Assembly: GCA_017433295.1 (NCBI GenBank)
Contig: JAFRHL010000035.1
Span: 37,338 to 101,337, forward strand
Direction: 5' to 3'
DNA length: 64,000 nucleotides
Origin: Eubacterium sp.
GTDB lineage: Bacteria > Bacillota > Clostridia > Lachnospirales > Lachnospiraceae
Each line of letters starts with the position of its first letter. Positions within the stretch are counted from its first letter, which is position 1. Below, piece after piece: positions 1 to 64,000 of this stretch. The notes under the pieces were generated by a model. The model did no database searches and had not been told where the DNA came from. It saw only the letters and a list, made by a program, of their open reading frames with translations. The position numbers were made by a program, and so were the translations under genes.

Positions 1-142
1 GTGCAAGTGTTTCTGTTCCACGAGATGGTGTTTTCAATTTTTCCCACAGTTCTCCGACGGTCAGAGTCTGCGGCTTCCAGTTCATGTCTTTTCGACTGTT
101 TCCCACCGTTATAGTGAGTTGCCGGTCATACTGTAATTTCAT
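1..142 (-). CDS. Phage VapE/primase-like replication protein, N-terminus only
   Basis: A minus-strand frame starts at ATG 142-140 with GGAG eight bases upstream and stays open to the window edge (about 47 codons). The start reads MKLQYDRQLTITVGNSRKD and continues with a TLTVGELWEKL-type segment. This resembles the N-terminus of virulence-associated-E/primase proteins in Clostridia phages, which open with a basic SRK motif followed by a W-E-x-L helix. The assignment comes from the N-terminus alone. The gene has its own strong promoter (205-233), as expected for a replication module. Confidence 0.55.
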   Translation of the reverse strand, partial: MKLQYDRQLTITVGNSRKDMNWKPQTLTVGELWEKLKTPSRGTETLA

Positions 143-158
143 TCACCAGTCTCCTTTG

Positions 159-219
159 ATTAGCTATAGGTTAATTATAGCTTACTTTTTTTAGCTGTAA
201 TCATATAATAATTTAGCTG
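159..219. promoter_or_regulatory. Cluster of TTAGCT-type operator boxes at the left promoter
   Basis: Four copies of a (T/A)TAGCT box lie at about 161-165, 176-182, 191-196 and 212-218, around and downstream of the promoter at 205-233. The same box recurs in the repressor/early-operon control region (about 17,690-17,822). Inference: both regions are bound by the phage repressor encoded at 17834. Confidence 0.5.
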
Positions 220-233
220 TCCGATTTTGTCAA
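205..233 (-). promoter_or_regulatory. Sigma-A promoter for the VapE-like gene
   Basis: On the minus strand TTGACA (233-228) is separated by exactly 17 bases from TATTAT (210-205). The -35 is perfect and the -10 has one mismatch to TATAAT. It lies about 65 bases upstream of the start at 142 and just inside the end of the MazG-like gene. Confidence 0.75.
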
Positions 234-674
234 TCCATCAGCAAAATGTTTTTGGCTACTTCGCTTCATCCGGGCAAGCTGTCTGTTGATTTTGTAATCT
301 GCCATGGATATCAGTTCTTCACGGCTCATCCCGATCTCTGGCATAATCTGATCAATAAGTACAAGGACATCTGTAATTTCCAGTTTCATGTCAGTCTGCA
401 GTTTCCCCAGTGTAGCTCTATCCGCTCCCCCGATCACCCCTCTACGGACCTTACTTGCCGCCTGGGCCAGTTCAGCGCACTCTTCCATAAGCTGTGTCAA
501 CTGTTCTGTCAAACCGTAACTTTCCATAACCTTCCTGTTATTGCTTCTAAGCTTTTTGAATTGCGTCATTTCCTTTAGTTCCTTCTTCCGGTCTTTTATC
601 GTATTGCTGATTGCCTGAAAGGCTGTATCATCTTTGCAACCGGAGCCATTATATTTCCTTTCATCCCTGCACAA
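213..674 (-). CDS. MazG-like nucleotide pyrophosphohydrolase domain protein
   Basis: The 153-residue protein contains an EECAELAQAASK helix and a later LEITDVLVLIDQI helix. These match the EExxE...ExxD metal-binding pattern of the all-alpha MazG/dUTPase-like NTP pyrophosphatase fold. Such phage enzymes trim the nucleotide pool or hydrolyse non-canonical dNTPs. The start used is TTG with GGAG nine bases upstream, directly behind the stop of the previous gene. An internal ATG at MTQFKK with an AAGGAA site is an alternative. It is the last gene of the long early operon in this window. Confidence 0.7.
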   Translation of the reverse strand: MCRDERKYNGSGCKDDTAFQAISNTIKDRKKELKEMTQFKKLRSNNRKVMESYGLTEQLTQLMEECAELAQAASKVRRGVIGGADRATLGKLQTDMKLEITDVLVLIDQIMPEIGMSREELISMADYKINRQLARMKRSSQKHFADGLTKSDS

Positions 675-675
675 A

Positions 676-1245
676 TCATTTCACTCCTTCAACCATTTCA
701 GCCATACGGATGATCTTACCAACATCATCAGCTTCGGCATTGATATCTTTTGCTATTTCTTCAATGGACCATTCTGCATTCCTTAAGGCAAATATCTTTC
801 CAATATCCAACTTGCCTTTATAATCTTTATCTTTGATCCAGTCATAGGCATCCTTGAGTTCTTCTTCCAGCTGCTGGATCTTAAACTTATAATCCTCAGT
901 CTGCTTTGATACCTCACTTGCCAGCTTCTGGGATTCATGTTTTAAATCTTCAATCTGCTTTTCGCAGTTCATCTTTTCTGCCTTAACAACGGCTAGTTCC
1001 GCGCGTGTATCCGCATAGTCCTTGTCCATCTTGCTGATCTCAGACGGATCCATGCCGGTATCACGATATTTCGTGAGAAGGCTGCTATCCCCTTTTACCA
1101 TCACTTCGATATGTGAATATGGTATGTGGTTTATAATGCCATTCATCAGAAGATCTGCTGTCACTGCATTTTTAAGTAGAGCTGTAAATTCTGTTACCTT
1201 TATTTCAATTCTATCCTCTTTGCCTAAAGCATCTGCAATCCCCAT
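676..1245 (-). CDS. Hypothetical phage coiled-coil protein
   Basis: The 189-residue protein is not recognised as a named family. After about 60 residues it has a long Lys/Glu-rich stretch predicted to be coiled coil (about 75-150). A C-terminal segment, AEWSIEEIAKDINAEADDV, looks like a small helix-turn-helix of the kind found in resolvase-type C-terminal regions. A GGAGG site precedes the ATG. It sits in the operon just before the MazG-like gene. Function unknown. Confidence 0.65.
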   Translation of the reverse strand: MGIADALGKEDRIEIKVTEFTALLKNAVTADLLMNGIINHIPYSHIEVMVKGDSSLLTKYRDTGMDPSEISKMDKDYADTRAELAVVKAEKMNCEKQIEDLKHESQKLASEVSKQTEDYKFKIQQLEEELKDAYDWIKDKDYKGKLDIGKIFALRNAEWSIEEIAKDINAEADDVGKIIRMAEMVEGVK

Positions 1246-1270
1246 ATAATTAATCCTCCTCCATTTTTCA

Positions 1271-1609
1271 TTACCACTTTATCTCGCAATAATCATCGTT
1301 GCATGTACAGTCTGGTTCCTCTTCTATTACTGTCGGTGCCGCTTCCATAATCCTTCTCGCTCTGCCTGCTGGACCCTCATGCTGTCTATCATACTCCGCA
1401 AAAAGATAATCTCTGTCTACCAGATCGCCATGTTTCTCAGGAATCTCCACAAGCGGACACTCATCTTGCCTTTTATAGCCTTCCTTTGTGGTATACTCAA
1501 ATCCAGTAAAAGGGCAACCCCATGTATATAAGGCATCTGACCCCTCGCTTTTTATTTGGCATTTTAAGCAACTATCTGGCATCTTCATCCCCTTTATGAT
1601 TATACTCAT
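1271..1609 (-). CDS. Small Cys-rich hypothetical phage protein
   Basis: The 112-residue protein has an N-terminal CLKC pair and later CPF/ECPL cysteines, which could form a zinc knuckle. A HGDLVDRDYL segment follows, of a type seen repeatedly in Clostridia phage proteins. An AAAGGAGG site precedes the ATG, which overlaps the stop of the upstream gene (ATGA), so translation is probably coupled. Function unknown. Confidence 0.65.
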   Translation of the reverse strand: MSIIIKGMKMPDSCLKCQIKSEGSDALYTWGCPFTGFEYTTKEGYKRQDECPLVEIPEKHGDLVDRDYLFAEYDRQHEGPAGRARRIMEAAPTVIEEEPDCTCNDDYCEIKW

Positions 1610-2034
1610 GATTCATCCTCCTTTGATTTCTCTCTGCATTTCCAAATACGATACCAACCTTCACGCTTTTCTGGATACAGTTCATGTGTTTTGAAAAAAT
1701 CACCCATCTTGTCTATGCAATACGATTCATCCATTTCGCAATCATGGAATTCATCATTCCAATTTTTACAATCAGGACAGATAAACTCTCGACACACATC
1801 TCCGCATCCTTCATCAAATCCCCAGCTGTCCATGCCTTCATCCGGATCGCAATAATCCCAGATTGCAGATATTACTCGATGACACGTAAGATGAGAATGC
1901 CACTGACAGAAATCACCATCAAATATAAACGTTTGATAGTTGTATTTCTCACCTTTTTTGATTTTTTGTCGGCACCAATCGCATTGATGCTCTTTCCGGG
2001 AAACTACGTCCTTATTTGTTAAAGATTGATACAT
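1606..2034 (-). CDS. Cys/His-rich hypothetical phage protein
   Basis: The 142-residue protein has CDWC near the N-terminus, an HSHLTCH motif in the middle and a CRxFxCPDC pair later, arranged as two probable zinc-binding clusters. It overlaps the next gene by four bases and the upstream 49-codon gene by 23 bases. It could be a small nucleic-acid-binding or regulatory protein. No family recognised. Confidence 0.65.
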   Translation of the reverse strand: MYQSLTNKDVVSRKEHQCDWCRQKIKKGEKYNYQTFIFDGDFCQWHSHLTCHRVISAIWDYCDPDEGMDSWGFDEGCGDVCREFICPDCKNWNDEFHDCEMDESYCIDKMGDFFKTHELYPEKREGWYRIWKCREKSKEDES

Positions 2035-2161
2035 TACTTTTCCTTTCCCGGCCTATTTCTCCAGCTCGTTTCTTCCACTTCTCATAGGCCTCTTTTCGCC
2101 TGCAAGGATCTCTACCCGCACAGATCGGCGCTTTTACGCATATCTCACATGGACATCTCAT
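2012..2161 (-). CDS. Small Cys-cluster phage protein (49 aa)
   Basis: A short frame starts at ATG 2161-2159 in an ATGA overlap with the stop of the NADAR gene, with AGGAG five bases upstream. It ends at TAA 2012. The protein has five cysteines in its first 20 residues (MRCPCEIC...ICAGRDPC) and then a basic helix. The tight overlaps on both sides and the ribosome site support a real gene. Function unknown. Confidence 0.65.
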   Translation of the reverse strand: MRCPCEICVKAPICAGRDPCRRKEAYEKWKKRAGEIGRERKSNVSIFNK

Positions 2162-2610
2162 ATATTCTCTCCTTCATATCTGATCTTATCTCTGACAGCC
2201 ATTAATATAATTCCAAGCCAATTTTCTCCCGGAATGTCCCGGCAGTTTGGGCATTGACAATCACCGAAAAAATTATCATGCCAATAGTTCCCTTCGACCA
2301 GATCCTGCTTCCCTGTCTGCAAAAGCAGTGTAGCCAACTCTCCATGCTGCTCGAATTTTGCCTGAACAACCTCCAGCATAATCCTTGCCTTATTATCGTC
2401 CCAGTCAGGTACCATCTCGATCTGCTTTCCCAGCTGTTTTGCATTATCCGGTGACAGTGATGTGAACATCTCTTTATCTGATTCCCTCTTACATTTCTGT
2501 GCCTGATAAGCTGCTTCACTGTTCCGGTAGAGTTTTCCTTTATATTGGATTGGACAAGGGTCATAGTAGTTACTTAAGAATTCATACGCTCCTCTGAATA
2601 ACTTTATCAT
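2158..2610 (-). CDS. NADAR domain protein (YbiA/DUF1768-like)
   Basis: The 150-residue protein carries NADAR landmarks: FRGAYEFLSNYY near the start, YRNSEAAYQAQK (about 30-42), an AKQLGKQ segment and a C-terminal ENWLGIILMAVRDK. NADAR proteins are N-glycosidase-like. Characterised members hydrolyse riboflavin-pathway intermediates or reverse ADP-ribosylation of nucleic acids. The start chosen is the ATG eight bases after AGGAG rather than the upstream GTG. In a phage early operon a role in nucleotide or ADP-ribose metabolism, or in counter-defence, is plausible but is inference. Confidence 0.85.
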   Translation of the reverse strand: MIKLFRGAYEFLSNYYDPCPIQYKGKLYRNSEAAYQAQKCKRESDKEMFTSLSPDNAKQLGKQIEMVPDWDDNKARIMLEVVQAKFEQHGELATLLLQTGKQDLVEGNYWHDNFFGDCQCPNCRDIPGENWLGIILMAVRDKIRYEGENI

Positions 2611-2625
2611 CGGTATCACTCCTCT

Positions 2626-3039
2626 CTATAATAATCCTTCTTCTTTCATACATGCTGTAGGAACATCAATATCAAGTTCTTCTTTGATCGTCGCTACGTA
2701 GTCGGCCCAATTTACAAGACCGGAAGACATGCAGTCAACTTTAAGATTCCATCGGTGAATGAAATCCAGGCATCGCTTTTTACCAAATCCGAACAGATCA
2801 TGTAGGACCATCAGAGTCTGACACATATAACTCTCATACATGCACCATTTTATCTGCTCCAGTCCGACATCGATCTCTTTTGAAGTGATTGGCAGTTTTA
2901 CCGGCATCTTGCCTCTTTTTACGATTTCAGCTGCTATCAGTTCAGCGGCCTTTTTTTCTCCAGCATCTCGCAGGAGTCTGTACGCCATATCAAGGCCCTG
3001 CATCCGGCCACGGTTATACTCATCAAATTTTTTTGCCAC
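2626..3039 (-). CDS. Hypothetical phage protein
   Basis: The 137-residue protein starts at GTG 3039 with GAGGT seven bases upstream, overlapping the region right after the chimeric regulator's stop. It is mostly helical, with a DMAYRLLRDAGEKKAAELIAAEI stretch near the N-terminus and an FGFGKKRCLDFIHRW segment in the second half. The latter resembles the conserved part of small Firmicutes phage proteins of unknown function. No catalytic motif is seen. Confidence 0.6.
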   Translation of the reverse strand: MAKKFDEYNRGRMQGLDMAYRLLRDAGEKKAAELIAAEIVKRGKMPVKLPITSKEIDVGLEQIKWCMYESYMCQTLMVLHDLFGFGKKRCLDFIHRWNLKVDCMSSGLVNWADYVATIKEELDIDVPTACMKEEGLL

Positions 3040-3044
3040 GAATA

Positions 3045-3929
3045 TCACCTCTTTTCGTCGGCATATTTCAACTCAATACCAAGATCCTTTAATTTTAAAA
3101 TTATTTCTTCCATGGACTTCCTTCCAAGGTTTCGGATCTTTGCAAGGTCATCAATAGTCATTTCCTCCAGATCAGAAACATATGCGATACCTGCCCTTAT
3201 CAGACAGTTGTAACTGCGGACTGACAAATCTAATTCTGCAATAGAAATCTGTGGTTTTTCCTCTACGCTTTTTTCAACTTCTTGCAGTTCATCCTCACCG
3301 ACATATTCTTTTAAACGCATCTTAAGATTCATGTTTTCCAGCCTCAGACGGTCCCTCTCTGTAGCAATCTCATAGGCCTTGTTCATGGTATCCATCTGCC
3401 AATACTTCCAGTGTTTCGGGTTCCTTAGTTTCCTTATGGCCTTTTTCTCAACCTGACGGATTCTTTCACGGGTCACGTTAAAATACTTACCTGTCTGCTC
3501 ATAAGTCAAACCATTTTGAAAACGTAACTGAATAACTTTTTTTTCTCTGTCAGTAAGAGAATCTATCGACTTTAATAACGCAGGAACATAGACACTGTAC
3601 ACCGACGCCATTGTCTCATCCTCGGTGTAGCCCTTATCCCCTGGAATCCAGAACCCTACTTCCGCAGCAAGATTATATGGGTAGAACGACAGGATATCAG
3701 CATCAAGCCGGAAGTCTTCTATATTTGTCACTCCATCAGTCAGATCTCCTATCGTACATCCCAAAACCTCTGCATATTGTGCCAGACTTTCAAGGGACAT
3801 TTTGCCGTCTCTGATATGATTGCGTATCGTGCTTTCGCTTTTCCGCATCTTTTTGGCAAGCTCCGTCTTTGTCAGATTTCTTGCTTTACGTAAGCAGTCT
3901 ATATTTTCACCAATTTTTTCATATACCAT
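3045..3929 (-). CDS. Chimeric phage transcription regulator: XRE HTH + sigma70 region 4 + RNAP alpha-CTD
   Basis: The 294-residue protein has three recognisable transcription modules. Residues about 1-66 form a Cro/CI-type helix-turn-helix ([19 protein letters not shown]). About 120-175 match sigma70 region 4, including [13 protein letters not shown] and the -35 recognition helix [17 protein letters not shown]. About 228-288 match the RNA polymerase alpha-subunit C-terminal domain, with [16 protein letters not shown] and [13 protein letters not shown] charged coiled region links the last two. The ATG after AGGAGG was chosen over the in-frame GTG two codons earlier. The protein could act at phage promoters by mimicking two RNAP surfaces at once; this is inference. 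Confidence 0.85.
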
Positions 3930-3947
3930 CGGCACCCTCCTATCTTT

Positions 3948-4913
3948 TTAAGTGTTTACCTCACTCCCGCAAATCGGACATGTCGAGAGTCCATCAGGAA
4001 GCTTTATTCCACATTTTGTGCATCGAAGTAAGACAGTTGTATCTGCTCCTTTTTCTTTATACTCATTTTCGATTTCAATCATATTATTTTCCATTAAATC
4101 GAAATAGCTGTCTTTCAGCTCAATGCCTACAGCCCTACGTCCCATAGACACCGCCTGATAAGGGACTGAACCTATACCAGCAAACGGATCCAGGACGATA
4201 TCATCCGGATTGGTCCACAGATCAATTCCTCTTTCGATCACATCAAGCTGTAAAGGACAGATATGCTTTTCATCCTTTTCGGCTCTCGCTGATTTTCTCT
4301 GCAGCGTATTGCTTTGCCGGATATCCATCCAAACGGGAGACGCATATCTCTGCCACACATTAACCGGAAAGGATTCATGAGTATGCGGAATCGGCTCCGG
4401 ATTATCACCCGGCTTTCGGAATGTGACTAAATAATCCGGTAATCCCTGCCTGCACATTGCGCTATCTTTTCTGATCTGTTTGTGTAGCAATCCCAGCGCC
4501 TTCGTCCTTTGCATCTCCGTGACCGGATTCTTCCAGATACATACCTCACTATGAAAGATGAATCCTGATTCGATAAACTGCCTGATAATATCACCACGGA
4601 AATCTTTCACTCCTATATACCCATCGCGGCTTTTCATAGCAGGAAGGTTCATACAATGAACGGACACGAGACGGCCCGGCATTGTTATCCGATACAGTTC
4701 TTCTATAAGATAATTGAAATGCTGCTGAAATTCATTATTATCTCTGCTGTTGCCCATATCCCTGTCACTGCTTGAATATGTATACAAAGATGCGAAGGGT
4801 GGGGAAAAGATAGAATAATGAATACTGTTGTCCGGTAATCCTCTCACGACCTCTACACAATCACCCTGATACAGGGCATAGCGTTGATCTACTTTCTGGT
4901 TAAGCACATTCAT
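3948..4913 (-). CDS. DNA N4-cytosine/N6-adenine methyltransferase with C-terminal zinc ribbon
   Basis: The 321-residue protein has the amino-methyltransferase catalytic motif as FSPPF (about residue 36-40). The SAM-binding motif DPFAGIGSVPYQA comes later, the order of beta-class enzymes. The C-terminus carries CTKCGIKLPDGLSTCPICG, a zinc ribbon unusual for this family. The upstream SNF2 helicase gene overlaps its start by 14 bases, suggesting coupled expression. It probably modifies phage DNA against host restriction. Target sequence unknown. Confidence 0.9.
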   Translation of the reverse strand: MNVLNQKVDQRYALYQGDCVEVVRGLPDNSIHYSIFSPPFASLYTYSSSDRDMGNSRDNNEFQQHFNYLIEELYRITMPGRLVSVHCMNLPAMKSRDGYIGVKDFRGDIIRQFIESGFIFHSEVCIWKNPVTEMQRTKALGLLHKQIRKDSAMCRQGLPDYLVTFRKPGDNPEPIPHTHESFPVNVWQRYASPVWMDIRQSNTLQRKSARAEKDEKHICPLQLDVIERGIDLWTNPDDIVLDPFAGIGSVPYQAVSMGRRAVGIELKDSYFDLMENNMIEIENEYKEKGADTTVLLRCTKCGIKLPDGLSTCPICGSEVNT

Positions 4914-6279
4914 AAGACATCTCCTCCCATGGTGGTAGCATCATTCTTACTGTTGGTTCATAAGGCGTTGATAATCTGCAGGTTGTTTTTAATTCTTTCT
5001 TTGTGATCTCTTTTGTCTGTTCGATCATTGCCGTTTTCATTCTTATGCTGTCTGCCTCTTTTCTGGCAATATTTTCTTTTACTGTTCCTTCTTTAGCACT
5101 AATGATAATATAGACATCTACCGGGGCTGTTTGACCAAATCTCCAGCACCGCCGCACTGCCTGATAATACTGCTCATAACTATCAGATAGTCCTACAAAG
5201 ATCATATTGTGACATTGCTGCCAGTTCATACCGAAACCTGCAATAGATGGCTTTGTCACGAGGGAACGATAAGCACCAATCGAAAAGCCTAGCATCCGAT
5301 TTGTTTTATCGGTATTTTTGTCTGAACCCTTTACTTCCACAGAGGATTCAATCATTTTATGAAGAGTGTCACTCTCTGCATTCAGGTCACACCACACAAG
5401 CCATTGTTCCGTCGAATTGTTCACCAGGGCTGCGGCTGCCTCACATCGCTCTGCAAGTGTATCTCTGCGAGCCTGTCGTCTCTGTGTAAGTGTCATAGCC
5501 TCTGTTATAGGTTCGTCCCCATCCGCGATAATTTCGTGGATCCGAAGCTCAGGAAGATCATACCCTTCAATTTCATACCCCAAATCAGAGGGCGACTCCA
5601 TTACTACCGCCCAGGATCCCATCCATTCCCAGAAAACATCTTCTGCATGTCCTTTTAAACGCCATTTTGAGGTCTGTCCACCGTCATGCACAAAGAACAT
5701 CGCCAGCATTTCCGTGTAGCTCATAATCCCTAGAAATTCCGCATGATTGCCCAGTTCCATATAATCATTCGGTGCTGGCGTTGCAGTACAGGCCAGCCGG
5801 AAAGGTGTATTACTGAAAAAGTCTATAATCTGACTCCTGACTTTTCCGCTGAAGGACTTGAGGATACTGGATTCATCCAGTACCACGCCTGTAAATTCTG
5901 TATTCTCAAATTTCCCTAACTTTTCATAATTTGTAATATTGATACCGGGTTTTAGATCATCAGCAGTCTCGCATAGGTTTACAGTTATGCCGAACTTCGT
6001 CCCTTCTGAGACTGTCTGAGATGCCACAGCAAGAGGGGCCAGTATTAACACCATCCCCCCCCGTGCTCTAACAACCCTGTCAGCCCATTCAAGCTGCATA
6101 GGTGTTTTTCCTAATCCACAGTCAGCGAATATGGCAGCTCTGCCTTTTGCCAGCGCCCATCTTACTATATCCCGCTGAAATGAATAGAGCTTTGGATTCA
6201 AATCATCTGCATCCATCTGAATACTGTCCGTATGTAATGCAGAAACGGCTTTACTTTCTATAAATCCCTCATAATCCAT
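4900..6279 (-). CDS. SNF2-family DEAD/DEAH helicase (phage)
   Basis: The 459-residue protein contains Walker A as FADCGLGKTPMQLEW, motif II as VLDESS (DEAH-like variant), motif III TATPAPND, and a C-terminal lobe ending in YQAVRRCWRFGQ (motif VI). The frame extends upstream to 6390, but the ATG at 6279 has CCGGAGGTG seven bases before it and is the likely start. The gene then overlaps the HAD gene by 11 bases. It lies directly before the N4/N6 methyltransferase. The pair is common in Firmicutes phages and may act in replication or DNA modification. Confidence 0.88.
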   Translation of the reverse strand: MDYEGFIESKAVSALHTDSIQMDADDLNPKLYSFQRDIVRWALAKGRAAIFADCGLGKTPMQLEWADRVVRARGGMVLILAPLAVASQTVSEGTKFGITVNLCETADDLKPGINITNYEKLGKFENTEFTGVVLDESSILKSFSGKVRSQIIDFFSNTPFRLACTATPAPNDYMELGNHAEFLGIMSYTEMLAMFFVHDGGQTSKWRLKGHAEDVFWEWMGSWAVVMESPSDLGYEIEGYDLPELRIHEIIADGDEPITEAMTLTQRRQARRDTLAERCEAAAALVNNSTEQWLVWCDLNAESDTLHKMIESSVEVKGSDKNTDKTNRMLGFSIGAYRSLVTKPSIAGFGMNWQQCHNMIFVGLSDSYEQYYQAVRRCWRFGQTAPVDVYIIISAKEGTVKENIARKEADSIRMKTAMIEQTKEITKKELKTTCRLSTPYEPTVRMMLPPWEEMSYECA

Positions 6280-6640
6280 CCGCCACACCTCCGGGAATTC
6301 CGGAAAATGGAAGTTCTGTGCAGACTCCATATTTCGCATTATGGTCATCGATGTAAACATTCGCAAAAACCTTACGAGGATTATTCCCATAAGCTTTTTT
6401 CAAAGAAGGCAGGTTATCGTTCACTGCGTCCGGCATAAAGTCAAATTTATCAAATAACCAATTTTCAGCAGCATCCAGAAGATCGTCCTCCCGCATGGTC
6501 CATAAAATGATCTTTGCACCTTTTTCCTGTTCTGCTTTTAAAAACTCAATCAATCGGATATTTGGTCTCCCGATTTTTGGCCATTCGTTTTCGCACAATG
6601 TGCCATCAAAATCTACTGCATAAATTGTTGGATTGTTCAT
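6269..6640 (-). CDS. HAD-family phosphatase-like protein (phage)
   Basis: The 123-residue protein begins with the HAD nucleophile motif DFDGTLCE and has LWTMREDD (motif II threonine) and YIDDHN near the C-terminus (motif IV acids). It is shorter than typical HAD enzymes and resembles compact phage polynucleotide or nucleotide phosphatases. GGAGG precedes the ATG. Its stop overlaps the helicase start. Confidence 0.8.
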   Translation of the reverse strand: MNNPTIYAVDFDGTLCENEWPKIGRPNIRLIEFLKAEQEKGAKIILWTMREDDLLDAAENWLFDKFDFMPDAVNDNLPSLKKAYGNNPRKVFANVYIDDHNAKYGVCTELPFSGIPGGVADGL

Positions 6641-6660
6641 TATTACCTCCTATGAATTGT

Positions 6661-6679
6661 GCGCCCGACAAGCGGGCGC
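6661..6679. other. GC-rich hairpin downstream of candidate variable region
   Basis: GCGCCCG (6661-6667) and CGGGCGC (6673-6679) form a perfect 7-bp GC-only stem with a 5-base loop, 17 bases beyond the stop of the DUF6273 gene. No T-tract follows on the minus strand, so it is a poor terminator. A short GC-rich hairpin just 3' of the variable repeat is a known target-recognition feature of diversity-generating retroelements. Confidence 0.6.
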
Positions 6680-6696
6680 GATTTATAGATTAGAGA

Positions 6697-6798
6697 TCAA
6701 AAGGAGAAGCCCACGGGGAGCGCACTAGAGGTGTTGGCGGTAGTATAGTAATTGGTGCCGGTGCTGTACACGCCAAAGAAGGAATTGAAGCTATTAGC
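6697..6798 (-). repeat. Candidate variable repeat (VR) of a diversity-generating retroelement
   Basis: Reading 6798 to 6724 on the minus strand gives 25 codons; 24 of them are NNY and one is the fixed GTG of a Gly-Val pair. The region is followed by the invariant tail ALPVGFSF and a GC hairpin. No reverse transcriptase or template repeat is seen in the window, so both would have to lie to the left or elsewhere in the genome. Confidence 0.5.
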
Positions 6799-7296
6799 AG
6801 ACCGACACCAATAAAACTGCCCCATAGCGCGGCTCTCATTATCAGAGAATAAATCTGGATATCCACCCTCAAACAATTCTGCAAATGACGGGATCCATAA
6901 TCTGTCCGCCACCTCATCTGTGTAGCAATTCCACTCCGGATCATAAGCTACCTGCCGCTTCAACGCTGGAACAATAATCTCTTTCAAGTCGTCAGGTAAG
7001 CGTTCAAACAGTACTTCGTTCAGCCATTTTCTTAGATCTGATTTGCTATACTCACCGAACCAATCGTTATGCATCCGGTGTCTCTTTGCAGTCAAATCTC
7101 CCGCAATCCAAGTTGTAGGAATAACGAATCCATCTTTGTCACGGTCAACTTCAGACCCAGCAAGACGCATCCGTATGATTCCGTCCTCGCCCAAATCAAC
7201 CATCTTGAAATCTCCCGGCTGATATGAAAAACTCCCGTCAGCTATCATATTTTTCAGTTCTGTCCATGTCTCTTTAATTTCTTTTCCGATTTTCAT
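6697..7296 (-). CDS. DUF6273-like C-type-lectin-fold protein, candidate diversity-generating retroelement target
   Basis: The 199-residue protein starts with an AGGAGG-preceded ATG. The middle part (SDLRKWLNEVLFERLPDDL, then WIPSFAEL) matches the DUF6273 pattern of Clostridia proteins. The last 40 residues run FYWCRSAN...GVYSTG...ALPVGFSF, a C-type-lectin-like ending. From 6798 to 6724 nearly all codons other than the fixed Gly-Val end in C or T and vary over Asn/Ser/Thr/Tyr/Phe/Ala/Gly. That is what A-mutagenesis of AAY codons would give. It may be a displayed binding protein. Its position in an early-type operon is unusual for that role. Confidence 0.7.
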   Translation of the reverse strand: MKIGKEIKETWTELKNMIADGSFSYQPGDFKMVDLGEDGIIRMRLAGSEVDRDKDGFVIPTTWIAGDLTAKRHRMHNDWFGEYSKSDLRKWLNEVLFERLPDDLKEIIVPALKRQVAYDPEWNCYTDEVADRLWIPSFAELFEGGYPDLFSDNESRAMGQFYWCRSANSFNSFFGVYSTGTNYYTTANTSSALPVGFSF

Positions 7297-7355
7297 AACT
7301 GCCTCCTGTTCTGTGAATGTCTCTTAATTATTGGATTATTCATTTTTACTTCATC

Positions 7356-8714
7356 TCACCCTATCTTTTTCAGTTTATTGAAATCGATAATCTCTTTTCT
7401 CTCGCCTTCTTTGAGGTAAGAACAATTCGTACTGATCAGAGCAGACGCCACCGGTAGGGATACGCTGTTCCCTATCTTCGCAACCTGTTCTGCGATAGTC
7501 ATCTTTTTCCAGTTGATATCATACCCAATGATGTAGTCATCTGGAAAACCCTGCATTACTTTTAATTCTGTCGGCTTTAGCATCCGCAGGAAAATATCAG
7601 AGATGATGTATTTTTGTCCGTCTATGGTTAACAGAACATTTACGAGCCCAAACCTATCCTTTGTCGTAATCGTGGCAAGTGGTTCTGATATCTCCTGCCC
7701 ACAGCCCGTCCCATAATACTTAACCAGGAATGCTGATATCACACCAAAATGCCCAGGGCTTGTTGTAATCGTATGTAACGGTTCATCGCATCCTTGCCCT
7801 GTTCCTGATTTATAAAATTTTGTAACAAAAGCTGTAACCAGTCCGTATCTGTTTGAAGTGTCAAGAGTTTTGATCGGTTCTGTAAGGACTTGGCCCCTAC
7901 TATCCCCGTCCTTCTGCTCACCGTGATACTGGATCATAAATGCAACAGCTCTTTCATCTTTCACGATGTATGGATCCGGATTATCTACTATGTACTTTCG
8001 GATTCCGTTCGCAATCCGTCTCTGTGTAGCCTCAGCCAATGGCCTCCGGCGGGTGAATATCGATTGTCCCAGATCTGACCAGTCTATATAGTCTCCACAT
8101 TGCTTCCAAGGTGGGATACCGTTCTTAAAATGTGTCTGCTTTGGCCAGACAATCGATCTTCCATCTCTACGGAATACTGCATACCACCGTTTACGTGTAG
8201 TGGGAGCGCCATAATCAGCTGCAATCAGTTCCCTGCTCTCAAATGCGTACCCAAGGTTCTTGATGGCTCTGATAAATTTTTCGTATTCTTCACCCATTCT
8301 TTCTTTGATCGGCCTTCCGGCATCGTCCAATGGACCCCACTGCTGTATTTCCTCGACATTTTCCATAATGATTACATCCGGCTGAACTGCTCTAGCATGT
8401 TTATAGACAGCCCAGGGAAGCATCCTTATCCCGCTGACGCGGGGCTTGCCCCCTTTTGCTTTAGAAAACTGCGTACAATCCGGGGAGGCCCACATCAAAG
8501 CGACATGCCGGCCTCCTACATACTTTTGCAGGTCAACCCGGAATATATCTTCCGTAAGATGCAAGGCCTCCGGATGGTTCACCTTATGTATTCTTATTGC
8601 CTGTGGATCGTGGTTTACTGCAATATCCACGGTTCTGCCTAAAGCCATTTCGATGCCGACGGAGGCTCCGCCCCCGCCAGCAAAACAGTCTATAATCAGA
8701 TTATTGTTTCTCAA
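7356..8714 (-). CDS. DNA (cytosine-5) methyltransferase (phage)
   Basis: The 452-residue protein has motif I as DCFAGGGGASVGIEMA, motif IV as SPDCTQFSKAKGGK with the catalytic Cys, motif VI as MENVEEI, motif VIII-type TRKRWYAVF and the C-terminal motifs MQGFPDDY and IGNSVSLPVA. The start is TTG at 8714, five bases after AAGGAGG. The upstream in-frame ATG lies inside the SPFH gene. It shares the operon with a second methyltransferase, so the phage DNA may carry two modifications. Confidence 0.92.
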   Translation of the reverse strand: MRNNNLIIDCFAGGGGASVGIEMALGRTVDIAVNHDPQAIRIHKVNHPEALHLTEDIFRVDLQKYVGGRHVALMWASPDCTQFSKAKGGKPRVSGIRMLPWAVYKHARAVQPDVIIMENVEEIQQWGPLDDAGRPIKERMGEEYEKFIRAIKNLGYAFESRELIAADYGAPTTRKRWYAVFRRDGRSIVWPKQTHFKNGIPPWKQCGDYIDWSDLGQSIFTRRRPLAEATQRRIANGIRKYIVDNPDPYIVKDERAVAFMIQYHGEQKDGDSRGQVLTEPIKTLDTSNRYGLVTAFVTKFYKSGTGQGCDEPLHTITTSPGHFGVISAFLVKYYGTGCGQEISEPLATITTKDRFGLVNVLLTIDGQKYIISDIFLRMLKPTELKVMQGFPDDYIIGYDINWKKMTIAEQVAKIGNSVSLPVASALISTNCSYLKEGERKEIIDFNKLKKIG

Positions 8715-8724
8715 TATGGCCTCC

Positions 8725-9585
8725 TTATTTTTCAACCACTGCAGCAGCACCCTGTGTAGTCACCCATCCGTGCTTATACCTGGCCTCCGCCTCTTTCATC
8801 TGAATAAGCTCAGGAGTGATGCTTTCCGCTTTTACTTTATTGGCTTCTGCCTCTGCTTTTGCCTTTGTAATCTGAATATCTGCCTCGTTCTTAGCTTTAA
8901 TTAGTGCAGTCTCAGCCTCAACCTTCGCAGTCTCCTGTTCTGCCTGCGCCTGCTGTTTTTTCTGCAGAGCCTCTACTCTGTTATTGATTGTCTGTTTCAG
9001 CTGTTTATCTGGATGGACATCAATTATTGATGCATCCATAACCTCTATGCCATATGTTTTTCCAAATTCCTCGTTGAGATAATCTGTAATCTTGTGATTG
9101 ATCTCTGACCGGTTACCCGAATAAATATCCATAAGACTGTAATTGGTGGTCACTTCAGAAACTTTTGATTTCATAACGGCTTTAACACGGTTTTCAATGA
9201 TATCGTCACCACTCATACCCTTATACTTTTTAAATGTTTCAATAAGAGTCTCCGGCTTAAACCGATAACTCATTTGAAAGCTGATTGCGATAGTAGCATC
9301 ATCCGACGTGGACACTCTAAAAGAGTCATTCCCTTTGGAGCCTTCTCTCTTATCCTTTGTCAGAACTAATTGTTCATTGCCGACGGTAAAGAGCTTAATC
9401 TTCTTACCAGGACCCACTATATGCCATCCCTGCTTTAATGTTTCATCCTGGATTCCACCATTTACGGAATAAATAGTTGCTTCGTAACCAACTGGAACTC
9501 TTTCAACCAATAAAAGCATACATAATAAGAAAACCACTATAATTGCTGCTAAACTGATTCCACCTACTAAACCTTTTTTATTCAT
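8725..9585 (-). CDS. SPFH/Band-7 (prohibitin-like) membrane protein
   Basis: The 286-residue protein has one N-terminal membrane helix (about 7-28), then a Band-7 domain (about 30-190) with GYEATIYSVNGGIQ and a GIEVMDASIIDVHP strand. A long Ala/Glu/Lys coiled coil (about 200-265) follows. SPFH proteins oligomerise on membranes and organise microdomains. Phage copies are known but their role is unclear. The start overlaps the stop of a small membrane protein gene, suggesting the two work together. Confidence 0.88.
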   Translation of the reverse strand: MNKKGLVGGISLAAIIVVFLLCMLLLVERVPVGYEATIYSVNGGIQDETLKQGWHIVGPGKKIKLFTVGNEQLVLTKDKREGSKGNDSFRVSTSDDATIAISFQMSYRFKPETLIETFKKYKGMSGDDIIENRVKAVMKSKVSEVTTNYSLMDIYSGNRSEINHKITDYLNEEFGKTYGIEVMDASIIDVHPDKQLKQTINNRVEALQKKQQAQAEQETAKVEAETALIKAKNEADIQITKAKAEAEANKVKAESITPELIQMKEAEARYKHGWVTTQGAAAVVEK

Positions 9586-9742
9586 CTTTATCCTCCTTTA
9601 ATTCATTCATTGCGTCTTTCCAAATGCGATATAAAAATTTACCTAACGGCCTGAACACAAATGCCAGTAAAAACCACATTGCGACAGCCGCCAGTACAAT
9701 CAACAAATACATAACTACCACGATTATCCTCCATGAAATCAT
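9578..9742 (-). CDS. Small membrane protein (54 aa)
   Basis: A frame from ATG 9742 (GAGGA five bases upstream) to TAA 9578 encodes a protein with one strong hydrophobic helix (about residues 6-32) and a basic, then acidic tail. It overlaps the SPFH start. Being adjacent to another membrane gene with coupled translation supports it. Function unknown. Confidence 0.65.
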   Translation of the reverse strand: MISWRIIVVVMYLLIVLAAVAMWFLLAFVFRPLGKFLYRIWKDAMNELKEDKDE

Positions 9743-9749
9743 CTTTTCC

Positions 9750-10016
9750 TCATACTCTTATTGCTATTTCCCCACCACAAGCTGCATACCCTGCCAGATC
9801 AACAAAGCTGTCACCGGATCCGCCACCACTTCTAATCCGTACAATTTTAAGCAGGGCCATCATCATTGCCACATCCAATGCTGAGAATGTACAACCTTTG
9901 TATTCGGACCACATACCTGCAATAGCCTTAAAATTATCTTCCGGGGAACCGTATTCCTGCTCCCTCTGACCACATACACATTTCTTAGCCTCATCCAGAA
10001 TCTCTGCCCTTTTCAT
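9750..10016 (-). CDS. DUF6378-like phage protein
   Basis: The 88-residue protein has REQEYGSPEDNFKAIAGMWS and a later DVAMMMALLKIVRIRSGG segment, the conserved pattern of a common small phage protein annotated as DUF6378. The helices carry acids and Arg residues reminiscent of the all-alpha NTP pyrophosphatase fold, but no activity can be claimed. Confidence 0.7.
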   Translation of the reverse strand: MKRAEILDEAKKCVCGQREQEYGSPEDNFKAIAGMWSEYKGCTFSALDVAMMMALLKIVRIRSGGGSGDSFVDLAGYAACGGEIAIRV

Positions 10017-10025
10017 CTCTACCTC

Positions 10026-10196
10026 CTATTTGATATAAATCGTCTCAAACATCAGAATTGCCACTAAAGCCATGGTAAGCATCGTAGCAAGCACTATACC
10101 CCTATTACCAGCTTTTCCGTCATCATCCAAGGCTGTCAGCATAGCAATGATATCGATGAACAGTAAGACGACCTTTAGAACAGTTGAATAAATCAT
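10026..10196 (-). CDS. Small two-helix membrane protein
   Basis: The 56-residue protein starts at ATG 10196 after GGAGGG. It has two hydrophobic helices (about 4-22 and 36-53) separated by a short acidic/basic turn, DDDGKAGNR. It may be a holin-like or accessory membrane protein, but an early-operon location argues against lysis. Unrecognised. Confidence 0.55.
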   Translation of the reverse strand: MIYSTVLKVVLLFIDIIAMLTALDDDGKAGNRGIVLATMLTMALVAILMFETIYIK

Positions 10197-10197
10197 G

Positions 10198-10827
10198 TTA
10201 TCCCTCCAGAATATCATCGAACAGACACGGAGCTGACTCCCTGCAGATCTTTAGCAGCTGTGTAGCAACCTCCCTCATCTGAGGATGAGCTGCCGGATTG
10301 CACCTGACTCTCAGGAAATGCCGCCATTCAGTAATATCCGCCGTCATCACAATCTCGGCCTTCAAACTGTGAGGAAGGACATTCCTTGCTTCCTGTGCCG
10401 TACATCCCCAGCCCAATAATTCAAAATAGGCATCTTCACAGTCACTGCAAGCCTCTGCCCATCTCTGATACCCCTTTGTACCCGGTTCCAGAAAACAGGG
10501 TTCAATCACAGTTATTTCGGACCCGAACTTGTGCTCCATGGAATAATTGCAGTATCTGGTAGATTCCTGGCTGAAAGATGCCAGTCGATGTCTCACGATT
10601 TCATGAGAGATTCCGCGGTCTACTATGAACTTTACTGTAAAGGAAATGTGTTCAAGCACGGAAGTGTGCCCTCGTTTGATAAGATTTCTGATGAATTGTT
10701 CTGCGGTTCCTTCCGCTATTTTGTCCTCAGACTTATAGCAGACCCTTCCACATCTCTCGATGTGGTGAATAGCTTCATTCCAATCAATGTTTGAAATGAT
10801 CTCTACAGATGGTTTAATGATTTTCAT
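10198..10827 (-). CDS. thyX: Flavin-dependent thymidylate synthase ThyX
   Basis: The 209-residue protein has the diagnostic ThyX motif RHRLASFSQESTRY (RHRx7S) and a C-terminal RCNPAAHPQMREVA segment. It makes dTMP from dUMP with FAD and methylene-tetrahydrofolate, supplying thymidylate for phage replication. The ATG at 10827 with AAGGAGG is preferred over upstream in-frame starts. Confidence 0.95.
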   Translation of the reverse strand: MKIIKPSVEIISNIDWNEAIHHIERCGRVCYKSEDKIAEGTAEQFIRNLIKRGHTSVLEHISFTVKFIVDRGISHEIVRHRLASFSQESTRYCNYSMEHKFGSEITVIEPCFLEPGTKGYQRWAEACSDCEDAYFELLGWGCTAQEARNVLPHSLKAEIVMTADITEWRHFLRVRCNPAAHPQMREVATQLLKICRESAPCLFDDILEG

Positions 10828-10999
10828 ATGAGCCTCCTTCTCTGAACCAGTTGTCGGCATATGCAAGTAAGATTAAATTGAAACCGGTGATAACAGTAAC
10901 GATCAATGGGATCCAGCTTTCACTGTCCAGACAACATGCTGCGAACATAAACAGTACAATATTGACCGTAACCCATATCCTTAAAATAATGTTTTTCAT
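10814..10999 (-). CDS. Small membrane protein (61 aa)
   Basis: The true start is likely ATG 10999, preceded by GGAGGGGATACC; the longer open frame overlaps the polymerase. The protein has two hydrophobic segments (about 3-22 and 27-50) and a polar C-terminus. Its stop overlaps the thyX start by 14 bases. Function unknown. Confidence 0.55.
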   Translation of the reverse strand: MKNIILRIWVTVNIVLFMFAACCLDSESWIPLIVTVITGFNLILLAYADNWFREGGSYENH

Positions 11000-11010
11000 G
11001 GTATCCCCTC

Positions 11011-13005
11011 CTAATCCTTTGTAAAGAAATCTCCAACCCAGCCTGCCGCATTTAAGGGCATGTCCTTTGCCCAGGCAGGCGGCTGTCGCATAATATCGCA
11101 AACCTGATTCAGCATCGTATCATTGTCTGCATACGGCTTGATATCGATCACTACCTCATCATGGACATGGAAGACAATTGGAAAGCCTGCGGCTTCCAGT
11201 CGTTCTATAGCCTCTGCCAGACAGTCCCTTGCAATAGCCTGAACAACATTCTCAGTAAGCTTTCCTCCATATGTCTCGTTCTCTTTCCACTTCTTCGTTG
11301 TCTGGTCAATACCCATATACGTGATCGATTTACCGCCAAAACGATTTGTCCCTATCTTAGGTCTGACATAGTAAAGTTTCCTCCCGGATGGCAGTAGTAT
11401 GGTAAAGCAGTAATGTCCTTGGTTATAATCATATTCACGTGACAACCACAGACCGTGTACATTCGCACTTCCGCCATATTCGATTACCTTTATTGCCGCC
11501 TCATTCATCTCCCACCACAAGCTCTGAATATGACTGTTGGCATTCCGCCACCTGGAAACAATGTCCGGCAGTTCTTCTTCGTGTAGCCCCATGTCCAAAG
11601 CTCCCATCGCGATCAGTGCTCCGGGACCGCCCTGATATCCGAGTGCCAATTCAGCCACCTTGCCCTTGGCTCTCAGCGCATATTCTGGATTACCTTTCTT
11701 GATAAGTTCTATCGGAACCCCGAACATCTGTGATGCGGATGCCTCATAGATCTTTCCATGGGTTCGGAATACATCAAGCCTCCATCTCTCACCTGCCAGC
11801 CAGGAGATCACACGCGCCTCTATGGCGCTGAAATCGGCATCAACCAGTACATTCCCCGGGCTGGCTACAAAAGCTGTTCTGATAAGCTGTGATAGCGTGT
11901 CATTGATACTTCCATAACAACATTTAAGAGCATCCCTCTTCCTTCCGGCCACAAGCTCCCTAGCCAGCTCTATCGGGTCTGTATAGGTTCGTGGAAGGTT
12001 TTGTACCTGTACAAGCCTACCGGCCCATCTGCCGGTCCTATTTGCTCCGTAGAACTGTAATAACCCTCTCACCCTGTTATCCGGGCAGACACAGGTCTTT
12101 ATAGCGTCATACTTCTTAGTGCTGGTCTTTCCCAGCTCCTGACGGATCTGAAGCATTTCCCTCGTATCATGATCAAGATCATCCCTCTTTAAGAGCTTAA
12201 TTACGGTATCCTTTCTCATGTCAGTAATCTCAACATCAGGGCCGGTATGTTCATCCACCCACTTTGAAAGCTGTGATACACTATTTGGATTGTTCAGACC
12301 AGATAAAGCTACCGCCCTTTCCATCATCTCCGCCTTAGACTGTTCGCCGATATAAAGCGCACCATCCACAAAAGGTATATCAACAGCCACGCCGCGCATA
12401 TTAATCGTCAGATCTGTCTCCCATTGATTCTGTACGAAATCAGGAACCGGAAAGCTTGACAATCTCCGTTCAATCTCCATCTCCGTTACAACATCCTGAC
12501 AGCAGTATTCTTTAAATAGCGCCCATTTCTCAGGATCGTGGTGCGGATAGTTCCGTGTTCTGCCGCCGTTTACTTTTGTTGGTCTGCATGGAACACAGAA
12601 ATATCGGATCAAAGCTTTGCCGGTATTGAGCTTCTGCTTATCCTCCGGCAGCCCCAGGGCTTTACCCGTCGCTTCCAATCCTGCCGTGTATCCACAATAT
12701 AAGCCGTGGAACATTGTGCATCTCCATTGCGCCGGTATCATAGGTCCGTAATACTTAGACAGACAGCCAAATTCAAAAGGCGCATTATAGGCATGTTTGA
12801 TGATATTGGGATCTTTTAAAGATTGGACAATCCATTCCGGTACTACTTCACCCTGTGCCAAGTCGATGATCTGCACCGGCAACCCATCAACGGAATAAGC
12901 AAACAACAATATCTCGAAATCATCTGAGGCGATATACCTCTGAGCACCTGCATCCCTGATCGACACAGAGCTGTATGTTTCTAAATCGATCGACAAGTGA
13001 TGCAT
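11011..13005 (-). CDS. Phage family-A DNA polymerase (DNA polymerase I-like)
   Basis: The 664-residue protein begins with a 3'-5' exonuclease-like segment (LSIDLETYSS). The family-A palm motifs follow: DADFSAIEARVISWL (motif A), a motif-B helix region around RAKGKVAELALGYQGG, and VHDEVVIDI (motif C). It lacks the 5'-nuclease domain, as usual for phage enzymes. It should be the replicative polymerase of the element. It is followed by small membrane-protein and thyX genes and preceded by the tRNA-like cluster. Confidence 0.93.
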   Translation of the reverse strand: MHHLSIDLETYSSVSIRDAGAQRYIASDDFEILLFAYSVDGLPVQIIDLAQGEVVPEWIVQSLKDPNIIKHAYNAPFEFGCLSKYYGPMIPAQWRCTMFHGLYCGYTAGLEATGKALGLPEDKQKLNTGKALIRYFCVPCRPTKVNGGRTRNYPHHDPEKWALFKEYCCQDVVTEMEIERRLSSFPVPDFVQNQWETDLTINMRGVAVDIPFVDGALYIGEQSKAEMMERAVALSGLNNPNSVSQLSKWVDEHTGPDVEITDMRKDTVIKLLKRDDLDHDTREMLQIRQELGKTSTKKYDAIKTCVCPDNRVRGLLQFYGANRTGRWAGRLVQVQNLPRTYTDPIELARELVAGRKRDALKCCYGSINDTLSQLIRTAFVASPGNVLVDADFSAIEARVISWLAGERWRLDVFRTHGKIYEASASQMFGVPIELIKKGNPEYALRAKGKVAELALGYQGGPGALIAMGALDMGLHEEELPDIVSRWRNANSHIQSLWWEMNEAAIKVIEYGGSANVHGLWLSREYDYNQGHYCFTILLPSGRKLYYVRPKIGTNRFGGKSITYMGIDQTTKKWKENETYGGKLTENVVQAIARDCLAEAIERLEAAGFPIVFHVHDEVVIDIKPYADNDTMLNQVCDIMRQPPAWAKDMPLNAAGWVGDFFTKD

Positions 13006-13051
13006 ATTTCTCCTCCTTCAGTTTCCAATATTCACAATGCGCATTATGAAA

Positions 13052-13129
13052 ACGGAACGACAGGACTTGAACCTGTATGGGGTTTCCTCGGCCGTCATAT
13101 TCCCCGCTTTACCATTAAACTACGTTCCG
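13052..13129 (-). tRNA. tRNA-like gene 1, anticodon arm atypical
   Basis: The minus strand forms a perfect 7-bp acceptor stem (CGGAACG/CGTTCCG), a D-arm (GTTT...AAGC with AATGGTA loop) and a T-arm (ACAGG TTCAAGT CCTGT). The 29 bases between D- and T-arm do not form a normal 5-bp/7-nt anticodon arm; only a GGGG/CCCC pairing closing a large loop is apparent. CCA is not encoded. Isotype cannot be assigned. Confidence 0.5.
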
Positions 13130-13284
13130 ATGGTCGGATTAAGGTCTCCGAAACCGCACATCCCGCTATTTGGCCTGACGTTTTCACCACCAGGTTCTGA
13201 AGGCCGTGTACTTTAGTCTTCCTACTTCACAGGTGTTTTGCTACTTGTCACTGGGCAAGCGGATAGTTTGCTCTCTGCCCCGCT

Positions 13285-13363
13285 TCGGAACGGCAGGAAT
13301 CGAACCTGCGCATAACCCATCATCTGCGACTCACAGACTGCTCTTCCATTGAGCTACGTTCCG
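13285..13363 (-). tRNA. tRNA-like gene 2, non-canonical anticodon loop
   Basis: The acceptor stem is identical to that of gene 1 (CGGAACG/CGTTCCG), with D-arm GCTC/GAGC and T-arm GCAGG TTCGATT CCTGC. A weak 5-bp anticodon stem (GTCTG/CAGAT) closes the loop TGAGTCG, which lacks the universal U33. About 12 bases separate it from the T-arm. CCA is not encoded. Confidence 0.5.
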
Positions 13364-13710
13364 ATATGCACCGTATCCCCAAAGGTGCGTCCTACTTTGT
13401 TGCGCCAGACCGCAACATTTCGTTTTTTCACTCGACTGGTTTTCTGGTTACCAACAGGAGGAGGATTCGTTTGTCTTTGCCGTATGCTCTGCTTAGTGTG
13501 GCATTTCTTTTTCTGCAGATTGCACGCCAACCGGTGCGACATCGATAGACAAAGATTCAGGATGACTGCAAACCTATCTGGTTTAACGTGGGAAGACACC
13601 ACGGCGTCCCGGCGACAGGATATGAAACTGCATCTTCTGGCTTTACGCGTCAGCCTCTGTCCTTCGTCCTTATACGCAAATCGGACTTGATCTTGTACGA
13701 CGCCGGGAAC

Positions 13711-13782
13711 TTGGAGATCGGGGGATCAAACCCCGGACCTGCGGTGCGTGCTCCTGCTGCTCTGCCTCTGAGCTAATCTCCA
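13711..13782 (-). tRNA. tRNA-like gene 3, non-canonical anticodon arm
   Basis: The length is canonical (72 nt without CCA), with acceptor TGGAGAT/ATCTCCA, D-arm GCTC/GAGC and T-arm CGGGG TTTGATC CCCCG. The anticodon stem GCAGG/ACCGC has two mismatches and the loop AGCACGC has G at position 33. If functional, positions 34-36 would read CAC. Confidence 0.5.
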
Positions 13783-13843
13783 AACCAACATTTTTAAAAA
13801 AGGAGAAACCCTATTGCTCCTGGCGAATCAGTCCAGAAGCGAT

Positions 13844-13922
13844 CCGGGACGGCAGGACTCGAACCCACAAACACTTTAAGGGATGGACTTAAAGACGCTT
13901 TAGCCATTTAAGCTACGTTCCG
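13844..13922 (-). tRNA. tRNA-like gene 4 with extended 7-bp anticodon stem
   Basis: The acceptor stem CGGAACG/CGTCCCG has one A-C mismatch. D-arm (GCTT/AAGC) and T-arm (GTGGG TTCGAGT CCTGC) are recognisable. The anticodon arm is a perfect 7-bp stem CTTTAAG/CTTAAAG closing the loop TCCATCC, which has CAT at its centre and no U33. CCA is not encoded. Confidence 0.5.
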
Positions 13923-13929
13923 AAAATAT

Positions 13930-13968
13930 GAGGATAACCCGGTACACCGGGGCAGTGTTGTTATCCTC
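13930..13968. other. Hairpin between DUF2815 gene and tRNA-like cluster
   Basis: GAGGATAAC (13930-13938) pairs with GTTATCCTC (13960-13968), with an inner CCGG/CCGG pairing. There is no T-tract on the minus strand. It lies between the DUF2815 stop and the first tRNA-like gene and could be a processing or partial-attenuation structure. Confidence 0.4.
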
Positions 13969-14064
13969 GTGGTCCCCTTGCGGTTCAGGCTGTTCCGGAT
14001 GCCGCCAATTATATGCCCAGTGTATTTTTTAAGGTGGTTCCGGTTCCACCAGAAAGGGGTATTA

Positions 14065-14760
14065 TCACATCGGCAGTCCAGTGATCGGATTAATCTGCAC
14101 GCCGGTGTTTGCCATATTCATATCGCCGGGTGTTGCAGGCATCGCTCCACCATAACTCGGTGTAGCTACTCCCGGCATTTGCGGAACCGGGGTCATTGCC
14201 TGACCGATACCGGCAAAATCAGATGCCGCGGATGCTCCGCCGGATAATGGTTCACCATCCCTGGTCTTCATTACATTGCCAAGGCCACACCCGACACCCT
14301 TATTTCCGCCCTGTGAAAAGCTGAAGAAATTCAGAGTAACGCGGGCATACATGCCAGAGTAAACGTCCTTCGGGGACAGTTCAACATTGATATTGGACAT
14401 GTCTACAACCTGCGGTTTGCGCTGATCATTCGGCGTGTTTGCGGTGATAACCCAGTGGCCCTTGCACTCCGGACCGAAATCGTCGCCGCCCTTACGCTTT
14501 CCGTCTCCGTCCCAGATCAAAGGGGAAGACAGCTGCGGTCTCATGCCCTTCCACTTATTGGCTACTCCATCCTCAAAAGCCGCTGCAATCGCAGAATCAA
14601 TGTCCGCCTTTGTTGCGATATCCGTTTTCGGTATCAGTAGAGTACAGCTGTATCTCTTCTTGGCCCCCGGTGTGGACGCATTTGCATATGGCTCGTTGAG
14701 ATGGCAGTAAGATAATCTGACTTCACCTGTTAATACTTTTGTTGGAATGTTCTGATACAT
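14065..14760 (-). CDS. DUF2815 phage single-stranded-DNA-binding-type protein
   Basis: The 231-residue protein matches the DUF2815 pattern: a LTGEVRLSYCHLNEPYAN opening, RYSCTLLIPK, and a YSGMYARVTLNFFSF strand. A Gly/Pro/Met-rich low-complexity tail starts at about 185. Such phage proteins have an OB-like fold and are regarded as single-strand binding proteins. Its place with a DUF2800 nuclease and PolA fits a replication/recombination module. AAGGAGG precedes the ATG. Confidence 0.85.
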   Translation of the reverse strand: MYQNIPTKVLTGEVRLSYCHLNEPYANASTPGAKKRYSCTLLIPKTDIATKADIDSAIAAAFEDGVANKWKGMRPQLSSPLIWDGDGKRKGGDDFGPECKGHWVITANTPNDQRKPQVVDMSNINVELSPKDVYSGMYARVTLNFFSFSQGGNKGVGCGLGNVMKTRDGEPLSGGASAASDFAGIGQAMTPVPQMPGVATPSYGGAMPATPGDMNMANTGVQINPITGLPM

Positions 14761-14788
14761 TGATATTTACCTCCTTAAATCTGATTGC

Positions 14789-15115
14789 TTATTTCCTTAA
14801 AGCTTTTTCAAGAATCTCATTTGCTGAAATAACGGCTTCCAGAGCTTTCTGTCTCTTATACTTATCACCTTCATAATCCGGTATGGCATAGTTATGAAGA
14901 TCGTTTAAATAGGTGTTTAATTTTATAGACTCCTTAAGAATCTTTAAACCAATCTGGCAATCTGGATCATCGTAAACTTCCAATAATGCATCTACTATAC
15001 CCAGCTGAAAAGCACTATGCGCTCTGTCTTTTTTATGTATCGTTTCCAGACGTTTCAGTGTCTCTTCTCTACTTGTTGCTTTATCTTCCATCATTTCAAA
15101 AAATTCACTAAACAT
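14789..15115 (-). CDS. Hypothetical phage protein (108 aa)
   Basis: The protein is all helical and charged, with a repeated pattern of short amphipathic helices (SREETLKRLETIHKK, then LKILKESIKLNTYLNDL). It overlaps the preceding gene by eight bases. No family recognised. Confidence 0.55.
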   Translation of the reverse strand: MFSEFFEMMEDKATSREETLKRLETIHKKDRAHSAFQLGIVDALLEVYDDPDCQIGLKILKESIKLNTYLNDLHNYAIPDYEGDKYKRQKALEAVISANEILEKALRK

Positions 15116-15515
15116 AGGTTTCCTCCTTAATTACTTCCAGCTTCGGGATCTTCTTCAGGAACTTGTTATATCTGCTTTTTGCAAATTTCACTTTTGACAT
15201 AAGTTTCGCATTGTGATATTTGCGCCTATCCCTTTCTCTTTTATCGATGATGTAATCACCATCCTTATACCTGGGATCCTGATATCCTTCTTGGAAATCC
15301 CTGCTTGCGATATTCCACTGTTCTTTAAAATCTGCCTCAATCTCAGGGATATAATCGAAATACAGCCGGATACTTTCTTCATTTCCCCATCCTTCCCGAG
15401 TGATGATTTTGAAGAACTTCCGTATATTTCCAATCGGCATTTCTATCATCGCTATCGGCATGTTCAGTGTCATCTCGCAACCATAGATTTTGAATTGAAG
15501 ACTCCGCTCCGTCAT
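15108..15515 (-). CDS. Hypothetical phage protein (135 aa)
   Basis: The protein has a mixed N-terminal half (LQFKIYGCEMTLNMPIAMIEM) and a very basic C-terminal helix region (KRERDRRKYHNAKLMSKVKFAKSRYNKF is the general area), suggesting nucleic-acid contact. The start overlaps the DUF2800 stop (ATGA). Function unknown. Confidence 0.55.
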   Translation of the reverse strand: MTERSLQFKIYGCEMTLNMPIAMIEMPIGNIRKFFKIITREGWGNEESIRLYFDYIPEIEADFKEQWNIASRDFQEGYQDPRYKDGDYIIDKRERDRRKYHNAKLMSKVKFAKSRYNKFLKKIPKLEVIKEETYV

Positions 15516-16747
15516 GCCTGTGTAGCTCCCTTAAAATCCACCGCTGCCTGATTGTACGGTTCACGTTTATCCGATATTTCAGCCAATGTCGGTTTGCCTA
15601 TCGGCTTAATGACATGGCTGCCGGCAATCCGATCAAATTCTTTCTTGCCGATCACCTTTTCAAGTTGTGCAAGGGTTTTAGGCTTACGCTCATAGAGCAT
15701 TGCTTCCTCATATCCTGCTTTCTTGATATCTTCAATCGCCTGATCGGCATCATCGAAAGCCCTGACTGACCTTCCTGCAACAGCTTTCCACCCGGGAATA
15801 TCCTTGCCTGTAAGGATTGCTTCAAGAGCATAAGCTTTCAAATCGTTGTACCAGCTTACAAGAGTCTCTGCCCTGTACAACAAGTCCCCGATCTCCGTAT
15901 CAGTCAGTACCGGCGGCAGGGTAAATCCTGCATCCATAGCTGCCATTCTGCTAGTTTTTTCATCGTCCGACAGCTTTCCATCTATGGGCAGATCCTTAAA
16001 GTCCTCTAATGCCGTCATGTTCTCTGAACGTGCCCTGCAAACTGCTTTGCCCTTACAGAATTGACACCAGGTACCTTCTTTGAACTCTGCCCCGATTCCG
16101 GATACAGCCTTCTGTGCAATCGGTTTAATCCGTTCCCCCCATGAAAGCAATTCACTCAACGGAATCGTTTCCTCACTTACTTCCTCCGTCACACGAGGCT
16201 GTACGATTGCCATAGTGACCTTATCTATTGGGTAAAACATTCCATATTTTTTCAGTGCACCTAACGCATATAGGCGCATTTGGGAATTGTTTTCTGCAGA
16301 TACCGGAACACCCTTCCCATGTTTATAATCGACAACAATCAGATGACCGGAACCAAGGATGATACAATCACTTGTACCAAAACCTTCGGGAACATAATCA
16401 GAGAAATCAACTCTGACCTCTTGCTGCTGATAAGGCTTTTCAGAGAAAGACATGACCTTTTCCCATATATACTCACCATATACCTCTGCGGTCTTTATCA
16501 TTTCTTCGGAAAATAGCTCATCTGTCCTGCACTTCTTGATCTGTGAATTGAACTTTCTTTTTGTGATATAACCAGCATTATAATTGACTGTAAGCTCGCA
16601 TATCTTATGTGCCAGGGTTCCTTCTTTCGCGTATTTTCCGGGATCGTTGTCCGGGAACTGTGATTCAAAGGTCGGGGCCGCCGTACAATTCAGCCATCTG
16701 TGAGATCCGGAAGCACTCGCCTTTGCATGCTGTGTAGCTTTTCCCAT
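15512..16747 (-). CDS. DUF2800 phage nuclease (Cas4/RecB-like PD-(D/E)XK fold)
   Basis: The 411-residue protein fits DUF2800. It has GSHRWLNCTAAP near the start and EGTLAHKICE (metal-site His/Glu). The core GTSDCIILGSGHLIVVDYKHGKG supplies the D...D-x-K signature. A later CQFC...C cluster fits an iron-sulphur or zinc site as in Cas4/AddB-type nucleases. It probably processes ends for recombination-dependent replication. ATG 16747 is nine bases after AGGAGG; ATG 16753 is an alternative. Confidence 0.85.
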   Translation of the reverse strand: MGKATQHAKASASGSHRWLNCTAAPTFESQFPDNDPGKYAKEGTLAHKICELTVNYNAGYITKRKFNSQIKKCRTDELFSEEMIKTAEVYGEYIWEKVMSFSEKPYQQQEVRVDFSDYVPEGFGTSDCIILGSGHLIVVDYKHGKGVPVSAENNSQMRLYALGALKKYGMFYPIDKVTMAIVQPRVTEEVSEETIPLSELLSWGERIKPIAQKAVSGIGAEFKEGTWCQFCKGKAVCRARSENMTALEDFKDLPIDGKLSDDEKTSRMAAMDAGFTLPPVLTDTEIGDLLYRAETLVSWYNDLKAYALEAILTGKDIPGWKAVAGRSVRAFDDADQAIEDIKKAGYEEAMLYERKPKTLAQLEKVIGKKEFDRIAGSHVIKPIGKPTLAEISDKREPYNQAAVDFKGATQA

Positions 16748-16763
16748 CCGCATCCGCCTCCTC

Positions 16764-17210
16764 TCAGAGCTTTGCCCCAAGACCCTTAAGGTCTTCAGCA
16801 AATGCCGGATACTGGTCAGGTCTGAGCTGCGTGACGGCTTGTATTCCATATTTGCCCTTCAGCAGGTTCAATACATCATCCATTTTTCCCTGATCTACTA
16901 AAGCCGCACCTGCGCGGGAAATCGTATCCAAAGTGATTGCCTGTGGTGTTTCAGGCATCGGAGCTGGTACCGGTGCATTCATCATAGGTGGCTGTACAGG
17001 CTCCACAGTAGCCGATACAGCCGGTGAAGGGACATCTGCAGGCATCTCTACTTTTGCAGCACTTTCGACTGCCATAGGCGTTTCTGCAGGAATCACAAGC
17101 TCTGCCGGATTATCGGTTGATAATAAGGCTTCACCTTTGACCGCAAGGGCCAACTGTGTAATCGCCTGTGAGAGGTCTGGTGCTTCGATCTTTACTTTGA
17201 TTTCTAACAT
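16764..17210 (-). CDS. Hypothetical phage protein with Pro/Ala-rich linker
   Basis: The 148-residue protein has an N-terminal helix (about 1-30), a long Pro/Ala/Val/Glu linker (about 33-88) and a C-terminal domain. The latter carries ITLDTISRAGAALVDQGK and KYGIQAVTQLRPDQYPAF, resembling small phage proteins next to DUF2800 nucleases. AAGGAGGAG precedes the ATG. Possible partner of the nuclease. Confidence 0.6.
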   Translation of the reverse strand: MLEIKVKIEAPDLSQAITQLALAVKGEALLSTDNPAELVIPAETPMAVESAAKVEMPADVPSPAVSATVEPVQPPMMNAPVPAPMPETPQAITLDTISRAGAALVDQGKMDDVLNLLKGKYGIQAVTQLRPDQYPAFAEDLKGLGAKL

Positions 17211-17225
17211 TGTGCTTCTCCTCCT

Positions 17226-17393
17226 TTATGAATTTTTGTTATCATATCTACGTTTCTTCCATTCCTGGAAAGCCGCTTCGTTTCCAGGGTCCTCGTAAAA
17301 TTTAGTTACGGCAGCAAGAAACGTGGTTGCCAGGTTTTTAAGATCGGTAGATGGAATTTGCGAACAATCAATTTGAACGACTTTTCTATCCAT
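17226..17393 (-). CDS. Small phage protein (55 aa)
   Basis: An open frame from ATG 17393, immediately after the stop of the upstream gene, to TAA 17226. It encodes a soluble, mildly basic protein with an FLAAVTKFYEDPGNEAAF core. Its exact fit between neighbours supports translation by coupling. Function unknown. Confidence 0.6.
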   Translation of the reverse strand: MDRKVVQIDCSQIPSTDLKNLATTFLAAVTKFYEDPGNEAAFQEWKKRRYDNKNS

Positions 17394-17642
17394 TTATCTG
17401 ACCTCTTTTGTTTTTTCTGCTATCAGCTCTTCCAAAGCTGACAGGATAATGTTTTTTGTAAGCTCTGCGGATTCTTCACTTTTAAACTCTTTGTTGCCAT
17501 TCAGCACAGTGGAAAGATATGCGGGGTTGTATCCGCCTTTCCCCGTCTGCTTCTTGCATCTTTCAGCAAGCTCAGGATTCGTTATCCTGTACTTGTGCAT
17601 CTTTGCAGCAACTTCGCAGGTCCAATCTTCATTGAAAGCCAA
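17394..17642 (-). CDS. First gene of early operon: small Cro-like DNA-binding candidate
   Basis: The 82-residue protein starts at TTG 17642, six bases after AGGAGGG. It has a helix pattern (EVAAKMHKYRITNPELAERC, then GYNPAYLSTVLNG) that fits a short helix-turn-helix like those of Cro/anti-repressor proteins. It is the first gene downstream of the early promoter and faces the CI-like gene, the usual place of Cro. Not certain. Confidence 0.6.
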   Translation of the reverse strand: MAFNEDWTCEVAAKMHKYRITNPELAERCKKQTGKGGYNPAYLSTVLNGNKEFKSEESAELTKNIILSALEELIAEKTKEVR

Positions 17643-17689
17643 GTCTATCCCTCCTTTCCGAACATTTTCAACTATCAGTTGAAATATTT

Positions 17690-17822
17690 TAGCTAAAAGA
17701 GTATAATCTGATTAGCGTATTCATTAATCTCTTTTGGCTAGCTAATTTATTTCAGCTCTTGTTGCATAGTGTAGCAAAATAATTTTAGCTTGTCAAGAGA
17801 AAAATGTAACTTTATTTAGCTG
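17690..17822. promoter_or_regulatory. Divergent control region with TTTAGCT operator boxes
   Basis: Between the repressor gene and the early operon, boxes of the form TTTAGCT or TAGCTAA recur near 17690, 17740, 17784 and 17816. One copy of GTGTAGC is also present. The box is shared with the left promoter region (159-219). Binding by the 17834 repressor is inference. Confidence 0.5.
17768..17796 (-). promoter_or_regulatory. Early leftward promoter
   Basis: The minus strand has TTGACA (17796-17791), a 17-base spacer, then TACACT (17773-17768) preceded by TGC, close to an extended -10. An operator-like AGCTAAAA lies inside the spacer, well placed for repression. It drives the early operon from 17642. 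Confidence 0.75.
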
Positions 17823-17833
17823 GAGGTTAAATT

Positions 17834-18367
17834 ATGGTAACACACGATAGATTCTTTGACAGGTATGCTGCTATATGTAAAAATTTAGGTATAAGCCCCA
17901 GTTCACAAAGTACAGCGGAACGGCTGGAAACAACTCGAGCAACGATTACCAAATGGAACACTTTAAACATCACACCTAAAGGGGAAATGGTTCGGCGGAT
18001 CGCGGACGCATTCGGTGTTTCAACCGATTATCTTTTAGGGAGAACGGATGACCCAACGGACTACGTCAGAATGGGCGGACAGGCATATACAACTCTTAAA
18101 CAGTCAAACACCGTTCCTTTTCCTAAGATCAAAACCGATGAGAAAACACAGCAGTCAAAAATTCAAGTCCTCTATGACCAACTGGATGATTCGGATAAGA
18201 TAAAAGCAGAAGGCGTCATACAGGGGATGCTTATGCAGGATAAGTATATTAATTGTTCGGAACCAGATATGGGATATGTTAATGCAGCCCACATTAGAAC
18301 GGATATAGAGATTACTCCGGAAATGCTCAAACATGATGACGACATCATGAATGATGATGATTTTTGA
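17834..18367 (+). CDS. CI-like phage repressor (XRE helix-turn-helix)
   Basis: The 177-residue protein has an N-terminal helix-turn-helix (STAERLETTRATITKWN, followed by RRIADAFGVSTDYLLGR), the typical XRE arrangement. An acidic C-terminal half lacks the Ser/Lys LexA protease pair. GGAGG precedes the ATG. Lying between the divergent early operon and an ImmA-like protease gene, it is probably inactivated by proteolysis, as in ICEBs1-type ImmR/ImmA switches (inference). Confidence 0.82.
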   Translation: MVTHDRFFDRYAAICKNLGISPSSQSTAERLETTRATITKWNTLNITPKGEMVRRIADAFGVSTDYLLGRTDDPTDYVRMGGQAYTTLKQSNTVPFPKIKTDEKTQQSKIQVLYDQLDDSDKIKAEGVIQGMLMQDKYINCSEPDMGYVNAAHIRTDIEITPEMLKHDDDIMNDDDF

Positions 18368-18426
18368 GAGGGTAGATTTTTGGACACTCAATTTTGGTAG
18401 AATCATTGTGGGAGGTAGGTTACGGA

Positions 18427-18921
18427 ATGACTTATGAAGAATTACTGATAGAATCCGATAACAGCGGCCTGATCGCAAAAGAGAAAAATCTGCAAGCACA
18501 TGACGGACGGCTCCGTGGCAACCGTGTAGCTATTCGACAATCGATACAATCGGAGAAAAAGAAAGCCTGCGTCCTGGCTGAAGAACTTGGGCACTATCAC
18601 ACATCATCGGGTGATATTTTAGACCAACAGTCCATTGGAAACAGGAAGCAAGAGAATAAAGCGCGTATGTGGGCCTATGACAAGATGATAGGCCTATGTG
18701 GAATCATTGATTGCTGTAAACGGGGAATATCCACCATCCACGACGCTGCAGACTACTGTGGAGTTACAGAGCAATTTATGATCGAAGCCATAAAAGCATA
18801 TCGGCTTAAATACGGTATATGTACTCAATACAAGGGTTATACCATATACTTTGAACCCTGGATAGGGATAATGCAGAAAATTGGGGAGGGAACATATGAA
18901 AAAGAAGAAGCAATCAGATGA
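18427..18921 (+). CDS. ImmA/IrrE-family metallopeptidase-like protein
   Basis: The 164-residue protein has LAEELGHYHTSSGDI, which fits the HExxH-type zinc motif region of ImmA/IrrE proteins with the first His replaced (EELGHYH). The fold context and following helices agree. The likely partner is the upstream repressor. The start at ATG 18427 follows GGAGG. The end overlaps the recombinase start. Confidence 0.75.
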   Translation: MTYEELLIESDNSGLIAKEKNLQAHDGRLRGNRVAIRQSIQSEKKKACVLAEELGHYHTSSGDILDQQSIGNRKQENKARMWAYDKMIGLCGIIDCCKRGISTIHDAADYCGVTEQFMIEAIKAYRLKYGICTQYKGYTIYFEPWIGIMQKIGEGTYEKEEAIR

Positions 18922-20557
18922 AATGGCGGTGGTATATGCTCGATATTCTTCCCATAATCAGCAGGAGCAATCCATCGAAGGACAGATTGCGGCAGCACAG
19001 AGATATGCGAAGTCTAAAGGCTACACCATCATCAGAGAATACTGCGACAGAGCAAAGACCGGGACCAACGACAACCGGGAAGAGTTTCAGCGGATGCTGT
19101 CGGATTGTGCAAAGAAACAATTCTCTGTCATCATCGTGTGGAAAGTGGACCGATTCGGACGAAACCGGGAAGAGATCACATTTAACAAATACCGGGCAAA
19201 GAAGCACGGTGTACGGGTGGAGTATGTGGCTGAGAATGTAGGAGAGGGCCCTGAGAGCATAATCCTCGAAAGTGTCCTGGAAGGTATGGCAGAATACTAC
19301 TCTGTCCAATTATCACAAAATGTGCAGCGCGGGATGTTGGAAAGCGCTAAAAAGCATAAGGTGCTGGGTGGATGGGTATGCTTCGGATACAAGGTAGGCC
19401 CTGAAAGAGATTTTGAGATAGATCCGGAAACTGCTCCGGTAGTAAAAAAGATTTTCGATATGTATGTTGGCGGCAGCACAATTTCTGAATTGACGACTTA
19501 CCTCAACAACAAAGGATACAGAACGTCAAAAGGAAGGCCATTTAATAAAAACAGCCTTCCAAGAATCTTGAAAAATGAAAAGTATATTGGAACTTATGTA
19601 TATAAAGACTTAATAAGAGATGAAGACGCAATTCCCGCTATCATCGACAAGGAGACTTTTGCTAAAGTCCAAGAACTTTTAAAATATAACCGTAGAAAGC
19701 CATCCAGAAAATGGAGTTTCTCTGATTATCTCCTATCTGACAAGCTGATCTGCGGAAAATGCGGATCCCCGATGCATGGAAAAAGTGCATACGGTAAGCT
19801 TAAAAAGAAATATAATTATTATGTTTGCAAAAACTGTATTGACGGTCAAACTCACTGCGATCTTAAGCCAATCCGACAAGAAATCCTTGAGGCCATTGTC
19901 CTGGCTAAAATTGAGGAGATCGTATTTAACGACCACATGATCGAATTTATCACTGATGCTGTTTGGGAAACGTACTGCAAGGATGACACCAGGCTGGGAG
20001 AAACAAAGACTGTTAAAAATCGAATAAAAGAAGTTCAGAAGAGTATGGCTAATCTCATGAAATCTATAGAGGCTGGTCTGTTTAATGACATGATCCGGAA
20101 CCGTATGGAAGAACTGCAGGCAGAGGAGAATATCCTGAAAGCCGAACTGGCAAATCTCGAATTGGCAAACCCTTTAAAACTTACAAGAGATCATATACTT
20201 TATTATCTGAGTAGATATAAAGAGATGGATCTGAAAGACCTTGAGAGCCGTAAACGGATAATATCGACTTTTGTGAACAGTATTTTTGTCTATGATGACC
20301 ATATTGTGATAACTTTTAACTACTCCGGAGATAATAACAGGGTCACCATAAATGACTATAATACGGCTCAAAACAAAGCTGACAGTGAAACCGGTTGTGC
20401 ATTATCTAAAAATGCACAACCGGTGTTCGACCGTGTTTCAGTTAGTGGACCTGGCGGGAATCGAACCCGCGTCCGAAAATCTGTCCCCGAAGGTGTCTTC
20501 CATCATAGTCTTTATCTTGACATTCCCTCCATCAGGCGTCTAAAGACAAACTCCTGA
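18896..20557 (+). CDS. Large serine recombinase (integrase); C-terminus runs into antisense ssrA
   Basis: The protein has the resolvase catalytic domain (VVYARYSSHNQQEQSIEGQ with the nucleophilic Ser; VDRFGRNREE), a recombinase domain (about 165-270), a zinc ribbon with CGKCG...CKNC, and a coiled coil. The ATG at 18896 follows GGAGG. The conserved protein should finish near residue 490. Residues after about 517 are translated from the antisense of ssrA (20446 onward), so the stop codon at 20557 is supplied by the host. The excised circle would give a different C-terminus. Confidence 0.9.
   Translation: MKKKKQSDEMAVVYARYSSHNQQEQSIEGQIAAAQRYAKSKGYTIIREYCDRAKTGTNDNREEFQRMLSDCAKKQFSVIIVWKVDRFGRNREEITFNKYRAKKHGVRVEYVAENVGEGPESIILESVLEGMAEYYSVQLSQNVQRGMLESAKKHKVLGGWVCFGYKVGPERDFEIDPETAPVVKKIFDMYVGGSTISELTTYLNNKGYRTSKGRPFNKNSLPRILKNEKYIGTYVYKDLIRDEDAIPAIIDKETFAKVQELLKYNRRKPSRKWSFSDYLLSDKLICGKCGSPMHGKSAYGKLKKKYNYYVCKNCIDGQTHCDLKPIRQEILEAIVLAKIEEIVFNDHMIEFITDAVWETYCKDDTRLGETKTVKNRIKEVQKSMANLMKSIEAGLFNDMIRNRMEELQAEENILKAELANLELANPLKLTRDHILYYLSRYKEMDLKDLESRKRIISTFVNSIFVYDDHIVITFNYSGDNNRVTINDYNTAQNKADSETGCALSKNAQPVFDRVSVSGPGGNRTRVRKSVPEGVFHHSLYLDIPSIRRLKTNS
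20391..20423. repeat. Perfect 13-bp inverted repeat beside the ssrA 3' end
   Basis: CCGGTTGTGCATT (20391-20403) and AATGCACAACCGG (20411-20423) flank a 7-base spacer, 22 bases beyond the ssrA end. It lies inside the recombinase reading frame. It may be a transcript-end structure for ssrA or part of the attachment site. Confidence 0.6.
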
Positions 20558-20791
20558 CTTCAGTAGCTTCATGATACTTCACGCACCGCAAAGCTTAAGT
20601 GCGCGAGGGTTCCGCATAATCGGTGCCGGACACTCAGCCTGCGGACTTACTGAGGCCGACAGCTGCAACTAGGCAGCAAATGCTAATTCTGTTTTATCAG
20701 CGTTTATATTTAATTCCCGGTATTTACGTGGTCCGGGTCCACGGATGGCTGCCTTAAGTTCTAAATCCCCGTCGAAACCAGTACAAGCCCC
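20446..20791 (-). ncRNA. ssrA: tmRNA (ssrA), interrupted at its 3' end by the prophage
   Basis: The minus-strand RNA opens GGGGCTTGTACTGGTTTCGACGGGG, the standard tmRNA 5' domain, and ends with T-arm GCGGG TTCGATT CCCGC. The tag frame ends ADKTELAFAA then TAG (20701-20669); the exact resume codon is unclear. The 3' acceptor strand CAGGTCC pairs imperfectly with GGGGCTT (mismatches at positions 4 and 7), although the G3-U pair for alanylation is kept. CCA is not encoded (CTA instead). Both oddities sit at the prophage junction. It lies next to smpB, its partner. Confidence 0.92.
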
Positions 20792-20837
20792 TGTAAACAA
20801 TATTATACTTCATAACAAAAATATGTCAAGAGTATTT

Positions 20838-21308
20838 TTAACCCAGGTTTCTGACCTTAAAGTCCCGTTCGGCTTCTCTTTTAGCGTCTTTCCTGGCGAT
20901 GTCCTGTCTCTTGTCATACATTTTTTTACCTCTGGCAAGGCCGATCTCCACTTTTACCAGACTCCCCTTAAGATAAACTTTAAGCGGCATGATGGTATAG
21001 CCTTTGATCTTGATCCGGCTCTCCAGCTTGCGGATCTCTGCCTTGTGAAGCAGGAGCTTGCGGGTACGGAGGGGGTCCTTATTAAAAATATTGCCCTTCT
21101 CGTAGGGGCTGATATGCATATGGTTAATGAGGACCTCCCCATGGGAAATGGTCACAAAGGACTCCTTGATACTGCATTTGCCCATACGCAGGGACTTCAC
21201 CTCTGTTCCATGCAGGGCAATGCCTGCCTCATACTTTTCATCAATAAAATAGTCATGATAAGCCTTTTTATTGTTGGCAATAAGACGTATTCCTTCTGAT
21301 TTTGACAT
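20838..21308 (-). CDS. smpB: SsrA-binding protein SmpB
   Basis: The 156-residue protein matches SmpB along its length: [35 protein letters not shown], and the basic C-terminal tail after [15 protein letters not shown]. It binds tmRNA and brings it to stalled ribosomes. CAGGAGG precedes the ATG. The order rnr-smpB-ssrA is the usual Firmicutes one. Confidence 0.97.
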
Positions 21309-21338
21309 AAGTCCCTCCTGATAAATTCCTGTCTCCAG

Positions 21339-21365
21339 GCCCTCTTTTCACATTAAAAAGAGGGC
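21339..21365. other. Hairpin between rnr and smpB
   Basis: GCCCTCTTTT (21339-21348) pairs with AAAAGAGGGC (21356-21365). There is no T-tract after it on the minus strand, so it could be a partial attenuator or mRNA-processing site between the two co-directional genes. Confidence 0.4.
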
Positions 21366-21384
21366 AAAGCCGGTCAGCTCCAGA

Positions 21385-23619
21385 TCATGTCCGGCTGTAC
21401 AGCTTAAGCAGCCGGTCCGCTTCTTCGTCTGTCATCCAGTCATTCACCGCTATTCCACTTTTCTCATCATAGGACAGCTCATCCGGTGAAAACTCCTCCA
21501 GCGAAAAATCAATAATTCTTTTTAGCTTATCGGCCACGTCTGCCACCACCTCTACCTTCTGCCCCAGGGTAAATACTCTTCCACTCCTCTGACCGATGAG
21601 GCGGTACTGATCCTGGTCAAAATGATAATGGTCATCCAGAAGGCTTTGAACAGGAACCAGCCCCTCCACGGTATTCTCAAGCTCCACATAGAAGCCTGCG
21701 GCACTGACTCCTGAAATAACTCCTGTAAAGTGTTCCCCTATCCTGTCCTGCATATACTCGATCTTTTTCAGCTTTTCCACATCCCGCTCTGCATCCTTTG
21801 CTCTGCGCTCCAGCCGGGAACAAAGTTCCGCCACACCGGGAAGGATCTTCTCATAATGGGCAAGCCTTTTATCATTTAATTGCCCGCGGAGATTCTCCTT
21901 AATGATCCGGTGGATCTGCAGGTCGGGATATCTGCGTATGGGTGAGGTAAAATGTGTGTAATAATTTGTTGAAAGGCCGAAATGCCCTGCATTCAGGGTC
22001 TTATAAGCGGCACGCTGCATGGATCTTAAAGTTAGGCGGCTGATCAGGGCTTCCTCCGGTTCTCCCTCCAGGGAAAAGAGGAGCTTCTGTATCTCGCCGG
22101 GATGAAAGACCTCCCTTTCCGTCCTCAGATAGTAGCCGAAGTTTCGGATAAAGAGATCCAGTTTTTTTAATTTTTCCGGATCCGGGGCTTCATGGATCCG
22201 GTATATAAAGGGGATCTCCTGCCAGAAATAATCCTGGGCCACGGTCTCATTGGCCAGGAGCATGAAGTCCTCTATGATGTCTGTGGCGGTGTTACGCTCA
22301 TAAGGGTATATTTCACTGACATAGCCTTCTTCGTCCAGTATGATCTTTGACTCCGGAAAATCAAAGTCGATTGCCCCCCTTGCCTTTCTCTTCTCCTTCA
22401 ACAGTCCTGCCGCCTCTTCCATCAGGAAGCATAAACTGCGGATCTCCTCTCTAAGTCCTTCAGGGTGTTTTTCACCGTCCAGGATCGTCTGAACACCATG
22501 ATAGGACAGACGTGCATCTACACGGATTACGGTTTCGACGATCTGATGGTCGATAACATTTCCTCTCCCGTCAAGATGCATGATACAGCTTAAAGCAAGA
22601 CGGTCCTCTCCCTGATTGAGGGAACAGATCCCATTGGACAGGGCAGCAGGCAGCATGGGAATGACCCCTCCCGCCAGGTAGATACTGGTCCCCCTGGACA
22701 GGGCTGACTGGTCAAGGGGCGAATTCTCTTTTACATAATGGGATACGTCCGCTATATGGACGCCCAGCAGGTAGCCTTCGCCTTCCCGTTCCAGTGTGAT
22801 GGCATCATCTAAGTCCCTGGCATCCTCTCCGTCTATGGTCACCGTCAGTTTTTCTCTTAAGTCCTTCCTGCCCCGGCAATCTTCGGGAGATACTTTTCCC
22901 GGAATCCCGGCCGCTTCCCGATATGCTGCAGGGGAAAAGCTTTCTTCTATCCCGTAGGAATATATGACAGAAGCTGTATCTGTGGAAGGATCATCTATGC
23001 TGCCCAAAACTTTAATGACCTTACCTTCTGGTTTTTTCTTCTCAGATCCGTAAGACAGGATACGGACTACTACCTTGTCCCGGTCGGCTGCCCTCCCCGA
23101 ATCACGGCTGCTGATAAAGATATCACTGCCGCATCCCGTGTCGTCCGGATGGACAAAACCGAAAGAGCTTCTCTTCTCAAAGGTTCCGGAAATGCTTTTA
23201 CACCCTCTCTCCAAAATCTTGATGATCATACCCTCCGGTCTTTTCTTAGAATGAATTTCGCTCCCCCTGATCTTTACCAGCACTTTATCCCTGTAAAATG
23301 CACCGTTCACATATTCGGGGGGAATAAATATATCTTCCTGCTGACCCTCAGCGCGAACAAATCCGAATCCCCTGGGATGTGAAGTAAATATCCCGATAAG
23401 ATTACGGTTCTGGGGCCTGATGTATTTTCCCCGGGATGTAATCTCAATACTTCCTTCCTCCAGAAGAGCCAGGAGCACTTCTTTAAGCTGCTTCCTGTCT
23501 TCCCGGGGAACTTCCAGAAAGCAGGACATCTCCTTAAATTTCATGGGAGTGTATTGCTCGCTGTATATGAAGTCCTTTATGCTCTTTTTTCTCTTCTCTA
23601 ACAATTCTTTTTCATTCAT
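21385..23619 (-). CDS. rnr: Ribonuclease R
   Basis: The 744-residue protein has an N-terminal winged-helix region, cold-shock/OB domains (GFGFVRAEGQQEDIFIPP), the RNB catalytic core with DGEDARDLDDAITL (metal-binding aspartates) and a C-terminal S1 domain (HFTGVISGVSAAGFYVELE). It is a 3'-5' exoribonuclease that degrades structured RNA and the non-stop mRNAs released by tmRNA, consistent with its neighbours smpB and ssrA. The ribosome site is weak. Confidence 0.96.
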   Translation of the reverse strand: MNEKELLEKRKKSIKDFIYSEQYTPMKFKEMSCFLEVPREDRKQLKEVLLALLEEGSIEITSRGKYIRPQNRNLIGIFTSHPRGFGFVRAEGQQEDIFIPPEYVNGAFYRDKVLVKIRGSEIHSKKRPEGMIIKILERGCKSISGTFEKRSSFGFVHPDDTGCGSDIFISSRDSGRAADRDKVVVRILSYGSEKKKPEGKVIKVLGSIDDPSTDTASVIYSYGIEESFSPAAYREAAGIPGKVSPEDCRGRKDLREKLTVTIDGEDARDLDDAITLEREGEGYLLGVHIADVSHYVKENSPLDQSALSRGTSIYLAGGVIPMLPAALSNGICSLNQGEDRLALSCIMHLDGRGNVIDHQIVETVIRVDARLSYHGVQTILDGEKHPEGLREEIRSLCFLMEEAAGLLKEKRKARGAIDFDFPESKIILDEEGYVSEIYPYERNTATDIIEDFMLLANETVAQDYFWQEIPFIYRIHEAPDPEKLKKLDLFIRNFGYYLRTEREVFHPGEIQKLLFSLEGEPEEALISRLTLRSMQRAAYKTLNAGHFGLSTNYYTHFTSPIRRYPDLQIHRIIKENLRGQLNDKRLAHYEKILPGVAELCSRLERRAKDAERDVEKLKKIEYMQDRIGEHFTGVISGVSAAGFYVELENTVEGLVPVQSLLDDHYHFDQDQYRLIGQRSGRVFTLGQKVEVVADVADKLKRIIDFSLEEFSPDELSYDEKSGIAVNDWMTDEEADRLLKLYSRT

Positions 23620-23653
23620 TTTATTTCTCTGTCAAACCCCGGAGGTTTCAGTA

Positions 23654-23726
23654 CGCGCGAGTGCGCATCTTTAGCGGAGCATTTTTTGCTCTGCAGGAAA
23701 TGCAAGACAATTTCCGATCAGAGTAA
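23654..23726. repeat. Dispersed repeat copy 1 next to a terminator
   Basis: A segment from CGCGCGAGTG at 23654 to about 23684 matches 39762-39792 at about 27 of 31 positions. In both loci it is followed by a hairpin containing CAGGAAAT...ATTTCC, then an A-run, then a terminator stem. Here the hairpin is CTCTG...CAGAG (about 23690-23722). Confidence 0.65.
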
Positions 23727-23727
23727 A

Positions 23728-23753
23728 AAAACCGCCTCTGATGAGGCGGTTTT
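23728..23753 (-). terminator. Rho-independent terminator of secG
   Basis: An 11-bp stem AAAACCGCCTC/GAGGCGGTTTT with loop TGAT is followed on the minus strand by a T-run. It starts four bases after the secG stop. Confidence 0.85.
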
Positions 23754-23756
23754 GAT

Positions 23757-24002
23757 CTACTTAAAAAACTTCAGGCTGAGTCCTATTGCCAGAGCAAAGA
23801 AAAGAACTCCAAGAACGACCGTGAGTCTCTCAAGCCGTCCTTCTCTGGTCCTGCCGCGGTTCTTCTTAACATAGGAATCCACCTGGCCGCTGAATGTACC
23901 GAATCCTGCATCTTTTCCTTCCTGCATCAATACCACAACGATCAACGCAAGACAAATTATTATAAAAACTATGGTTAATGCTGTTTTTGCCAACTCATTC
24001 AC
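23757..24002 (-). CDS. secG: Preprotein translocase subunit SecG
   Basis: The 81-residue protein has two membrane helices (about 6-26 and 60-78) around a cytoplasmic loop with QEGKDAGFGTFSGQ, the SecG signature. It is a small subunit of the SecYEG channel. AGGAGG precedes the ATG. Confidence 0.95.
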   Translation of the reverse strand: MNELAKTALTIVFIIICLALIVVVLMQEGKDAGFGTFSGQVDSYVKKNRGRTREGRLERLTVVLGVLFFALAIGLSLKFFK

Positions 24003-24094
24003 CTCCTGTTAATATGCGCACTTTTCTGATATTAACACAAGTTTATCTAAAAAACAAGCTAAAAATCACAACATCCGCTACGAATTAAGGAGTA

Positions 24095-25387
24095 TCAGTT
24101 TTCGGATTCAGAGGATTCCCCCGTGCTTTCCTCCGCTTTCTCTTCCTCCGGGATATAATTATCCTTGCTTACGGAAATTCCGTCCACAAGGAAATCCATC
24201 TCAGGTACAGCTTTTTTCTCAGATTCCAGATACTGTCCTTTGGAAACATATTTCTTATATTTGGCGTACTTCTTATTGTTTTTCACCAGTTCTTCCAGGT
24301 TTTCACCTTCCACAGTAAAGTTGGTGGTATCGAAGACCTTGCATTTTCCTTTTCGAAGCTTTTTTTCCACCTCTGCTACCTTCGTGATTGCCTCTTCGGA
24401 AACATGACTGTCATTAAACTGGCTTAAGCAGACGGCATTCTCGCTGTAGCCGGCGCACCAGTCCGTGTCGATCTCCTTCCCGTTTAAAAGGCAGTTCACG
24501 GCATAATCATAATAAATACTCCAGTCAGCAGTTACAGAAGTAAGGGCCTCATTGGGGGCCACATCGATCAGGTTGATCTCATTTCCCACCAGGGGTATAT
24601 CATTTTCGGCACAGGCAGAGGCCACTGCTGTGGTAAATACTCTCTGGCTCATAAAATGAGCGCCGGCAGCGATAAGCTGTCTTGCACATTCATCGTCCTT
24701 ATTATAGCTTCCTGAGCTGCCCACATATCGGAGCATCATGGAGGCCTGGGTACATACCTTGTTCACTCCCAGATAAAAAGCATTGGCGCAGCTGATATTC
24801 TCCGGATTCTCCCGGGTGGCCGCAAAACCGATCACACAGGTATCCGGTCTGATCCTTCCTTTATTAAGCAGATCATTGAGCTTACATCCGGCAGCAATGC
24901 CCGCTGCGTAATATCCCTCATACAAACGGACATAGAAGCTGTGAAGATTGGAAAGCCCGCTGCCTTCTATCTCCCGGCCGTCCTCCTGACAGAATTCTAC
25001 TTCCGGGTGATTCCTGGCCGCCTCGATCATGGCTGTCTCTGCAGAAGGAGCCTTGGCGAAGATCATATCGCATCCCCTGCTGATCAATTTCTCGATCTCA
25101 TCCGGGTACTTTTCTGCGTTGACATTTTTCACGATCAGCACCTGGCTGTCCTTTAAACCGGTATCTTTCTGCATCTTACGGATAGCGGTCATATGGGACA
25201 GGGTATCCGGAGCGTCTGCTCCCAATGGAAAAAGAAATCCGACCTTTATATCTTCCTCATCCACAGTCCTGGCTTCTGTAGAGCTCTCCGGACCGGAATC
25301 ACGCTGAAAGAGACCCGACGCTGTCTGACAGCCGGCAACCTGTAAAGTCAGAATCAGTAAAAGCAGCAATGCCGTAAACCTTCTCAT
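24095..25387 (-). CDS. BMP-family (PnrA-like) substrate-binding lipoprotein
   Basis: The 430-residue protein has a lipoprotein signal peptide with lipobox LQVAGC (Cys 20). A periplasmic-binding fold of the Bmp/PnrA nucleoside-binding family follows (IKVGFLFPLGADAPDTL, YEGYYAAGIAAG, VIGFAATREN). The acidic tail is rich in Glu/Ser. No ABC permease or ATPase is adjacent, so the transporter partners are elsewhere or it acts as a sensor. It is also longer than typical Bmp proteins (about 350). Confidence 0.85.
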   Translation of the reverse strand: MRRFTALLLLLILTLQVAGCQTASGLFQRDSGPESSTEARTVDEEDIKVGFLFPLGADAPDTLSHMTAIRKMQKDTGLKDSQVLIVKNVNAEKYPDEIEKLISRGCDMIFAKAPSAETAMIEAARNHPEVEFCQEDGREIEGSGLSNLHSFYVRLYEGYYAAGIAAGCKLNDLLNKGRIRPDTCVIGFAATRENPENISCANAFYLGVNKVCTQASMMLRYVGSSGSYNKDDECARQLIAAGAHFMSQRVFTTAVASACAENDIPLVGNEINLIDVAPNEALTSVTADWSIYYDYAVNCLLNGKEIDTDWCAGYSENAVCLSQFNDSHVSEEAITKVAEVEKKLRKGKCKVFDTTNFTVEGENLEELVKNNKKYAKYKKYVSKGQYLESEKKAVPEMDFLVDGISVSKDNYIPEEEKAEESTGESSESEN

Positions 25388-25489
25388 ATTTATCCTCCTG
25401 GTTTATTATTCTGATATATGATCAATCTTTTATATCTTAAAATACATTCTCTGAAATGTAAAGCTTTTCCTTTGACAGGACTCCTGACG

Positions 25490-25993
25490 CTATTCTTCTC
25501 CTGCAGTCATTCTCTCAAAAAGAAGACGGTCTACCTCATCCACTTCCATCTCAAGGGCTACGGATAATTCATTCAAAAGGCTGTCCTTTGCAAGAAGCAG
25601 ATACTTTTCATCTACCGCAGTGATCTTACGTCCCATGGACTCTCTTTCTTTTTTGCGTCCGTAGAGGGCTTTGATAAACCGCAGGAATACAGTACAGTCA
25701 TATTCCTGCAGGATCTCCTTATACTGCTGCTCCTGGGGGCGGACATCGGCAATGACCATATCCTCATAACCCGGTATTCCTTCAATCAGCTCCTCTGCCT
25801 CCGACTTTGAGATCACAGGCCTCATAAATACTTTCTTGTTGTCCACAGGTGAAAAAATGGTACTGCCCCGGGAGCTTAAGGGAACCAGCACGTAGTAAAC
25901 CTGTCCCTCACCCATGGACTCTGACTGCATGTAGTCTTTTACCATACATACACCATTATTCCCGTAAATGATATATTCTCCTTTATTATACAT
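25490..25993 (-). CDS. CarD-family transcriptional regulator
   Basis: The 167-residue protein begins with the CarD/TRCF RNAP-interacting domain (MYNKGEYIIYGNNGVCMV...YYVLVPL), then a helical C-terminal DNA-binding domain (about 70-160). CarD proteins bind RNA polymerase beta and stabilise open complexes. The start at 25993 with GAGGT is preferred to the longer open frame, which overlaps the upstream gene. Confidence 0.9.
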   Translation of the reverse strand: MYNKGEYIIYGNNGVCMVKDYMQSESMGEGQVYYVLVPLSSRGSTIFSPVDNKKVFMRPVISKSEAEELIEGIPGYEDMVIADVRPQEQQYKEILQEYDCTVFLRFIKALYGRKKERESMGRKITAVDEKYLLLAKDSLLNELSVALEMEVDEVDRLLFERMTAGEE

Positions 25994-26033
25994 GATATTA
26001 CCTCTTCCCGCGGGCACAAAAAGCCGCGGTTTC

Positions 26034-27167
26034 TCACTCAAAAAGGTCTCTGAGGATCTCCTCAGGAACCATATTCCGGTAACCGTCCGGATCGGACATA
26101 ATATTTCCCGAAGACAGATTCCAGCGGAACTGATTGTATTTACGGAGAAAGGCAGGAGGACAGACACAGGAAGGAAACCGCTTCTGCCAGGACTTATAAT
26201 ACTTTTCCCTGTATTTTCTGGCAAGTTTTACAGCCTGGGAATTCCTGCTGCCGGTACCGGAAACAGTACCGCAGAGCTGAACCCCGGGCGGACTGGCATG
26301 AACCAGCACCACGCTGCCGTCGTCACATTCTCCGATAACAATATAAACATGCCCGGAAGTACTCATGATATCTCCGGCCCGGTAATTGCGGACTAAAGCC
26401 GCCTTGCGATAGCTGCCCCAGCCATATCCGGCATAACGTTTTGCCATTAGGGTGGATTTACCCACAAATCCCCTTCCCCGGACAGCAGATTGTGTTTTCA
26501 TGGTATTATAAGTAACCCAGCCCACAAATCCCGAACAGTCCAGGCCGTATCCTGTCTTATAGCGGACGCGGCGGTAGTTGAAGGAAGCCGGTCTCCCTGC
26601 GGCGTAGGACCTCCAGGTGGGATTCAGACCGATCCAGGCTCCGTCGGAGCCTTTGTTTTTCCACTTGGTGTACCAGCCGCCTCCCCATATATACATGGTA
26701 TTACCTACGGGAGCCATGGCTGTCGTAAGAAAATTCTTCAAGGTGGTCCTGCTGCCGGCCGGAGCTGTGGAAGTGACAGCTTCCCGGCTGAAGGAACTGT
26801 ATATTTTCTTACCGGGTCCGTCCATAATGGTCCTGATCTTATAAACATATACTTTTTTTCTGGTGTGATTGGGCAGAACTGCCTTTGTTCCTCTGGTTCT
26901 CTTTACCTTCAGGAATTCTTCATCATCGGGAGACTTCTCAAAGATTTCATACCCGTAAGCACCCTTTACCGGCTCCCAGCTGATGACAATATTTCCGTCA
27001 ACGCCATTGGCCAGGACTCCCCGGGGCGCTGCCACAGCGGTTTCTCCGCGGACGGGATCAACAAAAAACAGATTCAGTAAAAGAATGAATAAAACGATTA
27101 TTAATACTGACAAACCGACTGACCTTCTGCTGCAGTTCAGTCCAATCTTATGTCCGTGTATGTACAT
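26034..27167 (-). CDS. Secreted NlpC/P60-like cell-wall peptidase with FN3 domain
   Basis: The 377-residue protein has an N-terminal membrane/signal segment (about 17-38) and a fibronectin-III-like domain (about 47-130, GNIVISWEPVKGAYGYEIF). The cysteine-peptidase domain has YGLDCSGFVGW (catalytic Cys), then GHVYIVIG (His) and a VLVHASPPG strand. It would cleave peptidoglycan stem peptides outside the cell. It is followed closely by the CarD-like gene. Confidence 0.85.
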   Translation of the reverse strand: MYIHGHKIGLNCSRRSVGLSVLIIVLFILLLNLFFVDPVRGETAVAAPRGVLANGVDGNIVISWEPVKGAYGYEIFEKSPDDEEFLKVKRTRGTKAVLPNHTRKKVYVYKIRTIMDGPGKKIYSSFSREAVTSTAPAGSRTTLKNFLTTAMAPVGNTMYIWGGGWYTKWKNKGSDGAWIGLNPTWRSYAAGRPASFNYRRVRYKTGYGLDCSGFVGWVTYNTMKTQSAVRGRGFVGKSTLMAKRYAGYGWGSYRKAALVRNYRAGDIMSTSGHVYIVIGECDDGSVVLVHASPPGVQLCGTVSGTGSRNSQAVKLARKYREKYYKSWQKRFPSCVCPPAFLRKYNQFRWNLSSGNIMSDPDGYRNMVPEEILRDLFE

Positions 27168-27216
27168 ATATACTCCTTATATCCCCTGACCGGCAAAGAT
27201 CAGCCGGAAAAACCGA

Positions 27217-27861
27217 TCACCTGTCGCCGGTTACGCCCATAAAAAACATAAGGGCGGCCCAGGTGTACAGAGGATAATAGATACCATTGTCATCTCTGCC
27301 CCTGATCAGATACTCCTCTGCTTTCTTTTTGTCCAGCAGCTCATAACCCCGGAACTTTTCAGCGCCGGTGGCGCCGGTCTGGGATATCTCCGGCATCCTG
27401 TCCCGGTTGATGGAGATAAATACAAGGGCATTGCCTTCATCCGTCAGCCCCGGCGTGGAGAATACAAAGGGATTCACCACCTTGATCTCATCACTGTCCG
27501 TAAATGTGATCCCTGTCTCTTCCTCCAGTTCGCGGACAGCCGTCCGTATCACTGCATCCGGTCTGTCCCTGTCTTCCTTGTCGATCAGTCCCGCAGGGAC
27601 GCTTAAGAGATACTGCCCGGCGGGATACCGGTATTCCCTGCTTAAAAAGAGCCTGGGCTCCTGGCCTTTTATCCTGAGGACCACAAAGCAGCTGACCGCA
27701 TCCGGAAGCATCCTGCTGTAAGCCTCTGCGGGCGCCAGCGCCGGCAGGTCTTCCCTGTCCCTGCGGCTGGCCATGTAATAATGACACCCTTCTTCATACT
27801 GAAGGTCATAAAGCTTCATATACTGTGAATCATAAATTGTTTTTACCTGGTCTTCATTCAT
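27217..27861 (-). CDS. Nudix hydrolase (ADP-ribose pyrophosphatase-like)
   Basis: The 214-residue protein has the Nudix box as GLIDKEDRDRPDAVIRTAVRELEEETGI, i.e. GX...REXXEEXG with an extended spacing after the first Gly. The preceding strand FLSREYRYPAGQYLLSVPAG is typical of ADP-sugar pyrophosphatases. It lies divergent from the MocR regulator, sharing a 120-base control region. Confidence 0.85.
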   Translation of the reverse strand: MNEDQVKTIYDSQYMKLYDLQYEEGCHYYMASRRDREDLPALAPAEAYSRMLPDAVSCFVVLRIKGQEPRLFLSREYRYPAGQYLLSVPAGLIDKEDRDRPDAVIRTAVRELEEETGITFTDSDEIKVVNPFVFSTPGLTDEGNALVFISINRDRMPEISQTGATGAEKFRGYELLDKKKAEEYLIRGRDDNGIYYPLYTWAALMFFMGVTGDR

Positions 27862-27899
27862 TCATGTACTCCCGTTTCACACTGTCCCGATCCCGGTTT

Positions 27900-27980
27900 C
27901 ATAATAATTAATGCGTTTCTTATATATTTATGATAACATAAAATCATGATTTGTCGAGAAAAAATCATAAAGGAGGATCC
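27900..27980. promoter_or_regulatory. Nudix/MocR divergent control region with AATCAT repeats
   Basis: The region contains ATGATAACAT, AAATCATGATT and AAAATCAT in close succession (27928-27970). These direct and inverted ATGATT half-sites resemble the repeated operators bound by MocR/PdxR-type regulators. A role in autoregulation is inference. Confidence 0.4.
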
Positions 27981-29438
27981 ATGCTAAGCTATTCCTTTCA
28001 CAATAAAAAGGGCAGCGCTCTCTACGAGCAGCTCTACAGTTTCATCAGAAATGATATTATTTCCGGTATTCTGCCGCCGAAAACCCGGCTGCCCAGCAAG
28101 CGCAGCTTTGCCGCCAATCTCGGAATCAGCACCATTACGGTAGAGAATGCCTATGCCCAGCTTCTCTCGGAGGGTTACATTTTCTCCATTCCAAAAAAAG
28201 GGTACTATGTGTCGGACATTATCCTGGCTGATAATTCGAAAGAAGCTGTCATGAAACGGGCCGGCGGTCCTGAAGGTGCAGCCGGCCTGTCCCGAACCGG
28301 TCCGGGATATCCCGGGGCAGATGCAGGATCTGCGCCGGAAGGCGGCTCTGTTTTTGCGGATTTTACCAGTAATCAGACCAGGCCTGAAAACTTTCCCTTT
28401 TCAGTATGGGCCAGGATCGTGCGCAAGGTGCTGACCTTCCATGACAAGGATCTTATGACCCGTTCTCCGGGTGGTGGTATATATGGCCTCCGCCGGGCCA
28501 TCGCAGGGCACCTGAGGCAGTTCAGGGGAATCAATGTAGCCCCTGAGCAGATTATAGTCGGGGCGGGAACAGAGTACCTTTACGGATTGCTGATCCAGCT
28601 TCTGGGCTTTGACAAGTCCTATGCCATCGAAAACCCGGGTTATGAGAAGATCGCCATGATCTACGACAGTTACCAGGTAAAGAAGCATTACATTGATATG
28701 GACCATCATGGGATCCGCATCGACCAGCTTAGAGATTCCGGTGCAGATGTGCTGCATATCTCACCTTCCCACCATTTTCCCACCGGGATCATCACTCCGG
28801 TAAGCCGGAGGTATAAGCTTCTTAAATGGGCCGGGGAATCCGACTCCAGATATATCATCGAGGACGACTATGACAGTGAGTTCCGTCTTCTGGGAAAGCC
28901 GATCCCGGCCATGCAGAGCATTGATCATCAGCAGAAGGTGATCTATATCAACACCTTCTCCAAAACCCTCTCCTCCACCATGCGTATCAGCTACATGGTC
29001 CTTCCCATGGAGCTTCTTAAACGCTTTCAGGCCGAGATGGGCTTTTATTCCTGTACTGTTCCCAATTTCGAACAGTACTCTCTGATGCTCTTTATTGATG
29101 AGGGACATTTTGAAAAGCACATCAACCGTACCAGGAAGTACTATCACAAGCAGAGAGATCATCTTCTCTCAGCCATAAAGAAAAGCCCGCTGGCCTCTGA
29201 AGTGACGATTACGGAAGAGGACGCGGGACTGCATTTCCTTATGAAGCTGAATACGGATATTCCGGATGACATGGTCATCCGGAAGGCAGAATCGCTGGGA
29301 ATCCGCCTGAACTGCCTGAGCAATTATTATGTCAATGCGCCGGAGGATGCCGGCCACATCTTCATAATCAATTATTCCTTTATCGAGCCTGAAAGGATCG
29401 AAGAGGCTGTGGACAGGATATACCGCTGCCTGACCTGA
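27981..29438 (+). CDS. MocR-family regulator (GntR HTH + aminotransferase-like domain)
   Basis: The 485-residue protein has a GntR winged helix (about 10-75: LYEQLYSFIRNDI, LPSKRSFAANLGIS) and a PLP-dependent fold-type-I domain (about 120-480). The latter includes the Schiff-base lysine region YINTFSKTLSSTMRISYM and EDDYDSEFR. Such proteins control vitamin B6, GABA or amino-acid genes using PLP as ligand. ATG 27981 follows AAAGGAGG. Confidence 0.9.
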   Translation: MLSYSFHNKKGSALYEQLYSFIRNDIISGILPPKTRLPSKRSFAANLGISTITVENAYAQLLSEGYIFSIPKKGYYVSDIILADNSKEAVMKRAGGPEGAAGLSRTGPGYPGADAGSAPEGGSVFADFTSNQTRPENFPFSVWARIVRKVLTFHDKDLMTRSPGGGIYGLRRAIAGHLRQFRGINVAPEQIIVGAGTEYLYGLLIQLLGFDKSYAIENPGYEKIAMIYDSYQVKKHYIDMDHHGIRIDQLRDSGADVLHISPSHHFPTGIITPVSRRYKLLKWAGESDSRYIIEDDYDSEFRLLGKPIPAMQSIDHQQKVIYINTFSKTLSSTMRISYMVLPMELLKRFQAEMGFYSCTVPNFEQYSLMLFIDEGHFEKHINRTRKYYHKQRDHLLSAIKKSPLASEVTITEEDAGLHFLMKLNTDIPDDMVIRKAESLGIRLNCLSNYYVNAPEDAGHIFIINYSFIEPERIEEAVDRIYRCLT

Positions 29439-29466
29439 TCATGCCGAGACCCGGTGTCTAATCTGA

Positions 29467-31389
29467 TCAGGCCGAAGCCCGGTTCCCGGTGTAGAGCTGA
29501 TAATAGCGTCCTTTTGCTGCGATCAGGTCCTCATGGCTGCCCCGCTCCACGATCCTGCCCTGCTCTAATACCATGATACAGTCGCTGTTCATGATGGTGG
29601 AGAGCCGGTGGGCAATGACGAAGGTCGTCCTGCCTTTCATCAGCTTATCCATCCCTTCCTGGACGATCTTCTCTGTACGGGTATCTATGGAGCTGGTGGC
29701 CTCATCCAGGATCAGAACCGGCGGATCCGCAATGGCAGCCCGGGCAATGGACAAAAGCTGCCTCTGCCCCTGGCTCAGGCTGGCTCCGTCTCCGGTGAGG
29801 ACCGTATCGTAGCCCTGGGGCAGGCGGCGGATGAACTCGTCCGCATTGGCCAGCTTTGCCGCGGCAATGACCTCCTCATCGGTGGCATCCAGTTTCCCGT
29901 AACGGATATTCTCCCTGACGGTATCGGTAAAGAGGTGGACATCCTGGAGAACCATACCCAGAGACCTCCTTAAATCACCCTTCTTTATCTTATTGATATT
30001 GATATTATCATATCGGATCTTGCCATCCTGGATATCATAAAAACGGTTTATAAGATTGGTAATGGTGGTCTTCCCGGCTCCGGTGGATCCCACAAAGGCG
30101 ATCTTCTGGCCGGGATCGGCATACATTCTGATGTCATGAAGGACCATCTTATCCTCAGTATAACCGAAATCAACTCCCAGAAACTCCACTGCCCCGGAAA
30201 GCCGCCGGTAGGTCGTTGTACCTTCCGCTTTGTGATAATGCTTCCAGGCCCACTGACCTGTGTGATGGTCAGCCTCTTTAATGGTGCCGTCCTCTCCGGC
30301 CAGGGCATCCACCAGCATGACATAGCCTTCATCCATCTCCGGCTCCTCGTCCAGCAGGGCAAAGATCCGCTGGGCGCCGGCCAGGGCCATCACAATAAAG
30401 TTGGCCTGCTGACTGACCTGGTTGATGGGCATATTTAAGCTCTTATTAAAAGTAAGAAAGCTTGCCAGTCCTCCCAGGGTAAATCCACCATAGCCTCCGA
30501 TGGCCAGGATTCCTCCCACAATGGATACCAGTACATAAGAGATATGACCGATCTGGGCATTTACCGGCATTGTGACATTGGCGAATTTATTGGCATTATT
30601 GGCACTGGAGAAGAGCTGATCATTCAATTCATTGAATTCCCTGATATTCTCCTCTTCATGGTTAAAGACCTTGACCACCTTCTGCCCCTGCATCATTTCC
30701 TCAATGAAACCGTTCACCGCCCCCAGATCCTTCTGCTGGGCGGCATAGTACTTCCCGCTGTTTGAGATCAGGTACCTGGAAGCCACAAGCATAACTCCCA
30801 CCATAAGAAAGGTCACCAGGGTAAGGGGGATATTCAGCGTGATCATGCAGACCGTGACACTGACCAGGGTTATTACGCTGTTAATAAGCTGGGGAATACT
30901 CTGGGAGATCATCTGCCTCAGGGCATCGATATCATTGGTATAAACCGACATGATATCTCCATGGGCATGGGTGTCAAAATACCTGACCGGCAGGTCTTCC
31001 ATATGGTCAAAAATCTCTTTTCTGAGTCCCTTAAGAGTCCCCTGGGTCACGATAACCATGATCTGGGCCTGGGCAAAGGAAGCCAGGACACCGATGGCAT
31101 AAAAGCCTGCCACCCGGCATATGGCATGATTTAAGCCGGTAAAATCATGGCTGCTGCTCTTTAAAAGGGGAACGATATAGTCGTCGATCAGGGACTGCAT
31201 AAACATGGTCCCCTGGACATTGCACAAAACGCTGGTCACAATGCAGACCACGACCACCAGACACCAGATGCCATAGGTCCTGCCTATATAGGAGGACAAC
31301 CTGCCCAGCAGTTTCCAGGGGTGGGCAAGCTTGGGACGGGGTCCCTGCATATTTCTCCTTCCCCCTACGGTTTTGCCTTCCTTTACCAT
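29467..31389 (-). CDS. ABC exporter, heterodimer subunit B
   Basis: The 640-residue protein has six membrane helices in the N-terminal half. An ATPase domain follows with Walker A VGSTGAGKTT, signature LSQGQRQLLSIARA and Walker B VLILDEATSSID. A Glu follows the Walker B Asp, so this half carries the active catalytic site. A roughly 50-residue insertion before the ATPase domain is typical of the larger subunit of BmrCD/TM287-288-like exporters. The start overlaps the stop of subunit A (TGATG). Confidence 0.9.
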   Translation of the reverse strand: MVKEGKTVGGRRNMQGPRPKLAHPWKLLGRLSSYIGRTYGIWCLVVVVCIVTSVLCNVQGTMFMQSLIDDYIVPLLKSSSHDFTGLNHAICRVAGFYAIGVLASFAQAQIMVIVTQGTLKGLRKEIFDHMEDLPVRYFDTHAHGDIMSVYTNDIDALRQMISQSIPQLINSVITLVSVTVCMITLNIPLTLVTFLMVGVMLVASRYLISNSGKYYAAQQKDLGAVNGFIEEMMQGQKVVKVFNHEEENIREFNELNDQLFSSANNANKFANVTMPVNAQIGHISYVLVSIVGGILAIGGYGGFTLGGLASFLTFNKSLNMPINQVSQQANFIVMALAGAQRIFALLDEEPEMDEGYVMLVDALAGEDGTIKEADHHTGQWAWKHYHKAEGTTTYRRLSGAVEFLGVDFGYTEDKMVLHDIRMYADPGQKIAFVGSTGAGKTTITNLINRFYDIQDGKIRYDNININKIKKGDLRRSLGMVLQDVHLFTDTVRENIRYGKLDATDEEVIAAAKLANADEFIRRLPQGYDTVLTGDGASLSQGQRQLLSIARAAIADPPVLILDEATSSIDTRTEKIVQEGMDKLMKGRTTFVIAHRLSTIMNSDCIMVLEQGRIVERGSHEDLIAAKGRYYQLYTGNRASA

Positions 31390-33137
31390 CAGCAGGCACC
31401 TCCCTTCTCATCAAAATCGCCTCCGTTGGTCTGGGATTCAAACACTTCACGGTATATTTCATTGCCGGCCAGCAGTTCTTCATGGGTGCCGAAACCGTGG
31501 ATCTGTCCATTATCCATGACAACGATCCGGTCAGCATCCTTCACACTGCTGATGCGCTGGGCAATGATCAGTCTGGTTGTATCAGGGATCTCTTCGGCAA
31601 AAGCCTGCCGGATCCGGGCATCCGTTGCCGTATCCACGGCACTGGTGGAATCATCCAGGATCAGTATCTTCGGTTTTTTCAGGAGGGCCCTGGCAATACA
31701 CAGTCTCTGCCTCTGCCCGCCGGAAACATTGCTGCCGCCCTGCTCAATATACGTATCATAGCCCTTGGGCATCTTTTCTATAAATTCATCCGCGCAGGCC
31801 AGCCGGCAGGCATGGCGGCATTCCTCCAGAGTGGCATCCTTCTTACCCCAGCGCAGATTCTCCAGGATCGTGCCGGAAAATAGAACATTTTTCTGAAGGA
31901 CAACGGAGACCTCATTCCTCAGGGTGGCGATATCATAATCCCTCACATCTCTTCCACCTACCCTGAGGGTCCCGCCGGACACATCATAAAGGCGGCTGAT
32001 GAGATTGGCCAGGGTGGATTTGGAGCTGCCGGTCCCGCCCAGGATACCGATACATTCCCCGGCCCGGATGGACAGGTTAATGTCGTTAAGGACAGGTTTT
32101 TCACTCTCTTCATTATAACGGAAGGTGACATGATCAAACTCAATGCTTCCGTCCTTCACTTCATGAAGGGGGTGGGCAGGATTCACAATATCCGGAGTTT
32201 CCTGCAGAACCTCCGCGATACGCCTGGCGCTGGCGGCGCTCATGGTAAGCATGATAAAAATCAGGGACAAAAGCATCAGGCTCATGAGGATATTCATGCA
32301 GTAGGTCAGCAGCATCATCAGCTGACCCGTGGTCAGCTGGCCGGCAACAACAAATCTGGCCCCCAGCCAGCTGATTCCCAGGATACAGGAATAAATAGTT
32401 GCCATCATCACAGGGGCATTCAGAGAAACGATACGTTCCGCCCGCACCGCCAGACGGTAAAGCCCTTCATTGGCTCCGGCAAAACGCTTCTTCTCATAAG
32501 CTTCCCGGACAAATGCCTTGACCACACGGATGGCGGATACATTCTCCTGGACACTGTTATTCAGCTCATCGTATTTATCGAACATCCGGGGAAAATACTT
32601 CATGGCCCGGCTGGTGATAAAACCCAGAAAGCAGCCCAGCACCAGGACAGCCGCCAGATAGATGCTGGCCAGCCTGGCATTGACCATAAAGGACATGACC
32701 ATGGCAATGATCAGACTGAAGGGGGCCCTTATACACATCCGCAGGATCATCTGATAGGCATTCTGCAGGTTGGTCACATCTGTGGTCATACGGGTCACCA
32801 GACTGGCGGTACTGAACCGGTCAATGTTGGAAAAAGAAAAGGTCTGGATATTCTCGAACATGGACTTCCTCAGGTTCCTGGCAAAACCGGTGGAAGCCTC
32901 TGCCCCGTATTTTCCTCCCATGATACCGCAAAAAAGGGCAAAGGCCGCCGCTGCCACCATAAGGACCCCGATCCGGAAAATATGGTTAATATCCCCCTTC
33001 TCCACACCGCTGTCAATGATGGAAGCCATCAGCAGGGGAATGATCATATCCATGATAACCTCCAGAATCATAAACACAGGAGTCAGGAAAGAAGCTCTTT
33101 TGTATTCCTTTACCTGGCCGGCTAACGTTTTCAGCAT
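31389..33137 (-). CDS. ABC exporter, heterodimer subunit A
   Basis: The 582-residue protein has a six-helix exporter domain and an ATPase domain with GGTGSSKSTL (Walker A), NVSGGQRQRLCIARAL (signature) and ILILDDSTSAVD (Walker B followed by Asp, not Glu). It would therefore form the degenerate site of the pair. ATG 33137 follows GGAAG. Substrate unknown; multidrug or peptide export likely. Confidence 0.9.
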   Translation of the reverse strand: MLKTLAGQVKEYKRASFLTPVFMILEVIMDMIIPLLMASIIDSGVEKGDINHIFRIGVLMVAAAAFALFCGIMGGKYGAEASTGFARNLRKSMFENIQTFSFSNIDRFSTASLVTRMTTDVTNLQNAYQMILRMCIRAPFSLIIAMVMSFMVNARLASIYLAAVLVLGCFLGFITSRAMKYFPRMFDKYDELNNSVQENVSAIRVVKAFVREAYEKKRFAGANEGLYRLAVRAERIVSLNAPVMMATIYSCILGISWLGARFVVAGQLTTGQLMMLLTYCMNILMSLMLLSLIFIMLTMSAASARRIAEVLQETPDIVNPAHPLHEVKDGSIEFDHVTFRYNEESEKPVLNDINLSIRAGECIGILGGTGSSKSTLANLISRLYDVSGGTLRVGGRDVRDYDIATLRNEVSVVLQKNVLFSGTILENLRWGKKDATLEECRHACRLACADEFIEKMPKGYDTYIEQGGSNVSGGQRQRLCIARALLKKPKILILDDSTSAVDTATDARIRQAFAEEIPDTTRLIIAQRISSVKDADRIVVMDNGQIHGFGTHEELLAGNEIYREVFESQTNGGDFDEKGGAC

Positions 33138-33246
33138 AATGTATCTTCCTTTCTTGTCAAACATTTCTATAATACATCCTCGGCGGAGCATTTCATTCTA
33201 TAGAAAAACAGAATAATATAGAAAATCAGAATTCCCCATAAGACGA

Positions 33247-33272
33247 AAAACGGCTTTGTGCAAAGCCGTTTT
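33247..33272 (-). terminator. Rho-independent terminator after the EutP-like gene
   Basis: A 12-bp stem AAAACGGCTTTG/CAAAGCCGTTTT with a two-base loop overlaps the stop codon of the EutP-like gene and is followed on the minus strand by a T-run. Confidence 0.8.
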
Positions 33273-33801
33273 ATACTACAACACCGTTAATATTCATATC
33301 ATCCCCGCCGGCTCCTTTCCCGTACTTAAGCTTCTCATACTGTGCCTTAACCACTTCCCAGGGGAGGGTCTCATGCTCCTCTTTCAGATAGGAAATGATC
33401 TCGGCTATTCCTTCCCCCGTATAGGCACTTGTAAAAAAGATCTTTTTACAGCCGGCCAGTCTGAGCCACCGGGCTGCCTGTTCGGGGTTGCCTGCCCAGT
33501 GGTCGCACTTGCTGACGATACCTACCACTTCCCGGTTGATCTGGGACGTGCAGTTGGGCGGATAAAGAGAGTACGGTTCCGTGGCGCTGAGCATCAGTCC
33601 TATAACATCGGATTCCGCGCTGTAAACGCCCAGTGACCCGATCAGCCTTTTTGTTTCAAAATACTCACCGGGGGTGTCTATCACAACATCATAGTGATTC
33701 ACATACTGGGTCTTATGATATATGATTTTCTTTCCTTTCATTGCCTGGGTCAGTGTGGTCTTGCCACATTTACTTCTCCCCACAAACATAATCTTACGCA
33801 C
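33271..33801 (-). CDS. EutP/PduV-like small GTPase
   Basis: The 176-residue protein starts at GTG with GGAG seven bases upstream. P-loop FVGRSKCGKTTL, then VIDTPGEYFETKRL (G3) and IVSKCDHW (G4-like, NKxD changed to SKCD), as in EutP/PduV. These proteins accompany ethanolamine or propanediol microcompartments. No such operon is present here, although an isolated shell-protein gene lies 13 kb away (46721). Confidence 0.85.
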   Translation of the reverse strand: MRKIMFVGRSKCGKTTLTQAMKGKKIIYHKTQYVNHYDVVIDTPGEYFETKRLIGSLGVYSAESDVIGLMLSATEPYSLYPPNCTSQINREVVGIVSKCDHWAGNPEQAARWLRLAGCKKIFFTSAYTGEGIAEIISYLKEEHETLPWEVVKAQYEKLKYGKGAGGDDMNINGVVV

Positions 33802-33819
33802 GCGATTACTCCATATTCT

Positions 33820-34515
33820 CTACTTTTCCATCCAGCGGGGCACCCTTTTTCTCCGGTTCCTGAGCTCAGCCATATATTCCATAAAGGCGGCAGCTCTTGC
33901 AGCCCCCTGGTTGTAGACGAGTTCCCATACCACATAGGATAAGGCCAGGGCTGTCACCACATCAACCACGGAATGCTGTTTGATAAACATGGTAGATAAA
34001 ATGATCAGCACAGTCAGGACAGAAGACCCTTTCTGTACCAGAGCATTATCTCTGAGCCTCTCGCTGTAATGAAGGGCAATGCACACTCCCACAGAATTAT
34101 AAACATGGATACTGGGAAGCACATTGGTGGCGGTATCCGAGGAATAGATCATCTTCACCAGGTCAACAAATACATTATCCCTGGCAAAATGGTCCGGTCT
34201 TAATTCCAGTCCATTGGGATACAGCAGAGAGATAATGATGAATAATGTCATACCCGCCATCCCGAAATACATCATCCGGCAAAAAGACTCTTTCTCCCTG
34301 AACATAAAATAAAAACCTGCGGCCAGCATATACACAAACCACAAAAGATAGGGAATGATAAATATCTCAAGAAAAGGAATATAATGATCCAATGCGCAGT
34401 CCAGTACATGGATCCTCTCCGGTCTCATGGATTCCATAAAATGGAATGCCGCCAGATAAAAAGGAAAATACAGGTTCAGCAGAAAATGATGATTATTTTT
34501 TAAAAACTGTTTCAT
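33820..34515 (-). CDS. PAP2-family membrane phosphatase
   Basis: The 231-residue protein has five to six membrane helices and the PAP2 motifs VLPSIHVYNS (PSxH) and STMFIKQHSVVDVV (SRxxxxxHxxxD, with the Arg position not conserved). It may hydrolyse lipid phosphates such as undecaprenyl pyrophosphate or phosphatidic acid. ATG 34515 after GGGGG was chosen. Confidence 0.8.
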   Translation of the reverse strand: MKQFLKNNHHFLLNLYFPFYLAAFHFMESMRPERIHVLDCALDHYIPFLEIFIIPYLLWFVYMLAAGFYFMFREKESFCRMMYFGMAGMTLFIIISLLYPNGLELRPDHFARDNVFVDLVKMIYSSDTATNVLPSIHVYNSVGVCIALHYSERLRDNALVQKGSSVLTVLIILSTMFIKQHSVVDVVTALALSYVVWELVYNQGAARAAAFMEYMAELRNRRKRVPRWMEK

Positions 34516-34537
34516 AAAATGGTCCCCCATTATATTA

Positions 34538-35473
34538 TTATAAACGGTCAGATATCCTTTTTTCTTCTTCCTTTAATCTATGCCTCAGGATATCCAGGGA
34601 TATAGAATACTTCTTCGAAACCATGGTAGGATTTGCCCTGAGCCTCTTTCGCATATTCTCAGAATTACGCACAATGATACCATGGATATTATTCTTGATC
34701 AGGGCAAATCTCGCCTGAAGTTCTTCAAACTCTTCCATCTGCTCTTCAGGAATTTCCTTCAGCAGGGGAATTCTCTCCTTCATGTGCTCAAACTGGAACT
34801 CCAGGGCACTTCTCAGGTCACCCAGATGGAATGCTGCGGCAGAATGGGTCTTCATCTCCTTCAGATCATCGTCCATCACAGCCATGATCACATCCGCCCT
34901 CTTCTTTAGAAGCTGCATCTCATGACGCACACTTTCCATATGGATAAGGAGATTCCTCAAATCGGTTGCTTCTCTTACAGATACCACCAGGTCCACATCA
35001 AACAGAATGGCCACAGCAGCAAAGAGGATGTCCCCCGCCTCATGGGGTACCATGCTGACAAGCAGAATCACCGCCGGATGCAGCCACCGGGTCATGCCGA
35101 TGGTAAAAAAGCCCCATGCTATGGATGAAGACAGGCAGATGTATCCTTTATAATTGATCTTCTGGTAAGAATAATCCCAGTACCTGACCTTAAATATGGC
35201 CTCAATGGCCATGCCGCTTATCAGCTCCAGAAGGGTTGCCCCCACCACTCCGGCCAGATACGTTAATATCAGGTTATCGGAAAACGGTTCCGAGACCACC
35301 AGCATCATCACTGCACCGGACCCGTATATGGGAAGAACAGGACCCTTAAGGAATCCCCTGTTGATCCATCGTCCGCTTTTTATGGACACATACACCGATT
35401 CAAATATCCAGCCCAGAAAACTATAAATAAAGAAGAAAGTAATATAACGGAACTCTGTGATCTGATACAGCAT
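34538..35473 (-). CDS. Putative ABC-transporter-type IV (CmpB-like) membrane protein
   Basis: The 311-residue protein has five membrane helices in the first about 170 residues. The characteristic SFLGWIFESVYVSIKSGRWINRGFL and LKGPVLPIYGSG segments belong to the PF06541-type family. The cytoplasmic C-terminal half is helical and charged. Substrate and partners are unknown. ATG 35473 has GAGGT five bases upstream. Confidence 0.75.
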   Translation of the reverse strand: MLYQITEFRYITFFFIYSFLGWIFESVYVSIKSGRWINRGFLKGPVLPIYGSGAVMMLVVSEPFSDNLILTYLAGVVGATLLELISGMAIEAIFKVRYWDYSYQKINYKGYICLSSSIAWGFFTIGMTRWLHPAVILLVSMVPHEAGDILFAAVAILFDVDLVVSVREATDLRNLLIHMESVRHEMQLLKKRADVIMAVMDDDLKEMKTHSAAAFHLGDLRSALEFQFEHMKERIPLLKEIPEEQMEEFEELQARFALIKNNIHGIIVRNSENMRKRLRANPTMVSKKYSISLDILRHRLKEEEKRISDRL

Positions 35474-35662
35474 ATGATACCTCATCCTGATAAAAGACCG
35501 GCGGTCTGCAAAATATCCCTCATATTCTACACTGTTTCAAAATAGAAATCAACCATTTTTTTACATTGTGACCTTGCCTTTTTTTCTCTAATATAATAAA
35601 ATATTATCAATAAAAATCAATCAAAGAATTATTACATTTTTATGATACCAGGAGGTTATATC

Positions 35663-36571
35663 ATGATAAAAGAAAAGTCTTCCTTCAGCAATCAGAACAT
35701 TCTGGACTGGCTTAAATATTTTTCCAAGAAAGCCGGACTGGATATAGAAAAGATCAAGATAATCGACATCAGCCGCAAAAAAAAGAACCTGATACCCACC
35801 ATCGAGACCCACAAAAGGGTCCTGGTCCTCGCTGATGCCGGCAATCCCAACTTCTTCTTTGACCTCTGGGATTACGGTCTGGGCGATTGCGATATCTGGT
35901 TTAAAACCGGACTGACCCCTGACGGTAATGTGAACATCTGCAAGCTCTCGGAAATGATCAACACGGAGATCACAAAGCCTTCTGTCATGCTGATCATCAA
36001 TCCCAATGCCCGCAGTTCCTACCGCATCGGTATAAAGAATGATAATTTTTCCCAGGGCTCTGTGCGCTACGTGGCCAGTGAGATCCGTTCCATCATTATA
36101 AATAAGCTGCATCTGGATGACCAGGACACCATCTGCATCATCAGCGGAGAAAGTATTGCCGTGGAATCAGCCATGATCGCCAGCGAGGGAACCATTATCG
36201 CCGTGGAATACCGAAAGCATGACCGGGCAGCCATGGAGGAGAATGTCAACAAGTTCGGCCTCACCAATGTGGCCATTGTCAATGATACCAGCCGGGTCTC
36301 CATGAAGGATCTTCCTGTGCCATCCCTTTCCTTTATCGTTGCCACCGAGATGTTTGAAGAAGAAGTGCAGAACCTCCTTAAGATTAATCCCCAGATGAAA
36401 TTCGTAGTATACACTCTTGAACTGGATATCCTCTCTAACATACTGGATATCTTTAAGAAATATGACATTTCCCGGACCGAGGTCATCCAGATCGCCATGT
36501 CCAAGCTCAACAATAAGAATGTATTTGAAGCCAAGCCGGCGCCCTGGATCATATCGGGGGAAGTGATGTAG
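35663..36571 (+). CDS. CbiE/CbiT-like (precorrin methyltransferase-type) orphan protein
   Basis: The 302-residue protein resembles the fused cobalt-precorrin methyltransferases. An N-terminal tetrapyrrole-methylase-like half has VLVLADAGNP and LGDCDIWFKTGL. The C-terminal Rossmann-like half has TIIAVEYRKHDRAAMEENVNKFGLTNVAIV, as in CbiT. The SAM-binding Gly-rich loop is weak (SGESIAVESAMIA). No other cobalamin genes are near, so a different role is likely. AGGAGG precedes ATG 35663. Confidence 0.6.
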   Translation: MIKEKSSFSNQNILDWLKYFSKKAGLDIEKIKIIDISRKKKNLIPTIETHKRVLVLADAGNPNFFFDLWDYGLGDCDIWFKTGLTPDGNVNICKLSEMINTEITKPSVMLIINPNARSSYRIGIKNDNFSQGSVRYVASEIRSIIINKLHLDDQDTICIISGESIAVESAMIASEGTIIAVEYRKHDRAAMEENVNKFGLTNVAIVNDTSRVSMKDLPVPSLSFIVATEMFEEEVQNLLKINPQMKFVVYTLELDILSNILDIFKKYDISRTEVIQIAMSKLNNKNVFEAKPAPWIISGEVM

Positions 36572-36595
36572 GGGTTATGGTTTTTTAATACAGAT

Positions 36596-36623
36596 GCCGG
36601 AAGATGGGCCGCCATCTCCCGGC
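36596..36623. terminator. Candidate hairpin terminator after the CbiT-like gene
   Basis: GCCGG-A-AGATGG/CCATCT-C-CCGGC forms an 11-bp stem with one mismatch and a GCCG loop, about 25 bases after the stop. No good T-run follows on either strand, so efficiency is doubtful. Confidence 0.4.
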
Positions 36624-36654
36624 TGTGTACTAATAATCCATAAGTGGACAACAG

Positions 36655-36861
36655 TTACCACAATGAGGATTTCACATGGGGGATCAGCCTTGCCTCGGTC
36701 TCAATATAGGCCTGGTCCACCGGATTCTTCTGTTCGGCGGTCAGCCCTTTTCTTTCGGCAAAGCTCTGCCAGGAAGACATGGCAGTTAGAAGCTCAGTCA
36801 TGGTCTGGCAGTTTTTGATCTTCTTTTCATATCTTTCGATTTCCTGTTGTATTGCGCTCAT
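36655..36861 (-). CDS. Small helical hypothetical protein
   Basis: The 68-residue protein starts in a TAAATG overlap with the end of the TetM-NYN gene. It is helical (SAIQQEIERYEKKIKN, then LLTAMSSWQSFAERKG) without a known motif. Its coupling to the fusion gene suggests a partner role. Confidence 0.55.
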   Translation of the reverse strand: MSAIQQEIERYEKKIKNCQTMTELLTAMSSWQSFAERKGLTAEQKNPVDQAYIETEARLIPHVKSSLW

Positions 36862-39608
36862 TTATTATTCTCCTTTTCTTTCAGCTCTTTTTTTCCAAGC
36901 CTTACCTGCTCCATCTCTCTGGCCAGGTCATCATCCATATGATCAAAGAGGTAGTTTTTTCCTTCCCGCCTTTTTTCCTTCTCAATCCGGCGGATCGCCT
37001 CATTGACCTGCTCCACTTCTTCATAGAAATCCCGGGCTGAGACCCTTTGGGCTCCCTGGCCCATGACGATGACCTGCTCCAGGGCATCCGAGGTCGCCAC
37101 CTTTACCCTGTACCTGCCTGCCAGCTCATGGCTGGTTTTTTCAATGTACTGGTCTGCGGTCTCGGCTTCCTTTGTATAGACCACATGTATATTGTGATGG
37201 CGGACCACTTCCCTGTGATTTCCCTTCACCCTGTAGGCGTCAAATACCAGGATCAGCCGGACTCCTGTATATCCCTGGTAGTTGCAGAGGATATCCATCA
37301 GTTTATTTCTGGCAGCATCCATACCGTTGGTACCGGACTCAGCCAGAAGTGCCAGCTCTTCCCAGGCAAATATAATATTATATCCGTCAACCAGCAGGTA
37401 AGTGATTCCATTCTCCTCTTTCCGCCGGGAAGCGAAGCTTTCTTTTCGGATAGCAGGGCCTTCTTTGGGGACAGCATTTCCGAAATCATTTACAGATGTC
37501 TGTTTCCGGTATCCCGGCTTTTTCCTCTCCTTTTTCCCGAACTCCCTCTCAAATATTTCCTGGAGTTCCTTTTCCTCCGCATAGGAAATGTCCCTGTAAC
37601 GGTGATTCTCTTTTACTTCAGGTTCCGGACAGCGGGACAAACTGTCTTTTTCCCCGGCGGTCACGCCGGCTGTCTCCTCAAAATAGGGATCCCGCAGATG
37701 CATATAGTCCGGTACCTGCTGCCAGGGCACGAAAAATCCTGCCCCGTGGGCACAGAAGATGGAACCGGAGGGATTATCTGTATCCCCCTCGGCATCATAG
37801 GCATACTCTTCAATAACCTGTTGGGAATTATGACATGGTTCATAGCCGGCAAGCTTTAAAAGAAGTCTTCCTCTCCCCCCTGTATAGGACCAGAGTTCTT
37901 TCTGATAATCCATCATCTCGGAGACAGGGGCTTTTCCCTTTAGAACAGCACGGCTGCCGTTGATCTCCGGTTCCTCAAAGCTGCCATACATCCTCTGGAT
38001 ATCCGCCATGCCTCTGCCGATCTGGTCCGCGGGCAGTTCCATCCGGAATTCATAGACGGGTTCCAGCAGGATACAGCGGGAATCTTCCCTGGCATTCATG
38101 AGCCCCTGACGGAATGCCCGGTATGTGGCCTGACGAAAGTCGCCGCCCTCCGTATGCTTTAAATGGGCTTTCCCGGCAGTGAGAGTAACCCTTATGTCCG
38201 TCACCGGTGATCCGGTCAGGACTCCCACATGCTCTTTCTCATAAAGATGGGTAAGGATCAGCCTCTGCCAGTTCCGGTCCAGTTCATCCTCCGGGCACTC
38301 TGTATCAAAGATAAGTCCGGAACCCGGCTCACCTTCCGTAAGCCTCAGATGAACCTCCGCATAGTGGCGCAGAGGTTCGTAATGCCCGACTCCGGCAGCC
38401 CTGCCCCGGATGGTCTCCCGGTACATGATGTGTTCTTTCCCGAAGGATACTTCCCAGCCATATCTTTCCCGGATCATATCAGAAAGGATCTCCGTCTGGA
38501 CCTCTCCCATAAGCTGAACCTGTATCTCCTGAAGCCGGGGATTCCACATGATATGAAGCTGCGGTTCCTCTTCCTCCAGTTCCCGGAAGCTTCTTAAGGC
38601 CTTCACCACATCCAGGCCCTCCGGCAGGATCAGCTGGCAGGACAGGACCGGTGTAAGAACAGGAAGCAGGGCATCGGCTTCCTCTCCCATCCCCTGTCCC
38701 GCGGCTGTCTCCGACAGACCCGTGACGGCACAGATGGTGCCTGCGGCTGCCTGATCAGCCAGAGTAAATCTGGGTCCGGAATAAATACGGATCTGGTCGA
38801 TTTTTTCTTCTCCCAGAGGCATCTTTACCTTAAGGGTTCCGCCTGTTACCTTAAAATGCGTAAGCCTGTTTCCCTGTTCGTCTCTGGATATTTTATACAC
38901 CTTTGCGGCAAATTCTTTCTTATAAGCCGGAATTCTGGTAAACCGGTCAAGACCTGCCAGAAAATCATCCACTCCCTGCAATTTCAGGGCGGACCCGAAC
39001 CAGCAGGGAAATACCTTTCTGGCAGCGATCAGCCGGACCATATCCGCATCCGTCAGGGTATGTCCCTGAAGATAATTATCCAGGGCCTCTTCATCTGCCA
39101 TGGCCAAAGCCTCCTGAAAGTCCTGACCGTGGCGGTCAACGTCAAAGGGAATACAGTTATCTCCCAGATAGTTCTTAAGATTCTCCAGGATCTCTTCCCG
39201 GTCGGTCCCCTCCTGATCCATCTTGTTTACAAAAATAAAAGTGGGGATCCGGTAGTCCCGGAGAAGCCGCCATACCGTTTCCGTGTGCCCCTGCACGCCA
39301 TCGGGCCCGCTGATCACCAGGATGGCATAATCAAGAACCGACAGGGTCCTCTCCATTTCCGCCGAAAAATCCACATGTCCCGGAGTGTCTAAAAGGGTGA
39401 TCTCCTTGTCCTCCAGGGGAAATACGGCCTGTTTTGAAAAAATAGTGATCCCCCGGCTCCTCTCCAGGGCGAAATTATCCAGGAAGGCGTCACCATGATC
39501 TACCCTTCCCGGTTTGCGAAGCATCCCGGTAAGGTACATCATTCCCTCTGAAAGGGTCGTCTTTCCGGCATCCACATGAGCCAGGATACCAATGGCCAGT
39601 TTTTTCAT
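36858..39608 (-). CDS. TetM/EF-G-like translational GTPase fused to an NYN (YacP-like) nuclease domain
   Basis: The 916-residue protein has the translation-factor G domain: AHVDAGKTTLSE, LERSRGITI, DTPGHVDFSAEMERTL and NKMDQ. EF-G-like domains II-V resemble the ribosomal protection family (TetM about 640 residues). From about 735 an NYN/PIN-like domain follows: YLLVDGYNIIFAW, LILVFDAYRVKGN and VATSDALEQ, with conserved Asp residues, as in YacP/Rae1 ribosome-associated nucleases. It may clear or cleave RNA on stalled ribosomes. Tetracycline resistance should not be assumed. Confidence 0.88.
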   Translation of the reverse strand: MKKLAIGILAHVDAGKTTLSEGMMYLTGMLRKPGRVDHGDAFLDNFALERSRGITIFSKQAVFPLEDKEITLLDTPGHVDFSAEMERTLSVLDYAILVISGPDGVQGHTETVWRLLRDYRIPTFIFVNKMDQEGTDREEILENLKNYLGDNCIPFDVDRHGQDFQEALAMADEEALDNYLQGHTLTDADMVRLIAARKVFPCWFGSALKLQGVDDFLAGLDRFTRIPAYKKEFAAKVYKISRDEQGNRLTHFKVTGGTLKVKMPLGEEKIDQIRIYSGPRFTLADQAAAGTICAVTGLSETAAGQGMGEEADALLPVLTPVLSCQLILPEGLDVVKALRSFRELEEEEPQLHIMWNPRLQEIQVQLMGEVQTEILSDMIRERYGWEVSFGKEHIMYRETIRGRAAGVGHYEPLRHYAEVHLRLTEGEPGSGLIFDTECPEDELDRNWQRLILTHLYEKEHVGVLTGSPVTDIRVTLTAGKAHLKHTEGGDFRQATYRAFRQGLMNAREDSRCILLEPVYEFRMELPADQIGRGMADIQRMYGSFEEPEINGSRAVLKGKAPVSEMMDYQKELWSYTGGRGRLLLKLAGYEPCHNSQQVIEEYAYDAEGDTDNPSGSIFCAHGAGFFVPWQQVPDYMHLRDPYFEETAGVTAGEKDSLSRCPEPEVKENHRYRDISYAEEKELQEIFEREFGKKERKKPGYRKQTSVNDFGNAVPKEGPAIRKESFASRRKEENGITYLLVDGYNIIFAWEELALLAESGTNGMDAARNKLMDILCNYQGYTGVRLILVFDAYRVKGNHREVVRHHNIHVVYTKEAETADQYIEKTSHELAGRYRVKVATSDALEQVIVMGQGAQRVSARDFYEEVEQVNEAIRRIEKEKRREGKNYLFDHMDDDLAREMEQVRLGKKELKEKENNK

Positions 39609-39701
39609 ATATGATCAGTCCAATCTGTAATTTAGTGTCTTAATCTCCTGTATCGTTATCATTATTATAGCATCGGAAATATTTCTTAACAAGTACAAGA
39701 A

Positions 39702-39831
39702 AGTGTCTCGCAAGCGAGACACTCGCGCCGAGCGCGGTCGCTTCGGCGACATTCTTCCATTCGCGCGAGTGTGCATCCATAGCGGAGCGTTTCCACTTTA
39801 CAGGAAATAGGAATTTCCTGTAAAGTGGAAA
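39702..39831. repeat. Repeat-rich segment including dispersed repeat copy 2
   Basis: The segment holds a perfect 10-bp hairpin AGTGTCTCGC-AA-GCGAGACACT (39702-39723). The 31-base unit shared with 23654 follows at 39762-39792. An overlapping 18-19-bp hairpin TTCCACTTTACAGGAAAT/ATTTCCTGTAAAGTGGAA (39791-39830) then abuts the T-run of the tRNA-Ser terminator. Confidence 0.65.
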
Positions 39832-39834
39832 AAA

Positions 39835-39856
39835 AGGGGCGTTTTGCAACGCCCCT
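39835..39856 (-). terminator. Rho-independent terminator of tRNA-Ser
   Basis: The stem AGGGGCGT/AACGCCCCT with TTTGC loop is followed on the minus strand by a T-run (39829-39835 region). It starts 13 bases after the tRNA. Confidence 0.85.
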
Positions 39857-39868
39857 GCTTCACTGAAA

Positions 39869-39956
39869 CGGAAATGGAGGGATTCGAACCCTCGCGCCGG
39901 TTGCCCGACCTACCGCATTTCGAGTGCGGACCCTTCAACCACTTGGGTACATCTCC
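39869..39956 (-). tRNA. tRNA-Ser (anticodon CGA)
   Basis: The acceptor stem GGAGATG/CATTTCC (one G-U), a type-II long variable arm and T-arm GAGGG TTCGAAT CCCTC are present. The anticodon loop is CTCGAAA, giving CGA, which reads UCG. CCA is not encoded. Confidence 0.95.
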
Positions 39957-40082
39957 GTATACCGGAACATGATACAGGGATGCCCGGAAATCTGCATCCC
40001 TGTACCGGTTCCAACTGAATTCTAAAACATTCTATCAGACCTGCCTGCAAAAAGCAAGATGAATTTCAGCCTGTTGTCTTCC

Positions 40083-41552
40083 CTAATCCCTGTGCATGGA
40101 GAAGGAATCCAGATCGTAATCAGAAAGGTTCTGAAGGATCAGTCTTCCATCGGCTTCCTTGATCAGCTTATCCCGGAACTTCTTGGTCCTGATAACGGAA
40201 TCATGCCGGCTGGGTCCACCAACGCAGCCTCCTTCGCAGGCCATGCCCTCAATGAAGTCCGCTTTCAGCCTTCCCGCTTTCATCATCAATAATGCCTTCT
40301 TACACTCTGCGGCACCGTTACAGACTTCCACGTTAATGTCTGTGTTTTCCTCCATCTCCTTTAAGGACTGGAGAACTGCCTCTGTGACGCCTCCACTGTT
40401 TCCGAAACGCTTGCCGAATACAGATGCCTGCTGGGAATCATTGTCCGCCTTGCCGGTTTCAACGCCTTTGGCTTTCATCATGGCTCTCATCTCACCGATG
40501 GTGAGCACGTAATCCGCATTGCCCTCAATGCCTGCTCCCATTGCTTCGCTCTTCTTGGCCACACAGGGTCCCACAAACACTGTGACCACATCAGGATCCT
40601 GGGCCTTTAACATACGGGAAACGGCGCACATGGGGGAAACTGTGGTGGAAATGTGGTCTGTCAGCTCTGGGAAATGTTTCTTTACCATATTCACAAATCC
40701 CGGACAGCAGGAAGTGGTCATCTTCTTGCCTTCTTTATAGGCTTCCGCCCATTCCGCAGCCTCGGCGGCCGCAGTGAGATCTCCGCCCAGTCCCAGTTCA
40801 ATAAGGTCGGCAAAGCCTGTCGCCCTGGCTGCCTCCCGCATACTGGTCCAGGTGATATCCGGCCCGAACATTCCTTCCAGGGCAGGTGCCGCCATGAGGA
40901 CCACCTTTTTGCCGGCTCTCATTTCATTGATAATGTCCACGATGTGGGTAACAGATCCGATGGCTCCGAAGGGGCAGCTGTGGATACACTGGCCGCAGGA
41001 AATGCACTTCTCATAGTCGATAAGAGCAATACCCAGTTCCGGATCTACCTGCAGGGCATCCACCGGACAGCTCTTCCGGCAGGGACGCATCAGGTCCGCA
41101 ATGGCATTATAGGGACATGCCGCCGCACATTTACCGCACTCACGGCACTTGGACGGGTCTATGTAAGCCTGGTGCATGCCAATGGTTATGGCGCCAAAAT
41201 TACAGGAATTGTAACAGGCCTTACCCATACACTTCTGACAGTTATTCGTTACTGTATAACGGGCGATGGGACATTCCTCGCAGGCAGAGGGGATCACATA
41301 CACGATCTTATGGCCTTTGGAAGGATCCGGCGTCTCTCCCATGGGAGTTTTGCCCTGGGCCAGATTAATCCTCTGTCTTATTACCTCCCTCTCCTTATAA
41401 ATACAGCATCTGAACTGTGCCTTCGGACCGGGGATCATTTCAAAGGGGATCAGATCCTTCTTCTCATCAAAATCCCCGTCAAATGCCAGCTTTGCCACCC
41501 GGTAAAGTACTTCATGCTTAATTTTCAAAATCGTAGCATCATTTGTAACCAT
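40083..41552 (-). CDS. Monomeric [FeFe]-hydrogenase-like protein (group B type)
   Basis: The 489-residue protein has an N-terminal Cys-rich part with several 4Fe-4S motifs, including CRECGKCAAACP and CISCGQCIHSCP (about 85-195). The H-cluster domain has L1 TSCCPGF (about 280), L2 VGPCVAKKSE (about 327) and L3 EGMACEGGCVGG (about 445). The L1 and L2 variants (PGF, GPC) fit the group B class, whose role is less clear than that of group A (hydrogen evolution or redox sensing). No HydEFG maturases are nearby. AGGAGGAG precedes the ATG. Confidence 0.88.
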   Translation of the reverse strand: MVTNDATILKIKHEVLYRVAKLAFDGDFDEKKDLIPFEMIPGPKAQFRCCIYKEREVIRQRINLAQGKTPMGETPDPSKGHKIVYVIPSACEECPIARYTVTNNCQKCMGKACYNSCNFGAITIGMHQAYIDPSKCRECGKCAAACPYNAIADLMRPCRKSCPVDALQVDPELGIALIDYEKCISCGQCIHSCPFGAIGSVTHIVDIINEMRAGKKVVLMAAPALEGMFGPDITWTSMREAARATGFADLIELGLGGDLTAAAEAAEWAEAYKEGKKMTTSCCPGFVNMVKKHFPELTDHISTTVSPMCAVSRMLKAQDPDVVTVFVGPCVAKKSEAMGAGIEGNADYVLTIGEMRAMMKAKGVETGKADNDSQQASVFGKRFGNSGGVTEAVLQSLKEMEENTDINVEVCNGAAECKKALLMMKAGRLKADFIEGMACEGGCVGGPSRHDSVIRTKKFRDKLIKEADGRLILQNLSDYDLDSFSMHRD

Positions 41553-41604
41553 AATCTCCTCCTGTTGATGGTCTGGTAATTCTATAATAAAGGTTAGTGT
41601 TACA

Positions 41605-41634
41605 ATACTGTCACAAGAGATATTGTGACAGTAT
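41605..41634. promoter_or_regulatory. 12-bp inverted repeat upstream of the hydrogenase-like gene
   Basis: ATACTGTCACAA (41605-41616) and TTGTGACAGTAT (41623-41634) are perfectly complementary around GAGATA, 53 bases upstream of the start. A TATTAT sequence lies between it and the gene. It looks like the operator of a dimeric regulator. Confidence 0.6.
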
Positions 41635-41736
41635 CTACTTATTTATATTTTACCATTCAGGGGGTTGAAAGGCAATTATTATTTCAAAAGCGGGACCGGG
41701 CGGAAAGCAGGCTCACTACGTGGTGACGATTTGGTT

Positions 41737-42495
41737 TTATCGTCCCCCGGCGGGGAAAAGATAAAACCATATGGACAGGAGCAGATAAAGGACAGGCTGA
41801 TGAGCCATATAGATCCAGAAAGAATATCGTCCCGGAAAACATAAGGGAGAAAAGATACTTGTGTCCAGGCGTTTAAGCCGGTCCGTCTCCTCCATCCACA
41901 GATAGCAATAATAACCTGCTATATATAAAAATAACCATGGAAAAATGGAGAAATAATCGGTGGAATAAAATCCTCCACCGGGAAATCCCAGGAAAGCCGT
42001 GGCCAGATTTCTGTAAAAGAAATCCGGCACTTTGGCAATTTTTATAAAGCCTGTTCCCAGATATCCGGCATTGACCTGTTTCGTCAGTCCGAACAAGAGA
42101 AGGCTGATGGGAAACCCCAGGGAAGGTTTTATATATTTTAATATGTTATTTAATAAAATAACTATAAAAGCTGCACTTCCCAGGAAGGTTAGAATCCCGA
42201 AGACCACCCTGTCTGCCGGCATAAAAAGAAGTGTTGCAAAGGTTATGACCGCTCCCCCCAGAAAGATCTTCATGGCATGCCTGAGCTTATTTTTTCCAAA
42301 ATGCCAGCAAAATCCCGATATAAAAATAAAGGTCCAGCATATACTCTGCTGCCAGTAAAAGGCACCCCGGGATTCATACCAGGGTGCCTTAACGTGAAAC
42401 ATATATACCAGATCCCAGCATCCGTGATAGACAAGCATACTTACAAGGGTCAGCCCCCGCAGTTCATCGAGCAGCCGGTATCTATTCGTTTTCAT
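41737..42495 (-). CDS. HGSNAT/DUF1624-like membrane acyltransferase family protein
   Basis: The 252-residue protein has seven to eight membrane helices. It opens with RYRLLDELRGLTLVSMLVYHGCWDL, the conserved start of the heparan-alpha-glucosaminide N-acetyltransferase-like family. It may transfer acyl groups to cell-surface glycans. AGGAG precedes the ATG. Confidence 0.8.
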   Translation of the reverse strand: MKTNRYRLLDELRGLTLVSMLVYHGCWDLVYMFHVKAPWYESRGAFYWQQSICWTFIFISGFCWHFGKNKLRHAMKIFLGGAVITFATLLFMPADRVVFGILTFLGSAAFIVILLNNILKYIKPSLGFPISLLLFGLTKQVNAGYLGTGFIKIAKVPDFFYRNLATAFLGFPGGGFYSTDYFSIFPWLFLYIAGYYCYLWMEETDRLKRLDTSIFSPLCFPGRYSFWIYMAHQPVLYLLLSIWFYLFPAGGR

Positions 42496-42518
42496 TGTGA
42501 TTCTCCTGCTTTATTATA

Positions 42519-44006
42519 TCACCTGTCACTGCCCCGGTACCAGGTCCTCGACTTCTTCTTCTGAGCGATAACCTCCTTCCAGAGTACCGGATGGAAAAGG
42601 ATCAGAAGAGGAAAGAGCTCCAGACGTCCCGCCAGCATATCAAAGATCAGCACGCACTTGGAAAAGTCCGAAAAGAATCCGAAATTCCTGACAGGACCTA
42701 CCATGGCAAGTCCCGGACCGATATTGTTATAGGTTGCCGCCACAGCGGTAAAATCCGTTACCAGATCATGCCCCTCCAGGGTGATCAGGAATACGGAAAT
42801 GATAAACAGAACGATATAGGTGATCAGATATACATTTATGGATCTCAGCACCTCATGCTCGATGGGGCTGCCGTCGATCCTGATCTTTTTGATACTTTTA
42901 GGATGGATGAAGGAATTCAGTTCCTTCTTGACCGTCTTTGCCATTACCACGATCCTGGAAACCTTTATCCCTCCTCCGGTACTGCCGGCACAGGCTCCGA
43001 TAAACATGAGCAGGACAAGGATGGCCCTGCAGCTCTGGGACCAGGTGTCAAAATCCACCGTGGAAAATCCCGTGGTTGTTATAATGGAGCCTACCTGAAA
43101 GGCTGCCTGGGTCAGGGCGTCAAAGGCGCCGACGGAAGACCGGATCAGGCTCACCGTGATAAATGCCGTGGCCAGGCCGATGATCAGGAAATAATACCTT
43201 ATCTCTTCTATGAGCAGGGCTTTCCTGAACTTTCTGTAAAGGATCAGGTAATAGGCATTAAAATTCACCCCAAACAGTATCATGAAAATTGTAACTACCC
43301 ATTGAAGATAGGGAGAAAAACTTGCAAAGCTGTCATTTTTTATACCGAATCCGCCGGTTCCCGCGGTACCGAAGGCGGTATTGGCCGCCTCGAAGAGCGT
43401 CATGTGGCCAAGCATCAGCAGGATGATCTCCAGTGCCGTGATCCCGAAATAGATAAAATAAAGGATCCTGGCCGAAGCTCTTATCTTGGGAACCAGTTTT
43501 CCCACCGAAGGGCCGGGGCTCTCGGCTCTCATCAGATTAATGTGGGAACCCCCGCTTAAGGGTACCACGGCCAGCAGGAATACCAGAACTCCCATGCCGC
43601 CCACCCAGTGGGTAAAGCATCTCCAAAGCAGTGTACAATGGGAAAGATTCTCCACCTGGGGCAGAATGCTGGCTCCGGTGGTTGTAAAACCGGAAACAGT
43701 CTCAAAGAGAGAGTCTACGAAAGAAGGGATCTCCCCTGTAAGGCACATGGGCAGACAGCCGAAAACACTCAGCACGATCCAGCTTAAGGAAGTGGCTACA
43801 CATCCTTCTTTCAAATAAAAAACATTGCTTTTGGGTTTCCTTATATTAAACAGAAAGCCCAGACCAAAACACAGGGCAGCCACCAGAAGGTACTTCCAGC
43901 CTTCCGCTTCCCTGTATATGAGGGCAGTAAGGCAGGGCAGAAGCAGCAAAAGCCCCTCAATCTTCAGGACATACCCGATGATATATCGTATGATTGAACC
44001 ATTCAT
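42519..44006 (-). CDS. trkH: Trk/Ktr potassium uptake membrane subunit TrkH
   Basis: The 495-residue protein has about ten membrane helices and four pore-loop repeats with selectivity-filter Gly residues, for example SGFTTTGAS, GTAGTGGFG, TTTGFST and YNNIGPG. It forms the K+ channel-like pore gated by the TrkA protein encoded just upstream (12-base gap), which is the standard arrangement. Confidence 0.93.
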   Translation of the reverse strand: MNGSIIRYIIGYVLKIEGLLLLLPCLTALIYREAEGWKYLLVAALCFGLGFLFNIRKPKSNVFYLKEGCVATSLSWIVLSVFGCLPMCLTGEIPSFVDSLFETVSGFTTTGASILPQVENLSHCTLLWRCFTHWVGGMGVLVFLLAVVPLSGGSHINLMRAESPGPSVGKLVPKIRASARILYFIYFGITALEIILLMLGHMTLFEAANTAFGTAGTGGFGIKNDSFASFSPYLQWVVTIFMILFGVNFNAYYLILYRKFRKALLIEEIRYYFLIIGLATAFITVSLIRSSVGAFDALTQAAFQVGSIITTTGFSTVDFDTWSQSCRAILVLLMFIGACAGSTGGGIKVSRIVVMAKTVKKELNSFIHPKSIKKIRIDGSPIEHEVLRSINVYLITYIVLFIISVFLITLEGHDLVTDFTAVAATYNNIGPGLAMVGPVRNFGFFSDFSKCVLIFDMLAGRLELFPLLILFHPVLWKEVIAQKKKSRTWYRGSDR

Positions 44007-44018
44007 GATTATCCCCCG

Positions 44019-45434
44019 CTATAATAATATATCCTCTATATCCACCAGTCCCTTGTGGGCAGTAACAATCATCACACTGTCCCCGGGCCTGATACAGTCC
44101 TGTCCGCCGGGAATGATCACATCACCATCCCGGTAGATCATACATATCAGAAGATTGTTTTTAAACTGGAGATCCATCAGGGGGATGTCCGTCACCCCGG
44201 ATTCCTCCGTGACGTTAAACTCTATGGCCTCTACCCTTGAATCAAACATATGATAAAGGGTTTCTATATTGCTGCTGTCCATGGTTTCTTTTTTGGCCCG
44301 GACATACTTAAGGATCGCTTCCGAAGTAATATAGCGGGGATAGATCACACTGCCCAGATTCAGACTGTTGATGGTGTTCATAAAAGTGATCCGGTTGATC
44401 TTGGTGATGACTTTGGCACCGGAAACTGATTTTGTATAGAGGGTCAGAAGAATGTTTTCCTCATCAAGCCCGGTCAGGGGCACCACAGATTCGGCATATT
44501 CGATGCCCTCCTCTTCAAGGAGCTGCTGGTCAGTCACATCACCATTAATAATGACAGCCTTGGGCAGCAGTATGCTGAGTTCCTCACACCTCTTCTTGTT
44601 CTGCTCAATGATCTTGACCTCTATGCCCATCTGTAGAAGACGCTGGGCCAGATAGTATCCGCACTTGCCGCCTCCCAAAATCAGGGTGTTCTTGACCTGA
44701 TGGGTCTCAAAACCGACACCCTGGAGAAATGCCTTGGCTGCAACCCGGGGAGCCACAAAGGAAACAATATCTCCCTCCTTCATCCGGAAATCCCCTCCCG
44801 GAATAAAGAGTTCTTTATTTCTCTCCACGGCGCAGACCAGGACATCCCTGAAATTTTTCCCGATCTGGGCGATGGTCATGCCATGCAGGTGGTTATCCTC
44901 GGGGATCACAAACTTGATAAGCTCTGCCTTTCCCCGGGCGAAGGACCTGGCCTCCAGGGCAGTAGGAAGATACAGGATCCTGGCCGCCTCCCTGGCCGCC
45001 TCCAGTTCAGGATTGATGATCATGGCCAGTCCCAGCTTCTCCCGGAGATACTCGACCTCCTGACTGTAATCGGGGGTCCGGACCCTGGCAATGGCAGCAC
45101 AGTCTCCCACCTGTTTGGCTACAGTACAGCACAGAAGATTAAGCTCATCGGATTCTGTCACAGCTATGATCAGATCTGTTTTATCGATCCCGGCCTCCAT
45201 CTGAACCTGGTAGCTGGCTCCATTTCCCGCCATGCCCATAACATCATATAAATTGGCCACTTCCTGCACTGTGTCGGCATCCGTATCTATAATGGTTATG
45301 TCATGACCCTCCTGGCTGAGCTGTTCCACCAGGGCCACACCAACCTTTCCGCAGCCCACAATTATTATCTTCAGTCCTTTTTTAACCGGGGTATTAATAC
45401 CCCGGTTAAATACGAAATCCCTCAAACTTTTCAT
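44019..45434 (-). CDS. trkA: Trk system potassium uptake regulator TrkA
   Basis: The 471-residue protein has two RCK repeats, each with an NAD(H)-binding domain (IIIVGCGKVGVALVEQL and LILGGGKCGYYLAQRL) and a TrkA_C domain. It gates TrkH in response to nucleotides. The usual N-terminus would be at KIIIVGCGKVG, but no ATG exists there. The ATG at 45434 adds about 21 residues encoded largely by a 30-bp palindrome. A CTG start at the conserved position is an alternative. Confidence 0.92.
   Translation of the reverse strand: MKSLRDFVFNRGINTPVKKGLKIIIVGCGKVGVALVEQLSQEGHDITIIDTDADTVQEVANLYDVMGMAGNGASYQVQMEAGIDKTDLIIAVTESDELNLLCCTVAKQVGDCAAIARVRTPDYSQEVEYLREKLGLAMIINPELEAAREAARILYLPTALEARSFARGKAELIKFVIPEDNHLHGMTIAQIGKNFRDVLVCAVERNKELFIPGGDFRMKEGDIVSFVAPRVAAKAFLQGVGFETHQVKNTLILGGGKCGYYLAQRLLQMGIEVKIIEQNKKRCEELSILLPKAVIINGDVTDQQLLEEEGIEYAESVVPLTGLDEENILLTLYTKSVSGAKVITKINRITFMNTINSLNLGSVIYPRYITSEAILKYVRAKKETMDSSNIETLYHMFDSRVEAIEFNVTEESGVTDIPLMDLQFKNNLLICMIYRDGDVIIPGGQDCIRPGDSVMIVTAHKGLVDIEDILL
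45381..45410. repeat. 30-bp perfect palindrome at the 5' end of trkA
   Basis: TTTAACCGGGGTATT and its exact reverse complement meet at 45395/45396. It falls in the first codons of the annotated trkA frame or in its leader if translation starts later. It could be an operator or a translation-controlling hairpin. Confidence 0.7.
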
Positions 45435-45463
45435 CTTTTTATCCCTTTTTCTATTTTATCCTG

Positions 45464-46702
45464 TCAGCCTCTTTTCTTCCGGTCCGCAAAAGCCGGAAGC
45501 CCGTCCTCTCCCATGGGGATCATGGGTGCTCCCTGTATCAGAGGCAGAGCATAGGTGATAAAATCATCGGAAATATCGGTGCCTTCTCCGGTAATCCACT
45601 CCAGGGGAACATGTCTTTCCCGGTTGCAGACCTCGTCAACATTCTCAAGACCGCAGGCCACCACATAGGGATCATCACTGCATCTGACAAAGGATATCAT
45701 CTTCCCGGTGATGCCCTTATTGAGGGCAACCTGAAGGCCATAACGTCCCGCCATAATTGCTTCCTGCTGATCTGTGTGGGAAATCATGGAAACAGAACAT
45801 CTCTGATTCACATTAAGCTCCACAGATCTTGCTTTTACATGCAGGCAGTCCCTGACCAGCTTCTCCAGATATTTACCGCAGCCTGCCAGCATCTTATGTC
45901 CAAAGGTATCTGTTCCCAGATTACTGTCATATTCACAGATGAATTTTCCTTTGCTGTCGTGGATGCCCTCTGAAACGCATACGATAACATTGATATTGTC
46001 CTCAAGGGCACTTTCTACCTGAGCCAGAAAATGTCCCTCGTCAAAATCCACCTCGGGAAGGTAGATCAGAAGCGGATTATCTCCTTCATACTTTCTCGCA
46101 AGGACACTGGCGGCAGTCAGCCAGCCGGCATGCCTTCCCATGATTTCAACGATAGTCACCGATTTCTTCTCGTAAACATAGGCATCCATGGTGATCTCCC
46201 GCACAGTCTGGGCCACATATCTGGCGGCGCTGCCGTATCCTGGAGTGTGATCTGTAAGGACCAGATCGTTATCAATGGTCTTGGGCTCTCCGATGAACCG
46301 GATATCACTGTCTATCTGCCTGGCATATCTGCAAAGCTTGCTGACAGTATCCATGGAATCATTGCCCCCTATATAAAAGAAATAGCCTATGTTCAGTTCT
46401 TTAAACTTCTCAAACAATCTGGGATATACTTCATCGGAAAGGTCATCCGGAAGCTTATAGCGGCAGGAACCAAGGTAGGCTCCCGGAGTCGATTTCAGAA
46501 ACTCCAGATTGCCGCCCGGAAGGGCCTCTGCAAAATTCAGATATCTGCCTTCAAGGAATCCTTCGATCCCGTTTACCATTCCGTAGGTCTTCCCGATTCT
46601 GTCGGAATGCTCCATAGCTTCAAAGACGATCCCGTACAGACTGCTGTTGATCACGGCAGTAGGACCGCCGGACTGACCGATTATTACATTTCTCTTATCC
46701 AT
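45464..46702 (-). CDS. Pyrophosphate-type 6-phosphofructokinase
   Basis: The 412-residue protein has the PFK core: IGQSGGPTAVINSSL, YIGGNDSMDT and GEPKTIDNDLVLTDH, plus IVEIMGRHAGWL. The Lys in PKTIDND is the hallmark of PPi-dependent enzymes (ATP enzymes have PGTIDND). It converts fructose-6-phosphate to the bisphosphate, reversibly when PPi-driven. ATG 46702 follows GAGGTGTGAAG. It is the next gene after the BMC gene. Confidence 0.9.
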   Translation of the reverse strand: MDKRNVIIGQSGGPTAVINSSLYGIVFEAMEHSDRIGKTYGMVNGIEGFLEGRYLNFAEALPGGNLEFLKSTPGAYLGSCRYKLPDDLSDEVYPRLFEKFKELNIGYFFYIGGNDSMDTVSKLCRYARQIDSDIRFIGEPKTIDNDLVLTDHTPGYGSAARYVAQTVREITMDAYVYEKKSVTIVEIMGRHAGWLTAASVLARKYEGDNPLLIYLPEVDFDEGHFLAQVESALEDNINVIVCVSEGIHDSKGKFICEYDSNLGTDTFGHKMLAGCGKYLEKLVRDCLHVKARSVELNVNQRCSVSMISHTDQQEAIMAGRYGLQVALNKGITGKMISFVRCSDDPYVVACGLENVDEVCNRERHVPLEWITGEGTDISDDFITYALPLIQGAPMIPMGEDGLPAFADRKKRG

Positions 46703-46720
46703 CTTCACACCTCATATCCT

Positions 46721-47125
46721 CTACTCATAGATATAAGTACCCTTCTGTTTCCAGTGTCCGACCCACTTGGCTGACTTGTTTGTACCCTGGGGCCGTTTGC
46801 CGGAAGCGATCTGCTTCTCATCCCCAATGGTATTCTTATTTCTGATCAGGGTCTCATATACATCGCCGTCAAGGGCCGCCCTCATGGTGGAGCTCTGGCA
46901 GCCGCTCAGACTGCCGGAAATGGACCGGGTTGCCGCGGCGGCTGCACGGACAGCAGCCTTGACCGCCCCCACATTGCCTTCCACCTTCACTACGATCCTG
47001 GCATCGTATCCGCTGTATTCAATACCCAGAAGCTTAACATTTCCCGACTTTACCGCGGCATCCGCCGCTTCAACAGCCGATGCCATGCCGATGGCTTCTA
47101 TCAGTCCGATACACTTTTTCTCCAT
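46721..47125 (-). CDS. Orphan bacterial microcompartment shell protein (BMC-H)
   Basis: The 134-residue protein is a single BMC domain (GLIEAIGMASAVEAADAAVKSG, YDARIVVKVEGNVGAVKAAV). A roughly 45-residue C-terminal extension, basic and Gly/Lys/Trp-containing, is longer than in PduA/EutM (about 95). No enzyme or other shell gene is nearby. It lies 18 bases from the PFK gene and may be co-transcribed with it. Confidence 0.88.
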   Translation of the reverse strand: MEKKCIGLIEAIGMASAVEAADAAVKSGNVKLLGIEYSGYDARIVVKVEGNVGAVKAAVRAAAAATRSISGSLSGCQSSTMRAALDGDVYETLIRNKNTIGDEKQIASGKRPQGTNKSAKWVGHWKQKGTYIYE

Positions 47126-47267
47126 AGCTTTACCTCTTCATCCCGGAATCAGTGATGTTCCGGTGCAGGATACATTTATCTGATCACACAGGGTATATTG
47201 TTTCTTTCAGGATATTCTATCATAGAATTCTATTATAATCCACATTTTTTATTGTATTTATGAAAGA

Positions 47268-47310
47268 GACAGGAGGAGACAGGGGACGGTTCTCTGTCTC
47301 CTCATTGACG
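47268..47310. repeat. REP-like repeat copy 1 (GAGACAGGGGACGGTTC)
   Basis: The 17-base core at 47276-47292 is repeated exactly at 63975-63991. Here it lies in an imperfect palindrome with GGAGACAG on one side and CTGTCTCC on the other. It resembles REP elements linked to REP-associated transposases in gut Firmicutes. Confidence 0.6.
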
Positions 47311-47379
47311 CCTCCCTCCACTCAGGAGTATAATGATTACAATATATCAAGAAAAAAATCAAGAAAAAGGAACTGCATT

Positions 47380-48402
47380 ATGAAAAGAAGGATTGAAATA
47401 TACGGCACCCTTGGCCCGGCTGACAATGATAAAAAAACTTTAAAGGAAATGTTTCACCATGGTATGACCGGTCTTCGCCTCAACCTGTCCCACCGAAGCC
47501 TTTCGGATTGCAGGGACTGGCTTCAAAATGTTTACGAAGTTTCCGAGTCTCTCCACATAGTTCCGGATCTCCTGGTAGACCTCCAGGGGCCTGAGCTGCG
47601 CATAGGAAATCTGGAGGCACCCCTAACACTTAATGCCGGAGAAAGCATCTGTCTTGCCCCGGACGGCCTGATCCCCCTTCCAGGGATTGCTTATCCTCTC
47701 TTTAAGAAGGGACAAAAGCTTATGCTGGATGACGGAAAGATCCTGCTGGAGATCACAGAGGAGCGGTCCTTCACCGCCAGGGTACTGACCGGAGGTATCC
47801 TTCATTCCAGAAAGAGCCTGGCCCTGCCCGGGCAGACCGTGGATCTCCCCACATTGACCGGGACAGACATGGAAAATCTGGCGGAGCTTTCTCGTTACCG
47901 GGTCACCGGTGTCATGCTGCCCTTTGTTAGGAATGCGGATGATCTGATCAATTTGAGAAAGGCCCTGATGGATTTGGGCAATGCCCATGTGCGGGTATTT
48001 GCCAAGATTGAAAACCAGGAGGGGGTAAAGCAGCTTCCTTCTCTCCTTCCCCACTGTGACCATGTGGTGATTGCCAGAGGGGACCTTGCCAACTCGGTGA
48101 CCCTGACCCGGCTTCCCGCCATTCAGAAAAAAATCGCCCTGTTATGCAACAGGACGAAAACTCCTTTTATGGTGGTGACCCAGCTTCTGGCGTCCATGGA
48201 GAACTCTCCGGTTCCCACCAGAGCTGAGGTCAGTGATATCTTTAATGCAGTACTGGACGGTGCTTCTTCCTTGATGCTCACCGGAGAAACGGCCATCGGC
48301 AGATACCCGGCAGAAGCCGTCAGAGTACTATCCGATGTCTCCTTTGAAGCGAAGCGATACCAGATGGAATCCGGCTTTATCACAGGTCAGCTGCTTATAT
48401 AA
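47380..48402 (+). CDS. Short pyruvate-kinase-like protein
   Basis: The 340-residue protein matches the pyruvate kinase barrel: GLRLNLSHRSL, DLQGPELRIGN, FAKIENQEGVKQL (catalytic Lys), MVVTQLLASM and LTGETAIGRYPAEAV. The whole C-terminal allosteric domain is missing (typical enzymes 470-590 residues). The usual ARGDLG motif reads ARGDLANSV. It may be a catalytic paralogue without allosteric control or a protein with a new role. ATG 47380 is used. Confidence 0.8.
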   Translation: MKRRIEIYGTLGPADNDKKTLKEMFHHGMTGLRLNLSHRSLSDCRDWLQNVYEVSESLHIVPDLLVDLQGPELRIGNLEAPLTLNAGESICLAPDGLIPLPGIAYPLFKKGQKLMLDDGKILLEITEERSFTARVLTGGILHSRKSLALPGQTVDLPTLTGTDMENLAELSRYRVTGVMLPFVRNADDLINLRKALMDLGNAHVRVFAKIENQEGVKQLPSLLPHCDHVVIARGDLANSVTLTRLPAIQKKIALLCNRTKTPFMVVTQLLASMENSPVPTRAEVSDIFNAVLDGASSLMLTGETAIGRYPAEAVRVLSDVSFEAKRYQMESGFITGQLLI

Positions 48403-48574
48403 ACTTGTTCAGTTCCCGTATGTATTCGAATCCTTCCTTCTTCAGTCTGTCTGTAAGCTCTTTTTCATCAATCCCCATATCTTCACATAATGCCTGCAGG
48501 GACCCGTACTGGTCCCTCAGCTTTGTGTTGATCACACTGTACAGCATCAGAGGGTTCTCAGGTAAATGCTCCAT
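48395..48574 (-). CDS. DUF4250 family protein (59 aa)
   Basis: A frame from ATG 48574 to TAA 48395 gives a 59-residue protein, MEHLPENPLMLYSVINTKL then a CEDMGIDEKEL helix. This is the DUF4250 pattern of small Clostridia proteins. A GGAG precedes the ATG. It converges on the pyruvate-kinase-like gene and overlaps it by eight bases. Function unknown. Confidence 0.8.
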   Translation of the reverse strand: MEHLPENPLMLYSVINTKLRDQYGSLQALCEDMGIDEKELTDRLKKEGFEYIRELNKFI

Positions 48575-48789
48575 ATGAATCTCCTTTATTACTCTTCATT
48601 TCCAGATAACATTTATTCATAAACTTCACGTTGATGATTATATAACAGATGCTTTTGAAAATGCAATCTGTTTTTTGCTGTTTTTACCCGGTATAGTGAC
48701 TCGACAAATATATCATTTTATAGTATCTTATAATCTGAATGATTACAGCGCCAAAAGTATGACTATTAATATCCCGGAGGTATAATACT
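48575..48789 (+). promoter_or_regulatory. Leader/promoter region of the first LeuCD-like pair
   Basis: TCGACA (about 48702) followed after 17 bases by TATCTT, with TATAAT close behind, forms a plausible promoter about 60 bases before the start. A strong CCCGGAGG site (48773-48780) precedes ATG 48790. No riboswitch or T-box sequence was recognised. Confidence 0.4.
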
Positions 48790-49269
48790 ATGAGTAACCA
48801 GGTTTGGAAGTTCCACAATGATGTGGACACCGATCAGATCATTGCTTCCCAGTATCTGCTCCTGCCAAACGTTGAAGAAATGAAACAGTACACCTTTGAA
48901 TCCCTGGATCCTTATTTTGCAAAAAAGGCTCAGCCCGGAGATATCGTTGTGGCCGGTGAAAATTTCGGCTGCGGTTCTTCCAGGGAACAGGCTCCCAGCG
49001 TCCTGAAGGCTCTGGGCATTAAGGCTGTTGTTGCCAGATCCTTTGCCCGGATCTTCTACCGCAACTCCATCAATATCGGCTTTCCGGTAATCGTCTGCAA
49101 AGATCTCTATGACAATGTGGAAGATGGAGACACAGCGGATCTTGATCTGTCTGCCGGAACGGTAACTGCCGGAGGGAAGACGTTTTCCTGTACCAGACTG
49201 CCTGAATACATGCAGAATATCCTGTCCCAGGGCGGACTGATCGCATCTTTGAATAAGGAGGAGGCTTGA
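48790..49269 (+). CDS. Aconitase-family hydro-lyase small subunit, pair 1 (LeuD-like)
   Basis: The 159-residue protein is a swivel-domain subunit: NDVDTDQIIASQYL, the GENFGCGSSREQAPSVLKALG loop, and SFARIFYRNSINIGFP. It works with the large subunit encoded next (three-base gap). The family isomerises hydroxy-acids such as isopropylmalate, homocitrate or methyl-malate-type substrates. Without other leu genes nearby the substrate cannot be fixed. Confidence 0.88.
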   Translation: MSNQVWKFHNDVDTDQIIASQYLLLPNVEEMKQYTFESLDPYFAKKAQPGDIVVAGENFGCGSSREQAPSVLKALGIKAVVARSFARIFYRNSINIGFPVIVCKDLYDNVEDGDTADLDLSAGTVTAGGKTFSCTRLPEYMQNILSQGGLIASLNKEEA

Positions 49270-49271
49270 CC

Positions 49272-50528
49272 ATGGGAATGACAATCGGTGAGAAAATAAT
49301 TGCCAGAGCAGCGGGAGTCAGTGAAGTAAAACCCAATGATATCCATACAGTGGCTCTGGACCGTATGATGAGTAATGACGGTACTACCCACCTGACGGTT
49401 GATATGTATAATAACAGACTTAAGCATCCTCATATCGCCGACAAGGACAAGGTGGTCTTCATCATGGACCATAATGTGCCGGCCGAGAATCCTAAAACCG
49501 CTGAGGCCCATAAGAAAATGCGCAATTTTGCCAGGGAAAACGGGATCAGGCTTTATGAGGGTCAGGGGGTCTGCCACCAGATCATGATGGAGGACTATGT
49601 ATGTCCCGGCGAGCTGATCTTCGGCGCGGATTCCCACACCACCAGCTATGGCGCTCTGGGCGCCTTCGGCACAGGTGTAGGCTGTACCGATTTCCTCTAC
49701 GGTATGGTCACGGGGACTTCCTGGGTGATGGTTCCGGAGACACTTCGTTTTAATCTCCACGGCAGGCTCCGGGAGGGTGTTTATGCCAGAGACCTGATCC
49801 TCACCATCATCGGTGATATCGGGGCCAACGGAGCCACCTACAAGATCATGGAATTTGCCGGTGACGGAGCCCGTAACCTGACCATTGATGAGCGTATGGT
49901 CCTATGCAACCTGACTGTGGAGGCAGGCGCCAAGGCAGGTATCGTGGAACCTGACGAAAAGGTTGAAGAATACTGCAAAGCCCATGGCAGAGAAGCTGTC
50001 CATATGTTTAAGAGTGATGAAGACGCCCACTTCGCCGCAGTATATGAATACGATCTTGATAAGATCGAACCTGTGGTGGTCCGCCCGGATTTCGTGGATA
50101 ATTTCGCCCTGCTTAAAGATGTAAAAAATGAAAAGATTGCTGTGGATGAAGTATTTGTAGGCTCCTGCAACAACGGCCGGCTGCCTGACCTGAAAGCCGC
50201 TGCCGATGTGGTTAAGGGCAGAAAGGTTTCACCTTCCGTCCGTTTCCTGGTGGCCCCCGCTTCAAAGGCGGTCTATATCGATGCTCTGAAAGAAGGCATC
50301 ATCACCACCCTTATGGAGGCAGGCGCCATGATCATGAACTGCAACTGTTCTGTCTGCTGGGGCAGCTGCCAGGGCGTCATCGGAGAAAATGAAGTGCTGA
50401 TCTCCACGGGAACCAGGAATTTTAAAGGCCGGGCAGGACATCCCAGCTCCAAGGTCTACCTTGCCAATGCCGCCACCTGTGCAGCCTCCGCTGTCGCCGG
50501 CTATATATGCGGACCGGAGGATCTTTAA
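49272..50528 (+). CDS. Aconitase-family hydro-lyase large subunit, pair 1 (LeuC-like, altered cluster motif)
   Basis: The 418-residue protein has GADSHTTSYGALGAFGTG, VGSCNNGRLPDL (usual GSCTNGR) and NCNCSVCWGSCQG where the family normally has PGCGxCxG. The three cluster cysteines appear retained, but their surroundings differ from the second pair. ATG 49272 follows GGAGGCTTGACC. This points to a substrate different from isopropylmalate. Confidence 0.85.
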   Translation: MGMTIGEKIIARAAGVSEVKPNDIHTVALDRMMSNDGTTHLTVDMYNNRLKHPHIADKDKVVFIMDHNVPAENPKTAEAHKKMRNFARENGIRLYEGQGVCHQIMMEDYVCPGELIFGADSHTTSYGALGAFGTGVGCTDFLYGMVTGTSWVMVPETLRFNLHGRLREGVYARDLILTIIGDIGANGATYKIMEFAGDGARNLTIDERMVLCNLTVEAGAKAGIVEPDEKVEEYCKAHGREAVHMFKSDEDAHFAAVYEYDLDKIEPVVVRPDFVDNFALLKDVKNEKIAVDEVFVGSCNNGRLPDLKAAADVVKGRKVSPSVRFLVAPASKAVYIDALKEGIITTLMEAGAMIMNCNCSVCWGSCQGVIGENEVLISTGTRNFKGRAGHPSSKVYLANAATCAASAVAGYICGPEDL

Positions 50529-50533
50529 GTTAC

Positions 50534-50570
50534 TATGGTGAACGTCAAAATTGATTAGACGTTCACTATA
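50534..50570. promoter_or_regulatory. Inverted repeat between the two LeuCD-like pairs
   Basis: TATGGTGAACGTC (50534-50546) and GACGTTCACTATA (50558-50570) pair over 13 positions with one G-U, loop 11 bases. No T-run follows. It sits between stop 50528 and start 50620 and may be an operator or attenuating hairpin. Confidence 0.5.
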
Positions 50571-50619
50571 AAATTTCCCGCATAGTTGACTGAACTATTA
50601 AAAGAAAGGACTTTATCTT

Positions 50620-51105
50620 ATGGAAAAGTTTACAGGTAAAGTATGGGTTCTGGGAGACGATATTGATACGGATATCATTATCCCCACCGACTACCTTGCC
50701 CTTCCCACTGTAGAAGATATGAAACAATACGGCTTCTCTCCTCTCCGCCCGGACCTGGCCTCCAGGATCGGCGAGGGGGATATCATCGTTGCCGGGAAAA
50801 ATTTCGGCTGCGGTTCCTCCCGTGAACAGGCCCCGGAAATCATCAAGGCTCTTAAAGTAAAATGTGTCATCGCAAAATCCTATGCCCGTATCTTTTTCCG
50901 CAACTCCATCAACAACGGCCTTCTCCTGATTGAAAACAGCCAAATTCAGGACGCGGTAAAAGAAGGGGACCAGATCACCGTGACAGTCGGAGAATCCATC
51001 GAACACAATGGTAAGGTTTATCCTGTGGCCTCCCTGCCGGAAAACCTGATGGAAATCATCAATGCAGGCGGTCTGGTAAAAGCCATGCAAAAACGGAATG
51101 CCTGA
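50620..51105 (+). CDS. Aconitase-family hydro-lyase small subunit, pair 2 (LeuD-like)
   Basis: The 161-residue protein has DDIDTDIIIPTDYLALPTVEDM, GKNFGCGSSREQAPEIIKAL and SYARIFFRNSINNGL. It is about half identical by eye to the pair-1 subunit, so a tandem duplication with divergence is likely. AAAGAAAGGA precedes the ATG. Confidence 0.88.
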   Translation: MEKFTGKVWVLGDDIDTDIIIPTDYLALPTVEDMKQYGFSPLRPDLASRIGEGDIIVAGKNFGCGSSREQAPEIIKALKVKCVIAKSYARIFFRNSINNGLLLIENSQIQDAVKEGDQITVTVGESIEHNGKVYPVASLPENLMEIINAGGLVKAMQKRNA

Positions 51106-51130
51106 TTGCAAAAATATGAAAGGAGCTGTC

Positions 51131-52375
51131 ATGGGACACACACTGATTGAAAAAATAATTATGAAAAATGTCGGGGCAGATCACGTAGAACCGGGCCAGA
51201 TCGTCACAGTAAATGTGGACCGGGTCATGATCCATGATATTTTCATTCCTTTTGTTGCGGATAAGTTTGAAGAAATGGGTTTTAAAAAGCTGTGGGATCC
51301 TGATAAAGTGGTCCTGATTTATGACCACCTGGTTCCCGCCAGCGCAGTGGAGGATATCCGCCACTTTAAGATCGGAGATGCCTTTGTGGAAAAATACGGG
51401 CTGATCCATGTACACCGCAGCGACGGGATCTGCCATCAGCTGATGACAGAGGCCGGATACGCAAAGCCCGGTGACATCGTCTTCGGAACAGATTCCCACA
51501 CCACCACTTACGGCTGTGTCGGCTGTTTTTCATCCGGCATCGGCTATACCGAGATGGCCTCCATCCTGGGAACCGGTCAGATGTGGGTAAGGGTACCGGA
51601 AACCATAAAAGTGATCATCAACGGAAAGCTGCCTTCTAATGTAACTGCCAAGGATGTGATCCTCCGGCTCATCGGCGACCTCCGGGCAGACGGAGCAACC
51701 TATAAAGCCCTGGAGATCACAGGATCCACCGTCGATGCCATGAGCGTGGCCTCCCGGATGACCATCTCCAATATGGCTGTTGAAGCCGGAGCAAAATGCT
51801 GCCTCTTCAAACCCGACCAAAAGACCTGTGAATATTCCGGAGTTGAGCCGGCTCAGGTGGACTGGTTGTATGGAGATGAAGATGCTAATTATTGTAAGAT
51901 AATGGAATACCGGGCAGATGACCTGGTGCCCGTCTGCGCCTGTCCGTCTCAGGTGGATAATATCCACCCGGTAGCAGAAATTGAGGGAACTGAACTGGAT
52001 CAGGTATTTATCGGATCCTGCACCAACGGTCGTCTTGAGGACCTGGCAGTTGCAGCAAAGATCCTTGACGGAAAAGAAACTGCCTGCAAGCTGATCATTA
52101 CCCCTGCCAGCCGGAAGATCTACCTTGAGGCCATCGAAGCCGGTTACATGGAGATCCTGGCCCGGGCCGGCGCCATCATCACCCAGCCGGGCTGTGGTCT
52201 GTGCTGCGGCAGAGCCGGCGGAATACTGACTGACGGCGAAAAAGTCCTGGCCACCAATAACCGGAATTTCCTCGGCAGGATGGGGACATCGAAAGTACAG
52301 ATTTATCTCGGTTCACCCGCCACGGCAGCAACCTCGGCGATTTACGGAAAGATAACTGTGCCGGAAAATTGTTGA
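51131..52375 (+). CDS. Aconitase-family hydro-lyase large subunit, pair 2 (LeuC-like)
   Basis: The 414-residue protein has canonical motifs GTDSHTTTYGCVGCFSSGIG, IGSCTNGRLEDLAVAA and QPGCGLCCGRAGG, with all three 4Fe-4S cysteines. ATG 51131 follows AAAGGAGC. Of the two large subunits this one is closer to ordinary isopropylmalate/homoaconitate dehydratases. Confidence 0.88.
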   Translation: MGHTLIEKIIMKNVGADHVEPGQIVTVNVDRVMIHDIFIPFVADKFEEMGFKKLWDPDKVVLIYDHLVPASAVEDIRHFKIGDAFVEKYGLIHVHRSDGICHQLMTEAGYAKPGDIVFGTDSHTTTYGCVGCFSSGIGYTEMASILGTGQMWVRVPETIKVIINGKLPSNVTAKDVILRLIGDLRADGATYKALEITGSTVDAMSVASRMTISNMAVEAGAKCCLFKPDQKTCEYSGVEPAQVDWLYGDEDANYCKIMEYRADDLVPVCACPSQVDNIHPVAEIEGTELDQVFIGSCTNGRLEDLAVAAKILDGKETACKLIITPASRKIYLEAIEAGYMEILARAGAIITQPGCGLCCGRAGGILTDGEKVLATNNRNFLGRMGTSKVQIYLGSPATAATSAIYGKITVPENC

Positions 52376-52420
52376 TTTGCGGAGTTTGGTTTGATTTTGC
52401 CAGGTAGACACAGAGAAAAA

Positions 52421-52532
52421 GAGGGGGTATATGTCTGCAAGTTCCGTTGCTCCTCGGAAATCAAAGCCCTGTGGCTGTTATTGTTCAGTGATTTCCTGCG
52501 GTGCAAAGTCACTTTCAGACATATACCCCCTC
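52421..52532 (-). ncRNA. Structured non-coding element, copy A
   Basis: A 17-bp outer stem (GAGGGGGTATATGTCTG at 52421-52437, its complement at 52516-52532) encloses the inner stems AAGT/ACTT and GGAAATCA/TGATTTCC. Between them lies a conserved internal loop, CTTTGCACCGCA facing GAGGAGCAACGGA (read on the minus strand). Copy B has the same loop with different but matching stems. No open frame. Confidence 0.6.
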
Positions 52533-52670
52533 CTCTGCTGCTGTTTACTGGCTAACAAGGGGCAAACCTGTCATATCCTTCTATTCAGATAAACATCTTC
52601 CCTGAGCCGATAATAGGACGAATTCCAAGAAAGATATTTCCGGGGTTTTTTACTTTTCATCCAGCATACA

Positions 52671-52798
52671 GCCGGGCGGGGCCCATAAATCTCCACAGGT
52701 GTCTTTGCACCGCAGGAAATCAAAAAACAAGAACTGCCATATAACATCGTTTTCCGAGGAGGAACGGAACCTGGGGAGATTTATGGGTCCCGCCCGGC
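52671..52798 (+). ncRNA. Structured non-coding element, copy B (inverted relative to copy A)
   Basis: A 24-bp outer stem (52671-52694 with 52775-52798, one G-U) encloses inner stems AGGT/ACCT and GGAAA/TTTCC. The same internal loop CTTTGCACCGCA facing GAGGAGGAACGGA lies between. Loop sequence is conserved with copy A while stem sequence is not. It may be a structured RNA or a hairpin-type mobile repeat. Confidence 0.6.
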
Positions 52799-52839
52799 AT
52801 TTGTATGTAGAAACTAAAACTGTCCCCGCAGATCAGCAA

Positions 52840-53079
52840 TTACCTCTGCGGATGTTCCCTCAGCCACATCACAATATCATCACTCTCATAGAGCGGCTTT
52901 CCGTCGATAAAGAGACAGGGCACCTGTTCCTTTCCGCCCACCAGCTTTAAATACAATCTGTCCGCCTCACTTTTGCGGATATCATGCAGTTCCACATCGG
53001 TTCGTCCGCTGCTTTCGATTTCGCGGATCACTTTCCTGCAATAGGGGCATGTTTCAAACATATATAGTTTTAATCCCAT
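52840..53079 (-). CDS. Glutaredoxin-like protein
   Basis: The 79-residue protein is a compact thioredoxin fold: LYMFETCPYCRKV with the redox CPYC motif, the cis-Pro strand EQVPCLFIDG and a YESDDIVMWL helix. It would reduce disulfides or mixed thiols. The ATG 53079 follows GGAGGAG. Confidence 0.9.
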   Translation of the reverse strand: MGLKLYMFETCPYCRKVIREIESSGRTDVELHDIRKSEADRLYLKLVGGKEQVPCLFIDGKPLYESDDIVMWLREHPQR

Positions 53080-53146
53080 GGTCAATCTCCTCCGTAATAA
53101 TTAATTATAATCAAAAATAGTAAACGAATCCGCGCCGAGATCAGTA

Positions 53147-54352
53147 TCAGATCAATCCCTTTGCCTTTGCAAAAGCTGCGATTGCTTCATAGAGATCTTT
53201 GCCATATTTTGATGTACTGGCGTACATTAAGCTCTCCTCTTTAGAATTACTGATGAACCCGTATTCGATCAGGCAGGCAGGCATGGTTGTTTTATTCAGT
53301 ACCCAGAGACCTGTACGGTTCACCAGGCCTCTGTCCCTGAAGCCTGTGGATTTGAGAACTGCATTCTGCATGGCCTGGGCGAGCTCTTTGGAGTTAACTC
53401 CATTTTTGCCTGTAGTTCCGAGCCGGCTGTTGTTATAAAGAGTCTCGGTTCCGGTGGCAGAAGAAGAGGCTGAGTTAATATGTACACTTATGAAGAGATC
53501 TGCATTATTATTATTGGCAAGTTTGCTTCTGTCGGATAGGCTGGGGTAGGCATCTGTGGTCCTTGTATAGTATACCTTAAATCTCGTGTCCTTATCAAAA
53601 TACTGTTTTGCTGCCAGAATGATGGCCAGGGTAAGGTTCTTCTCTTTGTATTTTGATCCCACAGCACCGGAGTCGACACCGCCATGTCCTGCATCCAGAA
53701 CCAGGATCACCTGTTTATTAGCGGATGGCTTGCTGAAATCTACGCTGTTGGATGTTGTCACGGCAGAAGCAGCTGAGCTGGTCTTAGTATTTACGGCACT
53801 GGTCTTTGTATTGTCAGAGCCTTCCTTTGTTTTGGAGGTACTGGCCGGAAGTGCGGTTTTTCCTAAATATATTGCTCCACTCTTTACCTGATAACTGATT
53901 CTAAGTCTTTTGCACACACTTTTCAGGGGAACAATCCAACCGGTATAGCCTGAGCTGGTATATCTGGCAGCCCTCATGGCAATAGTACCCAGTGCTTTTT
54001 TCTCTTTTACTCCATTGACAACTACATTTCTGCTGCCGTCAACCAGAGTCAGTTTCTTACCTTTATAAGTCAGTATGGCCTTTTTCCCTGAGTTTTTGTA
54101 TTTAACTTTAAAAGCGCTGTTTACAAGCAGATGGGACAGTGATCCGACATAGGTTCCGTCTTTTTTAAAAACGGGTCCGGATCTTATGGTTTTCTTTTTC
54201 CCGTTTATATAAACAGTTGTGATCTTACCTGAATAGTTTTTTGAGACACCATGATATTTTACCTTTACTTTACCGGCTGCATGTGCTCTTGCCGGTACGA
54301 TCATACACATTACTAACAATAATAATATCCATACTTTTATCAGTCTCTTCAT
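53147..54352 (-). CDS. Secreted N-acetylmuramoyl-L-alanine amidase (Amidase_3) with stalk domain
   Basis: The 401-residue protein has a signal peptide (about 1-25), a copper-amine-oxidase-N-like stalk domain (about 50-180) and a Ser/Thr linker. The zinc amidase domain follows: LDAGHGGVDSGAVG (first His), EKNLTLAI (Glu), DLFISVHINS (second His) and CLIEYGFISN (catalytic Glu). It cuts the amide bond between muramic acid and the stem peptide. Confidence 0.92.
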   Translation of the reverse strand: MKRLIKVWILLLLVMCMIVPARAHAAGKVKVKYHGVSKNYSGKITTVYINGKKKTIRSGPVFKKDGTYVGSLSHLLVNSAFKVKYKNSGKKAILTYKGKKLTLVDGSRNVVVNGVKEKKALGTIAMRAARYTSSGYTGWIVPLKSVCKRLRISYQVKSGAIYLGKTALPASTSKTKEGSDNTKTSAVNTKTSSAASAVTTSNSVDFSKPSANKQVILVLDAGHGGVDSGAVGSKYKEKNLTLAIILAAKQYFDKDTRFKVYYTRTTDAYPSLSDRSKLANNNNADLFISVHINSASSSATGTETLYNNSRLGTTGKNGVNSKELAQAMQNAVLKSTGFRDRGLVNRTGLWVLNKTTMPACLIEYGFISNSKEESLMYASTSKYGKDLYEAIAAFAKAKGLI

Positions 54353-54375
54353 AACAATGCCAACCCTCTTTCAAT

Positions 54376-55440
54376 TCACTGGTGTATCTCTGTAGTCTTT
54401 TTTTTCTTATTTGTATCTGAGCTCTCTGTTTCCGTACTCCCCGCCGGATTCTTTTTCCGGTGAGCCCGGGTACTCTTTGTACTGCTTTTATCTTCTGTGC
54501 TTGTCCGGACCTGGGAATCTGTCCCAGAAGCTGCGGCCTGCTGATCCTTTATGGGACCCTCAGGATCATTTCCTTCCGAAGTATCGGAATTCAAATCCAG
54601 ATGTCCGGATTCAGTAGCTTTTTTATTCTTATCCTCTGTGCTGCCCTCTTCTGCAGAGCCCGGATCGTTCTCCGTAGTTGATTCGGCAGGACTTTCTGTT
54701 TTATCCAGTCCGGTCTGATCCAAAACGGTATTTTCGGTGTTATCCGTGTTTTCGGTGCTTTCGGCGGGCAGCTCGTTTTCTTTCCCTTCAGAATTGCCAT
54801 CGGGGCCGGTACTTTCTGTAGTTTGAATATTATTATCTGCCGGTGTGTCGTAAAGCTTCTCTGCGGTATTCATTTCCTGATGATTGATGGTCACAGGAAC
54901 CGCAACATCTCTTTTGTCTAATCTTCTCCTCAGGCTGCTTGAAACCTGACGCTCCACATTATCTTTGTCCGTTCCTTTTATGACTATATCAATTTTATTA
55001 TCACTCTCTTTCAGATATCCTTTCTCATCCATTCTATTTAAAAGGATATCCAGAGCATCGTCCAGCGGCTGGTCTTTATCAAGGTCTCTTATAATATCGC
55101 TGTCATCCTTATTCACAGCTTTGACCCTTTTTACTTTGGAATCCCTCAGATATAATGTAACGGCAGGCCGGCCTGAGATATCCAGCTCGGTATAATTATC
55201 GGAGCTGTTAATATAAGCAAATATGCCTGTTATCAGCACCACAAGGGAGGCCACCGCCGCCAGGGCGTGATATCCGTAAGAGGGAATATAGCTCTTTTTT
55301 TTGTGAATTTCAAAAATATCTTCTAATTCCTGCTCAGAAAGAGGGCTTACGCTGTCCAGATCGATCTTTTTCAGCTCTATATGTTCCGACAACTGGCCAA
55401 AGCCTCTGTTCAGTTTTCTTTTCAGGTCATTTTTCTCCAT
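54376..55440 (-). CDS. Single-pass anti-sigma-factor-like protein with disordered extracellular tail
   Basis: The 354-residue protein has an N-terminal cytoplasmic region and one membrane helix (about 55-77). An RsgI-like extracellular domain (YTELDISGRPAVTLYLRDSKV...) is followed by a long Ser/Thr/Glu/Asp-rich disordered tail. It follows the ECF sigma gene with overlapping stop/start context, the usual place of its anti-sigma factor. Confidence 0.75.
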   Translation of the reverse strand: MEKNDLKRKLNRGFGQLSEHIELKKIDLDSVSPLSEQELEDIFEIHKKKSYIPSYGYHALAAVASLVVLITGIFAYINSSDNYTELDISGRPAVTLYLRDSKVKRVKAVNKDDSDIIRDLDKDQPLDDALDILLNRMDEKGYLKESDNKIDIVIKGTDKDNVERQVSSSLRRRLDKRDVAVPVTINHQEMNTAEKLYDTPADNNIQTTESTGPDGNSEGKENELPAESTENTDNTENTVLDQTGLDKTESPAESTTENDPGSAEEGSTEDKNKKATESGHLDLNSDTSEGNDPEGPIKDQQAAASGTDSQVRTSTEDKSSTKSTRAHRKKNPAGSTETESSDTNKKKKTTEIHQ

Positions 55441-55441
55441 T

Positions 55442-55981
55442 TCAATCACCCAATGCTTTTCTTAGTTTTTTAATACCCCGATGGTATAGTGACAGGACCG
55501 TTCCCGACGGCTTATCAAGAATTTCGGATATCTCACGAAATGTAAATCCCTGCATGACATGAAGTATGATGATATTCCTCTCTTCTTCCTTCAGTGTCCG
55601 GATCAGCTTTTCAATCAGGAGGCGGTCTTCCGTCTCCGAAATAAATTCATAAGGGATCTGTTCGACTTCTTCCTGAAAATAATCGGTAATAATCTTGGAA
55701 TCTTTTCGATATTTTGAAATATAGAGGTTTTTTGCAATGGTCATGATCCAGGCCATGGGATTGCCTCCGGATTTATAAAGGCGGGCTCCCTGACAGATCT
55801 TTATATAGGTTTCCTGGAGCAGATCCTCCGCGTCATGATAATTTTGGGTGCAGGAAAGCAGCAAGGCAAACACCGGCTTATATGTAAGCTCATATAAGTC
55901 GGTGAGTGCCTCGTTATCACCGTCGGCAATCTTTGAAAAAACTGCCTCATCTATGATAACTTTTCCTCTTCTGACCCTCAT
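55442..55981 (-). CDS. ECF RNA polymerase sigma factor
   Basis: The 179-residue protein has region 2 (ALLLSCTQNYHDAEDLLQET, WIMTIAKNLYISKYRK) and region 4 (LKEEERNIIILHVMQGFTFREISEILDKPSGTVLSLYHRGIKKL region). It lacks regions 1 and 3, as expected for ECF sigmas. It is co-transcribed with the putative anti-sigma gene and probably autoregulated. Confidence 0.92.
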   Translation of the reverse strand: MRVRRGKVIIDEAVFSKIADGDNEALTDLYELTYKPVFALLLSCTQNYHDAEDLLQETYIKICQGARLYKSGGNPMAWIMTIAKNLYISKYRKDSKIITDYFQEEVEQIPYEFISETEDRLLIEKLIRTLKEEERNIIILHVMQGFTFREISEILDKPSGTVLSLYHRGIKKLRKALGD

Positions 55982-56136
55982 ATATTATGTTATCTCCTAT
56001 ATATAGGTTTTCTTATGATTTATTTTACAAAATCTCCTCCTGTTTTTCAAACAAATCTTAATATTTAAATCCCAATTCATTAAAGATAACGCATTCGAAA
56101 GGAGATTTATTTCATAATAATTAAATTTATTTAAAA

Positions 56137-56188
56137 AAAACAGACCGGCTTCTCCCAGTTAATACGTGGAAGAAAACCGATCTGTTTT
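56137..56188 (-). terminator. Terminator of the sugar operon
   Basis: AAAACAGA-C-CGG pairs with CCG-A-TCTGTTTT across a 26-base loop region with additional TT/AA pairing. On the minus strand it is followed by eight T residues, 10 bases after the kinase stop. Confidence 0.75.
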
Positions 56189-56197
56189 TAAGACAGA

Positions 56198-57742
56198 TCA
56201 GCTGTTGTGCTCAACAGTCTTGTGAACGATCTCTCTCATCTGGGGCCATGTCTCCATGTAGCGCTCCAGATAGAACTTATATTTCTCATGGTTTTCCATA
56301 TTCGGTGTAAATGTCTTGTCTACACGAACGAGGGTCTCGGCGGCTTCCGTGAAGTCCTTAAAGAGTCCCGCGCCTACGCTGGCGATGATGGCATCACCCA
56401 GGCAGCCTGCGCTCTGGTTCTCAACGGTCGTATACATGGGAACGCCAATGATATCACAGTGCATCTGCATCCAGAAATCGGAAGTACAGATTCCGCCTGC
56501 GGCATAGATCTCTTTTACATTATAGCCTGCGTCGTTCATGCTCTTGATACAATGAGCGGCACCGTAGGCAACACCCTCATAAACTGCTCTTGCGATATGG
56601 GCAGTGGTGGTTCCGATGGATAATCCCCAGAAGATGCCGCGGGCCTTGGAGTCAGCGTAAGGAGCACGGTTACCCTGGAAGTCAGAGTTCATTACAACAC
56701 CCTCGCATCCGATCGGAATAGCGGAAGCTTTCTCTGTGATCAGGTCATAGATGTTCATCTCGCGCTCTGTGGCTTCCTGCAGCCAGGAACCCGGAAGCAG
56801 GTTATTCCTGAACCATGTAAGGATGGCGCCGGAGGATGTCTGACCGCCTTCCAGAAGGCTGGTTCCCTCATACATACAGTTAGGATATGTACCGTTTACA
56901 CCATCTTCATGGAAATCTGTTTCGGAAAGACCTAACAGACAGCTGGAGGTTCCGCCGATCAGGGTCATGCCGTTGGGCTTCACACCGCCCACACCGAACA
57001 TACAGGCGTTACAGTCAGCAGTTCCTTCTACAACGATGGTCTTCTCGGAAAGACCGAACTCTTTGGATGCTTCGGGGCTTACCGGACCGATCACAGCGCC
57101 GACAGGGAGAATGTCTGCAGGAACCTTGTCCAGGAAATCAGCGATGCCTACTGCCTCTAAGAGATCCTTGGGATATCCGCCGTTTCTGTCATCATAATTC
57201 CAGCGGAAGGCAGCGATGGATTTACAAACGGTGAGCTTGCCGGTGAGCTGAAGATTCAGCCAGTCCTCAAAGTCAAAGATGGTCTTTGCCTTTGCCCATA
57301 CTTCAGGCTGGTTTCTCTTGGTCCACATCAGCTTTGGGATCATGGTATCAGCACGGAAGCTCGGTTTGTAGAAACGGGTGGCTGCATACTTGTCACGGAT
57401 GCTGTCGATCTCGGCTGCCTCGGCTGCCGCACGAACGTCCGGCCATAACATGGGCTTACGTACGGACTCATTATTCTCATCCAGGAAAACGATGGTGCTG
57501 GTGGTGGCATCACAGGTTACTGCCACAATATCCTCGGGATTCACACCGGACTTCTTAATGGCACCCGGGATGGCTTTCTTAAGAGCAGCATACCAGTCTT
57601 TGTCATCCTGCTCTGCCCAGCCGTTCTGCGGATAAGTTGTAGGATACTCAGCGATGTCATATGCTCTGTTCTGACCTCTTAAGTCAAAAATAGCAACACG
57701 AACACTACCGGTTCCACAGTCGATACCCATTAAATACTTCAT
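56198..57742 (-). CDS. FGGY-family carbohydrate kinase
   Basis: The 514-residue protein has both FGGY domains: GIDCGTGSVRVAIFDLRG (phosphate loop), GTADCNACMFGVGGVKP, GGTSSCLLGLS and a C-terminal AAGGICTSDFWMQMHCDI. It resembles ribulokinase or pentitol/tetritol kinases more than xylulokinase. It is the last gene of the sugar operon and probably phosphorylates the incoming sugar or polyol. Confidence 0.9.
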   Translation of the reverse strand: MKYLMGIDCGTGSVRVAIFDLRGQNRAYDIAEYPTTYPQNGWAEQDDKDWYAALKKAIPGAIKKSGVNPEDIVAVTCDATTSTIVFLDENNESVRKPMLWPDVRAAAEAAEIDSIRDKYAATRFYKPSFRADTMIPKLMWTKRNQPEVWAKAKTIFDFEDWLNLQLTGKLTVCKSIAAFRWNYDDRNGGYPKDLLEAVGIADFLDKVPADILPVGAVIGPVSPEASKEFGLSEKTIVVEGTADCNACMFGVGGVKPNGMTLIGGTSSCLLGLSETDFHEDGVNGTYPNCMYEGTSLLEGGQTSSGAILTWFRNNLLPGSWLQEATEREMNIYDLITEKASAIPIGCEGVVMNSDFQGNRAPYADSKARGIFWGLSIGTTTAHIARAVYEGVAYGAAHCIKSMNDAGYNVKEIYAAGGICTSDFWMQMHCDIIGVPMYTTVENQSAGCLGDAIIASVGAGLFKDFTEAAETLVRVDKTFTPNMENHEKYKFYLERYMETWPQMREIVHKTVEHNS

Positions 57743-57774
57743 CTTGTTTCTCCTTTCTACAAAATAAGATTGTA

Positions 57775-58713
57775 TTACAGAAAATCCTTTACGGATTTAT
57801 AAACCCCTTTGCCATCCAGGCCGTACTTCTCAAGAAGCTTCACTGCCGGTCCGGATTCGCCGAACACATCATTTACGCCGATGCGTTTTACCGGGACAGG
57901 CGCTTTCTCGGAAAGCACTTCGCAGACTGCCCCGCCCAGGCCGCCGATGATGGAATGCTCCTCCACGGTCACAACTTTGCCGGTTTCCTTTGCGGCTGCT
58001 ATGATGAGATCCTCATCAATGGGTTTGATGGTATGGATATTGATCACCTTTGCCTCTATTCCATCAGCTGCCAGCCGGTCTGCTGCCTCCAGGGCAGAGC
58101 TTACACAAAGACCGGTGGCGATGATGGCCACATCCTTACCCTCTCTTAAGGTCACACCCTTGCCGACCTCAAATTTATACTCCGGATTGTCATTGATCAC
58201 CGGCACAGCCAGACGGCCGAAACGCAGGTAAACCGGACCATCCATCTCATAAGCCGCCTTTACTGCGGCCTTTGCCTCCACATCATCCGCCGGGCTGATC
58301 ACCGTCATGCCGGGAATGGTACGCATTAGGGCAATATCCTCGTTGCACTGATGGGTAGCGCCGTCCTCACCCACGGAGATTCCTGCATGGGTGGCACCGA
58401 TCTTTACATTCAGATGGGGATATCCGATGGAATTACGAACCTGCTCGTAAGCCCGTCCTGCCGCAAACATGGCAAATGTACTGGCAAAGGGCACCAGACC
58501 TGTGGTGGAAAGACCTGCCGCAATACCCATCATGTTGCCTTCCGCAATACCGCAGTCATAGAACCTGTCCGGAAATGCCTTTTTAAAAACACCGGTTTTG
58601 GTGGCGCCTGCCAGATCGGCATCCAGTACCACAAGGTTATCATGCTCTTTCCCAAGCTCCACCAATGCGTTGCCGTAGCTTTCTCTTGTCGCGATCTTCT
58701 TTACTTCTGACAT
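57775..58713 (-). CDS. Transketolase, C-terminal subunit
   Basis: The 312-residue protein has the pyrimidine-binding half (DCGIAEGNMMGIAAGLSTTG with the catalytic Glu; GEDGATHQCNEDI) and the C-terminal domain. With the N-terminal subunit it forms a split transketolase moving two-carbon units between sugar phosphates. It overlaps the N-subunit gene by 13 bases. Confidence 0.95.
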   Translation of the reverse strand: MSEVKKIATRESYGNALVELGKEHDNLVVLDADLAGATKTGVFKKAFPDRFYDCGIAEGNMMGIAAGLSTTGLVPFASTFAMFAAGRAYEQVRNSIGYPHLNVKIGATHAGISVGEDGATHQCNEDIALMRTIPGMTVISPADDVEAKAAVKAAYEMDGPVYLRFGRLAVPVINDNPEYKFEVGKGVTLREGKDVAIIATGLCVSSALEAADRLAADGIEAKVINIHTIKPIDEDLIIAAAKETGKVVTVEEHSIIGGLGGAVCEVLSEKAPVPVKRIGVNDVFGESGPAVKLLEKYGLDGKGVYKSVKDFL

Positions 58714-59540
58714 AATGCATCCTCCACTTTTTTAAGATCTGCCTTCGCAATCTTGTACTCTTCGTCATTGGGTGCCTTTCCATGCCATCCGGCCTGGTTT
58801 TCCATGAAGGATACTCCCTTGCCCTTAACAGTCTTCATTATGATGGCCACCGGCTTTCCAGATACGGTCCGGGCTTCTTTAAAGGCGGCATCCAGCTGGT
58901 CAAAGTCATTTCCGTCTGCCACATTGATCACATGGAAATTAAATGCTTCAAACTTGGCGTCAATGGGATAAGGAGAATTGACCTCGGCAATATCTCCATC
59001 GATCTGAAGGCCGTTGTTATCCACGATCACAACAAGGTTGTCAAGATATTTTGCTCCGGCAAACATGGCTGCCTCCCAGACCTGACCTTCCTGGATCTCA
59101 CCATCACCAAGAAGTGTATATACGCGGAAGGATTTATTCTGAAGCTTTGCGCCAAGGGCCATTCCCACTGCCGCGGAGATGCCCTGTCCCAAAGAACCGC
59201 TGCTCATGTCAACACCCGGTGTATGGGCGATACAGGGATGTCCCTGGAGGTGAGACCCGATCTGACGCAGGGTCAGCAGGTCCTCCACCGGAAAATATCC
59301 CCTGTTGGCCAGCACGGAATAGAGGCCGGGTGCCGTATGCCCTTTGGAGAGGACAAAACGGTCACGGTCCGGATCTTCGGGATTCTTCGGGTCAATATTC
59401 ATTTCTTCAAAGTAAAGATAGGTAAAAACCTCTGTCGCGGACAAAGATCCGCCGGGATGTCCTGCTTTAGCTGCATGGACACCGTCAATGATACCATTTC
59501 TCACTTCATTTGCTTTCTTCTGAAGTTCTAGTTTATTCAT
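58701..59540 (-). CDS. Transketolase, N-terminal subunit
   Basis: The 279-residue protein binds the TPP pyrophosphate: HAAKAGHPGGSLSATE, GSLGQGISAAVGMAL and GDGEIQEGQVWEA with the metal-binding GDG...N motif. It partners the downstream C-terminal subunit. AGGAGG precedes the ATG. Confidence 0.95.
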   Translation of the reverse strand: MNKLELQKKANEVRNGIIDGVHAAKAGHPGGSLSATEVFTYLYFEEMNIDPKNPEDPDRDRFVLSKGHTAPGLYSVLANRGYFPVEDLLTLRQIGSHLQGHPCIAHTPGVDMSSGSLGQGISAAVGMALGAKLQNKSFRVYTLLGDGEIQEGQVWEAAMFAGAKYLDNLVVIVDNNGLQIDGDIAEVNSPYPIDAKFEAFNFHVINVADGNDFDQLDAAFKEARTVSGKPVAIIMKTVKGKGVSFMENQAGWHGKAPNDEEYKIAKADLKKVEDALCQK

Positions 59541-59601
59541 GTTACCTCCTGATATCTTAACTCCGCATCAACTGTATGACAGTCATCATAAGACTGCTTT
59601 C

Positions 59602-60255
59602 CTACTCACCAAAAACAGCGATATAATCTTTCTTAAACTTCTCGATACCTGCGTCTGTCAGGGGATGCTTAGTCATCTGCTCAATAACCTTATATGGAAC
59701 TGTCGCGATATCTGCTCCTGCCAGGGCACAGTCGATCACATGAATGGGATTACGTACACTTGCGGAAATGATCTGTGTTTCGATCCCTGCCACATCAAAG
59801 ATCTCGGCGATCTCCCTGATCAGGTCCACACCGCGTACATTAATATCATCCAGACGTCCCAGGAAAGGAGAAACGTAGGTTGCCCCGGCTCTTGCCGCCA
59901 GCAGCGCCTGGTTCGCATTGAAGATCAATGTCACATTGGTCTTGATTCCTTCTGCGCTTAAAACCTTGGTGGCTTTAAGTCCCTCAACCGTCATGGGTAT
60001 CTTGACAACCATATTGGGATGGATCTTTGCGATTTCCCTGCCCTCGGCGATCATGCCTTCGGCGTCAGTGGTGGTTGCCTTTACCTCACCGCTGATGGGG
60101 CCATCCACGATGGAAGCAATCTCTGCAATGACCTCCTTGAAATCCCTGCCCTCTTTTGCGATCAGGGAAGGATTGGTGGTCACACCGCAGATCACACCCA
60201 TGTCATTTGCCTTTTTAATATCTTCAACATTTGCCGTGTCAATAAAGAATCTCAT
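59602..60255 (-). CDS. Fructose-6-phosphate aldolase / transaldolase-like (MipB/TalC)
   Basis: The 217-residue protein is a small class-I aldolase: [44 protein letters not shown] (Schiff-base Lys) and [22 protein letters not shown]. Length fits the MipB/TalC group. ATG 60255 is the start; the longer frame is not supported by a ribosome site. Confidence 0.93.
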
Positions 60256-60302
60256 AATCTTGCTCCTTTCTGCCGTCCCGCAGGATTCAGGCACGCTTTT
60301 GA

Positions 60303-60737
60303 TTACTCGTTTTCGAAATCGACGATCCTCTGAACCTTATCTTTGGATCTGCTGTTAGGATCATAAGTACAGGAGAGGTATTCCTTTACCATGCACTCTG
60401 CCAGCTTCTCGCCGATCACCTGGGAACCCATGGTGATCACGTTGGCATTGTTGGACAGAGCGGCTCTCTGGGCCTGGTATACATCATGGATGCATGCTGC
60501 GTAGGCGCCTTTTACCTTATTTGCGGCGATGGAAACGCCGATACCGGTTCCGCAGACTACGATGGCACGGTCATACTCACCTGCTGCCACAGCCTGGGCA
60601 CACTTGATGGCCACATTGGCGTAAATGGGATCATCACTTCCGAAATCGGCCACTTCATGTCCCAGTCCTTTTACATACTCCATCAGGTGGATCTTAAAAT
60701 CTGTTGCGTTGGGGTCACATCCGAATACAATTTTCAT
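60303..60737 (-). CDS. rpiB: Ribose-5-phosphate isomerase B family protein
   Basis: The 144-residue protein is RpiB/LacAB-like: [18 protein letters not shown], the [13 protein letters not shown] anion loop with the catalytic Cys, and [18 protein letters not shown]. It interconverts aldose and ketose phosphates. In erythritol-type pathways a paralogue acts on tetrose phosphates. ATG 60737 follows AAAGGAG. Confidence 0.92.
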
Positions 60738-60793
60738 GGTTTCGTCTCCTTTCATATGTATAAGATAAACACTGTTAATAATAATTCATTTTC

Positions 60794-61588
60794 TTACAGG
60801 TACTGTCTCATCTCGTTCAGAGAATCGTAAATACAGGTGGGCTCCACATCGGACTCGGCCACCGTCTGCATATCAGCCTCGCCGGTCAGCACCAGGAATC
60901 CCTTTGCGCCGTTATCCACACCGGTTCTGACATCGGTATAAAGCCGGTCCCCTACGAAGGCCATCTCTTCCGGTTTATAACCTGTGATCTCACCGATCAT
61001 ATCAACGGTCTCCTTCCAGGGCTTGCCCAGGAAACGGGGCTTAACTCCTGTGGAATCCGTGATCAGACTGCACATGGCACCGCAGTCCGGCATGAAACCA
61101 TATTCGGTCGGGCAGTTGGTGTCCATATGGGTGGCAATAAAGGGGGCTCCGTTACGGATGTAATGACAGATCCTGTCCAGCTTATGATAGGTCAGAGTGG
61201 TATCAAAGCTCTGAACGCAGACATCCGGGTCTTCCTCCACAATATTGAGCCCTTTTCCTTTCCAGTTCTCCACCAGTACCGGTGTACCGTTCAGGAAAAT
61301 CTTTGCTCCCGGATAGTTGACCTTTAAGAACTCCGCACAGACATCGCCGGCAGTCACCACCTTGCTCTCATCCACATCCAGTCCCAGCTTATGCAGCTTC
61401 TCCACATAGACCGAAGGAACTCTGGAAGCGTTATTGGTAAAGAATATAAAGTCCCTGTCAGGTGAAGCGATCACTTCATTGATAAAATCCAGAGAGCCTT
61501 CTATCATCTGATTGCCCAGATAAACTGTCCCGTCCATATCAAGAACAAATAACTTCACACCGTTTAATGCTTCTTCTTTTTTCAGCAT
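60794..61588 (-). CDS. HAD-IIA family sugar-phosphatase (NagD-like)
   Basis: The 264-residue protein has FVLDMDGTVYLGNQMI, FTNNASRVPS, a C2-type cap and FVGDRLYTDVRTGVDNG. It would dephosphorylate small phosphorylated sugars or glycerol phosphates. Within this operon it may remove a dead-end or inhibitory phosphate produced with the AraM/EgsA-like enzyme. Confidence 0.9.
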   Translation of the reverse strand: MLKKEEALNGVKLFVLDMDGTVYLGNQMIEGSLDFINEVIASPDRDFIFFTNNASRVPSVYVEKLHKLGLDVDESKVVTAGDVCAEFLKVNYPGAKIFLNGTPVLVENWKGKGLNIVEEDPDVCVQSFDTTLTYHKLDRICHYIRNGAPFIATHMDTNCPTEYGFMPDCGAMCSLITDSTGVKPRFLGKPWKETVDMIGEITGYKPEEMAFVGDRLYTDVRTGVDNGAKGFLVLTGEADMQTVAESDVEPTCIYDSLNEMRQYL

Positions 61589-61652
61589 AGAATTACCTCT
61601 TATATTTATTAATCAATCGAAATCGCTGCGCCGGCTGCCTGTCCGGGCAGGA

Positions 61653-62831
61653 TTAATCGTACAGTTCTGCTGTGATCTTCTCTGCAATCTCTTCCAGACG
61701 GCCGTTATCCTTGGCAAATTGCATTACAGAATAACGGGGACGTACCTGATAGCCATTTAACAGGCTCTGGCGGAACAGCTCCCTGCTGATGCCGATCTGT
61801 TTGGGGCTGTAGGGCGCTCCGCCCTTGCGAAGCAGTGCTTCGATCTCCTCATGGGGCGGACAAAGCTCTTTTACACCCTCGGGAAGGATATCTTCAACTT
61901 CTTCAAAGAAACGGGCGATAACAGGGGTAGCCACGCCGACCTGGATACCATGATGGTTTGGATTCAGACCGCGTTCTACATAGTCCATCTCCCAGAAATG
62001 GGACAGCATATGTTCTGCTCCTGATGCAGGACGGGAAAGGTTAACCAAAGCCATGGCAACACCAGTAAGGGTAAGTCCTTCCAGCAGGTCGCCCAGGGCC
62101 TTGGGATCTCTCTTGGGCAGGCCTTCGCAGCTGTCAAAGGTGATCTTCATGGCTCTGTTGGTCAGCTCTACGCAGGTGTCACAACGATAATCGTTGTTGG
62201 CCTTCACAGACAGGTCCCAGTCCGCAATGGCAGTGATCTTGCCGACCATATCGCCGAAGCCAGCCTGGATCAGGTCATCGGGAGCTGTCTTTAAGATGTC
62301 GGTATCACCTACCAGACCATAGGTCAGGTGGGCTACCGGGGAATACTTGTGGCCATGGGAAAAGATCGGTGCGCCATCAGCTACATAGCCGTCCATGGAG
62401 GGGGCAGTGGCAACGATGATATAGGGAAGACCGGTACGGGATGTGACAAACTTAACGGAATCATTGATCACGCCGGAACCGACAGCGATCATCAGCTTGC
62501 AGTCCAGATCCTGCTCCTGAAGAATGCGGCCGAGAGTCTTCTCATCGGGAATGAGGATGTCATCACCGGTGTCAAAAAGAAGTGTCTTGATGTTAAAGCC
62601 GTTCTTCTCAAGGAGTTCTACAGCCTTCTTACCTGCAACCTTGTAAGTATTGTTATCAAACACCACCAGGATCTTACCATCTTTGAAAGGCTCTGCCATT
62701 TTCGGCAGGTCTTCAATAGCGCCCTTGCGGATAGACATCTCGTGAACGCTGAAATTGTGGTGACGGCCGCAGGAACAGTCAAACTCAGTCTGCGGCATCT
62801 CATTCACTGTCAGGTTAAGAATCTCATTCAT
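61653..62831 (-). CDS. AraM/EgsA-like sn-glycerol-1-phosphate dehydrogenase family
   Basis: The 392-residue protein opens with FDCSCGRHHNFSVHEMSI, has the nucleotide-binding AVGSGVINDSVKF and IIVATAPSMDGYVADGAP. Metal-site segments QAGFGDMVGKITAIADW and GAEHMLSHFWEM follow, ending with NHHGIQVGVAT. AraM makes sn-glycerol-1-phosphate from DHAP. In a catabolic operon it may oxidise a polyol phosphate instead. ATG 62831 after AGGAGG was chosen. Confidence 0.9.
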   Translation of the reverse strand: MNEILNLTVNEMPQTEFDCSCGRHHNFSVHEMSIRKGAIEDLPKMAEPFKDGKILVVFDNNTYKVAGKKAVELLEKNGFNIKTLLFDTGDDILIPDEKTLGRILQEQDLDCKLMIAVGSGVINDSVKFVTSRTGLPYIIVATAPSMDGYVADGAPIFSHGHKYSPVAHLTYGLVGDTDILKTAPDDLIQAGFGDMVGKITAIADWDLSVKANNDYRCDTCVELTNRAMKITFDSCEGLPKRDPKALGDLLEGLTLTGVAMALVNLSRPASGAEHMLSHFWEMDYVERGLNPNHHGIQVGVATPVIARFFEEVEDILPEGVKELCPPHEEIEALLRKGGAPYSPKQIGISRELFRQSLLNGYQVRPRYSVMQFAKDNGRLEEIAEKITAELYD

Positions 62832-62853
62832 TGTAACTACCTCCTTTATATAA

Positions 62854-63798
62854 CTATTGGTTAAGTGCCTTGGCACATTCTACATCAGTGATAAGCCGGT
62901 TGATATAGCCTCCTCGGATCGCTCCCCTGATTGCTTTCAGCTTGTCCATGCCTCCTGCAATGCCGACACAGCAGGGAACTCTGTGGAGATGGGCAATATC
63001 ATAACCGATCACATTGTTATCGGTACTGTAAAGGGACGTATCGCCGTTTTCATCGAAAAACTGCATACATATGTCTCCGGCAACCTGCCGCTCTTTCAGC
63101 TGCTCAATGGCCTGCTCATCATAATATCCTGTGGCGGTGATGGAAGAGTACTCATTGGGATAGCCGATACCCACCAGGGCAATGTCCATGTGCTTCATGG
63201 CATTCACGGCAACCGCAAGGCTCTCCTCCTTCATGAGCTCATCCCGCATCTTCCGGGTGGATACCCTGGCAGGTGCATGAAAGGGAATAAATGTTCCCTG
63301 ATAGATATCCGCCAGCGCCTCCGCGATACTGTTGGCATGAAGCTGGGTCTGCAGCTGCCCCATCCCTCCTACCATGGGAACAAAGACCACCTCTGACGCG
63401 CCGGGATGGGTTACATGCCTGGTCATCTGATGAAGGGTACGCCCCATGGAAACACCGACGATGTTGCCGGACCGGATCTTCTTCTCAATGTAACGGCCGG
63501 CCATACGGCCGATCAGGTCGTTCGTCTCATCCACTTCTTTGGATGAGTCCGTGATCAGGACCTCCTCCAGCTGATATCTTTCCTCCAGCTGCCTCTCCAG
63601 CTCCAGGTACTTGATCTCGTCCAGATCCGATATCCTGATCTGAACGATCCCCTGGTCCCTGGCCGATGACAGCAGGCGGGAAACGGTAGGTCTTGAGAGT
63701 CCCAATGTCACTGCGATCTTCTGCTGGCTGATGTTCTGATTGTAATAGAGATCACAAACTTTGATCATAAGGCGGACATCATCTACAACCTTTTTCAT
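62854..63798 (-). CDS. SorC-family sugar-responsive transcription regulator
   Basis: The 314-residue protein has an N-terminal helix-turn-helix (NISQQKIAVTLGLSRPTVSRLL) and a sugar-phosphate-binding domain (GVSMGRTLHQMTRHV, VPMVGGMGQLQ). It is the first gene of the sugar operon and probably represses or activates it in response to a phosphorylated intermediate. EryD of erythritol operons belongs to the same family. Confidence 0.92.
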   Translation of the reverse strand: MKKVVDDVRLMIKVCDLYYNQNISQQKIAVTLGLSRPTVSRLLSSARDQGIVQIRISDLDEIKYLELERQLEERYQLEEVLITDSSKEVDETNDLIGRMAGRYIEKKIRSGNIVGVSMGRTLHQMTRHVTHPGASEVVFVPMVGGMGQLQTQLHANSIAEALADIYQGTFIPFHAPARVSTRKMRDELMKEESLAVAVNAMKHMDIALVGIGYPNEYSSITATGYYDEQAIEQLKERQVAGDICMQFFDENGDTSLYSTDNNVIGYDIAHLHRVPCCVGIAGGMDKLKAIRGAIRGGYINRLITDVECAKALNQ

Positions 63799-63926
63799 AC
63801 CGTTATCCTCCTTTTGTAAACATTATAGTAGCCCAAACATGGTTTGTCAAGGGTAAAAAGCAATTTATTTTTACATTTTTTCATATGTTCAACGTTTTAT
63901 ACATCATTTATCTTTGCTTTACGGTT

Positions 63927-63952
63927 TTTATTTTTACATTTGTAAAAATAAA
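63927..63952. promoter_or_regulatory. 26-bp palindromic operator candidate upstream of sorC gene
   Basis: TTTATTTTTACA-TT-TGTAAAAATAAA is a perfect palindrome about 130 bases before the regulator start. Related half-sites (TTTTTACATTT near 63871; TTTTGTAAACATT near 63817) lie closer to the gene. This fits a SorC-type operator with autoregulation. Confidence 0.65.
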
Positions 63953-63974
63953 TCAATTGGAAGAAGCAAGGAAG

Positions 63975-64000
63975 AGACAGGGGACGGTTCCTACGTCTCC
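63975..64000. repeat. REP-like repeat copy 2 (cut by window edge)
   Basis: GAGACAGGGGACGGTTC at 63975-63991 is identical to 47276-47292, followed by CTACGTCTCC, which partly pairs back to the GAGAC start. Confidence 0.6.

Follow-up and report, generated by a model that had tools for sequence, protein, structure and literature searches.

Long-armed hairpins with covarying arms in a Eubacterium genome are probably dispersed, palindromic DNA elements

Introduction

REPs are extragenic palindromes of 20 to 40 bp that occur many times per genome, form inverted dimers, lie near 3' ends and are found between convergent or unidirectional open reading frames (PMC3733652). According to the same study, the ends of GTAG REPs often supply a stop codon, and CGTC repeats, which have stems of 8 to 9 bp and loops of 4 to 5 nt, have no known transposase; five phyla are named as carriers of CGTC repeats, and Firmicutes does not appear in the accessible text (PMC3733652). 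In REPINs, the dispersed unit is an inverted pair together with its spacer (PMC3116915). A mutational process acts on palindromes as well: template switching between the arms of an inverted repeat homogenises those arms, as described in yeast (PMC8604942) and in a further study (PMC7202029).

Here we analyse two inverted hairpins in a 64,000-nucleotide stretch of DNA from Eubacterium sp. (the window), which is part of G000, a draft genome comprising 2.9 Mb in 56 contigs. When repeated hairpins covary, this is usually taken to indicate functional RNA. We compare the hairpins with related copies in this and other genomes and consider whether their covariation has an RNA-level or a DNA-level cause.

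Results

The two hairpins of the original prediction, copies A and B, are both present in the window. Copy A occupies positions 52421 to 52532 on the minus strand, where its arms (52421-52442 and 52511-52532) enclose a core at 52443-52510 made up of GACTTTGCACCGCA, an apical stem and GAGGAGCAACGGA. Copy B occupies positions 52671 to 52798 on the plus strand, with arms at 52671-52700 and 52769-52798 and a core at 52701-52768 (GTCTTTGCACCGCA, an apical stem and GAGGAGGAACGGA); within GTCTTTGCACCGCA it has GTC, where most other copies have GAC or GCC. Judged by palindrome scores, the arms contain one mismatch in copy A and two in copy B. The internal loop, the change from AAGT/ACTT to AGGT/ACCT and the retained stem of the GGAAA/TTTCC type were all confirmed in both copies. 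The outer stems had been described as unrelated in sequence; they do differ between A and B, but each belongs to an arm type that recurs in this genome, the two recurring types being roughly CAGCAGAGGAGGGGTATATGTCTG and CAGCCGGAAGGGGCC..ATCTCCCC. The feet of the window's copies are degenerate (TGTC in A and ATTT in B).

RNA folding of the named strands gave z scores of -9.7 (A) and -8.6 (B), with none of 200 shuffles equalling the native sequence, and RNA folding of the opposite strands gave -7.6 and -7.5; when the copies were folded as DNA, the scores were -8.3 and -8.6. Both strands therefore fold well, as RNA and as DNA, and folding alone selects neither a strand nor a nucleic acid.

Together with an unstranded spacer (52543-52669) that is included in the homology with other paired units, the hairpins form a two-hairpin unit, likewise unstranded, that runs from end repeat to end repeat (52369-52839) and occupies the gap between two convergent genes. 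The left neighbour encodes an aconitase-family protein (51098-52375, plus strand; Pfam PF00330) and the right neighbour a glutaredoxin-family protein (52840-53085, minus strand; Pfam PF00462). The left end repeat (52369-52383, plus strand) has 3 mismatches of 15 to ATGTTGANTTGTGGG, and the TGA stop codon of the aconitase-family gene (52373-52375) falls within it. The right end repeat (52825-52839, minus strand), which abuts the stop codon of the glutaredoxin-family gene (52840-52842), has 4 mismatches of 15; matches with 4 or 5 mismatches also arise by chance in the end-repeat scan, and the assignment of the right end rests on position too. Four consecutive open reading frames at 48790-52375 resemble two tandem small/large subunit pairs of an aconitase-family enzyme, with Pfam Aconitase or Aconitase_C on the three that were scanned (the first, 48790-49269, was left unscanned).

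Homologues of the aconitase-family gene occur in 21 other genomes of the genus, 20 of which have sequence beyond it, though just 90 nt in one case; none of these 20 genomes showed a model match or a hairpin of the window's form there. In G011 alone, a glutaredoxin gene lies behind the aconitase-family gene in convergent orientation, with approximately 150 bp between the two and no unit. In this comparison the unit thus occurs in one lineage and, as G011 shows, is dispensable to the two genes. A different hairpin, with a 26-bp stem, was observed between the same two convergent genes in G011 (L304).

The family extends far beyond the two copies first described. An exact core pattern matched 30 copies in the window's genome; neither a reversed control nor 98 other genomes gave any match. 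A covariance model built from these 30 copies identified 38 distinct full copies in G000, where its 69 matches include the opposite strand of near-palindromic copies, and relatives carry copies too. Three further pieces in G000 are partial or lie at contig edges; contig C43 starts within an element and contig C27 ends within one. The hairpins measure approximately 110 to 130 bp, and their ungapped arms have a median length of 29 positions in the 38 own copies and 21.5 positions in 24 copies from relatives. A census of long palindromes counted 19 in 458 kb of G000 and 58 in 400 kb of another genome of the genus, G004. Four further palindromes of G000 (L285:7101-7200, L287:213-341, L287:16861-16962 and L289:6500-6579) have perfect arms of 31 to 32 bp and unrelated inner parts.

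Full copies that lie less than 450 bp apart form eight close pairs in G000, including that of the window, and all eight have the order minus-then-plus; the remaining 22 of the 38 full copies lie outside such pairs. Four of the paired units (those of the window, L075, L077 and L088) are clearly homologous, with best alignments of 70 to 85% over approximately 440 to 520 bases that extend up to some 40 to 48 bp past the hairpins. The window's unit is 72 to 74% identical to the paired units of L075 and L088 over 473 to 480 aligned bases, and the units of L078, L080 and L095 reach mostly 60 to 67% identity, a weak similarity that, under permissive scoring, proves little.

Several units are bounded by an end repeat related to ATGTTGA(G/T)TTGTGGGG. 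When up to two mismatches were allowed, this repeat matched 17 times in G000 and not at all in a reversed control, and a comparison of coordinates placed 16 of the 17 matches within about 320 bp of a hairpin; the window's own end repeats are more diverged than this cut-off. The single-hairpin units L092, L090_7893 and L093 have the end repeat on both sides. By eye, both arms of L092, L090 and L093 look like right-type arms of different copies, the pattern that recombination between inverted elements would be expected to give. No target-site duplication was visible by eye at the listed unit ends, where old insertions could have lost one, and by eye no such end repeats were noticed in genomes other than G000. 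On contig C36 of G000 (L132, approximately 1501-1517), a copy of the end repeat that deviates by one mismatch reaches into the final codons of a 441-aa open reading frame, with no hairpin seen; this match is possibly a solo end or a product of chance.

The arms covary strongly, and pairing is largely kept. Three outcomes that the original prediction had named as refuting it, namely no copies beyond these two, an Rfam match and lost pairing elsewhere, did not arise. Across the 30 exact-core copies, 92.5% of 1050 cells are paired, compared to 77.2% in shuffles, and two-sided changes occupy 155 cells, compared to 46.6 in shuffles, and affect 21 of 35 pairs; the covariation score is 0.412, against 0.134 after shuffling and at most 0.138 with the partner slid. 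Likewise, in an alignment of 50 copies from seven genomes, 89.8% of cells are paired (71.8% in shuffles), there are 262 two-sided changes (78.5 in shuffles) and the covariation score is 0.510 (0.175 shuffled). This alignment (A3) holds 50 of 62 anchored copies from a list of 63, of which L086_3458 could not be anchored; the 12 anchored copies outside it are L087, L084, L088_2998, L074_4772, L077_3099, two of L090, L082_7021, L092, L093, L081 and L121, and outside the list of 63 stand L100, L102, L113, L114, L124, L122_4707 and the contig-edge pieces L079_1 and L073_3242. Arm positions are Watson-Crick at 94% of 1008 positions in G000 and at 90% of 471 positions in the relatives.

The 4x4 internal loop of the core, GACT/CGGA, is nearly fixed across the 50 copies, with G.A in 49, A.G in 40 and C.A in 8, C-G in 50 and T.C in 49. 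In the inner helix, a C-G pair is replaced by U-A at columns 24/91 in 19 of 50 copies (TTGC/GCAA to TTGT/ACAA) and by G-C at columns 26/89 in 5 of 50 (CC/GG to GC/GC), and pair 23/92 is broken (G.G) in 15 of 50. Some genomes retain little besides GACTTTG (or GCCTTTG) opposite AACGGA, AACGAA or AACAGA, and in these same genomes the apical parts differ or are nearly absent. Repeated stretches in G009 (L121:2600-3030) contain a miniature core, CCTTTGTACCGYAGGRCAACGAAG, from which the apical extension is absent. A tag at the foot, 5' CAG opposite 3' CGTCTG, is less constant than the internal loop: 26 of 39 own copies but only 8 of 24 copies from relatives have CGTC close to the 3' foot on the core strand.

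A second class of element was found in G004, where 42 elements share another core (TAGTCGC.../...GCTCCGA and variants) and have variable, nearly perfect arms. The exact class 2 pattern, GTAGTCGC N25-55 GCTCCGA, has 105 matches in G004, 4 in G017, 1 in G008 and none in the other 21 genomes, and its reversed control gave 2 matches, both in G022; the match in G008, which has no resemblance beyond the pattern, is probably due to chance. Read by eye on its other strand, the class 2 core presents CGGA opposite GACT, that is, the class 1 loop in flipped orientation. Of the 42 class 2 elements, 35 carry GACG at their 5' foot and 38 carry TG on the 3' side; in class 1, the matching strand has CAGACG...CTG. 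Three longer palindromes in G004 (L252:5484-5647, L257:12592-12757 and L261:15510-15677), with an inner part of 96 to 118 nt, contain GACTTTGCGC...GCGCAACGGA and represent a larger relative of class 1.

With a broader covariance model (E <= 1e-3), 10 of the 24 genomes of the genus gave matches, namely G000 and 9 of the 23 others, G017 only at 3.8e-4. Some sites are shared between genomes: G016, G012 and G010 have an element after truA, G005 and G009 have one beside fhs, and a single gene pair bears one in both G016 and G012. In most of the remaining genomes, the 330 nt after truA or fhs contain no such element. Copies at the same gene in several genomes fit vertical inheritance and perhaps function. 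In the comparison of L097 with L104, 14 of 34 arm pairs differ, 6 of these being Watson-Crick in both, and the flanks are 87% and the cores 93% identical; between L101 and L120, 20 of 34 arm pairs differ, 5 of them Watson-Crick in both. Rapid, en bloc replacement of arms at shared sites was considered as a general rule and dropped, because L101 and L107 differ at just 2 of 34 arm positions.

Beyond the genus, a loose exact pattern run against 84,980 species representatives, a set from which near-window records may be absent, returned 24 stretches; 22 of these are contigs belonging to five assemblies, which correspond to G005, G010, G011, G012 and G016, and the other two (L176 and L179) lack the stem and have no model match. 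A family-level model search, which took one genome per genus and the best 20 candidates per genome and may miss divergent forms, found only the window's genome among 200. A phage or plasmid origin was rejected, as the exact pattern had no match in viral contigs and blastn of the window's unit had none in plasmid or phage records. The genes between two distant copies in L082 look, by eye, like ordinary chromosomal genes.

The elements are enriched between convergent genes. The 77 gaps that hold an element divide into 37 convergent, 32 tandem and 8 divergent ones, compared with 77, 298 and 80, respectively, of 455 control gaps taken, element gaps included, from 400 kb of G004 and 458 kb of G000 with a crude open reading frame caller (convergent enrichment, 37/77 versus 77/455, Fisher p 1.4e-8); the depletion of divergent gaps was not significant (p 0.14). 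By group, the convergent/tandem/divergent counts are 10/15/1 for class 2 in G004, 11/13/5 for own class 1 copies in G000 and 16/4/2 for the relatives, which had no control of their own. The median distance from hairpin to nearest stop codon is 20 nt for class 2 in G004 (25 gaps), 42 nt for own class 1 copies (24 gaps) and 17 nt for the relatives (20 gaps). A rule that the core strand lies antisense to the nearest gene was dropped, since it mostly follows from the pair arrangement and the convergent gaps.

Under selection for RNA pairing, A.C should be tolerated less well than G.U. At the 1479 arm positions of class 1 there are 1372 Watson-Crick pairs, with 9 G.T and 24 A.C on the listed strand, and class 2 arms have 1190 at 1210 positions, with 7 G.T and 8 A.C; these counts end where pairing ends, which lowers all mismatches and treats G.T and A.C alike. 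In 22 copies of class 2a, compared over 24 positions, there are 49 two-sided Watson-Crick changes versus 8 unpaired or wobble ones (1 G.T and 7 other mismatches). The excess of A.C in class 1 (9 versus 24) has a p value of 0.014, which is optimistic in that the copies are related; the same excess is one of G.U on the opposite strand (24 versus 9), which leaves room for an RNA made from that strand. Twenty tRNAs served as a wobble control and had 31 G.U and no A.C, by way of illustration only, as the tRNA finder favours G.U over A.C. Strong covariation with no preference for G.U speaks more for a process at the level of DNA than for a functional RNA. The original prediction had taken compensating stems as the hallmark of a selected RNA (or hairpin DNA) structure; the covariation stands, but the step from it to RNA is unsafe here, because template switching also equalises arms (PMC8604942).

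No Rfam 15 model matched the hairpins at gathering level in the window, and at permissive thresholds 52380-52840 and 14 other loci yielded nothing but sub-threshold matches on the hairpins. In 52380-52840 there were six of these, to microRNA, FTX and plasmid-antisense models. Matches to 6S RNA and the ZTP riboswitch were discarded, as they lie elsewhere in the loci and not on the hairpins. The initial failure to recognise the element as a known RNA family is in agreement with these searches.

Discussion

In this study, we have described a family of hairpins that we judge to be, on balance, a non-autonomous, dispersed palindromic DNA element of a REP/REPIN- or MITE-like kind, with arms that may be homogenised by template switching. 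Among the three guesses made for the window's hairpins, a hairpin-type mobile repeat is the one that fits best, on the basis of the dispersed homologous units, the end repeats and the absence of the unit from one other genome in which the gene pair is adjacent.

We postulate that the element is moved in trans by an enzyme that reads the irregularities of the folded DNA hairpin instead of the sequence of the arms; insertion or persistence would then be more likely at sites where neither a promoter nor a reading frame is disrupted. The match between the arms would be maintained by template switching, with one arm serving as the model for the other, or by a restriction of movement to copies that fold well, and the internal loop may be kept because the enzyme needs it. 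Template switching should tend to erase both the internal loop and the bulge at the foot, and their persistence suggests that both are under selection. A Y1 transposase is unsupported as the mobiliser, since Y1 genes do not track with the carriers in these draft genomes: PF01797 was found in 16 of 24 genomes, with none in the carriers G009, G010 and G011 and a single truncated match at a contig edge in G000.

A bolder proposal, which we offer tentatively and consider rather doubtful, is that there is a superfamily of mobile palindromes recognised by structure, in which the enzyme would read only irregularities of a folded DNA hairpin, namely the CGTC/GACG foot and the GACT/CGGA loop facing either way. 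The arm sequence would carry little or no information, the second arm being copied anew from the first whenever the element moves, or else through frequent template switching, and genomes of one genus would for that reason carry different core classes at copy numbers from none found to more than 100.

The best of the rival explanations is a 3'-end RNA element, a hairpin that is transcribed from the flanking genes and ends or protects convergent transcripts, so that selection on RNA pairing causes the covariation. It would account for the enrichment in convergent gaps, the median distances of 17 to 42 nt to the nearest stop codon, the very stable RNA folds and the positions shared among several genomes, and the 24 A.C and 9 G.T of the listed strand in class 1 become G.U and A.C, respectively, on the other strand. 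However, neither the listed strand nor class 2 shows an excess of wobble pairs, Rfam has no match to the hairpins, and most genomes examined lack such an element after the three genes that were tested. Furthermore, although its location suits the terminator that was one of the original guesses, the two terminator-like matches in 52200-53000 are weak, with stems of 5 bp, and shuffles give 0.9. We therefore regard a 3'-end RNA element as unlikely.

It is less probable still that the hairpins are protein-bound chromosomal sites, for example in nucleoid organisation or replication, where irregularities of the hairpin or duplex serve as the binding site and copies spread by recombination and not by transposition. 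Such a site could explain why the internal loop is nearly fixed with the arms left free, why the same loop recurs flipped in class 2 (by eye) and why the arms of the single-hairpin L092, L090 and L093 look, by eye, like right-type arms of different copies; an essential site, however, is poorly suited by copy numbers that range from none found to more than 100 within one genus, and the unit ends resemble those of mobile elements.

A trans-acting, structured sRNA family or ribozyme is very improbable: covarying core helices (TTGC/GCAA to TTGT/ACAA in 19/50, CC/GG to GC/GC in 5/50) and the A.G to C.A change in the internal loop (8/50) would suit it, but the structured sRNA first suggested gains no positive support, since the named strand does not favour G.U, 52200-53000 lacks a promoter-like site and Rfam has no match, and at least two core classes exist in one genus.

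If the hairpins are dispersed palindromic DNA elements, as we favour, the family suggests that a process on DNA can give rise to strong covariation, and an RNA cause could be told from a DNA cause simply by the ratio of wobble pairs to A.C mismatches. G004, a one-contig genome with more than 100 copies, makes a search for the enzyme practical. No prior report of the element was recognised in the literature searched, which was mostly outside subscription journals and is no proof of absence.

The element is reminiscent of REPs in that it is extragenic, lies 3' of genes and in convergent gaps and forms inverted pairs, and in that the left end of the window's unit supplies a stop codon. Unlike REPs, it is approximately 110 to 130 bp long, with long arms and a conserved internal loop, and its CGTC, where present, lies near the 3' foot of the core strand, so that the side differs. 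As in REPINs, an inverted pair with a spacer is the repeating unit; however, each half is itself a long hairpin, there are separate end repeats of approximately 15 to 17 bp, many copies are single and no link to a RAYT (a Y1 tyrosine transposase) was found in the draft genomes. With MITEs (PMC10969869) it shares being short, non-coding and dispersed, with inverted end repeats (in G000 only), but no target duplication was visible by eye, and the search for a parent transposon, confined to the one end-repeat match with no hairpin nearby (C36), met the end of an open reading frame. Homogenisation by template switching explains two-sided changes in the arms with no selection on RNA; it is a mutational process and not an element, and it explains neither the kept loop nor the dispersal.

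In conclusion, the element works like those of the REP and MITE kind, but we assign it to no named family, since it departs from REPs in size and stem and no RAYT link was found. The REP-like elements, of which some are likewise without a known transposase, would gain a long-armed variant from Firmicutes.
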